DNA from: Sabellastarte sp. h YS-2021
Taxonomy: Eukaryota > Annelida > Polychaeta > Sabellida > Sabellidae
Reading direction: 5' to 3'
NCBI GenBank assembly: GCA_964017235.1
Contig: OZ024940.1
Location: 23,565,615 to 23,629,614 of the forward strand
DNA length: 64,000 nt
The notes under the pieces were generated by a model that saw only the letters and a list, made by a program, of their open reading frames with translations, searched no databases and was not told the origin of the DNA. This document shows positions 1 to 64,000 of this stretch, piece after piece. Made by a program: the position numbers and the translations under genes. Each line of letters starts with the position of its first letter. Positions within the stretch are counted from its first letter, which is position 1.

Positions 1-120
1 CTACTGTTGAAGAACTTCTACTTTGACCTGGACCCAACAAAGCCCGCCGATCCTTATCTGTCCCTTATTCTGAGGTCTTCCGATGGAATTTGGTTGAAAC
101 TGAAGCCAATCCAGGCATAA
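1..120 (+). CDS. 3' end of a CYP4-type cytochrome P450 (partial)
   Basis: The frame is open from base 1 and stops at TAA 118-120, giving the last 39 residues of a protein that begins outside the window. It matches the C-terminus of the complete P450 at 4092-5657 in 24 of 39 residues without gaps, including the shared DGIWLKL block followed by PIQ and one last residue. CYP4 enzymes are ER-anchored haem monooxygenases that commonly omega-hydroxylate fatty acids or eicosanoids; this fragment lies downstream of the haem-Cys loop, so no catalytic residue can be inspected. No intron is visible in the fragment. The arrangement indicates a head-to-tail CYP4 tandem on the + strand with about 4 kb between stop and next start. 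Confidence 0.85.
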   Translation, partial: LLLKNFYFDLDPTKPADPYLSLILRSSDGIWLKLKPIQA

Positions 121-661
121 ATGAACTTCCATTATATGAAATTCAACCATTCAAATGTAAAGAAATGCAAAGATTGCCACTTGATGTATATAATAATCAA
201 AATTGAGAGACCTAATGTAGTGGTGCAAAAACTTGTAACAAATGTGTGTTTCGTCACTGGTGACGTCGTGTACTTATTACTCTATTTGATTCGATGAACT
301 AATTTTTACTTTCCAGTATTTGTATTGTACCGTTCTGCTTACTGGAACTCTTTTATTTTGAGCGTATTCGGCAACAAAGGTCGATTACGCCTCAGAGAAA
401 TCTTGCGCATGTGCAGACTGCTTATTCCGAGATCAGATTAAAGTAAACAAATAGCAATGAGTTTCCTCTTTATGCAATAAGTATTGTGTAATAATCACAA
501 TAACAATTATTATGGGTGTCTTTTCTTCATAGTGCCACTGAGCTTGCATAAATGTGACAAAATAACCTATTTACTGTATTTACCCATATTTACTGTATGT
601 AAAATTAAATGTTTTAGATGTGAAAAATTGTTTGTTTTTCTGGTATAACCATATTTGGCTG
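121..661. other. Intergenic, 3' flank of the partial P450
   Basis: AT-rich, with no coding signal. It presumably includes the 3' UTR of the upstream P450. No clear AATAAA lies close to the stop; ATTAAA-type variants occur further out (near 434 and 602), but I would not assign either. Confidence 0.5.
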
Positions 662-667
662 TGATCT

Positions 668-1126
668 GGGCCTGTATTCACAAAGATTCTTATTCTATGA
701 AAAAGTCTTATTCTTAGAATATTTCTTAGAAAAAGCCATTCTTAGAAAAATTCTAAGAATAATAATTTCCCTATTCACAAATATTCTTAATCTTAGAATC
801 ATACTTATTCTCAGAATTTTTCTAAGAATGGCTTTTATTCTTAGAATTTTTCTACGAATAAGAAACTGCTATATGCACAAAACTCTTACTCTCGACACCA
901 GAATTGCATCCACATACAGAAAGTCACTTCTGGGCCTGTATTACACTTCGTCTAACCTGTACACACATTTCCTTTTACTTCTATTCTTAGAATTATTCTT
1001 ACCCAAGAATTGTTTTGTGAATAGAGTTTTTAATTCTAAGAATAAGAAAATTCTTAGCATAGAATTTTTCTTAGACCTAAGTGTAATTCTAAGAAAAATT
1101 CTAAGAATCTTTGTGTATCCAGACCC
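668..1126. mobile_element. Fold-back element, GGGCCTGTATTCAC-type ends, copy 1
   Basis: The left end GGGCCTGTATTCACAAAG is answered on the right by its degenerate inverse, ending CAGACCC. The interior is built of short inverted units (ATTCTTAGA / TTCTAAGAA) repeated many times, so the whole element can fold on itself. Both sides are flanked by the hexamer TGATCT (662-667 and 1127-1132), a plausible 6-bp target-site duplication. It has no transposase, so it is a non-autonomous, MITE-like element. A short ORF inside is a by-product of the repeats. Confidence 0.75.
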
Positions 1127-1132
1127 TGATCT

Positions 1133-1886
1133 AAATTTTGGGGACTAAGATTTCTCTTTTCAGTTTCTTTGGCTCATCATGCACCAATATACTGCTTCAT
1201 GTCTGGCTGAGGATGGAGTACATATGACAAAAATGTATATTTTTGAAAATACACAGCAATAAAAGAAATATAGCATATTTTAGTCTGTACATATATATGA
1301 CAATAATATAAACAATAACAATATAACAATTGGGATACATTTTTGGGGGTTTATTTCTGCAATTTGTTGCAATTTCTGGAAAGAAAGAGCATGCCAAATC
1401 CGTTCTCTTCTGAGCCTTGAGGTCATATCTAGCAGGTCAAAGTTAGAGTTTCACAACCCTTTCAATACAGCCAAGATCAGGCAAGGCTTTCACCGCATGT
1501 TATAATTACAATAACTTGCAAGTTTTAAGTGAGTTTTAGGTGAGGTAACAACATGTCAATAATACACTTATTAACTGAAGTGTCAAACTGACATTCGTGT
1601 TATAAGAGGGAATTTCTAAAAAAACCAAAGGCTATCTGTTTATTTGTTGTGTTCATTTTGCCTTGAAAACTACTGTCTTAGTGGCTAAATTTCTATCTAT
1701 TCTCTTACAAAAAATATCTCATTTGAATTCATTATGTCAAATGACCATTCAGTCAATTTACAACGAAGTAGAAGCTTGAGGGCTTCCCTCAATATTTCAT
1801 ATTTTTAAAGCTAACAGGAATTTATTGCATTTGTAGCAGTCATTTAATGTGCTTGAATGTTACTTTCAAGACACTGTATATACTTA
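1133..1886. other. Intergenic, nothing recognised
   Basis: AT-rich sequence without supportable ORF, RNA or repeat. Confidence 0.5.
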
Positions 1887-2136
1887 ATAGCAGACATAGC
1901 GGGTAGCACACTTGTCTAGGAACTCAGAGGACTTTGGTTCAAACCCAGGTACAGGCAGATACATAGTGGCTCAGTTGACCACTTAAAATCATAGTCCTCT
2001 GGTATTCGGTCCTATCACCAGTGGCAGGCTAAAGAAAAGCAAGGATGTTGATAAATGGTCATCCTTGAGCCTCTATCTTCCAGTTAGGGGAATGTCAGTT
2101 ACTTGTCAGTTGGGGCTGTATCCTGTGCAGTCGGAT
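1887..2136 (+). mobile_element. tRNA-derived SINE family A, copy 1, 5' part
   Basis: A Pol III A-box-like stretch (ATAGCGGGTAGCAC) and a B-box (GGTTCAAACCC) are followed by the family body (ACATAGTGGCTC, GACCACTTAAAAT, GTTGATAAATGGTCATCC). The element breaks off after GGATGGGT near 2136. Its 3' end resumes near 2618, on the far side of a LINE fragment. The copy at 21961 shows the uninterrupted arrangement. Confidence 0.8.
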
Positions 2137-2139
2137 GGG

Positions 2140-2612
2140 TTTAATCATGTTACACCCTTTTAAAAAAAACTCCACTGGCTTCCAATTCAATATTGTATCC
2201 TGTTTAAGTATAATCTCCTGGTATTCAAGGCTATCAATCTTTTACAGCCCCCATATTTTTCAGCTTTAATAAGATGAAGCAGTCTCACTCGTGGCAACAG
2301 GCTATCTGTTTCCTTAACCCGCCCTAAGAAGCACATAGGCAGGCGTGGCTTTGCAGTAGCTGCATCAGCTGAATGGAACAAGCTGCCACAAACTGTCAGA
2401 TCTGAGCAAACAATAGATGGTTTCAGAAGCCAGCTAAAGACTCACTTGTTTAGGCTGGCATACCCCCCACCTTAGTTATACCCTGGCGGGCGCTTTTTAG
2501 ATGTCGACCCATGCCTGTCCCTGGACTCTCCCTTCTTGGACTTAAGCGCATTAGAGGATTTGTATCAATTTTACGGTCTATAAATCCTACTTTTATTATT
2601 ATTATTATTAAT
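2140..2612 (+). mobile_element. 5'-truncated CR1/L2-like LINE fragment inserted in the SINE
   Basis: In + frame the sequence reads as the C-terminal part of a non-LTR reverse transcriptase: a LHWLPIQYCILFK-like block, then WNKLPQTVR, then FRSQLKTHLFRLAYPPP and a stop. It has an internal stop and is not functional. It ends in an (ATT)n tail at about 2580-2612, as expected for CR1/L2-clade elements. It lies between the two halves of SINE A copy 1, so it inserted into an older SINE. Confidence 0.75.
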
Positions 2613-2617
2613 AGCAT

Positions 2618-2683
2618 TTTGAGTCCTCTAGTATTTGGAGATATTGCACTGGGTATAAATACACAATATAATACAATCATGAT
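2618..2683 (+). mobile_element. tRNA-derived SINE family A, copy 1, 3' tail
   Basis: The blocks TTGAGTCCT, GGAGATATTGC and GTATAAATACACAATA match the 3' end of the uninterrupted SINE A copy at about 22225-22295. The body of this copy lies upstream at 1887-2136. Confidence 0.75.
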
Positions 2684-3656
2684 GGCTGGTTCAAACGGTG
2701 CAGCAAAGCAATGTATATTAGCTTGACATGGTTCCAGGTATTAAAACATCCAAACCTTGCTAACCAACTACCAACATGCCTATTTTAGACCATGTAAGAT
2801 GTAAATCTTAGATTCAAATGTTCAAAGTTTGGATTTTCAACAGCTAATGGCTTATTGGGTCCATTATATTTCACCTCTTGTTGTGAACTGGGTAGATACT
2901 GTTCTTATCTATAATAAACTCCACTGGCTTCCCTTTTCATACTGTATCCTTTTCCAATGTGATCCCCTTGCTTGTCGCATTTCTTACTCTAAATTAAGGA
3001 CATGATGAACTGCATGCACTACGAATGAGAAAGCACCTGAGCCAAAAGCATTCTAGTTTGTGAGAAGGTCAAGAGGTAGAACATTGACCATGTAAACAAT
3101 TCTTAAAGGGTCTGATAAAGACATACTTAAATGATTAATAAACTAGAGGTAAAGAGGTGAAGCCAAATCACAATCCACAAAGCAACTTAAAAGATCAATA
3201 AGCAATTTGAAATATCAACAAACTATTAAGTGAACCCAAGGCAGAATCCACCAATTTATAATTTTTACACAAATCATTTACTACAATAGACTACTTCTTC
3301 AGATATTTCCATATTCTAGTAATTCCCCAAAAATATAATTTCAAGTTTAAGCTTGCTACAGCACAGTAATAGCTTTGCTTCAATGAAAGCTTAATTCTTG
3401 TAATTACGTAACTTTTAGTCAACAGTACACTGAAATAAAGTCATACACGTCAGAGTTCTTAAATGTAAATACTGAAGTAAAAAAGGAACCACAATTTATT
3501 TTTATGAACAGCCAGAAACATTTATAGTTAAAGCTTTTTTATTTGCGGTTACCTCAAAATAAAATTAATTCTTAATTTGACATAGATACAAATTAACTTG
3601 CAAGTGTAATTGACACAGATTTATAATCTTTTACAATTCAACAAAACAAGGACATA
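2684..3656. other. Intergenic with one short LINE scrap
   Basis: Around 2915-2985 a short piece resembles the reverse-transcriptase end block seen at 2170 (CTCCACTGGCTTCC, then CATACTGTATCC). The rest is AT-rich with no supportable feature. This is the upstream region of the P450 gene. Confidence 0.5.
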
Positions 3657-3879
3657 GAGTAAGGAATCTAAAATTCGCCAGAAATCTAAAATTCGCCACT
3701 TCCAAAACCTTACTTAGTTTTATGAAAAATTGATGGTTTGTCTTTAACTTGGTATTTTTCAGTTCCAAAAACCTTAATTTACTATACAAACAATAATTCT
3801 CACCTCAGTTCATTTATTTTATTAGTAGATTCACATGTGGCGAATTTCAGAGATGTGGCGAATTTTAGATTTCTTACTC
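3657..3879. mobile_element. TA-flanked MITE family M, copy 1
   Basis: A 223-bp element with terminal inverted repeats GAGTAAGGAATCTAAAATTC / its inverse, flanked by TA on both sides (3655-3656, 3880-3881). Each terminus carries the subrepeat AATCTAAAATTCGCC twice. Three more copies lie at 20017, 37626 and 60982. The TA flanks suggest a Tc1/mariner-like donor, but no transposase is present. The right end lies about 25 bp upstream of the TATA-like sequence of the P450 gene. Confidence 0.9.
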
Positions 3880-3905
3880 TAAGTGTTTTGTGACAAGCGG
3901 CAGAC

Positions 3906-3912
3906 ATATATA
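3906..3912 (+). promoter_or_regulatory. Possible TATA box of the CYP4 gene
   Basis: ATATATA lies about 55 bases upstream of the first ATG of the ORF (3966) and 180 upstream of the preferred start. Its position fits a core promoter, but in AT-rich DNA such a match is weak evidence. Confidence 0.3.
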
Positions 3913-4091
3913 TCAAAGTTCTCAAATTTACACACTCACAGTGCAGGAGTTGCTGCAATTATCAGATGTTATTATGTGAAGACACGGTAGACAAAAGACG
4001 TGCATCTTTAAAGTGCCTCAATCCACATCTGAAAAAAAGAATACCTTACATTTTATGTTCACTACAAATAAATCACATTAACCAATTTGCC

Positions 4092-5657
4092 ATGGATACA
4101 AAGTTATTACCAAGTGGAATTGATTATAAACGCTCAGTGACATATTTTGTTGGAACAGCAGCTCTTATAATTGGGATAAACATCCTTATAAAACTGGTAA
4201 AAACCGTCTTCAACTACCGCTATCAGTTATCATTCCTCAAAGCTTTTCCTGGGCCGAAGAGTAAGAGTCTGTTTGGCAGTTTTTTCCAAAGATCACCCAT
4301 TGGAAAGATCTTCCTGAATCGCCTGAGCTTGGCCAAGAAATACGGACCAGTCTATCAACTCCACGTCAGTTTCTGCAGCACTCAATTAGTTGCAAGCAGC
4401 CCAGAGTATATCAAGCGAATTCTGAGCAATGCTGACCCCAAAGAGACCATTGGATATAAATTCCTCAAAGCCTGGCTTGGGGATGGATTACTGGTTAGCA
4501 AGGGGAAGAAATGGTCACGGAACAGGCGACTCTTGACACCTGCATTCCATTTCGATATCTTGAAACCATACCAGAAAATCTTCAGTGCATCCGCACAGGT
4601 GATGGTGAAGAAATGGAAGAGGCATTACGAATCTCATCCAAATGATTCGATCGAAATGTTTGAAAGTGTCAGTCTTATGACCTTAGATAGCTTAATGAAA
4701 TGTATCTTTGGCATCGAAGGAAACTTCCAGGAAGAAATGAAGCAACATCCTTACATCCAGGCTGTGTATCAGCTGACAACACTGATCGATAAACGGTTCA
4801 GCAACTTCCTTCATTACAGTAATTTCATCTATTACTTTTCCAATGATGGCAGAAAGTTTCAGAGAGCTGCTAGAGTGACCCAGGGTTTCTCCAGAAGTCT
4901 TATACAAACCCGGCGACAGATAAATCCAACATCAGCTACAGCAACTGCTGCAGCCAATGGATCATCCACAAAGAGGCATGTAGACTTTCTCGACATGCTT
5001 CTTCAATGCAAAGATGAAACAGGGCAAGGGATGTCCGACCAGGAGATACAAGATGAGGTTGAAACATTCTTATTTGAGGGCCACGACACAACAGCGAGTG
5101 GAATATCATGGACTCTGTACAACCTAGCCCTTCATCCAAGGCATCAAGAACGCTGTCGCGAGGAGATCAATTTGATCATTGGGGACAACGATTCCATAGA
5201 ATGGGATGACTTGGGAAAACTCTCCCACATCAACATGTGCATCAAAGAAAGCCTACGACTCTACACAACTGTGACAGCTGTTGGGAGGCGACTCTCCAAA
5301 CCTGTGACCTTCCCCTGTGGCCGGTCAATTCCTGGAGGCACCTGGGTAGTGGCCGATATCCATTCCTGTCACCATGATGCTGACATATGGCCCGACCCTG
5401 AGATATTTGATCCCGAGAGGTTTTTACCAGACAATGCAAAGACTCACCACTCCCATGCATTTCTGCCTTTTTCAGCAGGACCGAGAAATTGCATCGGGCA
5501 GCATTTTGCCATGAATGAAATGAAGACGGTGATAGCCTTGATACTGAAGAATTTTCACCTGGAGGCAGACTCCTCTAAGCCCACGGATCCTTGTCAGTCT
5601 GTCATACTCAGAGCTGAAGATGGGATATGGCTGAAGTTGACTCCAATTCAGGGATAA
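4092..5657 (+). CDS. CYP4 family cytochrome P450, single exon
   Basis: A haem monooxygenase of 521 residues, the usual CYP4 length, probably omega-hydroxylating fatty-acid-like substrates on the ER membrane. Residues about 15-36 form a hydrophobic N-terminal anchor. The I-helix motif FEGHDTTASG includes Glu329, which in CYP4 enzymes is the residue that can be covalently esterified to haem. The K-helix ExxR is E386-R389, followed by the FDPERF block, and the haem loop FSAGPRNCIG carries the ligand Cys467. The frame is also open back to an ATG at 3966 (563 residues). I prefer 4092 because its context GCCATGG is a good Kozak match, the 42 extra residues are not P450-like, and the anchor then sits at the N-terminus. 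No intron is present, whereas vertebrate CYP4F genes have many. AATAAA follows at 5792. The subfamily (4F/4V-like) is not settled. Confidence 0.95.
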   Translation: MDTKLLPSGIDYKRSVTYFVGTAALIIGINILIKLVKTVFNYRYQLSFLKAFPGPKSKSLFGSFFQRSPIGKIFLNRLSLAKKYGPVYQLHVSFCSTQLVASSPEYIKRILSNADPKETIGYKFLKAWLGDGLLVSKGKKWSRNRRLLTPAFHFDILKPYQKIFSASAQVMVKKWKRHYESHPNDSIEMFESVSLMTLDSLMKCIFGIEGNFQEEMKQHPYIQAVYQLTTLIDKRFSNFLHYSNFIYYFSNDGRKFQRAARVTQGFSRSLIQTRRQINPTSATATAAANGSSTKRHVDFLDMLLQCKDETGQGMSDQEIQDEVETFLFEGHDTTASGISWTLYNLALHPRHQERCREEINLIIGDNDSIEWDDLGKLSHINMCIKESLRLYTTVTAVGRRLSKPVTFPCGRSIPGGTWVVADIHSCHHDADIWPDPEIFDPERFLPDNAKTHHSHAFLPFSAGPRNCIGQHFAMNEMKTVIALILKNFHLEADSSKPTDPCQSVILRAEDGIWLKLTPIQG

Positions 5658-5791
5658 CTGATGGAACTTCTACCAGCTGGGATAACTGGGTGTATATTTT
5701 GCGGATACTTATGAGAACTGATAATTTCAAACTTTTTTGGCTATAATTGAAAGCTTTCTAATGTCTTATGACTATTTTTGATTGTTCTGTC

Positions 5792-5797
5792 AATAAA
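5792..5797 (+). terminator. Polyadenylation signal of the CYP4 gene
   Basis: AATAAA lies 135 bases after the stop codon and is the first canonical signal downstream. Confidence 0.55.
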
Positions 5798-6045
5798 TTT
5801 TTGATTTTAGCATGTACCTGAAATTTGAGAAAATGTCAGACTCAGACTTCTTAAGATTGACAGGAGAAACACAGCTCCGATGCAAATATGGTTTTTATAG
5901 TAGCCTCAGTTTTTGTTTTGGAAAATCTACCATATTACAATATTACCATATTACCCCTAGGCTAACATATCAACTATTGGATATTAACTTTTTAAGAGTT
6001 TTTTTTTTTCATCAACAAGTCATTAATTTTTTTGGCTTGTACCTT

Positions 6046-6355
6046 CCCAGTAAACATAGCAAATGTTTATAAACATTTAGTAAACATATAAACGTTTTTA
6101 AAACCAAATATAAACCTAAATATTGACAATTATTCAATATTATGAGTTTATAAACATTTCAGCAACATTAGTTTGGTTTATAAATGTTTAATGTTTTTAA
6201 ACGTTTATGTATAAATGTTTATAAATGTTTATGTATAAACATTTATGCTAAAACGTTTATAAATGTTTATAGGCGAATGTTTAGGAGCCCATCATTTTAA
6301 ACCTTAAATAAACCGTTCATAGTTAGGTTTATAAACGTTTGTAATGTTTACTGGG
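6046..6355. mobile_element. Fold-back element with CCCAGTAAACAT ends
   Basis: The left end CCCAGTAAACAT is the exact inverse of the right end ATGTTTACTGGG. The interior consists of variants of the self-complementary unit AATGTTTATAAACATTT repeated in both orientations. There is no coding content, and target-site duplication is unclear (at most TT). It is best described as a MITE-like palindrome. Confidence 0.7.
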
Positions 6356-7554
6356 TTAAGTTAGAAATTTATCATATGGATTCAGTCTGCAATTTTGTGG
6401 TTTCTATCTTTATCCCCAATAGATATATCCTCAAATGTGTTGAAGTATCAAATTTCAATACTAATTGGAATCTGACATAAATAATACCATTCCAAATGAA
6501 ACGTTTCAGATTAATTAAAGAATTATGAATATCCACTTCTAACATAAACTCAGGTGCCTATGTATGATTACAGATTTAGTGCCACAAGGGTATGACTTAA
6601 TCAAAGTATAGGCTGAGGTCGAAGTTGGCGGCTTTACATCAATTTCAACAATTTACGGTCATTACTAGAGAGGTCCTCGGTGGTTCCCACAAACTGCCAT
6701 GAGCTGCAATGGAAACCACAACCATAGCTGCAAGAGCCAAGTGCTTAAATCCCAACCTTACTATCTACTTTGCTATTGCGGCTGGAAAAGTATATACACA
6801 TTATACTGTTGATATTTATCTGGGTCACATATTCTTTACACAGGGGCTATGAAAAATTTTCCATTATTTTTAAAGCACCATTGTTTACTCTTGGAAGAAT
6901 ACTTCTAACCACTGAGTTAATCATTTTTTTTTAGTCAAAAGATTAAACAGTCAGTTCCGACATGTTGACTGAGCCATTGCTATTCATTATTTTTGTGATA
7001 TATTAATAAATCTTTGTAAATTTGTTTATTCTTAAGCAAACAACAGTTACGGAATCTTGTTGGAAATATCACACACTCAACACACGTCAACTGCCTTCAC
7101 ATCTTCCCTGACATAAGAGAAAGCATAACAAAGCATGAACAAAGTTTTTAACAAAATGCATTTTAATCTGAGATCTTTGTAGAAAAACCCTACACTGTAA
7201 ACTGACAATGATAGATAATTTTTAAAAAGACCAAAATTATTTAGCATGGGACAATAACAGATGATGAACACTGATAGCATGCGCTGTGTGCTTCTCATGA
7301 ATTTGCCAATTTTACAAACCAATTATTACTTCAATGGATGCCAGATTGCCTTTGTAGGACCATAACGTTATATAAATGTTGTTACTTTCAAGTAACTGCT
7401 CAGCATTTTGATGATGGTTTGGGTGAAAAAACACACATTTTTAACACACTGTTTATCTGACATAACATGACGGGTAGGTGTGGCACTGGAGGAAAGCATT
7501 GCATACGAGTTGGTTGACATGCCAAGTTTACAATCAATTTTAGGCTTCTATGTC
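6356..7554. other. Intergenic, nothing recognised
   Basis: AT-rich sequence without supportable genes or repeats. Confidence 0.5.
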
Positions 7555-8010
7555 TACTGTATGTAGTGGAAATTAGTCATCACTAAAAAGGAAATCCGGC
7601 TGGATATGGATACTCTATACAAACTCTACTGTGGAAGTCCGCCAATAACTATTACAATAGAATCTCGTAGATATTAGACATTCTAGCTAGATGGATTCTA
7701 CTGTATAGAGTGGAATTTACCCGTGGCTAGAAGTAAATCTTGTGAATATTTGAAATTCTAGTTCGACAGAGCCTTCTGCATTTACTGGAAGTCGGCCATA
7801 ACTACTGAATAAATCCTGTAGACACTGGGTATTCTAGGTATACAGACTCTACTTTATGAAGTGGAATTTAGTCATAACTAAAAGCAAATCGTTTGAACAT
7901 TGGAGATTCCAGTAAGACAGAGTCGGCTGTATACGGTGGAAGTCCGCCATTATGATAAAGACAATGAAATCCTGGAGGTTATCTAGCTGTACAGAATCAA
8001 CTGTATTTTA
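7555..8010. repeat. Degenerate tandem repeat, unit about 150 bp
   Basis: Phrases recur in order: GTGGAATTTA, then AGCAAATC or AGTAAATC, then GACAGAG, then TGGAAGTC or GGAAGTCCGCCA, then AAATCCTG, then TCTACTGTAT. There are about three diverged units, each possibly of two half units. A related phrase occurs in an intron near 33560. Confidence 0.55.
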
Positions 8011-8690
8011 AAACAGGATCATTGGGAAATACGCCAATGGAGAGGGTGGCTTTTCACTCCTTGTGGTCACATGACAGCTTGTAATCGGTGGCTAGAAACT
8101 GACCCCAAGCAAGTACATATAGTCTGTATCACTTGTAACGCTGGTATCTCTGATGAACTTGAAAAAAACAAGCTTTCTGAAGTGGGATAACCCATACAAA
8201 GTCATCACCGTTCGCCAGAATTGTCATAAGCTACAAGTTATAGAGATTAAAAGAAGGACTATTTCGTCACTGAAAAACTTCATATTAATGTATATCCATT
8301 GATGTATTACTATAAACTAGGGAGCTACACAGTTTATTTGATGGTTTTGTGCATTTCGCAGGGGTATTTTATGGAGAAACAATTTGTTAGCCATTTCATT
8401 CTATGACCATCATTTTATGGTGTAATATCTGAAACAAATTTAAAAGTAATTAATAAATCGAAGCTATTGAATTAACACTGCTATTTCACAGCAGAAATAA
8501 ACTACTTGAACTTAACTGGGTAGTTCAACAACGCAAAATTGCCTCAAAAGAAGGATGGTCTTTGTCCTTAACTTCAGGTTATTTTTTTTATTGAGTCCCA
8601 TATCAAATCTGTCCAGTTGTAGCGTATCACTACACTCAAAATCTTTGTATGTACAAAACCCTAATTGAATAACTGACTTGATTCTTCTAG
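8011..8690. other. Intergenic, nothing recognised
   Basis: No coding or repeat signal that I can support. Confidence 0.45.
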
Positions 8691-8935
8691 ATTTAACGCC
8701 ACTTTCAAGGCTTTGAATATGTTATAAATCACTCTGTTTAGTCTTAATGTCAGAGGAAACCGGGGCATACTAGTTGGTCAAGATTCTATACTGTAAACTG
8801 CACCGCATCGGTAAGCACCTATCAACTTTCCCACATAGGATCGAATCTGGAGTTTGAACTGCTGACCTCAGAGGTGAAAGGTGAGTGTGTTAACCACTAT
8901 GCACTGCCCCCCCCCCCCCACCCCCCCAAAAAAGG
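8691..8935 (-). mobile_element. tRNA-derived SINE family C, copy 1
   Basis: Read on the minus strand, the copy has a tRNA-like head near 8870-8909 (GTGCATAGTGGTTAACACAC) and a long shared body with TTGACCAACTAG and GTTTCCTCTGACA, and ends toward 8691 with the GTGGCGTTAAAT tail. It is flanked at its head by a poly-C/poly-A stretch. Copies at 27284, 35099, 55735 and elsewhere share the body. Confidence 0.65.
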
Positions 8936-9667
8936 CCTCATTTTCATCACGTATTTCTTTCATGGATTCTTAAATGCAAATATACATATTTTTGTGAGTT
9001 CCTTTCTTGTGGATAATTGCCGTGTTTTCAGTGCATGGAGACGCATTTATCAAATATTAAGACAGGGATGAATAATGTGTAATCTGTGTCATGTACCAAC
9101 TGAATCAATACCTGTAAATACACGATATCAGCATGACAAAATTAACCCGAGTCCATGCCAGATATCCTAACCTCTCTCCACAGCCTAGAGTCTCAAACCT
9201 CTTAAAACCTAAGTAAGAAAGTGGCTGCTTGTGCAAATAATGGTCAGTCTAAGTTATTTTGTGATAAAACTTTAGTAATATAATTTTACAAACATTAACA
9301 TGAATATCACATATCCTGTTTTGGGATCATGAATATGGAAATGTATGCAAAATCTACATATATCGAACAGTGTATCTGTTGATCACTTTAATTTGAATAA
9401 AAACCCAGCTCATGTTTGGGAAAAAAGGTATTTTCACAATCATTATGATTTGAAATATACGTCCTACATAAGGCTACCTTTGGCCACTTTTTGATCTATA
9501 AGAATCACCATACAGACTGGTTTTATTGTTAGTTTATTTTCTTATGACACCACACACCAATCTAGATAATACTTCACGAGATATTTATTTTGTCCTACAA
9601 AAAAAACGTGTAAAATTACACTCTGAATTATATGTTTCATTATTGACTCAGTCCTAGTTTAGGATTT
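8936..9667. other. Intergenic, nothing recognised
   Basis: No coding or repeat signal that I can support. Confidence 0.45.
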
Positions 9668-9784
9668 TATGTCCCGTTCAAAAGCCAGGGTGAGGGTTGC
9701 CACTTGAGGGAGTTGAACCCACGAAGAGGTGACAGCCTGTGATTAGATGTCCAACTTGCCAACTTCTAGGTCACTAAAGGTCTC
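9668..9784 (-). mobile_element. tRNA-derived SINE family B, copy 1
   Basis: On the minus strand the unit carries the family phrase CATCTAATCACAGGCTGTCA and a B-box-like GGGTTCAACTCCC. Other copies lie at 15694, 40568 and 45395. Confidence 0.65.
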
Positions 9785-10555
9785 TTTAGGAATTATATGT
9801 AAAACAACATTAAACATAGATAACATTAGAAATGGGTTTTGTCTTTAAGTTACTTTTTGAGACTTTTATGGTGCTTATTAAAAGGTGCCAACTAACTTTC
9901 AAGGTAGTTAGTCATTCTTATAAAATCAATATATCTCATTCACATATTGACATATTTCATAACATACTAGAGTACATTCAAGTTTTCAACTTAACTTGGA
10001 ATTCCTGGTAAGTTTAATTTTATAAAAGAGCCAAATTGCAATTTTCTTTGCAATATTCATTGAGAAACACATCGACATTCATGACTTTTGCAATAGTCCA
10101 AATTACAAAAACCCTCCAGTGTAATTTATAAGTATATGAGACCATGTTGCAAGGGACATGTTCTCAGTATTTTGTCTCAGCCGCTTTCAGTTTTGTGAAT
10201 AGCGATTTGATCCAGTTGTCACTGGACCATATTTTATTAAAAATTAATCTCATTTTTTGCCGAGTATGATCAAGCTTTCTGAATACAGCCACACTGAAAG
10301 ACAAGCCAAAACTCAGTATAAAAAGTTGTCTTGCAAAATTAATGATCTTTTTTTCTGATCCCTCTCACAGAGTCATTTCAGAGTACATTTTAGACAAATT
10401 AAATATCATTTTGATTCATTAGAATAGGACACAGGTTTTGTCTCTGTGGTGATAAAACCTTCCAGTTGAATCAGACTATAATTCTGCGTTAAGTGAAGGA
10501 TTACTATGACAATAAAATATAAATGCTAACAGAGATAAAATGTTTGTGTATTTCT

Positions 10556-11163
10556 GACGGGGAAAACGAAAAAATGGCCTCCTAGAAAAACGACCTTTAA
10601 ATTTGTGGGGTTTGGAAACTTGGCCTCCTTTGATTTTTTTTGGTGGTCCAAATGTTTACACCAGTTTAATTTTACTTTAAAGTGCTCTTCATAGTTCCCA
10701 CTGGTATTATTTGAATGATTCTTTAATAAATTAATCTTTAATTTTCATATAGGATAACTACTAGGATTAAAACACCAAAGATTTGGTTCTCTTAGTAAGC
10801 AGGATTGAAACTATGCTTTGAGATCTTTTTATCATTAAATTTCAAAGAAAGCAATGTCTTATTGCAATAAACTCAGGACACATCCAAATACCTGCTCAGG
10901 ATTGTAAAAACAAATATTATAATTCCTTTATATAACTATAAACTCAGGATTAAAATTATGTATAAAGATCTTTTAATCATTTAATTCAAAGACAGCAATG
11001 TCTGATTGAAATATACTCACACCGGTTTGCAAGAAACTAATTATTAATTACTTTTTTATTGTCATTTAAAGACTAGAGGGAGACCAAATGTCCAATCCCC
11101 AAAAATTTCAAGAAGGCCAATTTTCTAAGAAGCCATTTTTCCTAGGAGGCTAATTTCCCAGAT
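10556..11163. mobile_element. Long fold-back element with about 80-bp imperfect inverted ends
   Basis: The left arm (10556-10640: GGAAAACG, AATGGCCTCCTAGAAAAACG, TTTGTGGGG, GGTCCAAATG) is matched in inverse by the right arm (11085-11163: GACCAAATGTCC, CCCCAAAAATTT, CCATTTTTCCTAGGAGGC). Between the arms is a direct internal duplication (about 10755-10880 and 10930-11020, with AGATCTTTTTATCATT and AGCAATGTCT). There is no ORF, and no superfamily is assigned. Confidence 0.6.
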
Positions 11164-12064
11164 TCATTACTGACACAAACACCTTCTTGTTCTTAAAATT
11201 CTTCATTTATCTGTCCCAGTTTACAAATCAGAATAATCCAGCTTTGACTATCAACCTTTAATGCACCCTTACATTTGGATTAAGCTGCATACTGACGAGA
11301 GATTTGTTTTAATGAATCTGTGTACATGTGATGCACAAATTCAGACCTATTCTGACCGGCTTCAGGCTTTATGAATCCCATAATGATTGGACATTTCTAC
11401 ATTTATATAACTGACTTTTCTAATTCCCTTTGATTTTATATTCAGGCTAAAATTAACAATAAATGAAAAATCTTTTCAGTTATCAAGATTAAACTGTCAC
11501 TAGACTAAGCCTATTCCACACACAACTAACTAAAACAGTCACTGAATCCTGACAGACTAAACTGGGATTTCACATATTACTAGATATTTTCAATGACATT
11601 TTGTTTCCCTGCTCAAAAGGATTACTGGGGGATTACTGACCTGAAAACCACAGAAGTATATTACCCTGGCCTAATCCCAACCAATCAATCCATGACTTAG
11701 TCCGTAACCAAGTTGATTCGTGTCCACATACTCAAATATCAATGATCCTGCCCCATGAGAGTGAATAATGGGGGGGGGGGGGGGGGGGGGGAGATCTATT
11801 GGAAAAAAAAGTAACTTGTTTATTAATAACGCGGCTGAATAGAATATGCAATTTGTGACACAGAGAGGTGTGTTATAGTCAATTTGGGTCTGGACACGCC
11901 AAATTAACTCTTGCATGGTCAAGTGAATATGGCAAAATATTGTAATATTTGACTTGTACACATCCAGTGTAGGTTTCACGAGATTCTTAAAGAAGACTTA
12001 CACACGCACACACACAAAAAAAAAAACAAGAAAATTTGTAGGATAATTGTATAGAACTCTCGCA
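11164..12064. other. Upstream region of gene B
   Basis: AT-rich DNA leading to the first exon. It contains a run of 22 G at 11770-11791 and a CA/A-rich run at about 12001-12026. No TATA box or start site could be assigned with confidence. Confidence 0.4.
11770..11791 (+). repeat. Homopolymer of 22 G
   Basis: An uninterrupted G run about 275 bases upstream of the first exon of gene B. It could form a G-quadruplex or simply be an unstable homopolymer. An ORF on the opposite strand owes its proline run to this tract. Confidence 0.9.
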
Positions 12065-12113
12065 ATGGATATTCGGTTGCTAGTTTTGCTGTCATTAATT
12101 TCTGCAGTAACTG
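12065..12113 (+). CDS. Gene B exon 1: signal peptide
   Basis: ATG is followed by a short hydrophobic run (IRLLVLLSLISAVTG), a typical signal peptide. The exon ends in phase 1 at GTTAGT. Gene C and gene D start with the same kind of phase-1 signal exon. Confidence 0.8.
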
Positions 12114-15100
12114 GTTAGTAAAAAATTTTTATATGTCGTTTGGAAGAAATTTCCATTTGATTTATATTTCAGCGAGTTAAATCATCTTAACTGCTTTATA
12201 TGTACTTTTATATGCAAAGAAATTTGTACATAACTTTTATTTACATTTTCTTCAGAAGAAATTGTATTTGATTTATATTTCAGTCACATTGGTTGGAGCT
12301 GTTTACAGTGTGTAAATATTATGGCATAAATGGCTCTATACTTGGATTTTGGAAACCTACTAATTTCAACCTGATTTAGAAATTACTCTAGTATGTTGAA
12401 GATGAAAAGAGACATCAACAAACTCTGCCTTACCAGACCCTGTGATATCCGAAAGAACTGCTTTTAGTTTGGGCCAATGCTTGCAGGAACTATATTAGTT
12501 TGTGATGTTGGGACCTCACACAAATAGTTCCACTTTTATTGGCCGTATGGACAAAGCCGATCCAACACAATACAATATGTTATTCTCAGTTACCAGCCCT
12601 CTTTAATAAAATGATGGAAAGACTTTAAAAATGGGTAAAAAAGTTTTGTACAGGATCCCATTTTACCATTGACAGTGTGCATAGAAAATGCTTTTGCATT
12701 CAAACTTTATTATCAGTTCATATAGTTTCGAATCATTTTACTCAAAATTTAAAATTATGCCGATTGAGACATAATGTTGTTGGAAAACATCACAAATATG
12801 TAAAGAATTTCGAAGAAGTCGAGGACATAAAAGGAGATTTCCTTACTGGCAAATTGCACACATAACAACGCGGCAACTTTCATGTTTCTCACTCATCATA
12901 ATAACACCAGTAAGTAAGTAAGTAAGTAAGTAAGCAAGTTAAAATTAAAGTGCAAAAACACTTACGTGTTATGCTGCACTATTAAAAACTAATAAATACA
13001 TTAACTAATATTGACAGTAATATGCAAAAGTATATATACAAATAGCAACAATTAACAAATGGCCAAAAAGGACCAAGAAAAAACATTATACGAAATGACT
13101 AGAATAAAGACTAAATTAAACAATACACACAGTCAGTCTATTACCGATGCCCATTTTATATTATTATTTCCATTATATACCATTATGAAAAACATTAACT
13201 TACATGACCTTCAAGGTCACCAGATGGGCAAGGTCAAATATACTTTAAATTAACTTTTTGCCATTTTGGCCGTTTTATGTAATAATAATTTCAAAACTTA
13301 ACTGGAAGCAGTTTCAGTTCAACACTGTTAAAATAAGGATCAGTTTAATTTTAACATTTGACGGATCACTTCTAGTGTCTTCAATTTACACGTGTTAATA
13401 ATGAAGTAGATTCTTTCTTACACTTGAAATATAAGTTTCACTTTAAGAGGAAGGTTTTCGTCCCGGGAAAAAAATCTTATTACATTTCACTCGCGGAATG
13501 TTTATAGGTGTTATCTACAAGAATAAAGAAACCCAACTGGCTTGAGGTATTGGCTTTGTACACATCAGTGAGAACACAGAAAGCAATCCGCTGTTGTAAT
13601 GGAAGCCGGTGAAGTTCTTGTCTTGCTCTACTAATGTGGTCATACTTTCTCATTTTGAGGATGACTCGGGCTGCTGAATTTTGTACAATTTGTAGTCTGT
13701 GCAAAAAGACTTTATTTACTCCATAAAGCAGGCAGTTGGCATAGTCTAGTTTTGATGTTACCAGGCCTTGAATTATGCAGGAACATGTATCATTTGACAA
13801 ATATTTACGAATTCTAGCAATTTTATGAAGTTGTAATTGACAGGCTCTACACTTTTTGATGATAAACTCTTCCATGTTTATCCGTGAATCAAAATAGGCA
13901 CCTAGGTTGCGAACAGACCTTGTCGGGGTGATTGTACAGTCTCCCACCCTGATAGAAATAGAAGGCATTCCTTCCAAATATTTTTTGGTGAAATCCTCTG
14001 CAAACCCTAATATTTGCAGTAGTGGGACTACTTTGATATGTACAAAGTATATTAACTATGTGGCACTTGCTATACATATACTAGTATTGTAAAGAGGTTT
14101 ACTTTAGCATCACATTTGACTGAGGAATGAGTGATTTCGAAGGCCTCTGACTTCTTGACTTTGGGACTTTAAACACTCATTGAAATCTAATTTACTTTGT
14201 TTTTATTTTTGTCTAGAACACCCGTGCATGTAGTTCCTTCAATCTTTTTCTCTATATTTCTAGGAAGCTGCCTTATTGGTATAGCCGTCGACAACGAATT
14301 TACCGCGTATTTGAATGGTAAAACCATTGCCAGTAGCAACTCCTACTCTGTGCTGAACACCTATGAAGTGGATTCCGATGAAGTCACCAGTTCCGTCGCG
14401 CTCATTATCGATGCTCACAACACCAATGGCTTGTCGGGAATTCTGGTTGCAAGCAACGATGGAATATTCTCATCTAATAATGGGTGGTTCTGCGCAAACA
14501 AAGAGGTGTTTGATGGCTCAGACTCTTGGAAAGATAACGAAATGAGTGCCAGTGGAGCGCAGAATTGGTTCCAGGCCACAGTCGTAGCGTCTTTTACCTC
14601 AGGGATCTGGAACAAGAACGACTACAATAAAGTGCCGTCTATTCAGGTAAAACTTTTCTTTTTATTAATTTATTACCCCTGCCAGGAGGTTATGTTCTTG
14701 GGTCCATTTGTTTGTCTGTGTTTGCGAGAATTCTGAGAGTAAAGAATGGATCTTGCTTAGTTGTTTTTATGTGGGTAGGGCATGGCCAAAGGAAGAAGTG
14801 ATTACATTTTGGGAAAGATCACCAATTTTTGGAAAGGCACCCTGGCGGAGGTCTTGGCTCTACGAGTGCTTCCTAGTTTCTTGTTTTCTCTCTTTTTCTG
14901 TGTTTTCTTTTTGTGGATGGCCAATGCTGAATATGTATTTTATTTCTTGTTGTCGACTTATTTACTTGATAAGTTGAGATATGCCACTGTGGCCTAGCGG
15001 GTAACACACTTGTCTAGGAACTCAGAGGACGTGGGTTCAAACCCAGGTACAGGCAGATACATAGTGGCTCGGATGACCACTTAAAATGGCAGTCCTCTGT

Positions 15101-17455
15101 TATTGGGTCCCATCCCCAGCGGAAGGCTAAAGAACCTAAAGTACGTTGATAAATGGTCATCATCAGATCTTTTTCATTTGTTAATTCAATCACTCAAGTT
15201 AGATATCTTGAATAACTAGCTTTTCATATTAATTTGCGGACTTATTTACTATTATCAATCACAGTAAGGATCCGTGGTTTGAGTAAGTAACTCAATAATT
15301 TTGGATGTGGTTCCACCATTCTTCAGCAGGTTTATTTACCATTCTTTCATTTACCTTGGTGAATTAAATCGAAGCACGTGTGGACAGTGAAAGAAAAGAT
15401 AAAGATATTCTTTGGGCCTATAATTGGCCCATATGGCACAGGTTCTATATACTATATTTCTGGTTTCTGTGGGATGAAGCCACTCTGAACAGGACGTCAG
15501 GCTTTTCACTGGTTTATCTCTCCAACTCTTGTCAGTACTGAGCTGTTCTCCTGGGTGAAGACGAACACACGTGATTGTGTAAAGGACCTTGTTCAAGGGT
15601 GCACTCTCAATGACAGGGCAAAGGATCAAACCCTTATGTCTTACACCCTGAGGCTATCAAATTCCTGCACTACAAGGTCAAAGTTTGGGCTTTTTACGTC
15701 ACATTCAGCAGTTAGGGTCATATTGGAACAGGCTCTCAGGATTGCCACCTGTGGCAGCCGAATCCACACAGAGGTGACAGCCTGTGATTAAAAGCCAAAG
15801 TTTGTTAACCTCTAAGCCACCAAGGAGCTATTGGACCTCTCCTCCAAAGAACTGCAACTGCTAGGTGTTTATTGATTGAATATATCCAGTGTGAAATGAA
15901 ACAATTCACTTCTTCTTTTGTGCACAAGCTGATGTAATTTTAATTGTTGTACTAGGTAGAAAATGCCGACTGGATCTGGAACCAAAATCCGGGGGTGAAC
16001 GGCGGCACTGACGGTGACAGAGATGTCATTTGTAGGACAACCGTCAACCCTTCACAGTGTGACATCCCACAATCGGGAGTTAGTGAGTATATTTTCAACT
16101 GAGAAACACTACAAAACGTGTTGGGCAAAAGTTGGTGCTAGTTGATGAAATCACTGCATCACTGGCCTAAACAGTAAACTGGCATATTAGGTAAACTGCT
16201 AACTTGGGGACAAAGAGTTAAACTCTGTCAATGGTTATTGGTTTTTGACTAAATTGTTAACTGTCCTAACTATGGCATAGGTGAATTATTTTGTTTCTTT
16301 CACCTGATTATTTCACTTCATCAGCAGTTTAAACCAAAAGCAAATGAGATCAAAGAGCATTTACTATCCTTCATTTCCTCTGTAACACACAAAAAAAGTC
16401 AACTCTCCCATATATCTGGTGAGTACCTTAAAATTAAAACACTGGTTGGAGTAATCAGTGGAGATAGAATTATTCATAGAAACTATAATTCTTTGTCTCT
16501 TGTTTTTGTCTCAAATCTAGTTACTGATCCCCCTAATACTGTGACGGATGACTCTGTCATCACGATCGACGACCGTTCTAAGCTTCATCAGACAGACCTC
16601 TGCATGCTTGGAGTTCTATTTGACTTCAACTCCAAAACATACTGTCTCAGGTAAGTTCACATAGTTACGTTCAATAGGGTCTGTGTGCTTGAGTACAATG
16701 ATCTATTATGACAAACGAACCATCTAAGTAATGTAGTTTCACTTTCAATTCAGTGATTTTTAAAAATTTTAAATAATTCAATTTAGCAGAAGCACTCAAA
16801 ATACTTTCACAGACAGAAATTGCCTGTAGATTGGCATCAAAGCAAGACTTAGTAAAACTTGTGGGAATGACTTCATATCTTGTGGTAATGACTTGCTATC
16901 TTGTGGTAACGACTTGCTAACTTGTGGGAACAAGTTAGTATCTTGTGGTAACAACTTTACTAACTTGTGGGAACGACTTGGTATCTTGTGGGAACGCAAC
17001 TTGTTAACTTGTGGGAATGACGTAGTATCTTGTGGTAATGACTTTGCTAAATTGTACGAATGAGTTAGTACCTTGTGGTAATGACTTTGCTAACTTGTGG
17101 GAATGAGTTAGTATCTTGAGGTAACGACTTTTTAACTTGTGGGAACGACTTAGTATCTTGTGGTAACGACTTGCTATCTTGTGGGAACGACTTGCCAACT
17201 TGTGGGAACGACTTGCTATGGTAATGACTTTGCTAAATTGTGGGAATGAGTTAGTATCCTGTGGTAATGACTTTGCTAACTTGTGGGAACGAGTTAGTAT
17301 CTTGTGATAACGACTTTCTGACTTGTGGGAATGACTTAATATCTTGTGGTAATGACTTGTTAACTTGTGGGAACGACTAACTATCTTGTGGTAACGAGAT
17401 AAAAAATGACAGGAAAACAGCTATATGTCCCTTCCTGGGCTCTGTAGAAAATTAA

Positions 17456-17487
<32 letters not shown>

Positions 17488-20400
17488 CATTTGCTTTTTC
17501 ATTTTAAAACATTTTCCTCAAAGTTATTAAGAAAATTCTACTATTTACAGGTCTACAGTCTAGATCAAAATATACAAATTTTTCAAGCAAAAGCAAATTT
17601 ATTTTTTCTCTCCACAGACTGGGGACTAAAAAGATGAACTACGAAACTGCTCAAATGACTGCAGTGATTCATGGACAGCTAGTTTACATACCAAACCAAA
17701 TCTTCCAAGATAACGTGCAGACGCTACTTGATGCATACGGAATGCAGAATGAGAACATTTGGACGGCAGCACAGATGATCGATCCTTTATATGTACCTAA
17801 ATGGCAGTGGGTTGACCGTAAGTATAGATATTTTTCAGCGCAAGATCTTGCGAGGCTTGCACTTTTCGAGATAACTTTTTTGGGGGGGTCAATGGACTTC
17901 CATGAGAATTGACATAGCATTATGAGTACCCATCCCATCACTGATGTTAAGCAGCGATGGGCTAGGTTAGTAGTTGGATTGGTGACCGTCTGAGTTCTAG
18001 CCCATCTATGGGATGTATCTGACTCGGAGTTGATTTCTGCCACTAGACTTTTATCAATTCTAGTGCACTACTCGTGTATATGATGGCTTTGTAGCTTGGG
18101 CATGTAGACCAAAAGTCTTTTAAGCCTTGATTTTTTATTGAGCTATAATATCTAATAATATACCAACAGTAGAACAAACCTTTCTCTGTTGAAAATGTCT
18201 GTGCCATAGATAAACAGCATTTTATACTTTGGACGAACGTGTTTTTGAGATTTTCACACAAACTATTGGTTTCTTATTATACATTATACATGCATTTACC
18301 ATTATAAACATACAGTTGTGTATGGGGGATAAATCCTGAGCCAAATACTAAAAAAAACACACCACAATTTATCTCACAACATAAACACACATTATCTCCC
18401 CAATTTTAATTACTCTTGATTTAATCGTAACTTGATATATTCCCGTAAACCCGTTTAGTAGTTTAGTATTGATAAACTGGTTATGATGTTTAATGTCTCT
18501 CTTACACTGAATTATTGAAGGTCAAACCTAGGGGCTTTATATTCCTTTTTAACAGCCGAATAACCAGAAAGACATTAATCAGTCCATCCCCCTTTGTCCT
18601 TCTGATCTTGATTCCAAATTGCATACGATTATGTAAAATCTAATTTTCCTGGTGAGTCAGGTTAATAATATACCTTATTAGCCATCATGTGTCATATACA
18701 GGCAAGACGGAGGGATATACCAAGTGGAATATATATTATTTTTTGCTCACAATGCCGCCTTTTGCTCACCTTACCACGGATAATTAGTATCAACAAGTGC
18801 CAGTGTTTAGTTAATATTTCAGAAACTATGTAACCTACAGATATATATACTTAAATCAATAGAAAGGTAGTTTACAGCCATTCGGCTTGTTTATTATTGT
18901 TGCATAAAAATCCATGCAGAAATAGCTGAGAAATGCAAGTTAAAGATTTAGGTTTTATGTTGACTGGTGCCCTGTATTTCTGTTCTATGTTGACTGGTGC
19001 CCTGTATTTCTATCCGCAATTTTCACATTCTCTCTTTAAATATGGATTCATTTAACTTATCTATCATACGAAATGGATAAGAAATGTAAAGCATCCCTCA
19101 TTAGATATATACAGAAAAAAATATATCACTCATGAAGACTAACAATACCTGAGTTACGCTCTTATTTAATATTGTCATCTTCGTCTATGATATACTTTTT
19201 CTGCAACCTATGTGTCATTCGGGAAGTTTTCCTATGGCATGGCTTACAGAGGTAACAGAACTGGAACACAAATGGGTCACTGCTACATAACTGTAGCCCA
19301 CTGCATAAGACACTCAACTTTAACGTTAAACTTTTCTCAATATGAGTTAAATTTACTTTTATTTTCAGTTAGTTTGATTATTTTTTTCCCACTGCATTTG
19401 GTATCTATGTCAATAAGACAACGTACATGAATAATGAATTACATGTGTATCGACTACACAGTATTTCCATTAATTTGGCAAACAAAATAAAAATGTATGT
19501 AAAAGAGAAATACAAAACGCAAACAAGCAATACAGGGCACTAGACGATTCCATTAACGCTCACAATGAGACCAATTGATAACCTGGGGAAACACTTAATG
19601 AATATTATTTGTATGAAAACAGCACATTTACAGGTACAATAAATTCATAAATATTTTTTTTAAAAGTCTCAGAATGTTTTGTTTTGAATGTTCCTACATA
19701 TGTAAAGGTCACACAGAGCTTCTGTTTTGTGTTTCAGGTTAGCTGAAAGTAAAGTTTCTTAATTTTTTACTCTTCCTTTTGAAGGGTTGCTACAACACCC
19801 TTTTCAAACACAACAGCGGCAGATGTCAAGTTACAACTGAAATATTCATGACACAAAGGGGTCTTGTGAATTCTGAAACACCACAGCTTGAATAAAAACA
19901 GAAAAAAACTAACAAAAATTTACGCAACTAAATTTCATTGGAAGAGTGGATCTACTTTCATCGAATATGACTCAGTCTCTGCCATTCAATTATGTTATTA
20001 ATGAGATCATGCTATAGAGTAAGAAATCTAAAATTCGCCAGGAATCTAAAATTCGCCACCTCTAAAACCTTAGTTAATTTTATGAAGAAAATTATGATTT
20101 TGTTTAAAAATTGGTATTTTTCAGTTCAAAAAGCCTTAATGTACTATACAGTAAACAAATCTCACCACAATTCATTTATTTTATTAGTATTTTCACATGT
20201 GGCGAATTTCAGATATGTGGTGAATTTTAGATTTCTTACCCTATATTCTTCAGCTATTCCCAACCTTAATGTGCAGATATTTTTTCTGCCTTAAAATGCG
20301 AAACCTAGTTTAAAATTTACAAGCTAACTTCTTTCCTTACCTTAAGTTAGAGTCTTTCATCTGATACAGATTAAGTGTTATAAAAGTCCACATTAGATTA

Positions 20401-23400
20401 GATGCTAACCAGATATCCTCTAGGGATAGAAGTAACTAGTGAGGCTATGGACAAAATATTTTATAATTACAAGAATATTATCTAGAATTTCAGGGGTTAA
20501 ATTTATGAAAGGTCTTAAGTCTCAAATTTGAGTGTGTTTTTTTTCCTGTCAATTAATATGCAATTAAAAACCACATCTGGTCATGCTTGTTTTTTTTTCC
20601 ACAAAATTTTGGCTTTTCTATTGTGGAGGGGGACTCCTCAGAAATGAGGATTGGCTCACTTCAAACTAATCTGAATATTCTATTCAAGCTGATGAAAAAA
20701 AATTTTTTTTTTCCCGACAAAATCAAGTATGACCCAAAACTTGTGTGCCGAAACAAAATTGTGGTAATAAAAATATCCCCCCCCCCAAAAAAAAACCAAA
20801 AAAAAAACCAACAAACAAAAAACATATATTTTGCTCGGTCTGTATCGGATTCCATACACTTCATCCACAATTACTTGATGAAGCAGTCCAAAATTCAAGT
20901 TCCTTCACAAATATACAAACCTGAATCGGTGGTTAAATGTGCTGCTGGTGCTAGATAGCCTTGCCTAAGGCTCTAATTTGTATTGGATCTTTTTCAAACA
21001 TGCACACAGATATAAAGTATTTATAAAGCACTCATACATGTTATGAGTTAGAAGCTTATCAGACAGTCTTTCTCTTTGCTGTATGCTACTGTAAGAGTCA
21101 GTACATGTGTGAGTACATTTTTGAAACTGAAACTCCATTATCTGAACTGAAAACTTTCCCTTACTATAAAGAAACTTGAGCCTTCAGCAAGGCTAGGTGC
21201 TAGATAAAAATAAATAAACTTTAAGACAACATACATGCAAAATGTGCACTGAAACTGGATGCATTCATATGTCAGAAGAACTATAAAAATTCCCCTCCTA
21301 GAAGTGGATTGGTGGACTTACAATTTTTTTAATAGTGTTATTAATTCCACATTTGACAGTACATTTCATATGTATCATGTTTTTTAAGATAAAAGTGACA
21401 ATAAGAAAATAAAAAGAAAATTAATAAGAAAAAAAATATACAGTACTCAGAGATTTTAAGCACACATTATTGTAAAAACCATATTTCATATACTAAGTTA
21501 TAGGCATGACAGAATACCTGCACTTACAATTATTTTTGCAAAAGTTTACAAAAAAACCCAGAGATCTTTGCTAATTTAATATAAAAGTAACCAAGCAAGT
21601 AGGCATAAAATTCCCGGAAGGTATTCTCATAATTCAAGCTCAATGTTTTTTTTATTTTGGTGTTTCAGCTGTTGGTGTCACCGGGTTGGACCCTGCAGCC
21701 GTCAACCTCAACCTGGCCCATCAGGGCTGCTTTCAGTACAGCACCTATCAGAACGAGTTCACCAGAGTGACACAAAACATCGTTGGAATTGTCACCACTG
21801 CCACCTGTATACAAGAGTGTGCAAACTCCGAGACTACGTATAAATATGCAGCACTGATGGTATGTCAGCTAATGGCCTTTTTTTTTATGTTTCTTCCCCC
21901 ATCCGTGATGTTAAGTGATAATCATATGGTTTGATTTATGGGTTTTTTTTTACACACTGTCCACTGTGGCCTAGTCGGTAACACACTCACTTGGGAACAC
22001 AGAGGACGTTAGTATCAAACCCAGGTACATGCAGATACATAGTGGCACAGATGACCACTTAAAATGGCAGTCCTCAGTCACTGGGTCCTATCCCCAGTGG
22101 CAGGCTAAAGAACCTCATGGGTGTTGATAAATGGTCATCCTTCAGCCTCTGTCTTTCAGTTTGGGGAATGTCAGTAACTTGAGAGTTGGGCTGTACTTGT
22201 GCAGTCAGATGGGTCATGTAGCGCCTTGAGTCCTGTAGCACATGGAGATATTGCGCTGAGTATAAATACACAATACAAAAATACAAATACACATACTAAA
22301 TTTATAAATTGCATTAAGTGGTTCTATTGTCACTAATAAGATCCTTGGGGCTGGGAACTATAACGCTATCGTAACAGGACTTGTGTAAACACTTGATGTA
22401 AACACAATGATGTTCTAGTGATCAAAATAAAATTTTGTCTACATGCGTATATGAACAATATGCACATGTGAATATAAAAAGCGTGATTATGTCATTCAAA
22501 GGTTCCAATTAGTTTCTACAGTCTATCTAGTTATTTTTTGCCTCTGATTTTTTTTTCATCTTCCACAGTTTGACTCTGAATGCCACTGTGGTAACGAGTT
22601 TTTTGGTACAGTTGGCAACACGATAGGCTGCACAAGTCCCTGTAGCAAGGCACAAGACGAATACTGCGGAGGCGAGAACAAGCTGGCGATTTATGACGTT
22701 ACGGGACAGTGGTCAGACTGGGACAGAAACCAGCCGAATAATTATGAGGACTATCAGGACTGTGTAGTGTTCGATTCAGAAGGCGATAGAGGGCAGCTGA
22801 AGGATGAAGGTTGCGGCTCAAAGTACAGATACATCTGCGAAATCCCCAGTAAGTGAAGATTATGCTTTTGTTTGTTGTTTAAGCACGAGCTCTAGCAAGG
22901 CTTGGTTTCAACCAGCCACCCCTGAGGTGGGAGGTGAGTGTCTTAACATCTTCACCACAAAGCCCCAAATATACGGAAGCATTTATTATAAGTAACTAAT
23001 TAGTACCATAACACACGGTATGGTCATTCTTCAAGCTTAAGGGCCAGTGGGAACGGTGCTTATTTCTAGTTTCCATGGTAACATCCACACTCCTGAACTG
23101 GATGCCCATCTGACACTGGCTTAGCTCCTCAGCTGCTTTTGGTACCCGCTTAAACCAGTGCACGAAGACGGACCTGTGTATGTTATGTACCCTGTTCAGT
23201 GTTGCAACCTCCATGACCCGTCTGAGTATTGAACCTGAGACCTTGAACTCTGAAGCCTTGAAGTCCAACACTTTAAGAATCTAATCTTACATGGACTTTT
23301 ATCGTGTTTAGTACCCGTCATTTGATAGATGCTAAAGTGCAACTATACATAAACAGAATGAACCGTTGTAGGGTGCCTTGCTGTAACCAGGTCACAATTG

Positions 23401-26400
23401 AAAAGACACAGCAGTGGTGGGGCGGCTATGACGGATAGGCTTTTGCAAACAGGCAAGTTTTGAACTGGGTCATAAACAGCGCCTGTGCTTGTTTAACTCC
23501 CTTTTTGTGCCATTTTCTTTCAGATGTGGACAGCTTCTGCCCTAGCTACACAGAATATAATGAGCACACTTACGAAGATGCCAGACTACGATGTTTCTAT
23601 GCCAGTACCACCGCCTATTCTTGGTATTTTGCCAGGCAACAGTGCAAGTAAGTGGTCTTTTGAAAAAAAGTTCAACTCGGGTGCCAGTTTCACAAAAGGA
23701 CTTACTTAGACTACAAGTTAAGCCTTTTTTCTTAAACTCAGTCCAAGTTTTTGTTTTTAGACTAAGAGGGTTTCACAAAACCCCTAATTCTAAGTTTTGG
23801 CTGACCTGGAGTGGGCTTAACTTTTGTGAACAAAGACTTAGAAATGGCCGCCATAAACTTTTCTAACTTCAAAATGTGAAATGTCCCCAAAAAGATAATA
23901 TATAGGACACCTCACTAACAATTAGTCTATAGACATGTTTATGTGGTTACATTAGGCTTTCCAATGAAAAACAGCATTTTACCAAAAAAAAAAAAAAAGA
24001 GTTCAAACAAAGGAAATATGTCACCAATAAAATATTGTGACTAGCAATATATGGTCACAAAGAAAGTTAAAACCATTGTGGTTATTGGATAAGCTTGGTT
24101 TTGTCTATGTTATCCTTTCTTTTAAGTCCCTAGGCTTAGCTGAGATAAAAGGCTCAGATTTACTAGTCCCTGACTCAGCCTACGTTCAGGCTATGTCCAA
24201 GGTCAAAACTAGTTCTTAGTGTACCCAAGAAGTTACCACAAGCTGAATGTTAATCAAAATTGATAGTCAAGTAATTAAATGAAAAAGTTGTTAATTATTT
24301 GATCACTTACACTACTAACATTCTTTACAATCAGAAGACTAAATTTAACAAGTTTCATGTTTTTACTATTGTTATTTGATCTTGATCTGATCTTAATCCA
24401 TGTTAGTGAATACCACCCGTAGAATAGACTGGATTTTGATACTATCATCTGAACCCCCTAGCATCTAAAATTGGGGTTTTTTAATGTCACTTCAACTGTA
24501 GAATCTTGTTATTGAATGTTACATCCAAAATTACCTCATCTGTGTTACTTTCTCACCACACAGATCTCTGTGAGGAACCTTTCTCTTGGAACATGTTCAG
24601 AAAATAGAGGTTCCATATTATAAACCTACCCTGCAACCTTACCCAGGCATGACCTTTGACCCTCTTGCTGCAGGAGGTAAGTGCTTTACTACAACACCAA
24701 ACAATGCTCAGACGCCTTATGTTTACACTTACAGAGCTTTAGGAGGCAACCTGCTGGTCATCCTGAGTGACGCCTTGAATCAAAATATTCTGGCATGGCT
24801 GGACGGGATACAACCCAAGTCTTACTACTGGGTAGGGGCCTACAGACCCATCTTCTCGTGGAAAATAGGTGAGATTCAAAGACTGATTGGTATGGGTTTA
24901 ACATCGCTTTCCACATGTTGTACGTGTAGATCAGGTATCGGGTATCCATGCGATTGATATCCAAACTAACAGACTCTAGGGCACACAGGTCAACCAAAGT
25001 GTCATGAAATGAGATAAGGGTCGTAACCAAGGAGACTGCTGGTGATCGGTAGTCGAGAACTAGGGAGGGAAAGACTTCTGAAACAGACAGGTTTTACCTC
25101 ACCTTTTGAAACATGAAAGAGTGGGAGCAGTTTGAATTTACATTGGCAAATCATTCCAAACTTTTGGGGCATCTTTCTTTATGAGAACTTGTAGCTGAAG
25201 GGATGGATAAAAGCAGCACATACAAGTTTGTCAAGATTTCCCACCGACAGTCTAAGGCTCGATTATCCGTACCGCTTGGGAGACGTAAGTTACATACAGA
25301 CAACCACAAGGATCAGTTAGCCAGGGGTGCAGTTGTCGTGCATAGAAAATGTATAAGAATTAAACCTTGTCTTTGATTCATTTTTATAAATGTCCATTGT
25401 GAATATAACTTATACAAGTCACAGTTTTAAATTCAATCTCAAAAGACTTATCATCAGAATGTTTTTTTCTGTTTCCATAGAAGGGAGCAGCAATTCACCG
25501 ATCAGCGAATACGACAACTTTGCCGACGGCCAGCCGCCCTCAGTGCTCAACTGGAATTGCATTTATATTTCTGGGGAGGAAGGATACAAGTGGAAGAGTG
25601 GAGGCTGTGACGCCATCTATCATTATGTCACTATTGAAGGTGAATATATTTTTTGTCTATAATATGACTGGTTGAACTTTTTACCTAGATACAAGATTAA
25701 TTAAAGTTTTCGTAAGTAACTTAATTTTTAAGTGCATGAACATGTTTGTGTAATACTGCACCATTCAATGGATTTGTAAATATGTTATCTCAAATCTAAG
25801 ACTTTGGTCTCTGCTGAGTTTTGCTTAAGTTAAGAGTAACCAAAAAAAGACCTGATTTTAGTGGCCAACTAAAGTCTTGTTAGACATTCATAAAACCACT
25901 GAGACAAACTGATGTCACCCAAAAGTGTACAGTAATTTCGCCAGAATGTAGTGTCATTCAGTTTCATTTATAAAAAACCAGCAGATATATAGTGGGTCCA
26001 CTTATGAATACTTTTTTACTTGACTGTATCATTTAATTTTAACAGTCTTAAACAGTCATAGAGATTGGTTCTTGAATTAATTATTGAAAAGTTTTTTTTT
26101 ATAATTGACAGCACATCAAAACGTATAAAAATTAACAAAAATATTTTAGTATTTCAGGTTTCCTTGGATCAAAATGTTCGCCCTTGCACTTGCTAAATCC
26201 CTTTACTAATTTATCAAAAAATCTTTCATTTCTTTTACAAGCATGGGCCACAGAAACAACCACAAACCAGCCAGTGATCACAACCACTCAAAAAGTACCC
26301 CCTAGTACCCCCAAAGAACCTCCTAGTACACCGACAGTTACTCCTTCATTGCCGGACAGTTCGAGTACTGCAACTGGTACCCCTACGACACAAAAACCCG

Positions 26401-29400
26401 ATTTGAGCACGATAATAAGTACTCAAGAGATCAATGCAGATCTATCGAGTACTTCGAGTACTTCTAGTGTCTTGGTTACCAGTGAAAGTACCAGTAAAAT
26501 AGGAGATAGAGCCACAACTCAAAGCATTGGTAATTCGACGTTTTCACGTTATGTGTATGCATTGTTTTATGTCAAAGTGTTGCATGGTAAATGTTTAATG
26601 ATGTTTGTACTACACTCCAGAGGTTTTTCAAGACTTTGTTGTCTCTCAAATCTCAAAGAATGCAAAAACCACAACTCTTGTTTTGACACAGCTAAACTAT
26701 TGTTGTTTATTTTTCAAATGTACCCATTTGTATACAGAGCCCACTAGGGGACATGGTAAACAAGTATTGATTGCAGGAATACATCATACACATAAAAATA
26801 AACTGTGCACATGATCTATACGTTGAGAGCCCAGTCTTTATTTTGGTACTCACAGAATAAAATCCATTCTGTGTTCACAGTCTCTATATTGCATCATTGG
26901 AATTTTGGCTACACAAAATTTCATATATTTTCAAATTAAAAAAAAATTCCTTGGAAATTCCTTGGAATAAATTTCACCAATGACTTGTTTCTTCCAGTGA
27001 AATAAATACACGCCTTAAATTAATCTTTACTCAATGAATTTTCATTAATTTAGGTCCATTAGCAAGAATAACTAAATCAAACTTATTTAATAAAATACAT
27101 TATTGGTACTTTTGGAAAACTGTGAAATTTTTTTCTTATTTTTGAACTTCATAGAAAATTCTTAGTTTCTGAAAAAAATTCTGAGAGAAATAGAGTATTC
27201 TAAAAATTAGAGTCTTCGTGAAAATAGACCAAGATGACAGATTACACTAAGTATATACAGGGTATCTGTAATTTTAGATTAAAGGGGCCACGGTGGCAGA
27301 GTGGTAACACTCTCGCCTCCCACTTGACCTTGACCAACTGTATGTATTGGTTTCCTCTGCCCACAAAACTACCCGTCATGATATGACCTACAGAATGTGT
27401 TGAAAGCGACATTAAATCCCAAATAAATAATTTAATGATTAAAACTGTGCACTTCTAAGTTAACCATTAACATCTCAGTCAGTTGTCTGAGGGGCTCCAT
27501 ACATGTTTTCATGTCACCAAGAAATACATATGCTTAGTGACAAAGGTATATCCTGGGGTGGTATTCACTAACATTCCTAATCTTTGTCCTATCTCAAAAA
27601 TAATTATCAATCATCACTTTCTAACAATATTCTAAATCAATAATCAACTTCAGTTAGTAATTTCAAAGTATATTAATTCTACATGAAGATTTAAGAGCTA
27701 AAATTGTGCTTACTGTAATGGAAATAAAATCAGACTAAAACAAAGATAGGAATGTTAGTGAATACCGCCCCTGGTTCCCATTTATCTAATGTCGGGCACT
27801 TAATTTCAGTCTTCTTGTGTTTTAACCAGTGCACTGAGATGTTATATGTTATGTTTAGTATAAAATGCTTCAAACAGTCAACTCTGCCCTTTTACAAACT
27901 GGCTGTCCCTCACAAACAAAACTCCACCTCTGCATGATATAAACTTATTCCCTTTATGTCACAAATTCGGCCAATTTTGTTACTATCAGTAGCTTTGTGT
28001 ACTGAGACATACCCTAGTTCCCTTGGCTTCCCACAAAGAAGTTTTAAATTGTTCAAAATTTTTATGTACATTTTGAAGCATTTCAATGGTGGTTTCCATG
28101 ATTCTCAGATGCCTATGAATAACAGTTTAGATAAATCATTTTGATTTGTGCTCTCGAAAAACAGAACATAGCATATATTGCATTTGTTATTAGACACTTT
28201 TAAAATTCCTTTACAAAAAGAGAAAACAGAATCAAAGAAAATGTGGAGTAAGAAATAAAACACAAATCCTTTCCATATACATTCAACTAAATACATTTTA
28301 AATAACAGAAGGAGGGACAAGTGTGAGGCATAAGCTTGCCCAGTTTAAGATATAAGGCTGGGGTTGAGTTTGTCAAACCCTCAACCCTCAACATGTGTGA
28401 TTCAAACATACCAAGTTTGTAAAGGGGCGGAGATGTCCAGATTCTGAACACAACAAATACATATATTCAATGGTTATGTATGGTTCATCTTATTAACTCC
28501 TTCACAGCCATATTAAGGTATCACCCAACAGCTGCAGCAATTACCAACTGAAGATTTTCTGATTCCCCCCCCCCCCCCCCTGCACCCAATACCATAAATG
28601 TCATATCACAATAACTTAACACAAGATAGTCACTTACCCATATTTGGATATGTGATAGGAGGAATCCCATCACTGCTGATATAACTTTAGGAGATCGAAA
28701 AGGATATCAAACCCAAAACTATGACCTTTAATCTTAGATTTACAATTATATTACAATAAATAGGTTTAATTTACTGAAGCACAAGAATCTTTTAAAATTG
28801 TGATGAATCATTTTTGTATTTCAATTTATGCATTTTTCAGAAGTGTCCACTGGTATTTAAAATACACAACATTATTTTCAAATTTTTCGACTTTGATTTG
28901 GATTGAAACTTTTATCTGCTTCTGTTTCATTTCTACTTTATTGTTTAAACATGTACTTTTCACCTTGGTCTTTGCGTAAACTTTATTTTTCATTCGTACT
29001 GCCACTACTTGTCTTGAAATGGCTAATTATTTACAATTTCCTATCAAATGGGAAAATGTTTCTATGATATTTCTAACTGAGTAATTAAAACTATACCTTC
29101 AGGTCTTCGATTGTGCATATTTTTATTTTTAACCCATGAACAATTATTGCCAATTAACAATAAAATTGTCCCCTAGAAGCTCTGGAATACATTAAAAAAC
29201 TTAAAGGCTGCAGGTTATTAAATTAAATTAATATTCTCAGGGCTACAAATAAAACAGGATGAAGACCAAAACAAAGGTTTTAGTACAACAATCTGTGTTT
29301 GGCAATTTGGAAGAATTGAATGACCAGATCCTTAATCGTCATTGTAATGTGGATAATGTAATACTTGGTTTGGTTTGGTTTCAGTTTCGCCTTTGATGCT

Positions 29401-32400
29401 CCCACTGTTTGGAATTCACTCCCTGAAGACATCTGTGCATCACCCACTATTGCCTCTTTTAGAACCAAGCTCAAAACCTATCTCTATGCAAAGGCTTATC
29501 CTCCTTAAGTTATTTTCTCTTATGGCTTCTCCCTGGTGCTGACCTGTTTCTGTCCCTGGACTTTGAATTTGTATATTGCTATTTTCTTGTTGCACCTTAG
29601 AGTCCACTATTCAGTGGAGATTAAGCGCTATAAAAGTCAAATTAGAATTAGAATAGAATACTTAAAGTGGATTAAGTGGATTTCTTTTCATACACACATG
29701 CATTTACACCAGGGCAAGCTATGCATTAACACGTGTCATTTACACGGAAACTACCTAATTCCAACAGGATTTGTTTTGGGGACGAAAGCACCATTTCTCC
29801 TTGAAATCATCCCCCCAAATTGGCACGTTTGCATATTGCTTAAAAATCTTAACATTAGAGATCCTGATTGGCTCGAGTTTGAATTCAATATTTATCTCAT
29901 TTTTGTACCATATTAGGTTGCAAGAGAAAAATTTACCAGGCCAAATAAGGGTGTGTTTTTTGCCCAGGTGTATCTTTGGATACTTTATTTACAATAATTA
30001 CAAAGAGCTACAAACAATGCTGAATAGAGACAGTGTTGGCAATGCATGCTGGTTTAAAATACACAAACCTTCAATGTTCTATTTTCATCTCAGGATGGGA
30101 CGTTTGGGAACTTATGCACTTTAAACATAATGTGGGCATAATAATAATAATATTATTTTAATACTATACTACTACTTGTGTTTGTTTTTGTTTCATGCTC
30201 TCAGTGGTGGAAACAACACCAAAACCAACAGGTATGTTGTAAAAAAAATCATCTAATCAAGCTAAACTCTGTAAATCTGAAGAGGCAGACATTATTTGAT
30301 TTATGGACTCAAAGTAACAAAAGTGAAATTGGTCACGGCCTGTGGAAATTTACTTCCTGAAGACTTAAAGCATTGAGAAATGCAAATTTGCTGCAATTTA
30401 CTGACCAGAATGAAAAAAAAGATGACCACAGAATGTCACAAAAAAATGAAATCACAAACCTCCTGAGAATAACACACACTACTCAAACCAAAATAAGGCA
30501 GATGCCTCTGTGGTTAGTATCATCCACCGTGGTGAATTCCTCATCTCTTATTTTATAACACCATGTCCTTCTGTTGAACTTATCAGATGGTTTCTTGACA
30601 CAGGTGCCAGAATTCAGAAAGGTCTAAAAGTGATAAATTCAACTCAACATCAAATCCCCCCCCCCCCCCTCCCTCTCGGTTTTGTGTTTGAGAATGTTCA
30701 TCCAAGGTTACTAGGTCGTGGCTTTACTATGTTTGGCCAATGGCCATAGTTTTAACCATTGGCAAAGATGGTACAGCAATGGTTTACTGTGAACAATCAG
30801 TTAACCAACTTTGAACCTTAAATTTCTGCACCTTTAGTAAATCTGGCTCCTCAAATTAAATGGTGTTTCAAAATAATAAAAACCATTGTAGCAATAGAAA
30901 ATCTCTGAAGAAATACAGTGTAGTGACATCAGATTTGCTAGCCAGGGCTGGTATTCATAAAAGGGATCAAGCTCACATTGAGCCAAAAATGAGCACAAGT
31001 TTACAGCTGTTTATTCTAAATTTGATCCAATTTTTGGCCCAATTTGATCTTGATCCCTTTCGTGAAAGTGGCCTCAGTAAACTAGCCCCTGAACTCCCCT
31101 GACGAGAAATTGGCACAGACTTTGATGACTGTGTCTACTTTTTAACGGGGTGGCAAACTTCACAAGCTGGCAAATTTCACCTTTGTTACTCTAGTCAGAA
31201 CTGACTTATGGCATAAATTTAATGAAAATCCAATGTGATCTTTATGTGTATAGTACATTCTGAAAAAAAGGTTCAGCTTAGCAGGTTTCACATTTAAATG
31301 TACACAATCCCCTTTGTAAATAGTCCTGGCTAGATGTCAAGCCGATTACGTTCTATACTAGCTGCTAGTTTCTTTCTTTTTAAAAGACAATTCGTAGTTA
31401 GTTTAAACCACCTTTAAGTTTGGACTCGAAACTTCTAACCTTTACCAAGGCTTCTAATTGCTAGTGATAGCTCCTACTTTTGGCAACATATGAAGAATAT
31501 ACACATATGTGGTACATACAAAAACAATATTGTTCATTATATTTATCAATTTAACCATAACTGAGTACAATTTTAGTATACATCTATATCTCTAACTGAG
31601 CATTACATGGTGACTTACATAACCACTATATTTAACATTATTTTATTCAACGATTCACTGGTCTTAGGGTCTGTAAGTCTAGCTAGGTGTATATATTTAA
31701 TGATCTACCCTAATTTACTCCTTGAGTTTCTCTCAACTCTGTCATTACCACCAGAGTAAATGAGACCTTTGTGATATATCTTTATTTCTGGCTTTACAAA
31801 TCTTCAGTAATATGAAAACTGCAATTGATTATATCTCTGTAGTTGTTGAAGTTTAATCAGTATTTCACTCTTGAAAACATATAACTTACAGTAGAACTCC
31901 TTTAACTGGACCTCTGATAAGCAGAATTCAGATTTAAGTTCAAATAAACATCAATACTTTGAATAATTACTTTGGGTTAGTATTTAAGATTTGACTTAAA
32001 TGGCTTTGATTGCACATGAAAAAAATGACATTTACTGAATGTTGTACTAAAGAGCTTCTTTCATTGTTTTAACATGGTTTAATTTACTAACATTTATGCA
32101 AACTGTTTTGTGTGTAGCTAACCATGCTTAACTGCGGCAGTTATAACTGTTGTTATTAACCTCAAATGTCTGACTGACACAAACAAACAATTTAAATGGC
32201 TTTGTTTTGTCGTGTGTGAGTTCGTTTTAAGCCAGGAGCTCAGAGATGGAAACATAATGTAATCAGATAATGTAATATACCAGTAATTATATTAAGCTTC
32301 TTCTTGCGAGAGAAAAATTTTCACCCCTACAATGAATAAACAGTGTGACTGTGTTATTGATTTCTTCAGTTACAAAATATAATTTACCATGATTATAAAG

Positions 32401-35400
32401 GGCTAATATAAGTTCAGAGCTCCATACATACCGTAAGTAACAAAATGTACATTGCAAATAGGTTTGAAAAGATTGACCAGAAAAAAATACATGATGGCAA
32501 GTAATTCCTACTACTTTAGTCAAAAAAAAAAATCTAAACTTTTTGGAAAGGTATTGACTATGGACTATTTGTCATCTTTGATTAAGAGATAAAAGTCGTT
32601 AAGTTCATTATATTCATCAACTCAACCTTAAGTAAAACTGTCAAGAAGTGTTGGTCCCTCTAGGTTCAACTTGACAGGTACATTAAAGCAATCCCATTAA
32701 TCTATTCAAAGTCTGCATGAAGCACTTGGATATGTTATTTAATGTCTGAATCAGAGAATGACAAAAAGTAGTTCCATTGAAAAATTATATACATGTACAT
32801 ATTTACGCATATCTTAACATCTTAAGTTATAGTGGACAGAAAAGGAGAATTACAAAGGCTTACAAGAAGTTTAGCATCGAACTATATAAATATCCTTTTT
32901 TTTGCAAAAAATACAAATAAGTAGTCAATCTCAACTCTGCACATTTGTGGCATAACTTCCTTTTAAAATTACTTTTTATTTCTATTGTACAATTCCGTGT
33001 TGAAGTTCTGTTTTCAGCCTGCCTGTCTTTTTTTTTCATTTACAGTCAAAGTGGACACAACATCCACCACTACAGCGGGTACAACAGCTGCCCCCCAGGC
33101 GCCGGCTACACAGGGTCAAGGCATTCCGGATACAGGTGCTAGTACCTCCAGCGGACTAAGTACTCTCACCATAGGTACGTCATTAAATACACAGTACTTT
33201 CACACATGGTATGTCTATATATAGTGTAAACTTAACATGTAGTTGTAGTTTTACTCAAATTAATTTTCTCAACACCAGAGAAGAAAAAACCCTGTATTTC
33301 TGTTGGTATGAATCAGAGTTAAAGTTTGCTAGAGGTTGCAAGTTATACAAAGTCTACATGTTTAACCTAGTGGAACCTAGGCATAATAGCTAGAACCAAA
33401 TCCTGAGTTTGTATGAGGTGGCTAAAGTTAGATACAACTGGAACCAATTCACTATGTACTGAGCACTGTCGACATAGAAATTATGTTATGAATGGAATTC
33501 ACTCTGAGGTTTCAACACAGGAGAAAATGTTATAAACCTCTAGACATACGTTTAGCCAGAATTGGAAGTAAATCATGTGAATATCAGATGTTATAGTATT
33601 GTGCTGATTGTGTATATTTCAAAATCAAGTCATAATTTCTCTTTAGGCCAATTTACTTTGATTTCTGAACCTTCATCTATGACATTTAGTATTACAAATG
33701 TTGGGAGGGAGTCATAATGAGGGAGGGCCATTAGTATTCAAAACAGACTTGCCAGGATTGTCACAAATCTTAACAAATACACACAGGCATCTCTTATTCT
33801 CAAACAACTCCATTGGCTCCAGGTTTGTGAATTTCGCTATATCTTCACAACTGCCACTCTAGTTTACAAGTTTCTTCACAGTGGTCATCCTAGTTACTTT
33901 GGTTCTCTTTTGTCTACTCGTTGTGAAAGATATAGTACAAGATACAACTGCCCAGATAAAAGGTTCTTGGAGGTTCCTCAAGTCTGACCATCTGTACATA
34001 AATCTAAAAAAACACACTTTGGCCACAGCTTTGCTTTTGATGATTCCACCATTTGGAATGATTTACCTGATGAGGTCCGTTCTGCTCCAACTCTCGCCTG
34101 TTTCAAAAAAAGGTTAAAATCGTATCTCTTTAAAAAGGCATTCCCAACTTAGCATAAACTCTATCTGTGATACTGGACTTGGCAACAGCTATGGAATGAT
34201 GATTTTTTTAAATTGGATTTTGGTGTTGCACCTTAGAGTCTGCCTGGCAGAGATTAAGCACCATAAAAGTACAGAATAGCATAGAATAGCATATAGACAT
34301 TATGGTATCAGTCTATACATCTATTTTTCCTTTCTATATGTTTCAGTGCTGATTGTGCTGGTGGTCCTGGTGGTCCTGCTTGTCATTCTCTTCTTCATCA
34401 TCTTCTGCTGCTGTTGCTATAAGAGGGATAAGAAGTAAGTCGCCTTTTGCATTCACTCCCAACGGCCCTACACTTTTTGTGCAAAATTAAAAACACAATG
34501 TATATTTATATTGTAAAAACTCTCTAAAGTGATACACTTCAGCAGACAAAAGCATGCGTGCATATACACATGTAGATAACTGTAAATGTGAGCCTTGTAA
34601 AACAGGAGGTTTCACGATTCCATTTTCTCGTTATTTAAAACAATAACCCCCCCAAAAAATTTTTTCAATTTAAAATTTAAATACATCTATTAGTAAGTCC
34701 TGTTCATATTTTTAGAAACTACATTCATTCAGTGAAAACTGTAGATACAGCCATGAAAACAGACATCAGAACCAATTGATTAAACGGCAAACCCGCCAAC
34801 TACTAGACCAATAAACCTCAGCTCTATTGCAAACAATTCAGTAACGGCAAATTAGTGTGACTCACAAGTGTGCTCAAATATTTCTGTTATTTTTGTCTCT
34901 AGGACCACTGTCGCGGTGGGTCCCAGGAAGTACGACGCCCGTCCCATCGCGCCGGTTCCCATGACACACAAACTGGGAGACGAGGAGTCAGGTGTTTACA
35001 TAGTGGAGAGTGACATTGGAAGTACAAGTAAGCTTTTTCTCTTTCTTTTAATACTCTTGAAAATTGTTTAAAAAGAACTAGAGATAGTCCTGTTTATGTT
35101 AATTTATTTATTTATTTGGGTTTTAACGTCACTTTCAACGCATTGTATAGGTCATATCACGATGAGTAGTTTTATGAGCAGAGGAAACCAGGACATACAG
35201 TTGGTCAAGGTTCAGTACTGTAAACTGCCGACCAACAGCAAGCAACTACCAGCTTTCCAACTTGAGGTCGGGGCGGGATTGAACTCCAATCTCACAGGTG
35301 GGTTGGCGAGAGTGTTATCACTCTGCTACCGTGGCCCCCCCCTTCTGTTTATGTCACTGACACTGATCTAAAGTTTTACATCAAAGTTCAAGAGTCTGGC

Positions 35401-35622
35401 TTGAATCGATTTCTTTGAGTTCAAAGTACAAAGTAGCTTGCAACCCACTTCTTTTTCACAAGACAAGGATTTGGAAATTTCACATTTTCTACACCCTGTA
35501 AGCTGATACTTTGTTCTTAATTTGTGTGTGTGTTTTTTTTTAATCTTTCAGCAAATCTGGTGGCTGATCCGAAAAACTTTGTGGGGACTGACAGGACACC
35601 ACGATACGATTGGGGCTACTGA
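12065..35622 (+). CDS. Gene B: type I membrane protein, CTLD with nested WSC domain, second CTLD
   Basis: Sixteen exons join to 2505 nt (834 residues plus stop): 12065-12113, 14264-14646, 15956-16082, 16521-16650, 17618-17817, 21669-21859, 22569-22848, 23524-23647, 24735-24868, 25481-25639, 26242-26529, 30205-30231, 33046-33174, 34347-34434, 34903-35027, 35552-35622. Every junction is GT/AG and every phase agrees. Domains: signal peptide 1-17; N-terminal domain to 186; CTLD1 first half about 215-296; WSC 297-404; CTLD1 second half 405-453; CTLD2 454-592; Thr/Ser/Pro stalk 593-740; transmembrane 741-760 followed by Cys761-764; tail to 834. Such proteins usually bind carbohydrates or other ligands at the cell surface; the actual ligand is unknown. 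Canonical CTLD calcium-site motifs are degenerate (QPN and QPP instead of EPN/QPD). No overall homologue is named. Confidence 0.85.
12909..12934. repeat. (TAAG)n microsatellite
   Basis: About six tandem TAAG/AAGT units. Confidence 0.85.
13480..14090 (-). mobile_element. 5'-truncated LINE: reverse transcriptase C-terminal part (CR1/jockey-like)
   Basis: A 165-residue open frame on the minus strand (stop side 13480, open to 13977 and beyond in the same frame) shows the order typical of the end of a non-LTR reverse transcriptase: VRNLGAYFDS, then the IARIRKYLS block, then TSKLDYANCLLYG, then RLQIVQNSAARVI, then RKYDHI and LHRLPLQQRIAF. These are thumb and post-thumb motifs of the CR1/L2/jockey group. 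The palm with its YADD active site and the endonuclease are missing, so it is a dead, truncated copy. It lies antisense in intron 1 of gene B. Its fairly long open frame suggests a more recent insertion than the other LINE scraps here. Confidence 0.85.
14264..14646 (+). CDS. Gene B exon 2: N-terminal beta-sandwich-like domain
   Basis: Residues 17-144. It begins with GSCLIGIAVDNEF and the AYLNGK strand, then has LIIDAHNTNGLSGILVAS and a WFCA segment. The same order occurs in gene C exon 2 (GDCQVGFIVDN, LYIDG, AAHNNQGASGFLVTS, WRC). The pattern of a strand with -DN..-Y-NG-, then -AHN--G--G-L-, resembles galactose-binding-like domains such as those in rhamnosidases; this is inference from pattern only. 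Ends in phase 0 at CAG/GTAAAA. Confidence 0.8.
14681..14880 (+). mobile_element. Dispersed repeat with GGCGGAGGTCT..CGAGTGCTT end
   Basis: Starts with GCCAGGAGGTTATGTTCTTG and a TTTGTTTGTCTGTGTTTG run and ends with CTGGCGGAGGTCTTGG and CTACGAGTGCTT. The same beginning and end are found at 52063 and 53115, and a degraded version at 59030-59200. From memory, similar sequences are common in invertebrate and fish genomes; the class (RTE-like LINE end or SINE) is not certain. Confidence 0.5.
14984..15165 (+). mobile_element. tRNA-derived SINE family A, copy 2
   Basis: A complete tRNA-like head: A-box TGGCCTAGCGGGTAAC and B-box GGTTCAAACCC, then the family body to GATAAATGGTCATC. The copy stops there and lacks the 3' tail. 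Confidence 0.85.
15694..15840 (-). mobile_element. tRNA-derived SINE family B, copy 2
   Basis: The minus-strand unit has the head GGTGGCTTAGAGGTTAACAA, the phrase TCACAGGCTGTCACCTCTGT and a degraded B-box (GTGTGGATTCGGCTGCC). Confidence 0.7.
15956..16082 (+). CDS. Gene B exon 3: end of N-terminal domain
   Basis: Residues 145-186. VENADWIWNQNPG and DVICR match gene C exon 3 (VWMWTDNPG and DILVR). It ends in phase 1 with A/GTGAGT. A GTTAGT four bases earlier is rejected because phase 0 puts a stop into exon 4. Confidence 0.8.
16083..16520 (+). other. Gene B intron 3
   Basis: Nothing recognised inside. Confidence 0.6.
16521..16650 (+). CDS. Gene B exon 4: linker and start of CTLD1
   Basis: Residues 187-229. 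A Thr/Asp-rich linker leads to DLCMLGVLFDFNSKTYCL, whose two cysteines form the extra N-terminal pair of a long-form CTLD. Phase 1 in, phase 2 out (AG/GTAAGT). Confidence 0.8.
16847..17397. repeat. Minisatellite, about 21-bp units in alternating pairs
   Basis: About 25 units alternate between GACTTGCTAACTTGTGGGAA-like and GAGTTAGTATCTTGTGGTAA-like forms, a 42-bp higher-order period. Since 21 is a multiple of three, the opposite strand is open over long stretches and gives a spurious 7-residue repeat protein. Confidence 0.9.
17455..17480. repeat. (AT)n microsatellite
   Basis: About a dozen TA units in intron 4. Confidence 0.9.
17618..17817 (+). CDS. Gene B exon 5: first half of CTLD1
   Basis: Residues 230-296. 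It carries the CTLD alpha1/alpha2 region (NYETAQMTAVIHGQLVYI) and ends in KWQWVD, the counterpart of the W-x-W-x-D motif before the long loop. The position of the usual first core cysteine is Thr244. The exon stops in phase 1 right after WQWVD; the rest of the domain is 110 residues further on. Confidence 0.85.
17912..18050 (+). mobile_element. 5S-rRNA-derived element, diverged copy
   Basis: ATCACTGATGTTAAGCAGCG, GGGCTAGGTTAGTAGTTGGA and TTGGTGACCGTCTGAG follow the 5S rRNA internal-promoter region in order (5S has ATCACCGAAGTTAAGCA, GGTTAGTACTTGGATGGGTGACCGCCTGGGA). The 5' half of 5S is missing, so this is a SINE3-like copy or 5S pseudogene, not a working gene. Confidence 0.7.
18952..19011. 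repeat. 30-bp tandem duplication
   Basis: TATGTTGACTGGTGCCCTGT and its flanks occur twice in a row. An inverse of CTGTATT/GTGCCC occurs near 19530, but the similarity stops after about 14 bases. Confidence 0.7.
20017..20241. mobile_element. TA-flanked MITE family M, copy 2
   Basis: 225 bp with inverted ends GAGTAAGAAATCTAAAATTC / inverse and TA on both sides. Nearly the same sequence as copies 3 and 4. Confidence 0.9.
21669..21859 (+). CDS. Gene B exon 6: first half of the WSC domain
   Basis: Residues 297-360. After a short linker, the WSC start HQGCFQ is followed by TTATCIQECANS and YKYAAL, a textbook WSC N-terminal half with three of the eight cysteines. Phase 1 in, phase 0 out. WSC domains are found in yeast cell-wall sensors, polycystin-1 and Kremen and are thought to bind carbohydrate. 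Confidence 0.85.
21860..22568 (+). other. Gene B intron 6
   Basis: Mostly SINE A copy 3 (21961-22295). Confidence 0.7.
21961..22295 (+). mobile_element. tRNA-derived SINE family A, copy 3 (full length)
   Basis: The most complete copy: head GTGGCCTAGTCGGTAACAC, degraded B-box, body, and a 3' tail with GCGCCTTGAGTCCT and GATATTGCGCTGAGTATAAA ending in ACAATACAAAAATACAAA. The tail resembles L2-clade LINE 3' ends. Confidence 0.85.
22569..22848 (+). CDS. Gene B exon 7: second half of WSC fused to second half of CTLD1
   Basis: Residues 361-453. FDSECHCGNEFF, GCTSPC and YCGGENKLAIYDV complete the WSC domain (eight cysteines in all). With no intron between them, TGQWSDWDRNQPNN, then YQDC (Cys425), DEGC (Cys442) and YRYICEI (Cys450) supply the missing second half of a CTLD. 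One exon thus carries the ends of two domains. Phase 1 out. Confidence 0.9.
22849..23523 (+). other. Gene B intron 7
   Basis: A short SINE C-like head on the minus strand at about 22870-22966, and a diverged tRNA-like minus-strand segment at about 23150-23275. Confidence 0.5.
22870..22966 (-). mobile_element. SINE family C head fragment
   Basis: On the minus strand: GGGCTTTGTGGTGAAGATGT, then CTCACCTCCCACCTCAGG and a B-box-like GGTTGAAACC. Confidence 0.5.
23524..23647 (+). CDS. Gene B exon 8: start of CTLD2
   Basis: Residues 454-494. Begins at the long-form CTLD cysteine pair (Cys459 and Cys477) and ends with YFARQQC, whose Cys494 is the core C1 cysteine. Phase 1 in, phase 2 out, the same exit phase as exon 4. 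Confidence 0.8.
23648..24734 (+). other. Gene B intron 8
   Basis: Contains the fold-back element at 23679-24222; the remainder shows nothing recognisable. Confidence 0.65.
23679..24222. mobile_element. Fold-back element, TTTCACAAAAGGACTTA family, copy 1
   Basis: The left end has GCCAGTTTCACAAAAGGACT. The interior has GCTTAACTTTTGTGAACAAAGACTTA, split by a few changes, and GGCCGCCATAAA. The interior also matches the element at 52233-53035 over several hundred bases, so the two are one family. The right end is degraded. Confidence 0.6.
24735..24868 (+). CDS. Gene B exon 9: middle of CTLD2
   Basis: Residues 495-539. KALGGNLLVILSDALNQ and YYWVGAY are the alpha2 and beta2 blocks of a CTLD, ending FSWKI, the counterpart of KWQWVD in CTLD1. 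Phase 2 in, phase 1 out. The acceptor ACTTACAG/AGCTTT is chosen because the earlier AGs give a stop in frame. Confidence 0.8.
24869..25480 (+). other. Gene B intron 9
   Basis: No repeat or RNA recognised. This phase-1 intron sits at the place in CTLD2 that corresponds to the WSC insertion in CTLD1. Confidence 0.6.
25481..25639 (+). CDS. Gene B exon 10: second half of CTLD2
   Basis: Residues 540-592. YDNFADGQPPS, then NWNC (Cys566), SGGC (Cys582) and YHYVTIE. The final core cysteine is Thr590. The calcium-site motif is QPP, unlike EPN/QPD. Phase 1 on both sides. Confidence 0.85.
25640..26241 (+). other. Gene B intron 10
   Basis: AT-rich; nothing recognised. Confidence 0.6.
26242..26529 (+). 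CDS. Gene B exon 11: Thr/Ser/Pro-rich stalk
   Basis: Residues 593-688, very rich in Thr, Ser and Pro (PPSTPKEPPSTPTVTPS and later STSSTSS), as in O-glycosylated mucin-like stalks. Phase 1 on both sides. Confidence 0.75.
27284..27437 (+). mobile_element. tRNA-derived SINE family C, copy 2
   Basis: Head GGGGCCACGGTGGCAGAGTG then GTAACACTCTCGCCTCCCAC, body with TTGACCAACTGTATGTATTG and GTTTCCTCTGCCCA, tail ATATGACC and GCGACATTAAATCCC ending in AAATAAAT. The middle, including the B-box, is deleted. Confidence 0.75.
27555..27772. mobile_element. Fold-back element, GGTATTCACTAACATTCCTA ends
   Basis: GGGGTGGTATTCACTAACAT on the left is matched in inverse by ATGTTAGTGAATACCGCCCC on the right, with AATCTTTGTCCTA / TAAAACAAAGATAGG continuing inward. 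About 218 bp, non-coding. Confidence 0.8.
29370..29656 (+). mobile_element. LINE 3' end (CR1/L2-like)
   Basis: Reads SFAFDAPTVWNSLPEDI, then TIASFRTKLKTYLYAKAYPP and a stop, the last residues of a LINE reverse-transcriptase protein. The 3' UTR has TTGCACCTTAGAGTCC and GAGATTAAGCGCTATAAAAG and ends in an AATTAG-type repeat. Confidence 0.8.
30205..30231 (+). CDS. Gene B exon 12: 27-nt micro-exon of the stalk
   Basis: CTCTCAG and CAACAG/GTATGT bound a 27-nt exon coding VVETTPKPT in phase 1. It is symmetrical, so it could be skipped without changing the frame. Gene C has an equivalent 30-nt exon (46809-46838, DTTTTTKATT), which supports it. Confidence 0.65.
30945..31075. mobile_element. Fold-back element, GGTATTCATAAAAGGGATCA ends
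   Basis: GGGCTGGTATTCATAAAAGG with GATCAAGC on the left is answered by CTTGATCCCTTTCGTGAAAG and TGGCCT on the right. The interior has AGCCAAAA / TTTTGGCC. About 130 bp. Confidence 0.7.
31889..31935 (+). mobile_element. Degraded pogo/Tigger-like terminal sequence
   Basis: CAGTAGAACTCCTTTAACTG resembles the CAGTAGAACCTCTATTATCC-type end of pogo-like elements, also seen degraded at 41453-41636 and 45740-45782. Only one end is recognisable. Confidence 0.4.
33046..33174 (+). CDS. Gene B exon 13: membrane-proximal stalk
   Basis: Residues 698-740. Thr/Ala/Pro-rich, ending ASTSSGLSTLTI, nearly the same as the end of gene C exon 5 (ASTTSGLSTTTI). Phase 1 on both sides. Confidence 0.8.
33175..34346 (+). 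other. Gene B intron 13
   Basis: Contains a LINE fragment at 33738-34300 and, near 33560, a phrase like the 7555-8010 repeat. Confidence 0.65.
33738..34300 (+). mobile_element. 5'-truncated LINE fragment (CR1/L2-like)
   Basis: Reads QNRLARIVTN, then LHWLQVCEFRYIF, YKFLHSGHPSYFGSLLS, a stop, then HSFAFDDSTIWNDLPDEVR and CFKKRLKSYLFKKAFPT. The stop within the frame shows it is dead. Its 3' end TTGCACCTTAGAGTCTGCCT and GAGATTAAGCACCATAAAAG is shared with the copies at 29370 and, inverted, 61973. Confidence 0.85.
34347..34434 (+). CDS. Gene B exon 14: transmembrane helix and Cys4
   Basis: Residues 741-769: 20 hydrophobic residues (V/L/I/F), then Cys761-764, then YKRDK as stop-transfer basic residues. 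The cysteines at the cytoplasmic border are likely palmitoylation sites. Phase 1 in, phase 2 out, as in gene C. Confidence 0.9.
34435..34902 (+). other. Gene B intron 14
   Basis: Nothing recognised. Confidence 0.6.
34903..35027 (+). CDS. Gene B exon 15: cytoplasmic tail, conserved part
   Basis: Residues 770-811: VAV, RPIAPVPMTHKLGD and a VES segment. Gene C exon 7 has the same 125-nt length and phases, with RPVAHVPVTSKLGD. Confidence 0.85.
35028..35551 (+). other. Gene B intron 15
   Basis: Mostly SINE C copy 3. Confidence 0.7.
35099..35337 (-). mobile_element. tRNA-derived SINE family C, copy 3
   Basis: Minus strand: head GGGGCCACGGTAGCAGAGTG then ATAACACTCTCGCC, B-box-like GAGTTCAATCCC, body with GGTAGTTGCTTGCTGTTGGT and AACCTTGACCAACTGTATGT, tail ending TAAATAAATAAATTAA. 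The most complete family C copy. Confidence 0.85.
35552..35622 (+). CDS. Gene B exon 16: C-terminus
   Basis: Residues 812-834 and stop TGA 35620-35622. NLVADPK matches NLVALPK in gene C; the chain ends YDWGY. Confidence 0.85.
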
Positions 35623-35800
35623 AGAATGACCATGCTATAAACTGCTCAAGAAAATTCTTAAAAATTGTAATCTAGTGCTGGAACAATGACCTGTTATTTT
35701 GTGATACATATAGCTTGACTTGGTTGATTAGCACATCTTAAATAAGGTCAAACAAGAAGCAAACAATAGATTAACCTACAACCAGGATTGCTCTGACAAA

Positions 35801-35806
35801 AATAAA
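35801..35806 (+). terminator. Likely polyadenylation signal of gene B
   Basis: AATAAA 178 bases after the stop codon, the first canonical match. Another lies near 37488. Confidence 0.5.
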
Positions 35807-37625
35807 CTTTTGTAAATTGTACGTTAATTGGTTACCTGCTCATTAAGGGCCCAAATTTCATGTAGAAATGAAAAAAATCACTCTGAAAGGTTATTGATTT
35901 GCATGTTATTGCACCAAAAATATATTTTAAATTGTATTTGTATTAATGTACATTCTTGTCAAAAGAAATCCATGCTTATAATAATATACAAAACACAATT
36001 GCAAATAACTTTCTGGTTTTCCGGTTGTGTAGAATTGCCACGCTCAGCAATCTCTTACAATTAGTCTTTGTCAGCCAGAGAAAATATTAATGCATGAAAA
36101 TTAGCCAGCATATCCACTCAAGGGTTTTGTGAAAATAAGGTGGAAGATCTCGAACATTTTGAGGACACCGATAAAACTCTAGGGGCCGTATGCATGAAAG
36201 GTCTTTGCCAAATCTTAGGCTTAAGTTGTCTATATTTATATACAAAAATTAATATGCTTAACACTTGGCTTAAAGACCTTTCGTAAATACAGACCCGAGT
36301 ACGTTTATCGGCCTGCTATAGACACCCCACTACAAACAGCTTGAGAAAATTTTTATAGTAATACATAATGTAGTTTATTAGTGTTTTGACAATCGTCTCT
36401 CTTTTATTGGATAAAAAATATGCACAAGCAGTGTCAGACTTCAATGGGCAAAGTCTGACCTTTGTCCTAGGTCTCAAATTTTGCAAGGTGCATGCTTTTT
36501 TGGTACACATGGTAGATTCGTGTAAAATAATAGCGTCATACTGAATATTTGTCAAAATCATGTACAAGGAGTCGGGAAAACTTGGCTTAACAATTTAACC
36601 ACAGTCACAATGCTAGCCACTGGCTGAATTCTGCTAACATATTATCAGTCAGAAGTGTATTATATATTAACAGATGTAAAACAAGTACTTGTAATGATTA
36701 TTATTTTTACATGATTTTCTGTTTGCACACAAGGGGAGTGCCTTATTGCTGAACAGTTTTAGCTACAGTAATGCAGTAGACTACCATTACGACTATTGTA
36801 CCCTTATTTTAAAATATTTTGAGACATTGCATAAATATATTATTAAATCATAAAATACCATAAAAATGATATGTCATATACAAATGGTGTATGTATACAT
36901 TTTTTGGTATTTTTTCATGTTTTTTGGGCTGATGGTGTATTATGTTTCAGTATTGGTTTCATGTGTCACTTAATATTTATTTGAATTCCTTCTCCCCAAA
37001 AGACAAATAACAGTTTGTACATTAATAGAAATCATTCCACAACCAAGCTTTCATTGAAAAAGTGGGTATCCCAGTTGTTGTGTTGTTCCTATTTTGACTG
37101 TTCAATTATCCAAAGTCATATTTTCTTGGTATTCCATGGTTGGCTGGGCGTTCACTGGAAAATTGCCTTTAGATATGTTATGACTTGGAGCATTAGTAGG
37201 TAGCCTCTGGAAAACTTTGAAACTCTTGTAATTACTGACATTATTTATGGTTAAGTTTCCTATGCAAATATTTCATGCTATTTGCCTTACTGTTATAAGT
37301 TTAAGTGGCCCAACATCTCAGAACTTATGTCACGTTGATTTGTGTTATCACGATTTTATGATGTTACGTGTTGAGAATGTACACATAGAATATTTGTATA
37401 TATGTATTGCTGTTTTAAAATGTTCAGTCTAAAGTAAATGTCTGAATGTGTATGCATCAAAGTATACTGCAATTGTACAAGAAAGTTTAATAAAACCATA
37501 TTTAGAAGAATTCCCACTTTATTAGAAGTTAATTTTTTTTCAACTATTTTTGTTTCCTTTTTTTTTGCACAAAAGGATCTAGGAGTGTACATATACATGC
37601 TCGTATCAATTTGTTCAGATGTTTA
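35807..37625. other. Intergenic between genes B and C, first part
   Basis: One small fold-back element at 36182-36296; otherwise AT-rich with no supportable gene. Confidence 0.5.
36182..36296. mobile_element. Fold-back element, GGGGCCGTATGCATGAAAGG ends
   Basis: GGGGCCGTATGCATGAAAGG with TCTTTGCC on the left, AAAGACCTTTCGTAAATACA with GACCC on the right. About 115 bp, one of the smallest of this group. Confidence 0.7.
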
Positions 37626-37850
37626 GAGTAAGAAATCTAAAATTCGCCTGGAATCTAAAATTTGCCACCTCTAAAACGTTAGTTAATTTTATGAAGAAAA
37701 TGCTGTTTTTGTCTAAAAATTGGCATTTTTCAGTTCAAAAAGCCTTAATTTACTATACGTTCAACAAATCTCACCACAATTCATATATTTTATTAGTATT
37801 TTCACATGTGGTGAATTTCAGATATGTGGCGAATTTTAGATTTCTTACTC
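37626..37850. mobile_element. TA-flanked MITE family M, copy 3
   Basis: 225 bp, ends GAGTAAGAAATCTAAAATTC / inverse, TA at 37624-37625 and 37851-37852. Confidence 0.9.
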
Positions 37851-38311
37851 TAATCAAGCGCAAAAGTTTGTGTGTGTATTATTATTTGTTCATTTAACTG
37901 TTAACATCAAAAGTCCAAATATGTGTCACTGGATTTTCATAAACGATTTTCTTAAATGGTTGAGAAAATTACAGTCATTAAATAAATGACCAATCTTCAT
38001 CTGTATCTACATAGAAGCTTGTCCCATCTTGTGAGGTTAATATTTATAAGCCAATTAATAGATGTATTGAGTATGTTTATGATGCAAAATATATGGAGTA
38101 AAATATCTCCCTCTGAGCAAGTCTTTGAATTAGAAGTACAGTAAAATCTGGTAGATTTTATAACTGTGATAAGATGATAGAAAAACAGAAAAGGCATTTC
38201 AATGTAAAAAACAATAAGGAATACAAATTGGGAAGCTGGATATAAGTTCAGATAAATCAATTATTTGTATAATAGGAGGTCTGATAATAGAATTTCTATA
38301 GCTGTACATAT

Positions 38312-38432
38312 CAGGCCTGGGGTCTAGTACATGGAAGCAAGTACAAGTACGTTGCAAAATGGCAAGTACAAGTACTGCTGTCAAGAACCAAGTACAGGTA
38401 CTTTCACAAATTGCAAGTACAAGTACTTTAGA
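38312..38432. repeat. AAGTACAAGTAC-rich repeat
   Basis: GCAAGTACAAGTAC or a close variant (including CCAAGTACAGGTAC) occurs four times at about 28-30-bp spacing, separated by unlike short spacers. It gives a spurious Cys/Leu-rich ORF on the minus strand. Confidence 0.7.
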
Positions 38433-39472
38433 TAGTGTGCTTACACAAATAATCAATGAATATCAGAAAACCCAAATTCTGCTTAATTTTTCTTGCTACA
38501 CTCGATAATCATCATTTTTCAAAGTTTTTGTCTGTGATTGAACACCTATCAGGATGGAAAACTTTTCCTGCAATACTAATTTGTCTTTCTACAGGTACAG
38601 AGGAAGCTGGGATTGCGGAGTACTGTTTTGCTATCTTTATCTTTGTACTACATATGTAACTCTCTTATGGGGAATAATTAATATGTTTAAATAGGGCCCC
38701 AGAGGACTCTATGTAATTACAATATTTGGCTTAACTCATACAGCTAACTTTGAGTTGTATATATATACATAGGTAAAATTATGCATTTAGTGAAGTGCAT
38801 GATGCTGGTTTGGTGTTGCTATAAAATTTATGTTTTTGGTTGATACTTTGGATATTTACTAACACTATTAAAACCCTAGTTGAACAATTAAATAATGCAA
38901 AGCATATTATGAATGGTTGTCCCCAGGGGATGACTGATATAGTTGTGAAAAAGTCAGTAAATTCTGAGTTTTTTTTACTTAGTACATATAATATACATAT
39001 ATATATGCAATATAACCTGTATAGAGTAATTATTAAAGATAGAGCTTGGATCAATGTGCATAATTGTATATTGTACTTTTTTACAAACAATAGCTGCTGT
39101 GATATATTAAGAAAATACTGTAAAGACACAGTAGACTCTGTAGAACTAGTATAACCCTAAATTTCCACAGGGTTAGGTTGCAGGTTATGCCAAATCTTAT
39201 GTCAACAAAACTACAACATTTTTTTATGTTGAGATCTCAAAACTGCTTCCACCGACACTTAAATTGGACTCCCAATTGTCCTACTTCTACAGAGTCAAGT
39301 TAGATGTTCAAGTTGTTTCAATAAATGATTTAAAATTGCAAGGTTCTTTTGTTTTACTCACGTATCTGCAACCCACACTTTGGCCACTGTTGGCCCAGTG
39401 GTCATCATATTTGGCAAAGGATCACTCTCCCTCCCATCTCTGTGTCCAAGTTGTCAAATCCAGCTCCTTATA
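38433..39472. other. Intergenic, nothing recognised
   Basis: AT-rich; short ORFs here lack any family resemblance. Confidence 0.45.
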
Positions 39473-40159
39473 AGTTACTGTATTGTATATTTATTGTTTT
39501 TATACACAGTGCACTATCTCCATTACTACTGGACTCAAAGGACAATTTGATCCATCCCAATTGTACAAGTACAGCCCAAACTCTCAAGTGACTGACATTC
39601 CCCTAACTGAAAGACATAGTTTCAGAGATGACCATTTATCAACATCCCTATGACATCTTCCTTACAATTATTTTAAGAAAGATGCATATTGTCCATAAAT
39701 AAATGGTGAGCGGAGACCCAACAATGCCCAGCAATATCTTAAGGTATAGTTCTACTCGGCACAATATCTTCTTTAGTACAGGAATCAAGTGCTACTTAAC
39801 CCATCCCAACTACACAAGTATGGGCCAAGCTCTCTAATAGGTGACCGAGATTCTCCCAGCTGAAAGATGTAAATAAATTGCACTTGGGGATTAGAAACCC
39901 AACAAGGCCCAACAATAACTTATTGTACTGTATATTTATACATTCCCCTAACTGAAAGACAGAGGCTCAAGGATGACTATTTATCAACGTCCTTGAGGTT
40001 CTTTAACCTCCCACTGGGGATAGGACCCAATGACAGAGGACTGCCATTTTATTAATAAGTGGTCATCCGAGCCACTATGTATCTGCATGTACCTAGGATA
40101 GAACCCACGTCCTCTGTGTTCCTAGGTGAGTGTGTTACCCACTAGGCCACAGTGGCAGA
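39473..40159 (-). mobile_element. Cluster of SINE family A copies
   Basis: On the minus strand, a fairly intact copy covers about 39940-40159 (head GCCACTGTGGCCTAGTGGGT, body GTGGCTCGGATGACCACTTA). Two degraded 3' parts lie at about 39473-39660 and 39785-39940, sharing ATTCCCCTAACTGAAAGACA and CCATCCCAA. Confidence 0.75.
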
Positions 40160-40567
40160 TAAATATAGACCATCAATAAGGAAGCTTTGGTCATATCCAC
40201 TGGAGATCTACAAATATCGCTGATTTTACCCACCAATCTGGTAAAAAATTGGGAGAATTCCTCAAAATGAAACTTGTTTTGTGTTTATTAGTATAATTTC
40301 TGGTGCAAATAGGCGAGGGATGTCACACTAGTTACAAATACACTCAAACAAGTACATGTGACCACTCTTGCACAGTAACCATGTGCCAGTTGTAACCACT
40401 TTTATTCTCCCAAGGAAATGCATATGCAAACTATACCCTGAACAGTGACCAGTCCGCAGTTGTGTCCAAAGACCACTAAAAGCATTCCCAGGGACTCAAA
40501 AACCTCTATACAACAGAACACAATGGGGATTAAGGGCCAACGTGATCATTGATAATCATTGGATTGG

Positions 40568-40727
40568 ATGAGGTCCTCAGTGGCCTTGTGGTTAGCAAGT
40601 TTGGCATCTAATCACAGGTTGTCACCTTTGTGTGGGTTCAACTCCCACGAGTGACAAAGCCAAGGACCTGTGGCAATATGACCCTGACCCTGTTGAATGG
40701 GACGTAAAACCCCAACTTTAAACTTTG
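40568..40727 (+). mobile_element. tRNA-derived SINE family B, copy 3
   Basis: Head CAGTGGCCTTGTGGTTAGCA, B-box GGGTTCAACTCCC, then CAATATGACCCTGACCCTGT and GGGACGTAAAACCCC, the best-kept family B copy. Confidence 0.85.
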
Positions 40728-40807
40728 TCACATAGGGTCTGGGGTTTGAACTACCAACCTCAGAGGTGTGAGGCGAGTGTGTTACCACTGCACCACCGTG
40801 GTCCCCT
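40728..40807 (-). mobile_element. SINE family C head fragment
   Basis: Minus strand: GGGGACCACGGTGGTGCAGT then GGTAACACACTCGCC and a B-box-like GGTAGTTCAAACCCC. Abuts SINE B copy 3 tail to tail. Confidence 0.7.
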
Positions 40808-40839
40808 CTTGTGTTATGAGTATTTCTTGTGTTTATAGT

Positions 40840-41325
40840 AAGAAATGAGCAATTTATCACAGTTTGTAAAATTCACCTCTAAGATTCTAAGTTAGGAACA
40901 CTCCCATAGTATACTTTGTACTGTAAGTGTAAACTTGGAAACCAGTATATCCAAGTTAGGAAGAGTCTTATTCCACAACAATTCTTACGTAAGGTGTCAT
41001 TTTCTTCCCTAAATCATCTGCTTTGTTAAAAAAATGGTGAAAAACTCATTTTCTTGAGGGAAAATGCTGTTTTTAATGATTGTGTCACAGTTTAATATCA
41101 ATAAAAAACAAGATTTCCTGCAATTACTGCATATATTAAAAACATTCTATCCTGTAAGGTACCTCTGCAGATAACCTGAAATCTAGGTAGAGGCCTAAGG
41201 TGGTCTTAGAGTTAGGAATATTGATGAATAACATTTTGATCTAAGTTAGTAAAAGCTTGGGGAAACGTTAGAATCCAAGTTAGGAACAGTCTAAGTATTG
41301 TTGAAGAATACGACCCAAGGTCAGA
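40840..41325. mobile_element. Possible degraded fold-back element
   Basis: The right end GAAGAATACGACCC is inverse-related to the GGGTCGTATTC-type ends of this group, and TAAGTTAGGAA-like phrases recur (near 40880, 40958, 41215, 41275). The left end cannot be fixed. Confidence 0.35.
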
Positions 41326-41452
41326 GGCCAAAGGTAATCATTAAAATCCCAAATGTGAAAAAAAAACCATCCAAGCCAAGGAAATGGTAGGGGGTTTCCT
41401 TACTCAATTAATAAATTTTATACTGTCTCTTGTGGTCATTTTTACATTTTCT

Positions 41453-41636
41453 AACCCTAGAACCTCTGTTATGTGACCCTCTCGGGAGAATAACAATAAG
41501 GTTGGATAATAGAAAGGTCAGGTAACAGAAGGGCTAAAATAACAGGATTAAATGGAATTGGGAGAGTAGATTTGAGGTGGGATAACTGAAAATTCGGATA
41601 ATAGAGGGTTGGATAATAGATGTTCTACGGTAGTTG
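41453..41636. mobile_element. pogo/Tigger-like MITE remnant
   Basis: CTAGAACCTCTGTTATGTGA on the left and GGATAATAGAGGGTTGGATA, ATAGATGTTCTACGGTAG on the right are inverted versions of a CAGTAGAACCTCTATTATCC-like end. About 184 bp, no transposase. Confidence 0.6.
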
Positions 41637-41938
41637 TAGCTGGTTACTGGTTTCCTTAGGTAAACACAACTTAGTCTAATGTTGAAATGTTTTAAGTTTT
41701 AATTATACTGGCTACTCTGACATAGGAAAATTTAAAAACAAAACCATAGCAAAAAAAAATCCCCCCCCCCCAAAAAAAAGGGACTAACTCAAGCTCTAGA
41801 AGTTTTCTCAAGAAGAGAAAGACGACATGTTAACACATTCCACCAAGCCAAGGTTAGGACATGTCACAAATCCATTAACATGGCAGTGCAAAATATATAA
41901 CATTTTCATGATGCTCAAACAGGATATATTCTACGTCT

Positions 41939-42154
41939 GGGCCTGTATTCACAAAGATTCTTATTCTTAGAAAGACTACTAAGAAATGCATACATTTCTT
42001 GTTACTTCTATTCTTGGAATTATTCTCAGCTATGAATTGTTTTGTGAATGGGATTTTATTCTAAGAATAAGAAAATTCTTAGCTTAGAATTTTTCTTAGA
42101 CTTAAGTGTAACTTTTAGAAAAATTCTAAGAATCTTTGTGAATACAGACTGACC
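41939..42154. mobile_element. Fold-back element, GGGCCTGTATTCAC-type ends, copy 2
   Basis: GGGCCTGTATTCACAAAGAT on the left, ATCTTTGTGAATACAGACTG on the right, with the same TTCTTAGAA/TTCTAAGAA interior as the element at 668-1126 but about half its length. Confidence 0.8.
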
Positions 42155-43682
42155 CTGATTGTAGACTGCTAAATTGTTAAACTGTTTCGGTCTGTACTTA
42201 AAACCCGAATTTAGTTGGTAATGCAGACTGACTTATAATGTGAATCCATGTTATACAATTGTGGGCTCTTTAACAACAAACAACTTGACTGTTCCAATCA
42301 ATACAAGTTATAGAACAGCGAGTCTATTATTAGATGGTTTTTGAAACCACTCGAAGAAAGTGTACTAAGAGAAGGAATATGTTGACAAAAAGGATTTCAG
42401 ACAGGATAAGTTTAGGAAATCAGAGAGGAATTCTTACCCATTTCGCAGGTAAAATACAATATTTTGATTAAAATGTATGTAAACTATACACGTTAAACCT
42501 AGCGGTTTTTTTGTGTAAATAGTTTTCTTGTCCACTATACAATTGTGCTTCTTTGTACAAGTAATGTACAAAAATGACAGATAGATTAGGACAATGTGGA
42601 TATCAGTGGTTATATTAATTACAGAAATAAACCTGAATCCAACTCAAAATTCCATAATCCTGGCCTAATGGTTTATCCGGAGTAATTATTTCAAGACCAT
42701 AATCAATAGACCGGGAATAAAACAGGTTGTAGAAGAGTTGACACATTGGTCTGTCAACAGAGTCCCCCCCCCCCCATTCTTGTGTGTGTTATCGTGCGTG
42801 GTGCTATGTACTGTTATAAAAATACGCCCCGCGAGAATATTGACCTCAGTGGGTTTAAAAAGGATAAAACATTTGTAAATGAACTCATTTAGTTTGACTG
42901 ATTATTCATTACAATTCCTTTGAATGCTCCTCTTGATGAGATATTTATATGACAAAGGGGGAGCAGCAAATTTTTGGTAACTGATTTGGTGGAATCTTAA
43001 GATAAGTTTAACATCAGTATATGTAATTGTTTTATTCTTTTACTTTCTTCCTATGCTACATGTAATTTTTTTTTTTTTTAATTTACTGTCTCCACTTGCG
43101 ATATGTTACATTATCATGTAATTTTTTATGACATAAATAAAAACCAAAGAATTTTTAGTTATATGGGGCCGATATTAGAAACCTCTATGGAAGTATTGTG
43201 AATATATATTAATAGGATTCTGACAATATTTACACAACAACACAATTATCATACCTTACTTCTATTTGCCTGTTAGTTCAAGAAAGTATTTCTTCTGCTC
43301 GACTAAATCCCGTATTCATCTTAGGTCAGTGTGTAATTCATGCTGGATCTTACCAGTGAAAATAGAAATTGTTTGCACAAATCCTCCAGATTTTATTGAT
43401 AGGTATTTGGGTTGACCCGTCATCCATAAGGTCTGCATTGTCAAGACCATATTCTCTGGGTGAATACATACATAATTATGAGCAGTTTGCTAGATTCAGA
43501 AGAGTGTCTCGCCAGTAATTTCAACACGGAGGATCTTTTGCACAATGTTTACATCTAGGATGGTTTAGATTTTGTTGTCGTGTGTGATCACCTGAGCAAC
43601 CGGTGTCAGAGATTAATAGTTTGTTATTGGGAATATCAGGGTTTTTTTTCTTCAGCACTGTAAAGGGGACTTAGTCTCGGAA
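42155..43682. other. Upstream region of gene C
   Basis: AT-rich with a poly-C run at 42764-42774. No promoter element can be assigned. Confidence 0.4.
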
Positions 43683-43743
43683 ATGGATAATATTCTTTTT
43701 TCCACACTTGCCATATTGGTACTGGTGCTGAAAAAAACCTCAG
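43683..43743 (+). CDS. Gene C exon 1: signal peptide
   Basis: ATG then DNILFSTLAILVLVLKKTSG, ending in phase 1 at G/GTGGGT. Found by looking for a phase-1 signal exon like that of gene B. Confidence 0.75.
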
Positions 43744-46700
43744 GTGGGTATGTTTAGCTGTTTTGGAATACTTACTTTCAAAGTAAAATACAAAGACTTC
43801 ACATAGGGTTTTTTGTGGGAGTCAAATGATATATTGTAAATATTTTGACCAAATTTCACTCAGAATGTAATGGTTTTTAAAATAAATATATTAGTCTCAT
43901 ATTACTTGTATGTCAATAGTTTTTTAAAAATCAAATTTACAACATTAAGTTTATCAGAGAAGTGATACATATTTTCAAGATATCAGTTTGAAAAGTAACA
44001 ATGTTTAAAGTTGCACCAAAACATTTTTTATTTGTACCAAAAGCATGAAGGAAGTAAAGTTTTATAAGTGTAACTATACACAAGATGCAAATATCTGTCA
44101 TATTACCGTAATTCAATTGACTTTGATCCATAAAAGCTATTATTGATCAAACAGTCCAGTACAACTCAATTTAACAGAATTCACCTTTTGAATTGAAGAA
44201 AAATACCTTAAACTCATTTATAAGCCCTATACTGAGAGAAAATATTGAAGTCTGCATAAACTTGAATGAGTTTTTAAAATGTTTACACAGATGGCTGAGG
44301 GAGCACTATAGCACTGTAAAAATCATGAAATTTTGGGAGATAAAAAACGAGCCTCAGATAGAGCCCGTGCTTAAAAAATAAAGGCTGTAATAAATATTGG
44401 GGCACCTGTGTTTACGCAAAGCTTTCGACTTTGAACTAAAGGCTCTTCAGCCATTAATGCTTAGATTTGTATGCAAAGTTCAATGCAAGTTTTTAAAAGA
44501 GAAAAATACCTTTCCAAGGGCGTCTATAATATATTTGTAGCTTACATAATTGAAGAAATATTTCTGAAATATCGGCATTTGATGAATATGTAATGCTTAT
44601 GGTGCATAGTAAGTGGTTGCAGGAAAAATACAAATTCTTACTCCTTGGTTTGTATCATAGTCTTTATTTAGGCAAGATACAGTGAGAGGTGAAAAATACA
44701 AGTTGTACTATGCTAGTCTAGTCTCTTAAGCTACCACTCAAGAGGGTTCATAACTGTAAGCACAGCAACTGTAATCGCATTAAATCTTTTTCTTTTTCAG
44801 GTGACTGCCAAGTGGGTTTTATCGTCGACAACTCCTACGTACTCTACATAGATGGAACTGAACGACTAACGGGTAACGATCACTCAAAAAAGACTGAAAC
44901 AGTTTTGGCGACATCAACAGATGTCATTGCCATTGCTGCCCACAATAACCAAGGCGCCTCAGGGTTCTTGGTTACGAGTAGCGGAGATATTTATTCCAGT
45001 AATAACACCGGTACACCCGTCACTTGGAGATGCATTGTCCGCAATGAGGCTGCGCCCTATTTGGTAAACGACGCCTGGACGCAGCCAGGCTTTGATGACA
45101 GTGCCTGGCCGAAATGCTACCAGATTGGAGGACAAACCACGAATCCATGGGTGGATGATATCGACTCCTACCAGCCACTTAATCCACTTGCAGTGTGAGT
45201 TGGAGATACTGTAATTTCAGTAATAATTACACACCTCTTTAATTGACACCCCTCTAACATTTTTAATACCAATTTTTAGTGAGCAAAGATCAGAAATTTA
45301 AGCCAACATTACTCAATAATTACAAGCCCTTCCTGGCCAAATCATCTTTATATATTAGTTTTACTTGATTAGAAGTATTTAACAAAGGCAAAGTTGGCCA
45401 GTGGCCAGGGCCATCTTGGGACAGGTCCTCAGTATTGCCACCTGTTGGAGTCAAACCCATGCAGAGGTGACAGCCTGTGATTAGATGCCAGACCAGCTAA
45501 CCCACTGGGCCACTGTGGACCTCATCGGGAGTATTTAGTAATATACAAAAGTACAGTACTTAGGTATGAGAAAGGGTTTATTTTGTTTTCCATTTCCAAA
45601 AGTACCATTTTTTTCTGCCAAACTAGAAAGTTTTCTACATCATTTAGGTTTTACACATCACTGCAAAAAAACCCAAAAACATGAAAAATAGACCCACTTT
45701 CTGCTAACTTTTGTACAATATTTGCTAGAATATTGAATGTTCTGGATAACTAAAGATCTGATAATAGAGGCTCTACCTTATTAACAGGTGGATGTGGACA
45801 GACAACCCAGGGTACAATTCAGTGAATGACTTCGGCAAACCGTACTCAGATGGCGACATTGACATCCTAGTCAGAGGAACATTCACTTTGATAGCAGGCT
45901 GCCAAATTACACCAGGTAGAGTGAGAAATTGACCATAGAATGTGAAATCCACCACTCTATATACAAATCACCACTCTGTGATATTCATCATCATGAAATT
46001 TGCTATACCATGTGAAATTTGTCAGAGTATATGAAATTCATCACAAATGTGAAATTTGCCACGGTAGGGGAAATTCATCAGAAATGTTAAACTTGCCATG
46101 GTATGGGAAATTTGTCAGAGTATGTGAAATTTGCCATGGTACGTGAAATTTGTCACAGTATGGGAAATTCATCATAAATGTGAAATTTGTCACAGTATGG
46201 GAAATTCATCACAAATGTGAAATTTGTCAGAGTATTTGAAATTCATCACAAATGTGAAATATGCCACAGTATGTGAAATTCATTATAAATGTGAAATTTG
46301 CCATAGTATGGGAAATTTGCCATAATAAGTATGTGAAATTTGTAACCAGGGGCATCCCTTTAAAATTAAGAAAAATAGTCCAAATTCTCTCATTTCTGCA
46401 TCAAGGGAGATGTAGGTCAGCAATCATAGTTATGTCAAGAATTTCCGATCCCAGATATTTCATTAATGAAACATTCATGGTAAAAACGAGAAACCAATGG
46501 TCTTAAAAGTCTTATTATATAATCAGCCATTTTAAAAATATTCTGAAAACAGGACACTTGGAGACTGTTTACTTTCGTCAAGGGAAGTATGATTTTTTTT
46601 TCAAACCAATAACTATCGACTATTTAGTCCTGAATATCTGATTCTATGAAAAATAAAAGGAATATGTATTTAAATAAAACCCAACTGTTAGATCTTAAGC

Positions 46701-49497
46701 TAGGCAAGATATGCTTATGACAAATATAACTTGGAAAATCAATTTGAATAGGTATTCTTTTCATCCAAAACCCTGCCATTGTTCAATTTTGTTTTCTTTC
46801 TTTTTCAGATACAACAACTACAACAAAAGCTACCACAGGTAAGAGACGGATGAAACCCTCTTAAGTCCAAATCTTCAAAGTTATAAGTCAAGAATATGCT
46901 GGATCTAGCTTGTAAAATTCTTTTCTTTGTGGCTTAAGTCAGCTGAAGATTCCTGAATTTTACCAAACAAGTCCATATATGATTTGTAAGGCCATATTTG
47001 AATGAATATGTTTGTGGATCAAGGTGATTTGCCTTTTTACTGGTTTCGGGTTGACTTGGTTTTAAGATTGTTTTTAACACTTTGTATTGGTCAATTTACA
47101 ACGGCAAGTTTTAAGGGTCAAGCAGAAACCAGTAGATACTACTTGGTCAAGATGCTGTACAGAAAACTACCAGGCATTGTATTAAGCAGCTATTACCTTT
47201 CCTGCTTAAAGATTGGGGGTCCGACTTTCAAATCTGCAACCTCAGAAGTGGTAGGCGAGTGTGTTAACACCAGAGAGACAATTTGACCAATAAAATTAAA
47301 TATTTTCACTGGAAAGGAACCTTACCCAGGGGTGACTGTGATGTCACTGCACTGTGATGTTAAGTCTGTTGGAACATCATTGTGTTGTCTCAGGATTTAA
47401 AAAAATTATGTTGGAAAATGTGATTAAAATGTGACACGTGTGTGATATACGGTGCTTATTTTTATTTAATATCCTGATTATTACAGCAACGACTACAGTT
47501 ACAACCACCACCACCACAACTGTCGCATCTCCTGTAACAGCTGCTGCAGCTGCTAGTACTACCAGCGGGCTAAGTACAACTACCATAGGTGAGCACTGGG
47601 TAAAACGGACATGTAATTTTGTAATTAATTTTAGCTCCTTCAAACTCCCAACCTTTTGACTAGAGTGTTCACAAATAACAAATTTTTGGAAGTCCTTCAC
47701 TCATAATCTACCAATTTTTTTTTTTTTTTTTTTTTTGTGGCATCTCTGCGTTGGCCATTGGGCTTGATGGCTCCAACAAATAGCATAGGTTTAAAAATAG
47801 AATGTGCAATTTATATTATAGCTACTGTTACTGCCCCGAGTTTTTGGTCAAGTTGAGACTATGTAAATAAAAGCTCAGCTGTTACGAAACCACTCGTGTC
47901 AACGAAACAAGTCATTATTTGTATTATTAACTAAATGTAAATCTGTATGGTCAATCCTTTAACTCTGTCACTGTCCTGTGTTTCAGTGCTATTGGCTCTC
48001 CTTGGTGCTTTCATCCTGGTGTTGATTATTGGTATCATCATCTTCTGTTGCTGCTGCAGACAGGGAGGGTAAGTAGATCAGTTGGTTTAAAAAGTCAAAA
48101 CCATTTTAAACAAGGCCAGAAAGGGGTTTTGGTCTACTAGTGCATGCCGCAAAGCCATCAGAGACAGCAGTAGTACACTGAAGCAGTCACCCATCCCAGC
48201 ACTAACGTAGCCCATTGACGCTTATAACTTCAGTGAAGAGACAGATAGATACTCATCACACTAAGTCACAATCCATGAAAGGCTGGGAGCAAAAAAAAAA
48301 AAAGAAATTAAAAAAAAAGTGCTGTCTAGAAGCGCGAGTCTTTCTATAGCTCGTGCTTAAAAACGGCTATCATAAATTTTACAAGGCTACAGGTTAGGAG
48401 AGCTGCTTAAAACACATCCTTTCAGTTTCCGTGAAGCTGTGTTAGAATGACTCGATAAGGTAAGCCACTTTAGGTTACCAGGGCGATGATTTCCCATACA
48501 GTAACTTCTGTTTAAAAATAAATTACAAACTGCTGATCCCAGTTAACCTTAATGAAGGAGGAAAAGGGGGCTTCTGTTATGTTGCAACAGCACTTTCTCA
48601 CACAATCAAACTCAACTGTGTAAAAGTAACATGTCGTATTTGGTAGAAGAACATGTAGTCGGAAATACTGAAAAATACTGATGAACTGTGGTATGTTAAA
48701 TTAAAACTTTAACAATTTTTTGTATTGACCCTTTTGTTGACAATTTATCAACATCCTTGTGGTTCTTTAGCCTGCCACTGGGGCTAGGAACCAATGACAG
48801 AGGACTGCCATTTTAAGCGGTCATCAGAGCCACAAAGTATCTGTCTGTACCTGGGTTTGGACCCACGTCCTCTGTGTTCCTAGCCGGGTGTGTTGCCTAC
48901 TAGGCCACAGTGGTAGACATAATAAAATTTATAACACTCATAGAGCTGATCCTGTTTGACGAGAGTTTGAATTTTATCTAAGTGATATTTCTTGAGGGCC
49001 ACGCTTTGATATTTTAGGGCTGTTGCAGTCAGTGAAAAGGGGCCTGGAATTTACAATGGCAGACCAGTGGCCCACGTGCCTGTTACCTCAAAACTGGGAG
49101 ACATGGATCAAAATTTCTTTGTGGAAACAGATGGTATCACCTGTAAGTATATCCTATGGTTAACAATTCAAACCACACCAGTGTTCAAATGGCAGCACCT
49201 TAAGTATATTCTATGATTTCTAAAATCCCAGTGAACAGAATTGTTAGCATCAAGTATAAAAATGTCTATGGTTTAACATTCAATTCACAAGGAGTACATG
49301 ATAGCAAGTTTCTGCTTATGGTTTCAAAAATTCAAATCAACATACATGTGGTTGTTGTACACCATAATGTCCACCATAATGTTTAAACCAATCATTCACA
49401 TCTTATTTCAACTTATCTTAATGTGCTCTCTCTTTTAGCCAATCTGGTCGCTCTGCCAAAGGATACAGTCAGGATAGAAAATGGATACTACTATTAG
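43683..49497 (+). CDS. Gene C: short type I membrane paralogue of gene B
   Basis: Eight exons give 981 nt (326 residues plus stop): 43683-43743, 44801-45194, 45788-45915, 46809-46838, 47487-47588, 47987-48068, 49018-49142, 49439-49497. All introns are GT/AG and all phases agree. It has a signal peptide (to about residue 20), the same N-terminal domain as gene B (residues 21 to about 194), a short Thr-rich stalk (195-238), a transmembrane helix (239-258) followed by Cys259-262, and a tail ending NGYYY. There is no CTLD or WSC exon. The order and phases of the first three and last five exons parallel gene B, so the genes are tandem duplicates that differ by the lectin cassette. The ligand and role are unknown; as a short surface form it could act with, or compete with, gene B. 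The next gene-like unit downstream is gene D, 8 kb away. Confidence 0.85.
43744..44800 (+). other. Gene C intron 1
   Basis: AT-rich; nothing recognised. Confidence 0.6.
44801..45194 (+). CDS. Gene C exon 2: N-terminal domain
   Basis: Residues 21-151. GDCQVGFIVDNSYVLYIDG, AAHNNQGASGFLVTS, WRCIVR, then DAWTQPGFDDSAWPKC. The FDDSAW segment followed in the next exon by WMW is typical of galactose-binding-like domains in rhamnosidase-type proteins. Phase 1 in, phase 2 out. Confidence 0.8.
45395..45526 (-). mobile_element. tRNA-derived SINE family B, copy 4
   Basis: Minus strand: GAGGTCCACAGTGGCCCAGT, GGTTAGCTGG, TCTAATCACAGGCTGTCACC, B-box GGGTTTGACTCC. Confidence 0.75.
45740..45782 (-). mobile_element. 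Degraded pogo/Tigger-like terminal sequence
   Basis: Minus strand TAAGGTAGAGCCTCTATTAT and CAGATCTTTAGTTATCCAGA, like the ends at 41453-41636. It lies directly before the exon 3 acceptor. Confidence 0.5.
45788..45915 (+). CDS. Gene C exon 3: end of N-terminal domain
   Basis: Residues 152-194: VWMWTDNPG, DILVRGTF and AGCQITP; counterpart of gene B exon 3. Phase 2 in, phase 1 out. Confidence 0.8.
45916..46808 (+). other. Gene C intron 3
   Basis: First half is a minisatellite (45922-46345); nothing else recognised. Confidence 0.7.
45922..46345. repeat. Minisatellite of GTGAAATTTGCCACAGTATG-like units
   Basis: About 20 units of 18-22 bp, alternating GTGAAATTTGYCA(C/T)AGTAT and GGAAATTCATCA(C/T)AAAT forms. 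Imperfect and intronic. Confidence 0.9.
46809..46838 (+). CDS. Gene C exon 4: 30-nt micro-exon
   Basis: DTTTTTKATT between TTTTTCAG and GTAAGA, phase 1 on both sides; equivalent of gene B exon 12. Confidence 0.7.
46839..47486 (+). other. Gene C intron 4
   Basis: Holds a diverged SINE C copy (47047-47283). Confidence 0.6.
47047..47283 (-). mobile_element. tRNA-derived SINE family C, diverged copy
   Basis: Minus-strand order is as in the copy at 35099: GTTAACACACTCGCCTACCA, then AGGTTGCAGATTTGAAAG, TTTTCTGTACAGCATCTTGA, CAAGTAGTA. About 237 bp, heavily mutated. Confidence 0.55.
47487..47588 (+). CDS. Gene C exon 5: Thr-rich stalk
   Basis: Residues 205-238, nearly all Thr, Ala, Val and Ser, ending ASTTSGLSTTTI as in gene B exon 13. 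Phase 1 on both sides. Confidence 0.8.
47589..47986 (+). other. Gene C intron 5
   Basis: A T run at 47716-47737, otherwise nothing recognised. Confidence 0.6.
47987..48068 (+). CDS. Gene C exon 6: transmembrane helix and Cys4
   Basis: VLLALLGAFILVLIIGIIIF then CCCC and RQGG. Phase 1 in, phase 2 out, same as gene B exon 14. Confidence 0.9.
48111..48365 (-). mobile_element. 5S-rRNA-derived SINE, copy 2
   Basis: On the minus strand the core 48183-48243 reads CACTGAAGTTATAAGCGTCA, GGGCTACGTTAGTGCTGGGA, TGGGTGACTGCTTCAGTG, following the 5S internal promoter. It is preceded by an A/T-rich stretch and CGCGCTTCTAGACAGCAC, also found in the copy at 55262. Confidence 0.75.
48738..48918 (-). mobile_element. 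tRNA-derived SINE family A, copy 5
   Basis: Minus strand: head CCACTGTGGCCTAGTAGGCA, B-box GGGTCCAAACCC, body GACCGCTTAAAATGGCAGTC, GTTGATAAATTGT. Confidence 0.8.
49018..49142 (+). CDS. Gene C exon 7: cytoplasmic tail, conserved part
   Basis: GAVAVSEKGPGIYNG, RPVAHVPVTSKLGD, FFVETDGIT. Same length and phases as gene B exon 15. Confidence 0.85.
49439..49497 (+). CDS. Gene C exon 8: C-terminus
   Basis: SNLVALPKDTVRIENGYYY and TAG stop 49495-49497. The end lines up with NLVADPK...DWGY of gene B. Confidence 0.85.
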
Positions 49498-52062
49498 AGA
49501 CACAAAGAAGGATTTGCACATTCATGGCATAAATTTGCATTTTGAAAGACTTCATAAAATGTTTACTTTACTGATGCCGTGTTTTTGGCAAGTAAAAATC
49601 AAGCTTGTATCATGGTTATTTTAATTTCCTCCAGCACTTTTGGGGTGGGCAACAATGTTCGCATGAGTACAATGGTGGATGACTTTGGTATATACCTATA
49701 GAAACATGACATTTTCTGGTGCTGGAACCCTCAAAACAAGTTCTATGTATGGTGTATGGAAATTCATTCTTTAGGTTATTTTGTACGAGGGCATTGCGGG
49801 TAGCAAGGAAACACTTGGGGTGTAAGTTTTAACTAACAAGTAGAAAGGTTAATTTATATTCCAGCACGACATGGCTGTGTCAGTAAATCTGGTTGGCCAA
49901 GAGCCATGGTAAAATTCTTTGTAAGTACGTTGGCCATTCCGATAGCAACCCCCTGCTAAGTATAATGGATGACAGAAACGGCCTTGTTTTATTGTAAAAT
50001 TTGCTATTATTAAGAATGTCAAAAATACCTTGCAATTTTTGAGCAGGAATTGTGTTTAACACCTTCCAAACCACGGCATGCACAGAATTTTTTGACGACT
50101 CTAGGAAATAAACCACTCGGACTTTGCCTTCGTGCCTTATAACTTCAAATCATGAGAAAATTCTCTGTATACCATCGTTTGTTCAGTGTTATTCCTATGT
50201 TAATATGCCATCTGTTGTATCAACCCACCATTAGTACTCGCCTCAATTTATATTCATGTGTTCTTTGTTGTCCAGTAAAACGTTCAAACTCTTCTACCCT
50301 GAGACATCTTTTGAGTTCATTACTGGTTCAATATATATATATATATATATGGGTGCTGTTCATAGTACAATATGTTAAAATATGTCTCAGATTAAGTATA
50401 TTGTGGACACTCTAAAACTTTTAATTGTTAAGACTTCAAATTGTTGCATAGTCCTACATCGCTATGACCAAGCAATTTAAAATTTATAGTTTCTAGCATC
50501 AATGGGTCTGCCAAACATCCAGATATTTCTGAGGTCTCTGTTCTCTGGATTTTGACAGCGCTTGATTCTCTGCACACAAGTGTATGTTAGGATTTCAAAG
50601 TTAACATCACATTTGACAGAGCAATGAGTGCTTCTGGGTCACCTTTTAACCCCTCCAAAGATGATTTCAGGAATAAAGAATGTCCAGGTAGATTAGTTTA
50701 TGTAAACTCAGGTACACTGTGTGATAGTAAAATACTGGCTTATTGTTGGATGGGATAGGAAAACTTCCCGAACGACATGTTAGAAAAGATATATCATGTA
50801 TAAAGGTGACAAAAATATAGAAGTGCGTAGCACGAGTATTAAATTGCTGATCTTCATGAGTTATATATTTGTTTTTGCATATGTCTTATTAGGGATGTTA
50901 AATTTTTTATGTACACCAATGGTTTGAATAATAAGTAACACATATTTAACATAAGTAACTATATTAAAAAAAGAATGACAAACAGTTGTGATACATGTAG
51001 GGGTACCAGTGACTCAGAGTTTAAAATACCTTTCCAATGACGTAAGTCCCTAATTAAAAGTATTTGAAAAGAGAGTGCCAAAAAGCTGCACCACATACAG
51101 GGCACTGGTGAACATAAAAACTCCAATATTTTAACTTCTGTTTTCCCTGCCACTTCTACAAGGATTTCAAATGCAACAAAGGCAAATAGAAAAAATACCT
51201 TTCTAATGCCATGTATAAAACATATTTTTAGCTTATATACTATATGAAATATTACCCAAAAACTGACACTTGTTCGCAAACTTAAGATGCTAATTATGCA
51301 CAACAAATGGTGCAGGGTAAAACTGCCCAAAAATACATCCCAGTTAGTATGTTCCCCTATTTAAGTCCGGCGGATAATAAACAATGGTTTTAAAATGTTA
51401 CTTGAAGGGTAAAATGTATAGTTTGCTTTAGATATACTGTATAATGTGAAATTATCATTGGGCATTAATTTTAGCCGTTTTAGATAACAGGCTAAGGGAT
51501 ATAGTGAAAACTGATTGCCGATTTAATTTGTAATCTGTATCACTATCTCAAGTGGAAACTGAAGCTATTAGTGAAAATTAATTCCTGGTGAAATTTTACA
51601 TCTGTATCAATAGCCTAAGTAGGAACGAGCCATTTGTTAAAATAAATTCTAGAGAGACACTTAAAAATATAGAATTAGTGAAATTTTGTTCTAGCTAAAA
51701 TTTTTATTTAAAACAGTATATTAGGATGAGCATTTTTATGCTACAAAGGTGTATTTGTACAAAATTATGCAAGGTATAGTTCAACTAAGCATGAGGTTGA
51801 TGTAAGGAACTGTTTCAATGTTGATCATAGCAGGTATTTTAAATAAATTTTGATATCAACATTGAAATATTGATTCAAAACCAACACTATAAAGCTATCT
51901 TCATCGTCGACTTATGGTTTTTGTGTAATTTTTTTCTGTTTTGTGTATTAGCAACAATAGCATTAGTCATCAGACCAAATATAAACGTTTGCAAAAGGAG
52001 TGTGTGACTTTATATATTTACGTATCCCACTGTATGAAATGGAACCTAAATGTCTATATTTA
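49498..52062. other. 3' flank of gene C and intergenic DNA
   Basis: An AATAAA at 50107-50112 is a candidate polyadenylation signal but lies 610 bases past the stop. There is an AT dinucleotide run at about 50331-50350. Otherwise nothing is recognised. Confidence 0.45.
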
Positions 52063-52232
52063 CTTGTGGCAAGGAGGTTATGTAATAGGCTGCGTGCATT
52101 TGTTTGTTTGCAAAAAAAATAACTTTAAATAGTTGAGGACGGATTCTGAGGAAATTTTCAGAAAATGTTGACAATGCCACAAAGAACAGACGGTTTGATT
52201 TCGGTATTGATGTGGATCACTGTCTGGATCCA

Positions 52233-53035
52233 GGGCCCTGTTTCACAAAAGGACTTAGCCTGGACTTACCGTAGCCATACTCTGTAATGCCCATGGGCAA
52301 TGTGACCAAATATTTGCAAAAGTTGGGGATGGGCGTTTACATTAAAGTTGACATAACTGCTAAAATAAGGAAAATTTTGTTGAAAATAGATATAACATAA
52401 TCACACTTCACCGATTATTGGGTTTATATGAAGAAAGTTTTCCTCGAAATGACATATTAGTAATTTATGAGTGATAACGTAAGATTGTGGATGGGCGCTT
52501 TCAAAAGTATGAGCATTACTGAGCGTGGCTACAGTAGACTTAAAGTTCAGGCTAAGTCTGTGGACTTTAAGACTTAGCGGATTTCACAAAGCAGGTCAAA
52601 GTTAAGTCTACCTGGGAGTGAGCTTAACTTTTATAAACAAAGACTTAAATATGGCTGCCATAAATTCCTCCCCACTTCAAAATTTGAAATGGCTGTAAAT
52701 AAAGTATAAATATATCAGCCACTTCCCTAAAGTAGTCTTTGTGAAGTTTCTATGTGGTAACAAGGTTTTCCATTTCAAAATAGCATTTATCATCAGATAA
52801 AATGCGTCAAATGAAGTATATATATGTCACCAATAGTATATTTTAAATAGAAATAAAAGGTCACATGACACAGGAAACAAGCTTGGACTTCACTAAGTCA
52901 CCCTTTGAGTAATCCAGTGAAGTCCCAGACCTAGTTAAGACCAAAGTCTTAGGTTTAAGTGCTTGACTTAGCGAAAAACTTGGCTAAGTTAAAGACGCTT
53001 TGTGAAACCGCCTCTAGGAATTCTTCACAGGATTT
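52233..53035. mobile_element. Fold-back element, TTTCACAAAAGGACTTA family, copy 2
   Basis: GGGCCCTGTTTCACAAAAGG, ACTTAGCCTGGACTTA on the left; ACTTGGCTAAGTTAAAGACG, CTTTGTGAAACCGCC on the right. The interior is shared with 23679-24222. It is itself split by a smaller TA-flanked element at 52269-52534. Confidence 0.75.
52269..52534. mobile_element. Small TA-flanked inverted-repeat element nested in 52233-53035
   Basis: The ends CCGTAGCCATACTCTGTAAT and the inverse of CATTACTGAGCGTGGCTACAG match imperfectly. TA lies on both sides (52267-52268, 52535-52536). Taking it out joins GGACT(TA)GACTTAAAG, as the host family expects. About 266 bp, non-coding. Confidence 0.7.
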
Positions 53036-53557
53036 TTTATCATAGCATTCGTAAGCCATATTGTAGGTGTTGAGCCATGGCTGAGGTAGGCACTCTCTGA
53101 GTGCTCTTGTTGACTAATAATACTCTCTGAGATCGTTTCTGCTAAAACTATACTGACAAACGAATTTTGGGTCAAATATTTAGATATTTGAAAAAAGTTT
53201 TTCCCATGTAAATTTTCAACATTATTAATGTACTTTGCACAGCGCCCTTAGACACCCAAAATAGACTTTACTGGCCTAAGAAGTGGAGTCAAACATTTCC
53301 ATATTTGTGAAAGTCTTTGATTTATAGTATAGTGTGTGGGTTTTTTCCCCATTTGCTATAATTAGGCATTCTGTTAAATATTTGGCTGGCATCAGAATTG
53401 GAGCCAAAATGTTTACACATTAGATGCACGATTTTAGAAGTTCTAACGAGATTTGTGCAATGCCTTCATGTCTTTTATTTTCACCACTGCTGCGTAATCA
53501 CCAATACACTCTTCTTGGATCAATTTTGAATGATTTATTTTCATGTGTTAAATTCCA

Positions 53558-54142
53558 GGGCCGGTTTCCCAAAACCTCCTTCGGAAAGGACCTCCTTTAG
53601 TAAAGGACGGTCCTTTTTTGTTCCTTTGGGAAGGCCACCTTAAAATTCAGTTTCACAAAGCCTCCTTTAACTCTCCTCACCAAAGTTCTTCCTTGAAACT
53701 TAAGGAGGGAGTAAATGTTCATTTAAAGTTATTAAATATTCGTTGAAAGACACTTCTTTAAATTTAAGGTAGGTCCTTAGCTTCCTTGAAATTTAAAGGA
53801 GTTTTCAAGGTCTCCTTTAAGAAAGGAGGGTTTGTGAAACTGAGAATTTTTAAAGGAGGGAGAAATTCAAGGAAATCCTTGAATTTAAGGTGACATTTAT
53901 CTTAAGGAGGCTTTGTGAAAGAAGACCTTGAAAACTCCCTTAATTTTCAAGAAGCTAAGGACCTACCTTAAATTTAAGAAAATGTCCTTCAAGGAATGTT
54001 TAATAACTTTAGGACCTTTGGTGAGGAGAGTTAAAGGAGGCTTTGTGAAACTGAATTTTAAATTGGCCTTCCCAAAGGAAAAAAATGACCTTCCTTTGCT
54101 AAAGGAGGTCCTTTCCAAAGGGGGCTTCAAGAAACCGGCCCC
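53558..54142. mobile_element. Fold-back element with AAGGAGG/CCTCCTT interior
   Basis: GGGCCGGTTTCCCAAAACCT on the left, GAAACCGGCCCC on the right. Nearly all of the 585 bp is a large palindrome of AAGGAGG / CCTCCTT and TTTAAGG / CCTTAAA units. A Lys/Leu-rich ORF inside is a by-product. Confidence 0.85.
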
Positions 54143-55190
54143 TGGTCAACTCAAGAGTGCCCTTGTAACTGCATAGGTGGGAGGCTAGTACACCACTTTG
54201 CCACTATGCTAACCACTTTGCCACTGTGCCCCGTTGACAGTGGGCAGACTGTATCTGGTGTGGCAATTGAAATTCTCTTTTGAAAACAGTTTCAGATGAG
54301 ACAAAGTTTTTAATAAAAAAAGTACAAACTTAATCTCATTGAGATTTGTCGGTTTATAAAATAGATTTTCATTTCTATGATTACTAATTGTATTCACACG
54401 ATGATTAATAAACTGTTATAGTCACTTACGGTGTGTATTTTTTTCTATTGTGTGCCACTGCAATTTTCTTTTGAATTGTATTTTTTTTGCTAAAATCACA
54501 GATTAAGAAAACAAAATTTGAATTCCATGTACGAGTCCTCACTTTACTATGATCTTATTTCAGTGTTATCATTGTGTTCTTGCTGTTAGTGAGTTTGAGC
54601 CTTTGTGGTCACAAAAGAAGATTGTCTTTAAAATATGTAAACTATCTATAAAGTGCACGATAATCTAAAGTCATTAATCAACTCATCAAATGCATGTACT
54701 ATATTTTGGTTATTTGACAAAAGCCGACTTTACTTCTTTCTAAAATGTGATGATTTATACAATGAAAACTCTTTCAACAGAACTTTCCTGAAACTGTTGT
54801 GAAAATTTTCAACAGTAAAAGTGTAGAGTTGAGATAAAAATTTAAGGTTTCTCAAAATATTTGAAAAAAAAAAGATTTCCTTCTGAATGTACAGGTGCTT
54901 AAAAATATAACAGACACACACATGTCTACAAGGAACTAGCATAACCAATTCAACATTAAAAATAGAAACTTGGAAAGAAAATCATGGAAAAACTTTGCTT
55001 TCAAGATGATTTTGCTGAGAGGGTAAACAGTGTAGCATGACGAGCCACAATCAAGTTTAATTATATTTATAACCTTTTACAGTGACTCTTGGAAGAACAG
55101 TATATTACACTTGTAAGTTTATCTGCAAATCAAAATATTGAAGTAATGTATTACAGGCAAAAATATTTATCTGAAATCAGTTTAAATAAT
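54143..55190. other. Intergenic
   Basis: A SINE C-like head on the minus strand at about 54160-54232; otherwise nothing. Confidence 0.45.
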
Positions 55191-55206
55191 AATAATAATA
55201 ATAAAT
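55186..55206. repeat. (AAT)n microsatellite
   Basis: About seven AAT units. Confidence 0.85.
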
Positions 55207-55261
55207 AAAGGATGGACACTCTGGGAGCATTGGTTTGCTCAGAACCTACTGAAAACAAGGA

Positions 55262-55495
55262 AGAAAGGAGTTTCAGGCTACTGGCGCGAGCTGGAAAGCT
55301 ATCAGAGACAAAAGTAGTGCACTGAAGCAGTCAACCATCCCAGTACTACTCTGGCCCATTGCTGCTTAACTTCAATGATGAGACAGGTACTTATCAAGCT
55401 ACGACACAATTCATGAAAGTCCGGAGACAAAAAAAGTGATCCCTAGAAGCGTGAGCCTCACTAAAGCTTGCGCTTAAGAAAGTCAGGTCATTCGC
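55262..55495 (-). mobile_element. 5S-rRNA-derived SINE, copy 3
   Basis: On the minus strand the core has CATTGAAGTTAAGCAGCAAT, GGGCCAGAGTAGTACTGGGA and TGGTTGACTGCTTCAGTGCA, closer to 5S rRNA than the other copies. The flanking body (CGCTTCTAGGGATCAC; AGCGCAAGC) matches the copy at 48111. Confidence 0.8.
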
Positions 55496-55554
55496 CCCTT
55501 AAGACCAAATGTATGCTCCAACTGTCTATATATTGTGATGGGTTAATTCCCTTA

Positions 55555-55710
55555 TCCGTTATGTTGTGACGGGTAGTTGGAAGGGCAGAGGAAAACGATT
55601 ACATATAGTTGGTCAAGGTTCCGTACTGTAAACTGCCGATGAAGGGCATTCAACTACCAGCTTTACCTCTTGAGGTCACGCTGGGATTCGAACTCTGATC
55701 TCAGAGGTCA
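55555..55710 (-). mobile_element. tRNA-derived SINE family C copy
   Basis: Minus strand: B-box GAGTTCGAATCCC, then AAGAGGTAAAGCTGGTAGTT and AACCTTGACCAACTATATGT. It lies in tandem with the copy at 55735, in the same orientation. Confidence 0.75.
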
Positions 55711-55734
55711 GACGCTTATTGTATTTATTAAAAT

Positions 55735-55920
55735 AGTGTTTATGTCATGCCTAGTACCTAGAGGGGTAGAGACAACCAGTACATACAGTTGGTTGAGGTT
55801 CTGCGCTGTAAGCTGCCCACCAACGGCAAGCAACTACCAGCTTTCCCACTTGCGGTCAGGATTCAAACTCTGTTCTCAGACTGGGAGGTGAGTGTGTTAC
55901 CACTGTGCCACCCTGGCCCC
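55735..55920 (-). mobile_element. tRNA-derived SINE family C copy
   Basis: Minus strand: head GGGGCCAGGGTGGCACAGTG, GTAACACACTCACCTCCC, B-box GAGTTTGAATCC, GGTAGTTGCTTGCCGTTGGT and AACCTCAACCAACTGTATGT. Confidence 0.8.
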
Positions 55921-57680
55921 CAAGTTAATGACTGAAAGGTTACATAACTTTACCAACTTAAATTTGCCTTCAGGAAAACCCACGAGGAAATAGAATTCAG
56001 ACTGTACACATGATCTACAGATAAATTATGTCTAAAAATAAAAATAAGTAGAAAGCTACACATCACATGCTAAGAATAATAAGTGGGCGTTTCTTACAAA
56101 TTCCCAAAAAAAGTTTACCACAGTGCTCTGAGACCCATGAATGGGTAGTCAGGTTACTTTTTAGCAGGCACTGCGTGGAACCTTATCTTTTAGCCAACTA
56201 ATTTCTGTTTTAAGGTGTTAATTTTATACACTAATTTTAGTATGAAACTAGAAAGGCCTCCATCAGGGTAGACAAGTGTCCCTATACTGTAAATTCATCC
56301 AAAAACTGCTTATTTATTTTAACCTTCATAATCGTATGGCATGACCTGAAAATATAATGAGTACTGCCGAGCACGAAGGCAAAAGCATTGGAAATTAAAC
56401 ATCTTCAGAGAAAACAAAATATATTTTTAATTTTCTTTTTGTACACGTACACTTTTTACAACATATGTAATATACACAGAGCTGAAAAAAGTACAGTAAT
56501 TATTATTTATTCATAATGTACAAAATTAAGTCCAAAGTAACTACACCATTACACACTTAACAATTTATTTCATTCTCCTGTTGGATTGGTAGAATGGCAC
56601 ATCACTGAGTCTATGTTACTATAAAAACTTAAAAAAAAAATCCCACACTTTACTAAAGTCTTCATGATTTTGAATACGAGACAGTAACTCTTCGGATATA
56701 TTTGTTTGATATATTTGATAAATTTAATTGCGTGTACCAACCGTAAATCGACCAAAACTCCTAGTTATAACAGACACCTCTGGTGAGCGAACCCTTCACA
56801 CCCTCTGTGAAAGGATGGGTGTTTAAAAAGACATTTCACAGGTAAACACAGACACTTACTTTTTGGTCCCAGTGTAAGCAGTCGCTGTATCACCAAAGCC
56901 TGTAACATCTACAGGAGTTCGTTCTAATTATGGTTAAGTACCACTTACAAAATAAAACATGGCAGTAGGTTTGAAGGTATGAATACGCACAATTATCCAC
57001 GGGTCATGATAAAGTTAGTTTATTTGATATTAATACAAATTCTGTATATGTACATGTTTTAAAACATGAGTGAATTATATGTAACTTTCAACAAAATCAA
57101 GGTCATCTCAAGACAGGAACAAGAGATTTTAAGTACAGCACTAAACATTTAACTACTTGTAGACAAGTCTGGTAATACAGTGAGGTGGCTTTAAATGATT
57201 TTCAAGGTCAAATTCTGAGTTTTGAGGTCAAAGCGAGGAGTGAAGGTTTTATGTATAAAGGACTATTTGCATTATTTTATTTCTGGGTTTTTATAATTTT
57301 AAACCCTATGTTGATACTTTGGAGGGTAACCTGGTAGCAGGTTTAGAACCTAGAAGTATGAACCCCCACATCTACTACTTTGAACCAAAAATTCAGCACC
57401 TTTCTGATGTCGAGATGCAAAAACTGGTTTCCTTTTATTTACATTTAAGTCTACTTTTACTGAGACTGCTATCTGACTTATATGCCGTAGTGTAGACATG
57501 CATGGTTGCCATTGTGTGAAGCAAAAACTAGCTGGGGTAGGATCGAAGAAGGATCACAAACAGACTTTATAAGGTTGCAGACAGGGACGGTTGTGTTGAT
57601 ACCTCAAATTCTTTGAAGGATTTTTCTACCTTTTTTGTCTTTGATATTTAAAAGTGAAACAAAGGATTCATCTGTAAATC
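55921..57680. other. Upstream region of gene D
   Basis: AT-rich; no gene, repeat or clear promoter recognised. Confidence 0.45.
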
Positions 57681-57732
57681 ATGGGAATCCAAATCTGCAT
57701 GTCATTTGGAGTTTTTCTACTCTTTGGAATTG
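57681..57732 (+). CDS. Gene D exon 1: signal peptide
   Basis: ATG then GIQICMSFGVFLLFGI, donor G/GTGAGT, phase 1. Confidence 0.7.
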
Positions 57733-60700
57733 GTGAGTACATGGAGGGTTATTGATTTTTTTGATCTAGCTGTCTAGACTGGCTTTCAGCACTGGGTGGT
57801 AAATGACCTGGATTGAATTGGTTTGTGACATCACATTAAATTTTCATATAATTGTAGGGACATTCCTAACAATTTAATATGCAATTACTGCTACATAGGA
57901 ACGATGAAAACTAAATCCTTTTGGAATAATAAGCAGAATAAAACACTTCTACTGGCCCTCGGGCAATATCACCTGTCCTTGGGGCTTCATAAATCACAAT
58001 AGTGCCCAGAAAAAAGTGTTTTCTTCTGTAAATATACACTGGTTCTTATATCCCATAACACTGGTCAAATATGGTGTACAGTGGATAATTCCCTGGACCT
58101 CAAATTACATATTGTTATGGTAGAAATGTAGCTAAAGAGGAGACCAGACAAGAAAGAAAAACTGATTTAATTAGCAAATACAATTCTTACTGGTGAAGTG
58201 GTTGTTCTACTTATGAAAAAATGTAAAATTTGTGACACGGCTTAATAAATTGCGTAGGCTTCTGTAAGAAGTATAGGTCAGTATCAGTTAGCTATAAATT
58301 AATTTGAACCTACTGTAACTGGCTCATTTTAGTAACATGGACATTAACATGGACTTTTTAAAACTGATCCTTCAAACACTGAACATGGTTGTCCATGTTG
58401 TAAGTTGTACAATATATTAATTGATCATCAATTACCATCATTTCTAAACTAATAGCAACTTTCATAAAAGCAGTGAATGAAAAAGTCTCGCCTCCAACCT
58501 CTGAGGCCCCCAGTTCGAATCTCGGGCAGGGCGCTTCATGTTGGTAGTTACTTGGCGTTGCCTGGTGGTTTACAGTGCAGTGTGCACTGGTTTCCTCCAC
58601 CTGTAAACTACCCGTCGCAATATGACCCTGGCTGTTGAGCGCGACGTAAAACAACAAATAAATCTAAACCTAATCTCTAAACACAACGTCAAGTGTTTTA
58701 TGTTTTAAACTGATCTTCACTTGGGCATTTCACCTAAGACAAGGTTTTCGGGACTTGGAAAGTCATGACCTAATTTCAGGAAGATGAAATACGTGTGAAA
58801 TCATGCATTAACAGTCCGCAGTTCTGAGTAGAACATTCAAAACTCAATAGATAGAGCAATAAATTGTATGCCTCGACAGGCTGTTAAAAGAGATGTTTGA
58901 CCCCACACTTAGACCAATGCATTATAATTAGTTGACAGAGATGATCTGCACTGCTCAACTGACTTTAGGCATCGGTCTTCATGGTTACTTAATTATTGAA
59001 TTTCTTACCATGTGAAAGACCCACACTATGTAAGCAATTTTCATAAAATTTTCAGGAAATGTAAACAATGGCCAAAAGAACAGAGGACCTGATTTAGTTA
59101 GTGATCTGGATCCAAGAATTTTTTTAAAGGATTTTCTATCACTGCACCCATTAGCAACCTAATGGAGGTGCTAGACCTTAGCAGAGGAAAGCGCTCTCTA
59201 AATGCTCTCGATATACTTCGTTTTACAGGTTACTCAAGGCTCTGGCAAAAGGCTCCGAAAATATGTTTTACATGGGCTTGTTTCCCTGACAAGGCTATGC
59301 AAGTTGGCGCAATCGAAGCTAGGGTCGGAGTAACGCCCCATTCACACTACAGGTAGTGTAACTCGTGGCTAGAAGCGTTAGTCAAAATGCCCCAGTCCTT
59401 CAACTACCGTCTGACGTGTGTATGCAAACTAGTGACACGGTGGCAAAATGTCCAATTCTCTCAACCTGTCACGGAATCGTTAAAATGTTTTAAGTTTTCG
59501 AGTCTGAATTCAGTAGCATGAGCATGCGTAGGTGAACATTTTGCTACGATAACTGACAGTGTGGTCTGCGGTTTAGATAAGATTCTGATTCAGCCTCGTT
59601 TTGGTTGCATGTGTTCGATGACTACTGAAGGTGAGTTCATGTGAATGCAAGTGTTAATTGATGGTTACATACTGTAAAAAATTTATTGCTATTTAACTTT
59701 TTGTAAGTTAATTTTTTACCTTATCAACACATAGCAATAGTGAGGATAAGGTAAGGGTATTTTTCGCAATAAAATAAGTTGCTTCAGTGACCCTTTGCCT
59801 GTGGTGTGAAAGGTTATTATCTCGGAAGATATGGGGCGACCTTGGTGGCGAGTAAAGCTTCTAACCATGGGACATACCACCTGCAGTGTGAATGGGTCAC
59901 AAGAGACATCACCTCTGCCACCGTATGTGAAAATTACCAATTGGGCACACCCTTTAGAACTAACACAGTGTAATCAAGATTTGCGCTAACTTTTGCATTA
60001 GGGGTGATCAAAGGTCTTATAAATGTGGTCATAAAACACCCCCAATCTGTACAGAATTTTCAATAAATCAAGGAAAATAGAAGGGGGCTTTCCTCACTAG
60101 CAAATTCCAACTTTCTTGCTCTATATGTAACATTTTGGTGTGCTTTAGGACTCGCCGACTGTCGCACCTGTAACTACTGCCGTCACCACGAGTACACTTC
60201 ACATATTTCCAGTTTAACAGATTTTCTGAACTCCACTTCTGATTTGGATCCTCACTGCTTGGAAGAGGAGGAAGATTTTGAACCGGTAAAGTATATGTAA
60301 CCATGCATGTTTGGCTCAGCGTATTTATTTTATGACATGCAAAAATGAAAACTCAAACTTTTATAATAACACTCGAGATTCTTGTACTTTTTTCTTCCCT
60401 GCAAATTTCAACTAAAACACTGAACATGTGATTTAAATAAAACAGTAAACACCACAAAATTTGAATAAATAAAATTTGATTAATTTTCAAGTTTCTGTAG
60501 TCAATACGAAATTGCATTTGATAAATCTTCTTATAACATGACACGGCTGTGTCTGTGATTCTGATTGGCTAATCAAGGAAATATTTCATGGGTAAAATCA
60601 GTATAACTTTTACTGTTTGAATTAACACTCATTATGGCTGTCCTGGCAATAACCTCTGTCAAGTAAATTGGACATTTTTCTTAAGTTAAGCATGCTATGT

Positions 60701-63437
60701 GCCAATCTTAAATTTAAATACAATCACTAGAATATACTAAGAATAAGAGTTTTGTGAATGACAAATTCTTATTCTTAGAGAAATTCTAAGAAAAAGCACA
60801 ATTCTTAGAAAAAATTCTAAGGTTATAATCATTCTTAATTCTATTAGAATAAGTGTGATTCTAAGAACAAAAATTGCGAATAGGAAAATGCATATTCTTA
60901 GAATTCTTCTAAGAAAAACCACAATTCTAAGAAAAATTCTAAGAACAAGACTAATTCTAAGTATAAGATACTTTTTGAATAGAGTAAGAAATCTAAAATT
61001 CGCCAGGAATCTAAAATTCGCCACCTCTAAAACCTTATTTAATTTTATGAAGGAAAATTAATGATGTTTTTGTCCAAAAATTGGTATTTTTCAGTTCAAA
61101 AAGCCTTAATTTACTATACAGTCAACAAATCTCACCACAATTCATTTATTTTATTAGTATTGTCACATGTGGCGAATTTCAGATATGTGGCGAATTTTAG
61201 ATTTCTTACTCTACAGGGCCCAGGTCAATATACAATTGATTTTATTTTGGAAATGCTCCACAATCAAATCTGGATATCGGTTTCTTGGCCTCGGCAGAAG
61301 TCTGGGGTCTTTGAGTCCTCTTATTATTACTTGGACCTCAAAATTAGTTCCACCTGGAGCATGAAATAAGAGATTCACAGCAGCAAGTAAAATTCCCTGC
61401 CAAGGGAAAATAATCCAAATTTGTGTCAATTTTGCATCAGAAGTCTAATGTAGTCTCAAAATCCTGTGCGTGTATAAAAAAGGGAAGTCAAGGAACCAGA
61501 CTGGGAATGGGAGATTTCCTGACTTACTCAACAAAAGGCAGAGATAAAGTGTAACTGTGAAAAGGGTTTTAGACTTACCCACAATTTCAGTTCTAAAATC
61601 ATCATGTAAATACTTCTGCTACAAGGGTGCAGAGAATTTCCTAAAAGTCACGGAATTTAAATGGGGTTAATACCTCATTAGTAAATTTCATACAATGTTA
61701 CCAATTTAGTATTTCTGGCTATGTACCTAAATCCCATGAAATGTTGCTGTACCTGTATTCTTTTCTTCACAGATATGGGAGATACAAAACTGCTCCACTG
61801 CTTGTTACTCTGAAACTGGACGTGCAACGTTGATATATCAAGGTAAGTGACTCTTCCCCAAACGTTTGAGGCAGAAAGCGTTTCAACTGAGCCCAGACAT
61901 AACTCATCAGTTTCAGCATAAATACAACGTATCGCACAGGCATACACAGGTGAACAAGACCTAATTAGCAACTATTCTATTCTGTACTTTTATAGCGCTT
62001 AATCTCTGCCAGGCTGACTCTAAGGCATAACACTAGAATCCAATTAAAAAAATCATCATTCCATAGTCGTTGCCAAGTCTAATACCCCTAAGCTTATATC
62101 AGGCGATCGTCAGTACATCAGATATTACTATGGCTACATCTTTCCTTACGGTCATTTCTGTATGTATTTGCTTTACTGGTTGACAACCAAACCGCAACAG
62201 AACAAAACCGTTAGGTGATGAGCCATGGGCCTGTAAGCCTGGAAGCATTCCTAAAACAGCAAACTAACTCATACTTAATGACAATACAACATCATCTTAA
62301 CTACAGAATTCAGAGAGTAAATGGAAGCATTCTTTACGTAGAAATTACACTGTCAGTAGTCATTATTTTGCCATTAGAGATTCCCCCAGATCATAAATGT
62401 TAATTAAAATGTCTCAGTTATTGTTAAATTTCGACAAATTACACATCACATTAAATGTAAAACATCTTCAATAACTTTGCTTTTTACAATAATGACAACT
62501 TTATATTTAGTTGGTTGCAAAGAACCGAGGTTTTACATATTAACTAATACCCAACGACTAGGTCTGAGTAATGTTTAAATTTGAGGGGTCTTTACAGAAA
62601 ATTTAACGAACAGTAAACTAAGGTTTTGAATTACACAAGAGTTTGCTAACTTAGAGTTAACTACGCAGCAATGAATGCGTTAGCAGAATGAAGGGTTTGA
62701 TTTACAGGCCCCACATTGGTGGCGACTAGTGACTCCGGTAAGGAACAGTGCAACCTGGGTGCATATTACAGTGGGCTGGATTTGAAACGGCAGGGGTTCT
62801 GGCTACAATGTTGGCCCAGGGGTAGGACACTTGCCTCCCACCTCCAAGTGTGTAAAGATTCCTTCCACCCATCTAACTACACGTAACCTCACAATTTAAC
62901 CACTAATAAAAAAGGTTTTCGATGTGACGTGACAACACCAAACAAGTATGACTCGTAACCACAGTGCAGAGGTTTAATCCAAATTATAAAGTAATCTGAC
63001 CTAATGTGGACTTTTATAGTGATTAATCTCGATCAGTTGACAGACCCTGACGCACAGAGGAACATCAATAAGGTAAATAATCGTGAGTCTAGTAACATAG
63101 CTAGGTCATACCAGAGAAGACGCAGGTATGATGGGAAGGCTATTGCCGATAGGTTTGAGAAAACGGGTAGTTTCTGTGCTCTTTCCAGAAGGAGGCAATA
63201 GATGCTGCACTGCGTACAGTGTCAGGAAGGCATTATCTGTGTATGTTAAATGCAAAAAAAATTGTCTATTTTATGATTAATGTTTGGAAGTGAGCAAGTG
63301 GTTGCTCTAAAAATGTCACTTTTTCCTGACTAACTTTTCCTTCTTAAACTCCAGGCAAACTGGTAAATTTTGTGATTGCCCAAAAGGGGTGCTTACCAGA
63401 CTTCAAGCTGGGAACATGTGTGGACCTTACAATTGAT
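57681..63437 (+). CDS. Gene D: secreted cysteine-rich protein, Ly6/uPAR-like (partial, 5' exons)
   Basis: Four exons fit together in phase: 57681-57732, 60149-60285, 61773-61842, 63355-63437 (342 nt, 114 residues), and the frame continues past the last GT donor out of what I can trace. A signal peptide (about 18 residues) is followed by a mature start LADCRTCNYC, then single cysteines in PHC, QNC, TAC, KGC and GTC. A first cysteine pair close together near the N-terminus, a mid-domain CxxxC and a GC followed by a further C are what Ly6/uPAR three-finger domains show; this is inference from spacing alone and the final CCxxxxCN cannot be seen. An acidic EEEEDFEP stretch lies between. It could be secreted or GPI-anchored depending on the missing 3' end. 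Confidence 0.65.
58479..58670 (+). mobile_element. tRNA-derived SINE family C copy
   Basis: TCTCGCCTCCAACCTCTGAG, B-box AGTTCGAATCTC, GGTAGTTACTTGGCGTTGCC, GTTTCCTCCACCTGTAAAC, tail CAATATGACCCTGGCTGTTG, GCGACGTAAAACAACAAATA. Confidence 0.85.
59030..59200 (+). mobile_element. Dispersed RTE-like repeat, copy 3
   Basis: AATTTTCAGGAAATGTAAAC, AAAGAACAGAGGACC, GATCTGGATCCAAGAATTT, GCACCCATTAGCAACC and CGCTCTCTAAATGCTCTC parallel the split copy at 52063-53115. Confidence 0.55.
59337..59896. mobile_element. Fold-back element, CCCATTCACACT ends
   Basis: CCCATTCACACTACAGGTAG on the left and CCACCTGCAGTGTGAATGGG on the right are inverse to each other. 560 bp, no coding capacity. Confidence 0.65.
60149..60285 (+). 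CDS. Gene D exon 2
   Basis: LADCRTCNYCRHHEY up to CLEEEEDFEP; phase 1 in, phase 0 out at CCG/GTAAAG. Confidence 0.65.
60738..60979. mobile_element. Fold-back element remnant, TTCTTAGAA interior, copy 3
   Basis: Several ATTCTTAGA / TTCTAAGAA units as at 668 and 41939, with TTTTGTGAATGA near the left. The right end is lost where MITE M copy 4 begins. Confidence 0.7.
60982..61211. mobile_element. TA-flanked MITE family M, copy 4
   Basis: 230 bp, ends as in copies 2 and 3, TA at 60980-60981 and 61212-61213. It appears to have inserted into or beside the fold-back remnant. Confidence 0.9.
61773..61842 (+). CDS. Gene D exon 3
   Basis: IWEIQNCSTACYSETG and ATLIYQ; phase 0 in, phase 1 out at G/GTAAGT. 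Confidence 0.65.
61973..62082 (-). mobile_element. LINE 3' UTR tail
   Basis: The inverse of the last 110 bases of the LINE at 33738-34300: GACTTGGCAACGACTATGGA, TTAGAGTCAGCCTGGCAGAG, ATTAAGCGCTATAAAAG, then AGAATAG. Confidence 0.8.
62795..62945 (+). mobile_element. Degraded SINE family C-like unit
   Basis: TTGGCCCAGGGGTAGGACAC then TTGCCTCCCACCTCC and a GATGTGACGTGACAACACCA tail; the order resembles family C but is poorly kept. Confidence 0.4.
63355..63437 (+). CDS. Gene D exon 4
   Basis: GKLVNFVIAQKGCLPDF and GTCVDLTID; phase 1 in, phase 0 out at GAT/GTAAGT. The next exon lies beyond what I can recognise in the window. Confidence 0.65.
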
Positions 63438-64000
63438 GTAAGTACTTAAAGATGACGTATTTATGCAGATAAAAATAAAATATGTTCAGACTGGGAATAT
63501 CTGCGGACCTTCCAAGTGATGTGTGTAATGAGTAATTGATGTATTTATATAGGTTTAAGGTGTGAGACATGTAGCCAAAATAAACAGGTTAAAGATAGCT
63601 AGTCTAATAATGGGGCCGGCCCTCTGAGCATCCCACATCTGATCCCCAAGTATCTGGTTTCAAATCCACAACCACTATTAATGCCAAGCTGGTGAAGCAC
63701 TTCACCAAATCATTTATGAAAATGCATGTTCTTTTTTTATATAATAGGAAAACTTCCCGAATGACATATACACAAACAATATATCATTATTGAAGATGAC
63801 AATATTATACAAGTGTGTAGAACGAGTATTATATTGTTAATCTTCATGATGTAGTTGGAAAGAGAGATTATTGATTGGTTCCGCTATGTCTCGACTTTTG
63901 GACTCGACCACGGACTTTTGATTACACACAGATATAAACACGAGTTTAGTTCTTTAACAAGCTGAGCTAAAGGGGAATCCCTGGAAGCCCAGTATTAGTA
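63438..64000. other. Gene D intron 4 (start)
   Basis: No exon or repeat recognised up to the window end. Confidence 0.4.

Follow-up and report, generated by a model that had tools for sequence, protein, structure and literature searches.

Animal extracellular proteins are usually seen as beads on a string, with phase 1-1 modules shuffled between domains, and the WSC domain is normally such a module placed end to end with its neighbours. In the C-type lectin domain (CTLD), the C1-C4 disulfide ties helix 1 to the last strand and normally links the two halves of the domain, the cysteines C2 and C3 belong to the upper lobe, and Ca2+ site 2 of the sugar-binding C-type lectins is made up of an EPN or QPD motif plus a WND motif. 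That the long loop of a CTLD can be rearranged on a large scale is known from snake venom, where pairs of CTLDs exchange their long loops; this is an exchange between two chains, unlike the domain insertion described here.

CTLD and WSC domains have been reported in one protein for the polycystin-1/sea urchin REJ family (PMC1934368) and for bivalve CTLD proteins (PMC10140915). In the text passages compared, these reports list the two as separate domains, with nesting unmentioned. The gene of the sea raven antifreeze protein has a CTLD intron downstream of the WIGL motif (PMC514892), i.e. at about the same place as the WSC insertion presented below and thus at a site of the type into which the WSC module would have moved; the passages concerned mention no inserted domain. 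A description of a WSC domain nested in a CTLD was not found in the literature searched, among the matches listed. The arrangement is apparently undescribed, as the initial annotation of this DNA had supposed, although the co-occurrence of CTLD and WSC has already been published.

A WSC domain inside the long loop of a CTLD

The window, i.e. the whole stretch of 64,000 nucleotides analysed, contains a gene on the + strand whose exons, listed here, are bounded by AG/GT:

Exon 2, 14264..14646, + strand: N-terminal domain together with exon 3, beta-rich by eye; open frame, AG/GT ends
Exon 3, 15956..16082, + strand: end of the N-terminal domain; open frame, AG/GT ends
Exon 4, 16521..16650, + strand: start of CTLD1 with cysteines C0 and C0'; ends in phase 2
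Exon 5, 17618..17817, + strand: first half of CTLD1, from IWTAAQ (WIGL position) to WQWVD; ends in phase 1
Exon 6, 21669..21859, + strand: first half of the inserted WSC (PF01822); phase 1 to 0
Exon 7, first part, 22569..22703, + strand: second half of the WSC, to IYDVT; PF01822 to the profile end (82/82)
Exon 7, second part, 22704..22848, + strand: second half of CTLD1, GQWSDWDRNQPNN...YICEIP, with C2, C3 and C4; PF00059
Exon 8, 23524..23647, + strand: start of CTLD2 with C0, C0' and C1
Exon 9, 24735..24868, + strand: first half of CTLD2, to FSWKI; no WSC; ends in phase 1 at the corresponding place in the long loop
Exon 10, 25481..25639, + strand: second half of CTLD2 with C2 and C3, Thr replacing C4
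Probable exon 11, 26242..26529, + strand: Thr/Ser/Pro-rich mucin-like stalk, by eye; AG/GT ends

Exon 7 as a whole spans 22569-22848 (280 nt, phase 0 to 1), and the boundary between WSC and CTLD within it was set by homology with paralogs that carry an intron there. For exons 4-7, which the initial annotation had already placed at these positions, AG/GT ends and compatible phases were found. As predicted from these exons, the gene encodes a multidomain protein with a CTLD whose long loop region is interrupted by a complete WSC domain, and it is a member of a family that comprises at least eight such loci in this genome.

The WSC domain encoded by exons 6 and 7 covers positions 2-82 of the 82 of the PF01822 profile (Pfam; E 5e-9, 36.7 to 40 bits). 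Its translation contains the eight cysteines noted in the initial annotation, and profile and cysteines together assign it to the WSC domains. With those of yeast Wsc1 (7pz2, E 7.5e-4) and Kremen1 (5fws, E 0.017-0.03) it has in common the eight cysteines, the C-x-CGN and CGG motifs and the full profile length; unlike the usual end-to-end WSC, it is inserted in the loop of another domain.

For the CTLD, the curated cut-off of the Lectin_C profile (PF00059) is 22.6 bits. In the intact chain, Lectin_C was detected only on the C-terminal half, with 20.9 bits and hence below this value. After excision of the WSC, the joined halves of CTLD1 scored 37.5 bits over profile positions 16-106 of 107, so that CTLD1 passes the cut-off only once the WSC is removed. 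Taken singly, the first half gave no match in the Pfam scan; the second half, into which exon 7 passes from the WSC without a break, reached 26.1 bits. The first half ends at WQWVD, and in the joined domain WQWVDG and QWSDWDRNQPNN stand in a single alignment to Mincle (3wh2, 4kzv; phmmer); the best solved matches of CTLD1 include Mincle, a snake galactose lectin and the mannose receptor. CTLD1 resembles other members of PF00059 in the tryptophan at the WIGL position, the W-x-W-x-D and xPNN motifs, C2-C3, C4 and the C0-C0' pair of the long form, as well as in its long-loop intron and in a sequence match half by half. It differs from the usual CTLD by the domain in its long loop, the loss of C1 and the erosion of WND and EPN.

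The long loop is occupied by a stretch of 109 residues that carries the whole WSC. The initial annotation had put the insertion between the W-x-W-x-D strand and the long loop; it does follow W-x-W-x-D, but according to the usual nomenclature (PMC7618208) it lies within the long loop region, before the xPN loop. When the excision was shifted by 8 or 15 residues, the Lectin_C score fell from 36.8 to 28.6-35.5 bits for the window gene and from 63.5 to 41.6-61.1 bits for paralog F. With so few bits lost in the window gene, the score locates the insertion point poorly.

The paralog family and the insertion site

The order CTLD half-WSC-CTLD half was found at eight further loci (A, B, C, D, F, G, H, I), seven of which are complete; at locus B, the first half of the CTLD was not recognised within about 7.5 kb upstream. 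The size of the family is a lower bound, as the Lectin_C search of the genome scored 150 of 305 candidates. Counterparts of exon 5 are present in seven other loci of the genome, and in all eight loci with both halves known the joined CTLD exceeded the Lectin_C cut-off (in addition to the window gene: A, 44.1; C, 45.2; D, 29.0; F, 63.5; G, 55.5; H, 36.1; I, 53.5 bits). For seven loci (window, A, C, D, F, G, H), the profile was also run with the WSC retained. This gave two Lectin_C stretches for C, F, G and H, the better one preceding the WSC (and in C, G and H extending a few residues into it), two for A, the better one following the WSC, and a single one for the window gene. Locus D, which carries two WSCs, scored 17.6 bits with one of them retained, i.e. 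below the cut-off, and no stretch passed alone. The existence of a gene family and the position of the WSC exons at the unfused loci, exactly between two CTLD half-exons, support the initial reading of the locus as a nested one.

In C, D, F, G, H and I, the first half of the CTLD ends in phase 1, the WSC is a 1-1 unit and the second half starts in phase 1; locus B agrees with this pattern for the parts present. At the unfused loci, two exons make up the WSC as a phase 1-1 module; it is located in the phase-1 long-loop intron of the CTLD, and a continuous CTLD results when the exons on either side of it are joined (WKWISD-G-SYTRWGYEQPNN, WRWPD-G-TYTHWAKGLPNN, WHWVS-G-SFSTWAYQQPDD). A phase-1 intron occurs at the same place in plain CTLDs as well, namely in L063, L064, L066 and CTLD2 of the window gene; no WSC match is listed for any of these four, and L063 and L064 scored 63.2 and 60.1 bits when joined. 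Symmetrical phases (C, D, F, G, H, I) and empty-site counterparts are the features by which an exon-shuffled module is recognised. Note that the two-exon form of the WSC is not universal, since 4 of the 25 readable WSC loci of the genome (L026-L029) are intronless there by eye. Within 1.5 kb of 30 WSC loci (L026-L055), CTLD halves gave two matches (E 0.028 and 0.029), which are not credible; the loci scanned include WSC parts of G, H and D, for which the CTLD halves lie beyond 1.5 kb, so that this result carries little weight as to nesting of the other WSCs. One scan of paralog G against viral contigs gave no match.

The window gene and paralog A lack the 3' intron between the WSC and the second half of the CTLD, and the resulting fused exon is exactly 280 nt long in both. 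Therefore, the WSC cannot be skipped alone in these two genes. Their only sign of kinship is a common phase 2 intron at a matching place in the first half of the CTLD; a tree of eight of the nine loci contained no starred branch and grouped the two in 18% of the bootstraps. Over the WSC and the second half of the CTLD, the paralogs (eight compared) are 26-47% identical, and all nine second halves have kept W, P, C2, C3, D and C4.

Proposed origin and binding role

We consider it probable that the WSC came to be nested in the long loop by exon shuffling, that the gene was then duplicated, and that the CTLD is a scaffold displaying the WSC. Judged from the exon anatomy, a two-exon WSC module between phase-1 introns would have been shuffled into the phase-1 long-loop intron of a CTLD. 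Gene duplication would have followed the insertion, and the loss of the 3' intron in the window gene and paralog A would have locked the WSC into the CTLD. In the protein, the two CTLD halves would fold together as a scaffold, with the WSC shown on the top (ligand) face. The WSC is an antiparallel b1-b5-b3-b4-b2 sheet (PMC5014086, PMC9024836), and from this order we infer that its chain ends are close together; the adjacency of its first and last strands in the sheet may be what allows it to sit in the loop. The WSC alone, or the interface between WSC and CTLD, would most likely touch an extracellular glycan or protein ligand, and the second CTLD and the mucin-like stalk would hold this binding head outward. 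A point against the proposal is that, in the window gene, one of the two partners of the C1-C4 tie between the CTLD halves is lacking.

The expectation that the WSC places a second putative carbohydrate-binding fold beside the usual ligand site was borne out in part, as the usual site of CTLD1 may not work: C1 is replaced by alanine, with C4 present, and the Ca2+ site is eroded (WND to LKD, EPN to QPN). Because of QPN and LKD, CTLD1 is not classed as a canonical C-type lectin, and because C1 is missing it is classed as CTLD-like by profile and not as a canonical member. C2-C3 is present in CTLD1 and in all nine second halves; CTLD1 of paralog A also lacks C1 and keeps C4, and both cysteines occur in CTLD1 at six of the eight loci whose first half is known. 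Since the CTLD of the window gene is without C1 and its Ca2+ ligands are eroded, the WSC would be the likelier binder. That it binds a ligand is suggested by analogy with its family, and the surface of the yeast Wsc1 structure is reported to have no apparent glycan pocket (PMC9024836).

By the same shuffling that usually adds beads to the string, a module appears here to have been placed inside a domain, in its ligand loop. In one genome, the empty site and the stage with separate exons occur along with a doubly inserted form (locus D) and the fused form as end state; together they offer a natural test of the loading capacity of the CTLD long loop. In the annotation of invertebrate proteins with CTLD and WSC, a nested arrangement may be listed as separate domains.

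Alternative readings of the locus

In the unfused paralogs, the WSC might be an optional cassette whose skipping toggles the lectin head between a plain form and one with the WSC, a splicing switch in sister genes that the window gene and paralog A would have lost. Skipping of the WSC exon pair keeps the frame (e.g. WKWISD joined to GSYTRWGYEQPNN), and the joined forms score as good CTLDs. However, exon shuffling alone yields compatible phases with no need for regulated skipping, and we regard such a switch as unlikely.

The cysteines allow another pairing. In the window gene, CTLD1 keeps C4 without C1 and CTLD2 keeps C1 without C4; in paralog A, CTLD1 likewise has C4 only, and CTLD2 has C1 and no cysteine at C2-C4. 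In these two genes, C4 of CTLD1 might thus pair with C1 of CTLD2, either in an inter-domain disulfide or by packing of the second half of CTLD1 on the first half of CTLD2. A swapped pairing of halves scored 47.4 bits, compared to 31.6 for the native joined CTLD2 and 37.5 for the native CTLD1, but the opposite swapped pairing gave no Lectin_C match. Lectin_C scores are roughly additive over the halves, and therefore the score of the chimera proves no pairing. Moreover, CTLD1 of paralog A has one extra cysteine, the exon for the second half of its CTLD2 was picked by eye, and the six of eight loci with C1 and C4 within CTLD1 favour ordinary pairing in the family. On this last ground, an exchange of halves is disfavoured as a general rule, and for the two genes we consider either form of the C4-C1 pairing quite improbable.

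A special form of this exchange seems more doubtful again. In the window gene and in A, a circularly permuted CTLD having every canonical cysteine would arise from two pieces adjacent in the chain, namely the second half of CTLD1 and the first one of CTLD2. The two remaining halves (first of CTLD1, second of CTLD2) would make up an outer CTLD without C1 and C4. The outer CTLD would then hold the WSC and a whole permuted CTLD in one long loop, and each canonical cysteine pair of the window gene would be either wholly kept or wholly lost.

The CTLD halves could also be decayed linkers, with the WSC as the sole folded and working part. The missing C1, the eroded Ca2+ site and the lack of a Pfam match for the first half alone would fit; yet the nine second halves retain W, P, D and three cysteines despite high divergence, and joining the halves gives strong CTLDs for F, G and I (63.5, 55.5 and 53.5 bits), which makes this reading highly unlikely.

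Intron 5 is 3.85 kb long and was scanned with Pfam as 46 + strand open reading frames of at least 28 codons plus one control piece. Lectin_C matched 1 of these 47 pieces, with the control's own E of 8.2e-6, and none of the 46 reading frames; a hidden exon with a CTLD second half between 17817 and 21668, considered in the initial annotation, is ruled out for + strand reading frames of this length. Although the intron is long and the gene is known from DNA alone, this result, the same domain order in seven other complete loci and the single exon common to WSC and CTLD second half in two genes leave hardly any room for an artefact of the gene model, in which an unseen exon completes CTLD1 and the WSC and the second half stem from a different transcript.

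In the remainder of the window, a second copy of the WSC-in-CTLD arrangement was not found, and for paralog F, tblastn gave one match at 4196-4405 (E 0.003), which contains a stop and was judged to be due to chance. With respect to the N-terminal domain, exon 2 aligns over residues 5-63 to the solved 'Lectin' chains 6t0q and 6t1d (E 8.4e-7 and 1e-6; phmmer), and its Pfam scan gave no match. The gene that begins near 44800 has exons of the N-terminal domain only, and an exon at 45786-45914 resembles exon 3 by eye.

The WSC domain within CTLD1

The genome comprises 1.786 Gb and contains spliced genes; judging by domains and introns, it is probably that of an animal. In the window gene, which encodes two C-type lectin-like domains (CTLD1 and CTLD2), each of the following exons is preceded by AG, followed by GT and compatible in phase:

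16521-16650, + strand, exon 4
17618-17817, + strand, exon 5
21669-21859, + strand, exon 6
22569-22848, + strand, exon 7

The protein joined from exons 4-7 leads from the first CTLD half, which ends at WQWVD, through the WSC domain to GQWSDWDRNQPNN...YICEIP. Splice ends, phases and the joined reading agree on the order CTLD - WSC - CTLD proposed in the initial annotation. A Pfam scan of the joined protein is in line with this order: a complete WSC domain was detected in the intact chain (36.7 bits, profile positions 2-82 of 82), where Lectin_C matched only the tail, i.e. the CTLD part after the WSC, with 20.9 bits (cut-off 22.6). Without the WSC, the Lectin_C score rose to 37.5 bits and the match spanned both halves. 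The tail by itself gave 26.1 bits, and for the head by itself Pfam gave no match. In a phmmer comparison performed with the WSC removed, WQWVDG and QWSDWDRNQPNN were joined in a single alignment stretch with Mincle. The last exon read at the 3' side of the gene is rich in Thr, Ser and Pro.

The initial annotation had named an unseen exon completing CTLD1 among the findings that would speak against the nesting. Intron 5, which separates exons 5 and 6, was scanned as 46 + strand ORFs of at least 28 codons plus one control piece; the sole Lectin_C match among these 47 pieces carried the E-value of the control piece alone (8.2e-6), so that no such exon was found among the ORFs of this strand and length. 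As a further control, the WSC excision was displaced by 8 or 15 residues and Lectin_C was rescored, which gave 28.6-35.5 bits versus 36.8 in place for the window and 41.6-61.1 versus 63.5 for its paralog F, a contrast less sharp than hoped for in both cases. The profile scores of these two loci support the view that head and tail are halves of one domain; as off-place excisions keep much of the score, it is the exon boundaries, and not the Lectin_C score alone, that fix the exact insertion point.

A family of at least eight loci

Used as a query against its own genome, exon 7 matched itself and, over its full length, C21:25275001 (contig OZ024940.1; 41% identity, E 1.2e-12), as well as several sites with WSC and CTLD tails in adjacent exons. 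Reading of the DNA revealed the succession WSC exon 1, WSC exon 2 and CTLD second half in eight further loci (A, B, C, D, F, G, H, I). Seven of them possess an upstream CTLD first half; for locus B, none was recognised within the approximately 7.5 kb of sequence inspected on the upstream side of the WSC. With the window counted, eight of nine loci are complete, and, at the level of genomic sequence, the arrangement is that of a gene family and not a single oddity. All eight complete loci exceed the Lectin_C cut-off when the WSC is left out.

Lectin_C scores of joined CTLDs without WSC
Window: 37.5 bits
A: 44.1 bits (first half begins part-way, exon-4 equivalent not located)
C: 45.2 bits
D: 29.0 bits
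F: 63.5 bits
G: 55.5 bits
H: 36.1 bits
I: 53.5 bits

Seven loci (window, A, C, D, F, G, H) were also scored with the WSC retained. C, F, G and H each gave two Lectin_C stretches, the stronger one before the WSC; A gave two with the stronger one after it, the window gave one, and D, for which a single one of the two WSCs was kept, remained below the threshold at 17.6 bits. Locus D (L016, L012, L058; C21:8302671-8316000, minus strand) carries two tandem WSCs (63.9 and 54.7 bits) in a single CTLD, no CTLD half being seen between them; its splice sites were worked out for the second WSC. Locus B (L065-L057-L020, C21:23188500-23198261) consists of WSC and CTLD second half; some 1.5 kb before this WSC there is an odd exon resembling a CTLD (MWHWMYINGVRYL...FLVICK).

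Intron phases and origin

Five loci (C, D, F, G, H) share one phase pattern: the first half of the CTLD ends in phase 1, the WSC exons run from phase 1 to 0 and from 0 to 1, and the second half starts in phase 1; the same phases were found at the five junctions read in locus I and at those present in B. Direct joining of the exons flanking the WSC of G yields WKWISD-G-SYTRWGYEQPNN. In CTLD2 of the window gene, the matching codon is interrupted by a phase-1 intron (between exons 9 and 10), and there is no WSC. The plain CTLDs L063, L064 and L066 (the latter with a weak donor, ggtttg) have a phase-1 intron at the matching place, with no WSC among the matches listed. In fish, CTLDs with an intron 3' of the WIGL motif have been described (PMC514892). 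Among 27 other WSC loci, 25 had a readable match; judged by eye, 21 of these show splice-like sites at the internal WSC position and four (L026-L029) continue without an intron. Their flanking phases, read in a few, are 1. Given the phase-1 flanks, the plain CTLDs and the other WSC loci, the arrangement most likely arose when a pre-formed WSC module with 1-1 phases was inserted into the phase-1 loop intron of a CTLD.

In the window gene and A, WSC exon 2 and the CTLD second half are fused into one 280-nt exon. Between the junction glycine and the tryptophan that follows it, the distance is that of most relatives, so the intron between WSC and second half would have been lost cleanly. The loss may have occurred once or separately: the family tree does not resolve the branching, although both genes have a common intron in the CTLD first half.

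Fold, cysteines and known architectures

In the CTLD fold, strands 2, 3 and 4 lie with the long loop region in the upper lobe; strand 2 carries WIGL, strand 4 WND, and the loop EPN (PMC7618208); the WSC would consequently enter at the ligand face. The antiparallel WSC sheet has the order b1-b5-b3-b4-b2 (PMC5014086, PMC9024836), which should make both ends neighbours and the domain fit for loop insertion. Of the proposed location beside the usual CTLD ligand site, the entry at this face is retained, but the CTLD's own Ca2+ site is worn in window CTLD1, with QPN at the EPN place and LKD at the WND place. W, P, C2, C3, D and C4 do not change across the nine CTLD second halves; the other Ca2+ ligands do. 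In our reading, the CTLD probably acts as a scaffold presenting the WSC.

The cysteines C1 and C4, which normally tie both CTLD halves, are both found within CTLD1 in six of eight loci. Window CTLD1 keeps C4 and lacks C1, and CTLD2 keeps C1 and lacks C4. In paralog A, CTLD1 again keeps C4 without C1; its CTLD2 keeps C1, with C2 to C4 apparently absent by eye. This complementary loss extends over 16521-25639 in the window (paralog A: L003, L056, L068). The two cysteines left without a partner, C4 of CTLD1 and C1 of CTLD2, may bond with each other, or CTLD1 and CTLD2 may exchange halves. The exchanged combination gave the best Lectin_C score (47.4 bits), but these scores are additive by halves and no proof of pairing; the opposite combination was without a Lectin_C match, and an extra cysteine in A disturbs the tidy tally.

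The initial annotation knew of no description of a WSC nested in a CTLD, and the excerpts of the literature matches listed contain no such report. CTLD and WSC occur in one protein in bivalve-specific architectures (PMC10140915) and in polycystin-1 (PMC1934368). Domain insertion is common, affecting 20% of multidomain proteins (PMC13114784; a word search of the text found neither 'lectin' nor 'WSC').

Several other features were noted in the window. The N-terminal domain of the window gene (exons 2-3, 14264-16082) has no Pfam match and is similar to the solved 'Lectin' chains 6t0q/6t1d; another gene, which begins near 44800, has this domain as well (44800-45914), with no CTLD or WSC seen in that gene within the window. 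By eye, intron 4 contains a minisatellite-like array (16830-17410) with units resembling acttgtgggaacgacttagtatcttgtggtaacg, and a SINE-like element (ccactgtggcctag..ggtaacacac) is present twice in introns of the gene (14985-15150 and 21960-22130). A reading frame with FEGHDTTASG... at 5004-5402 is, judging from this motif, presumably cytochrome P450-like.
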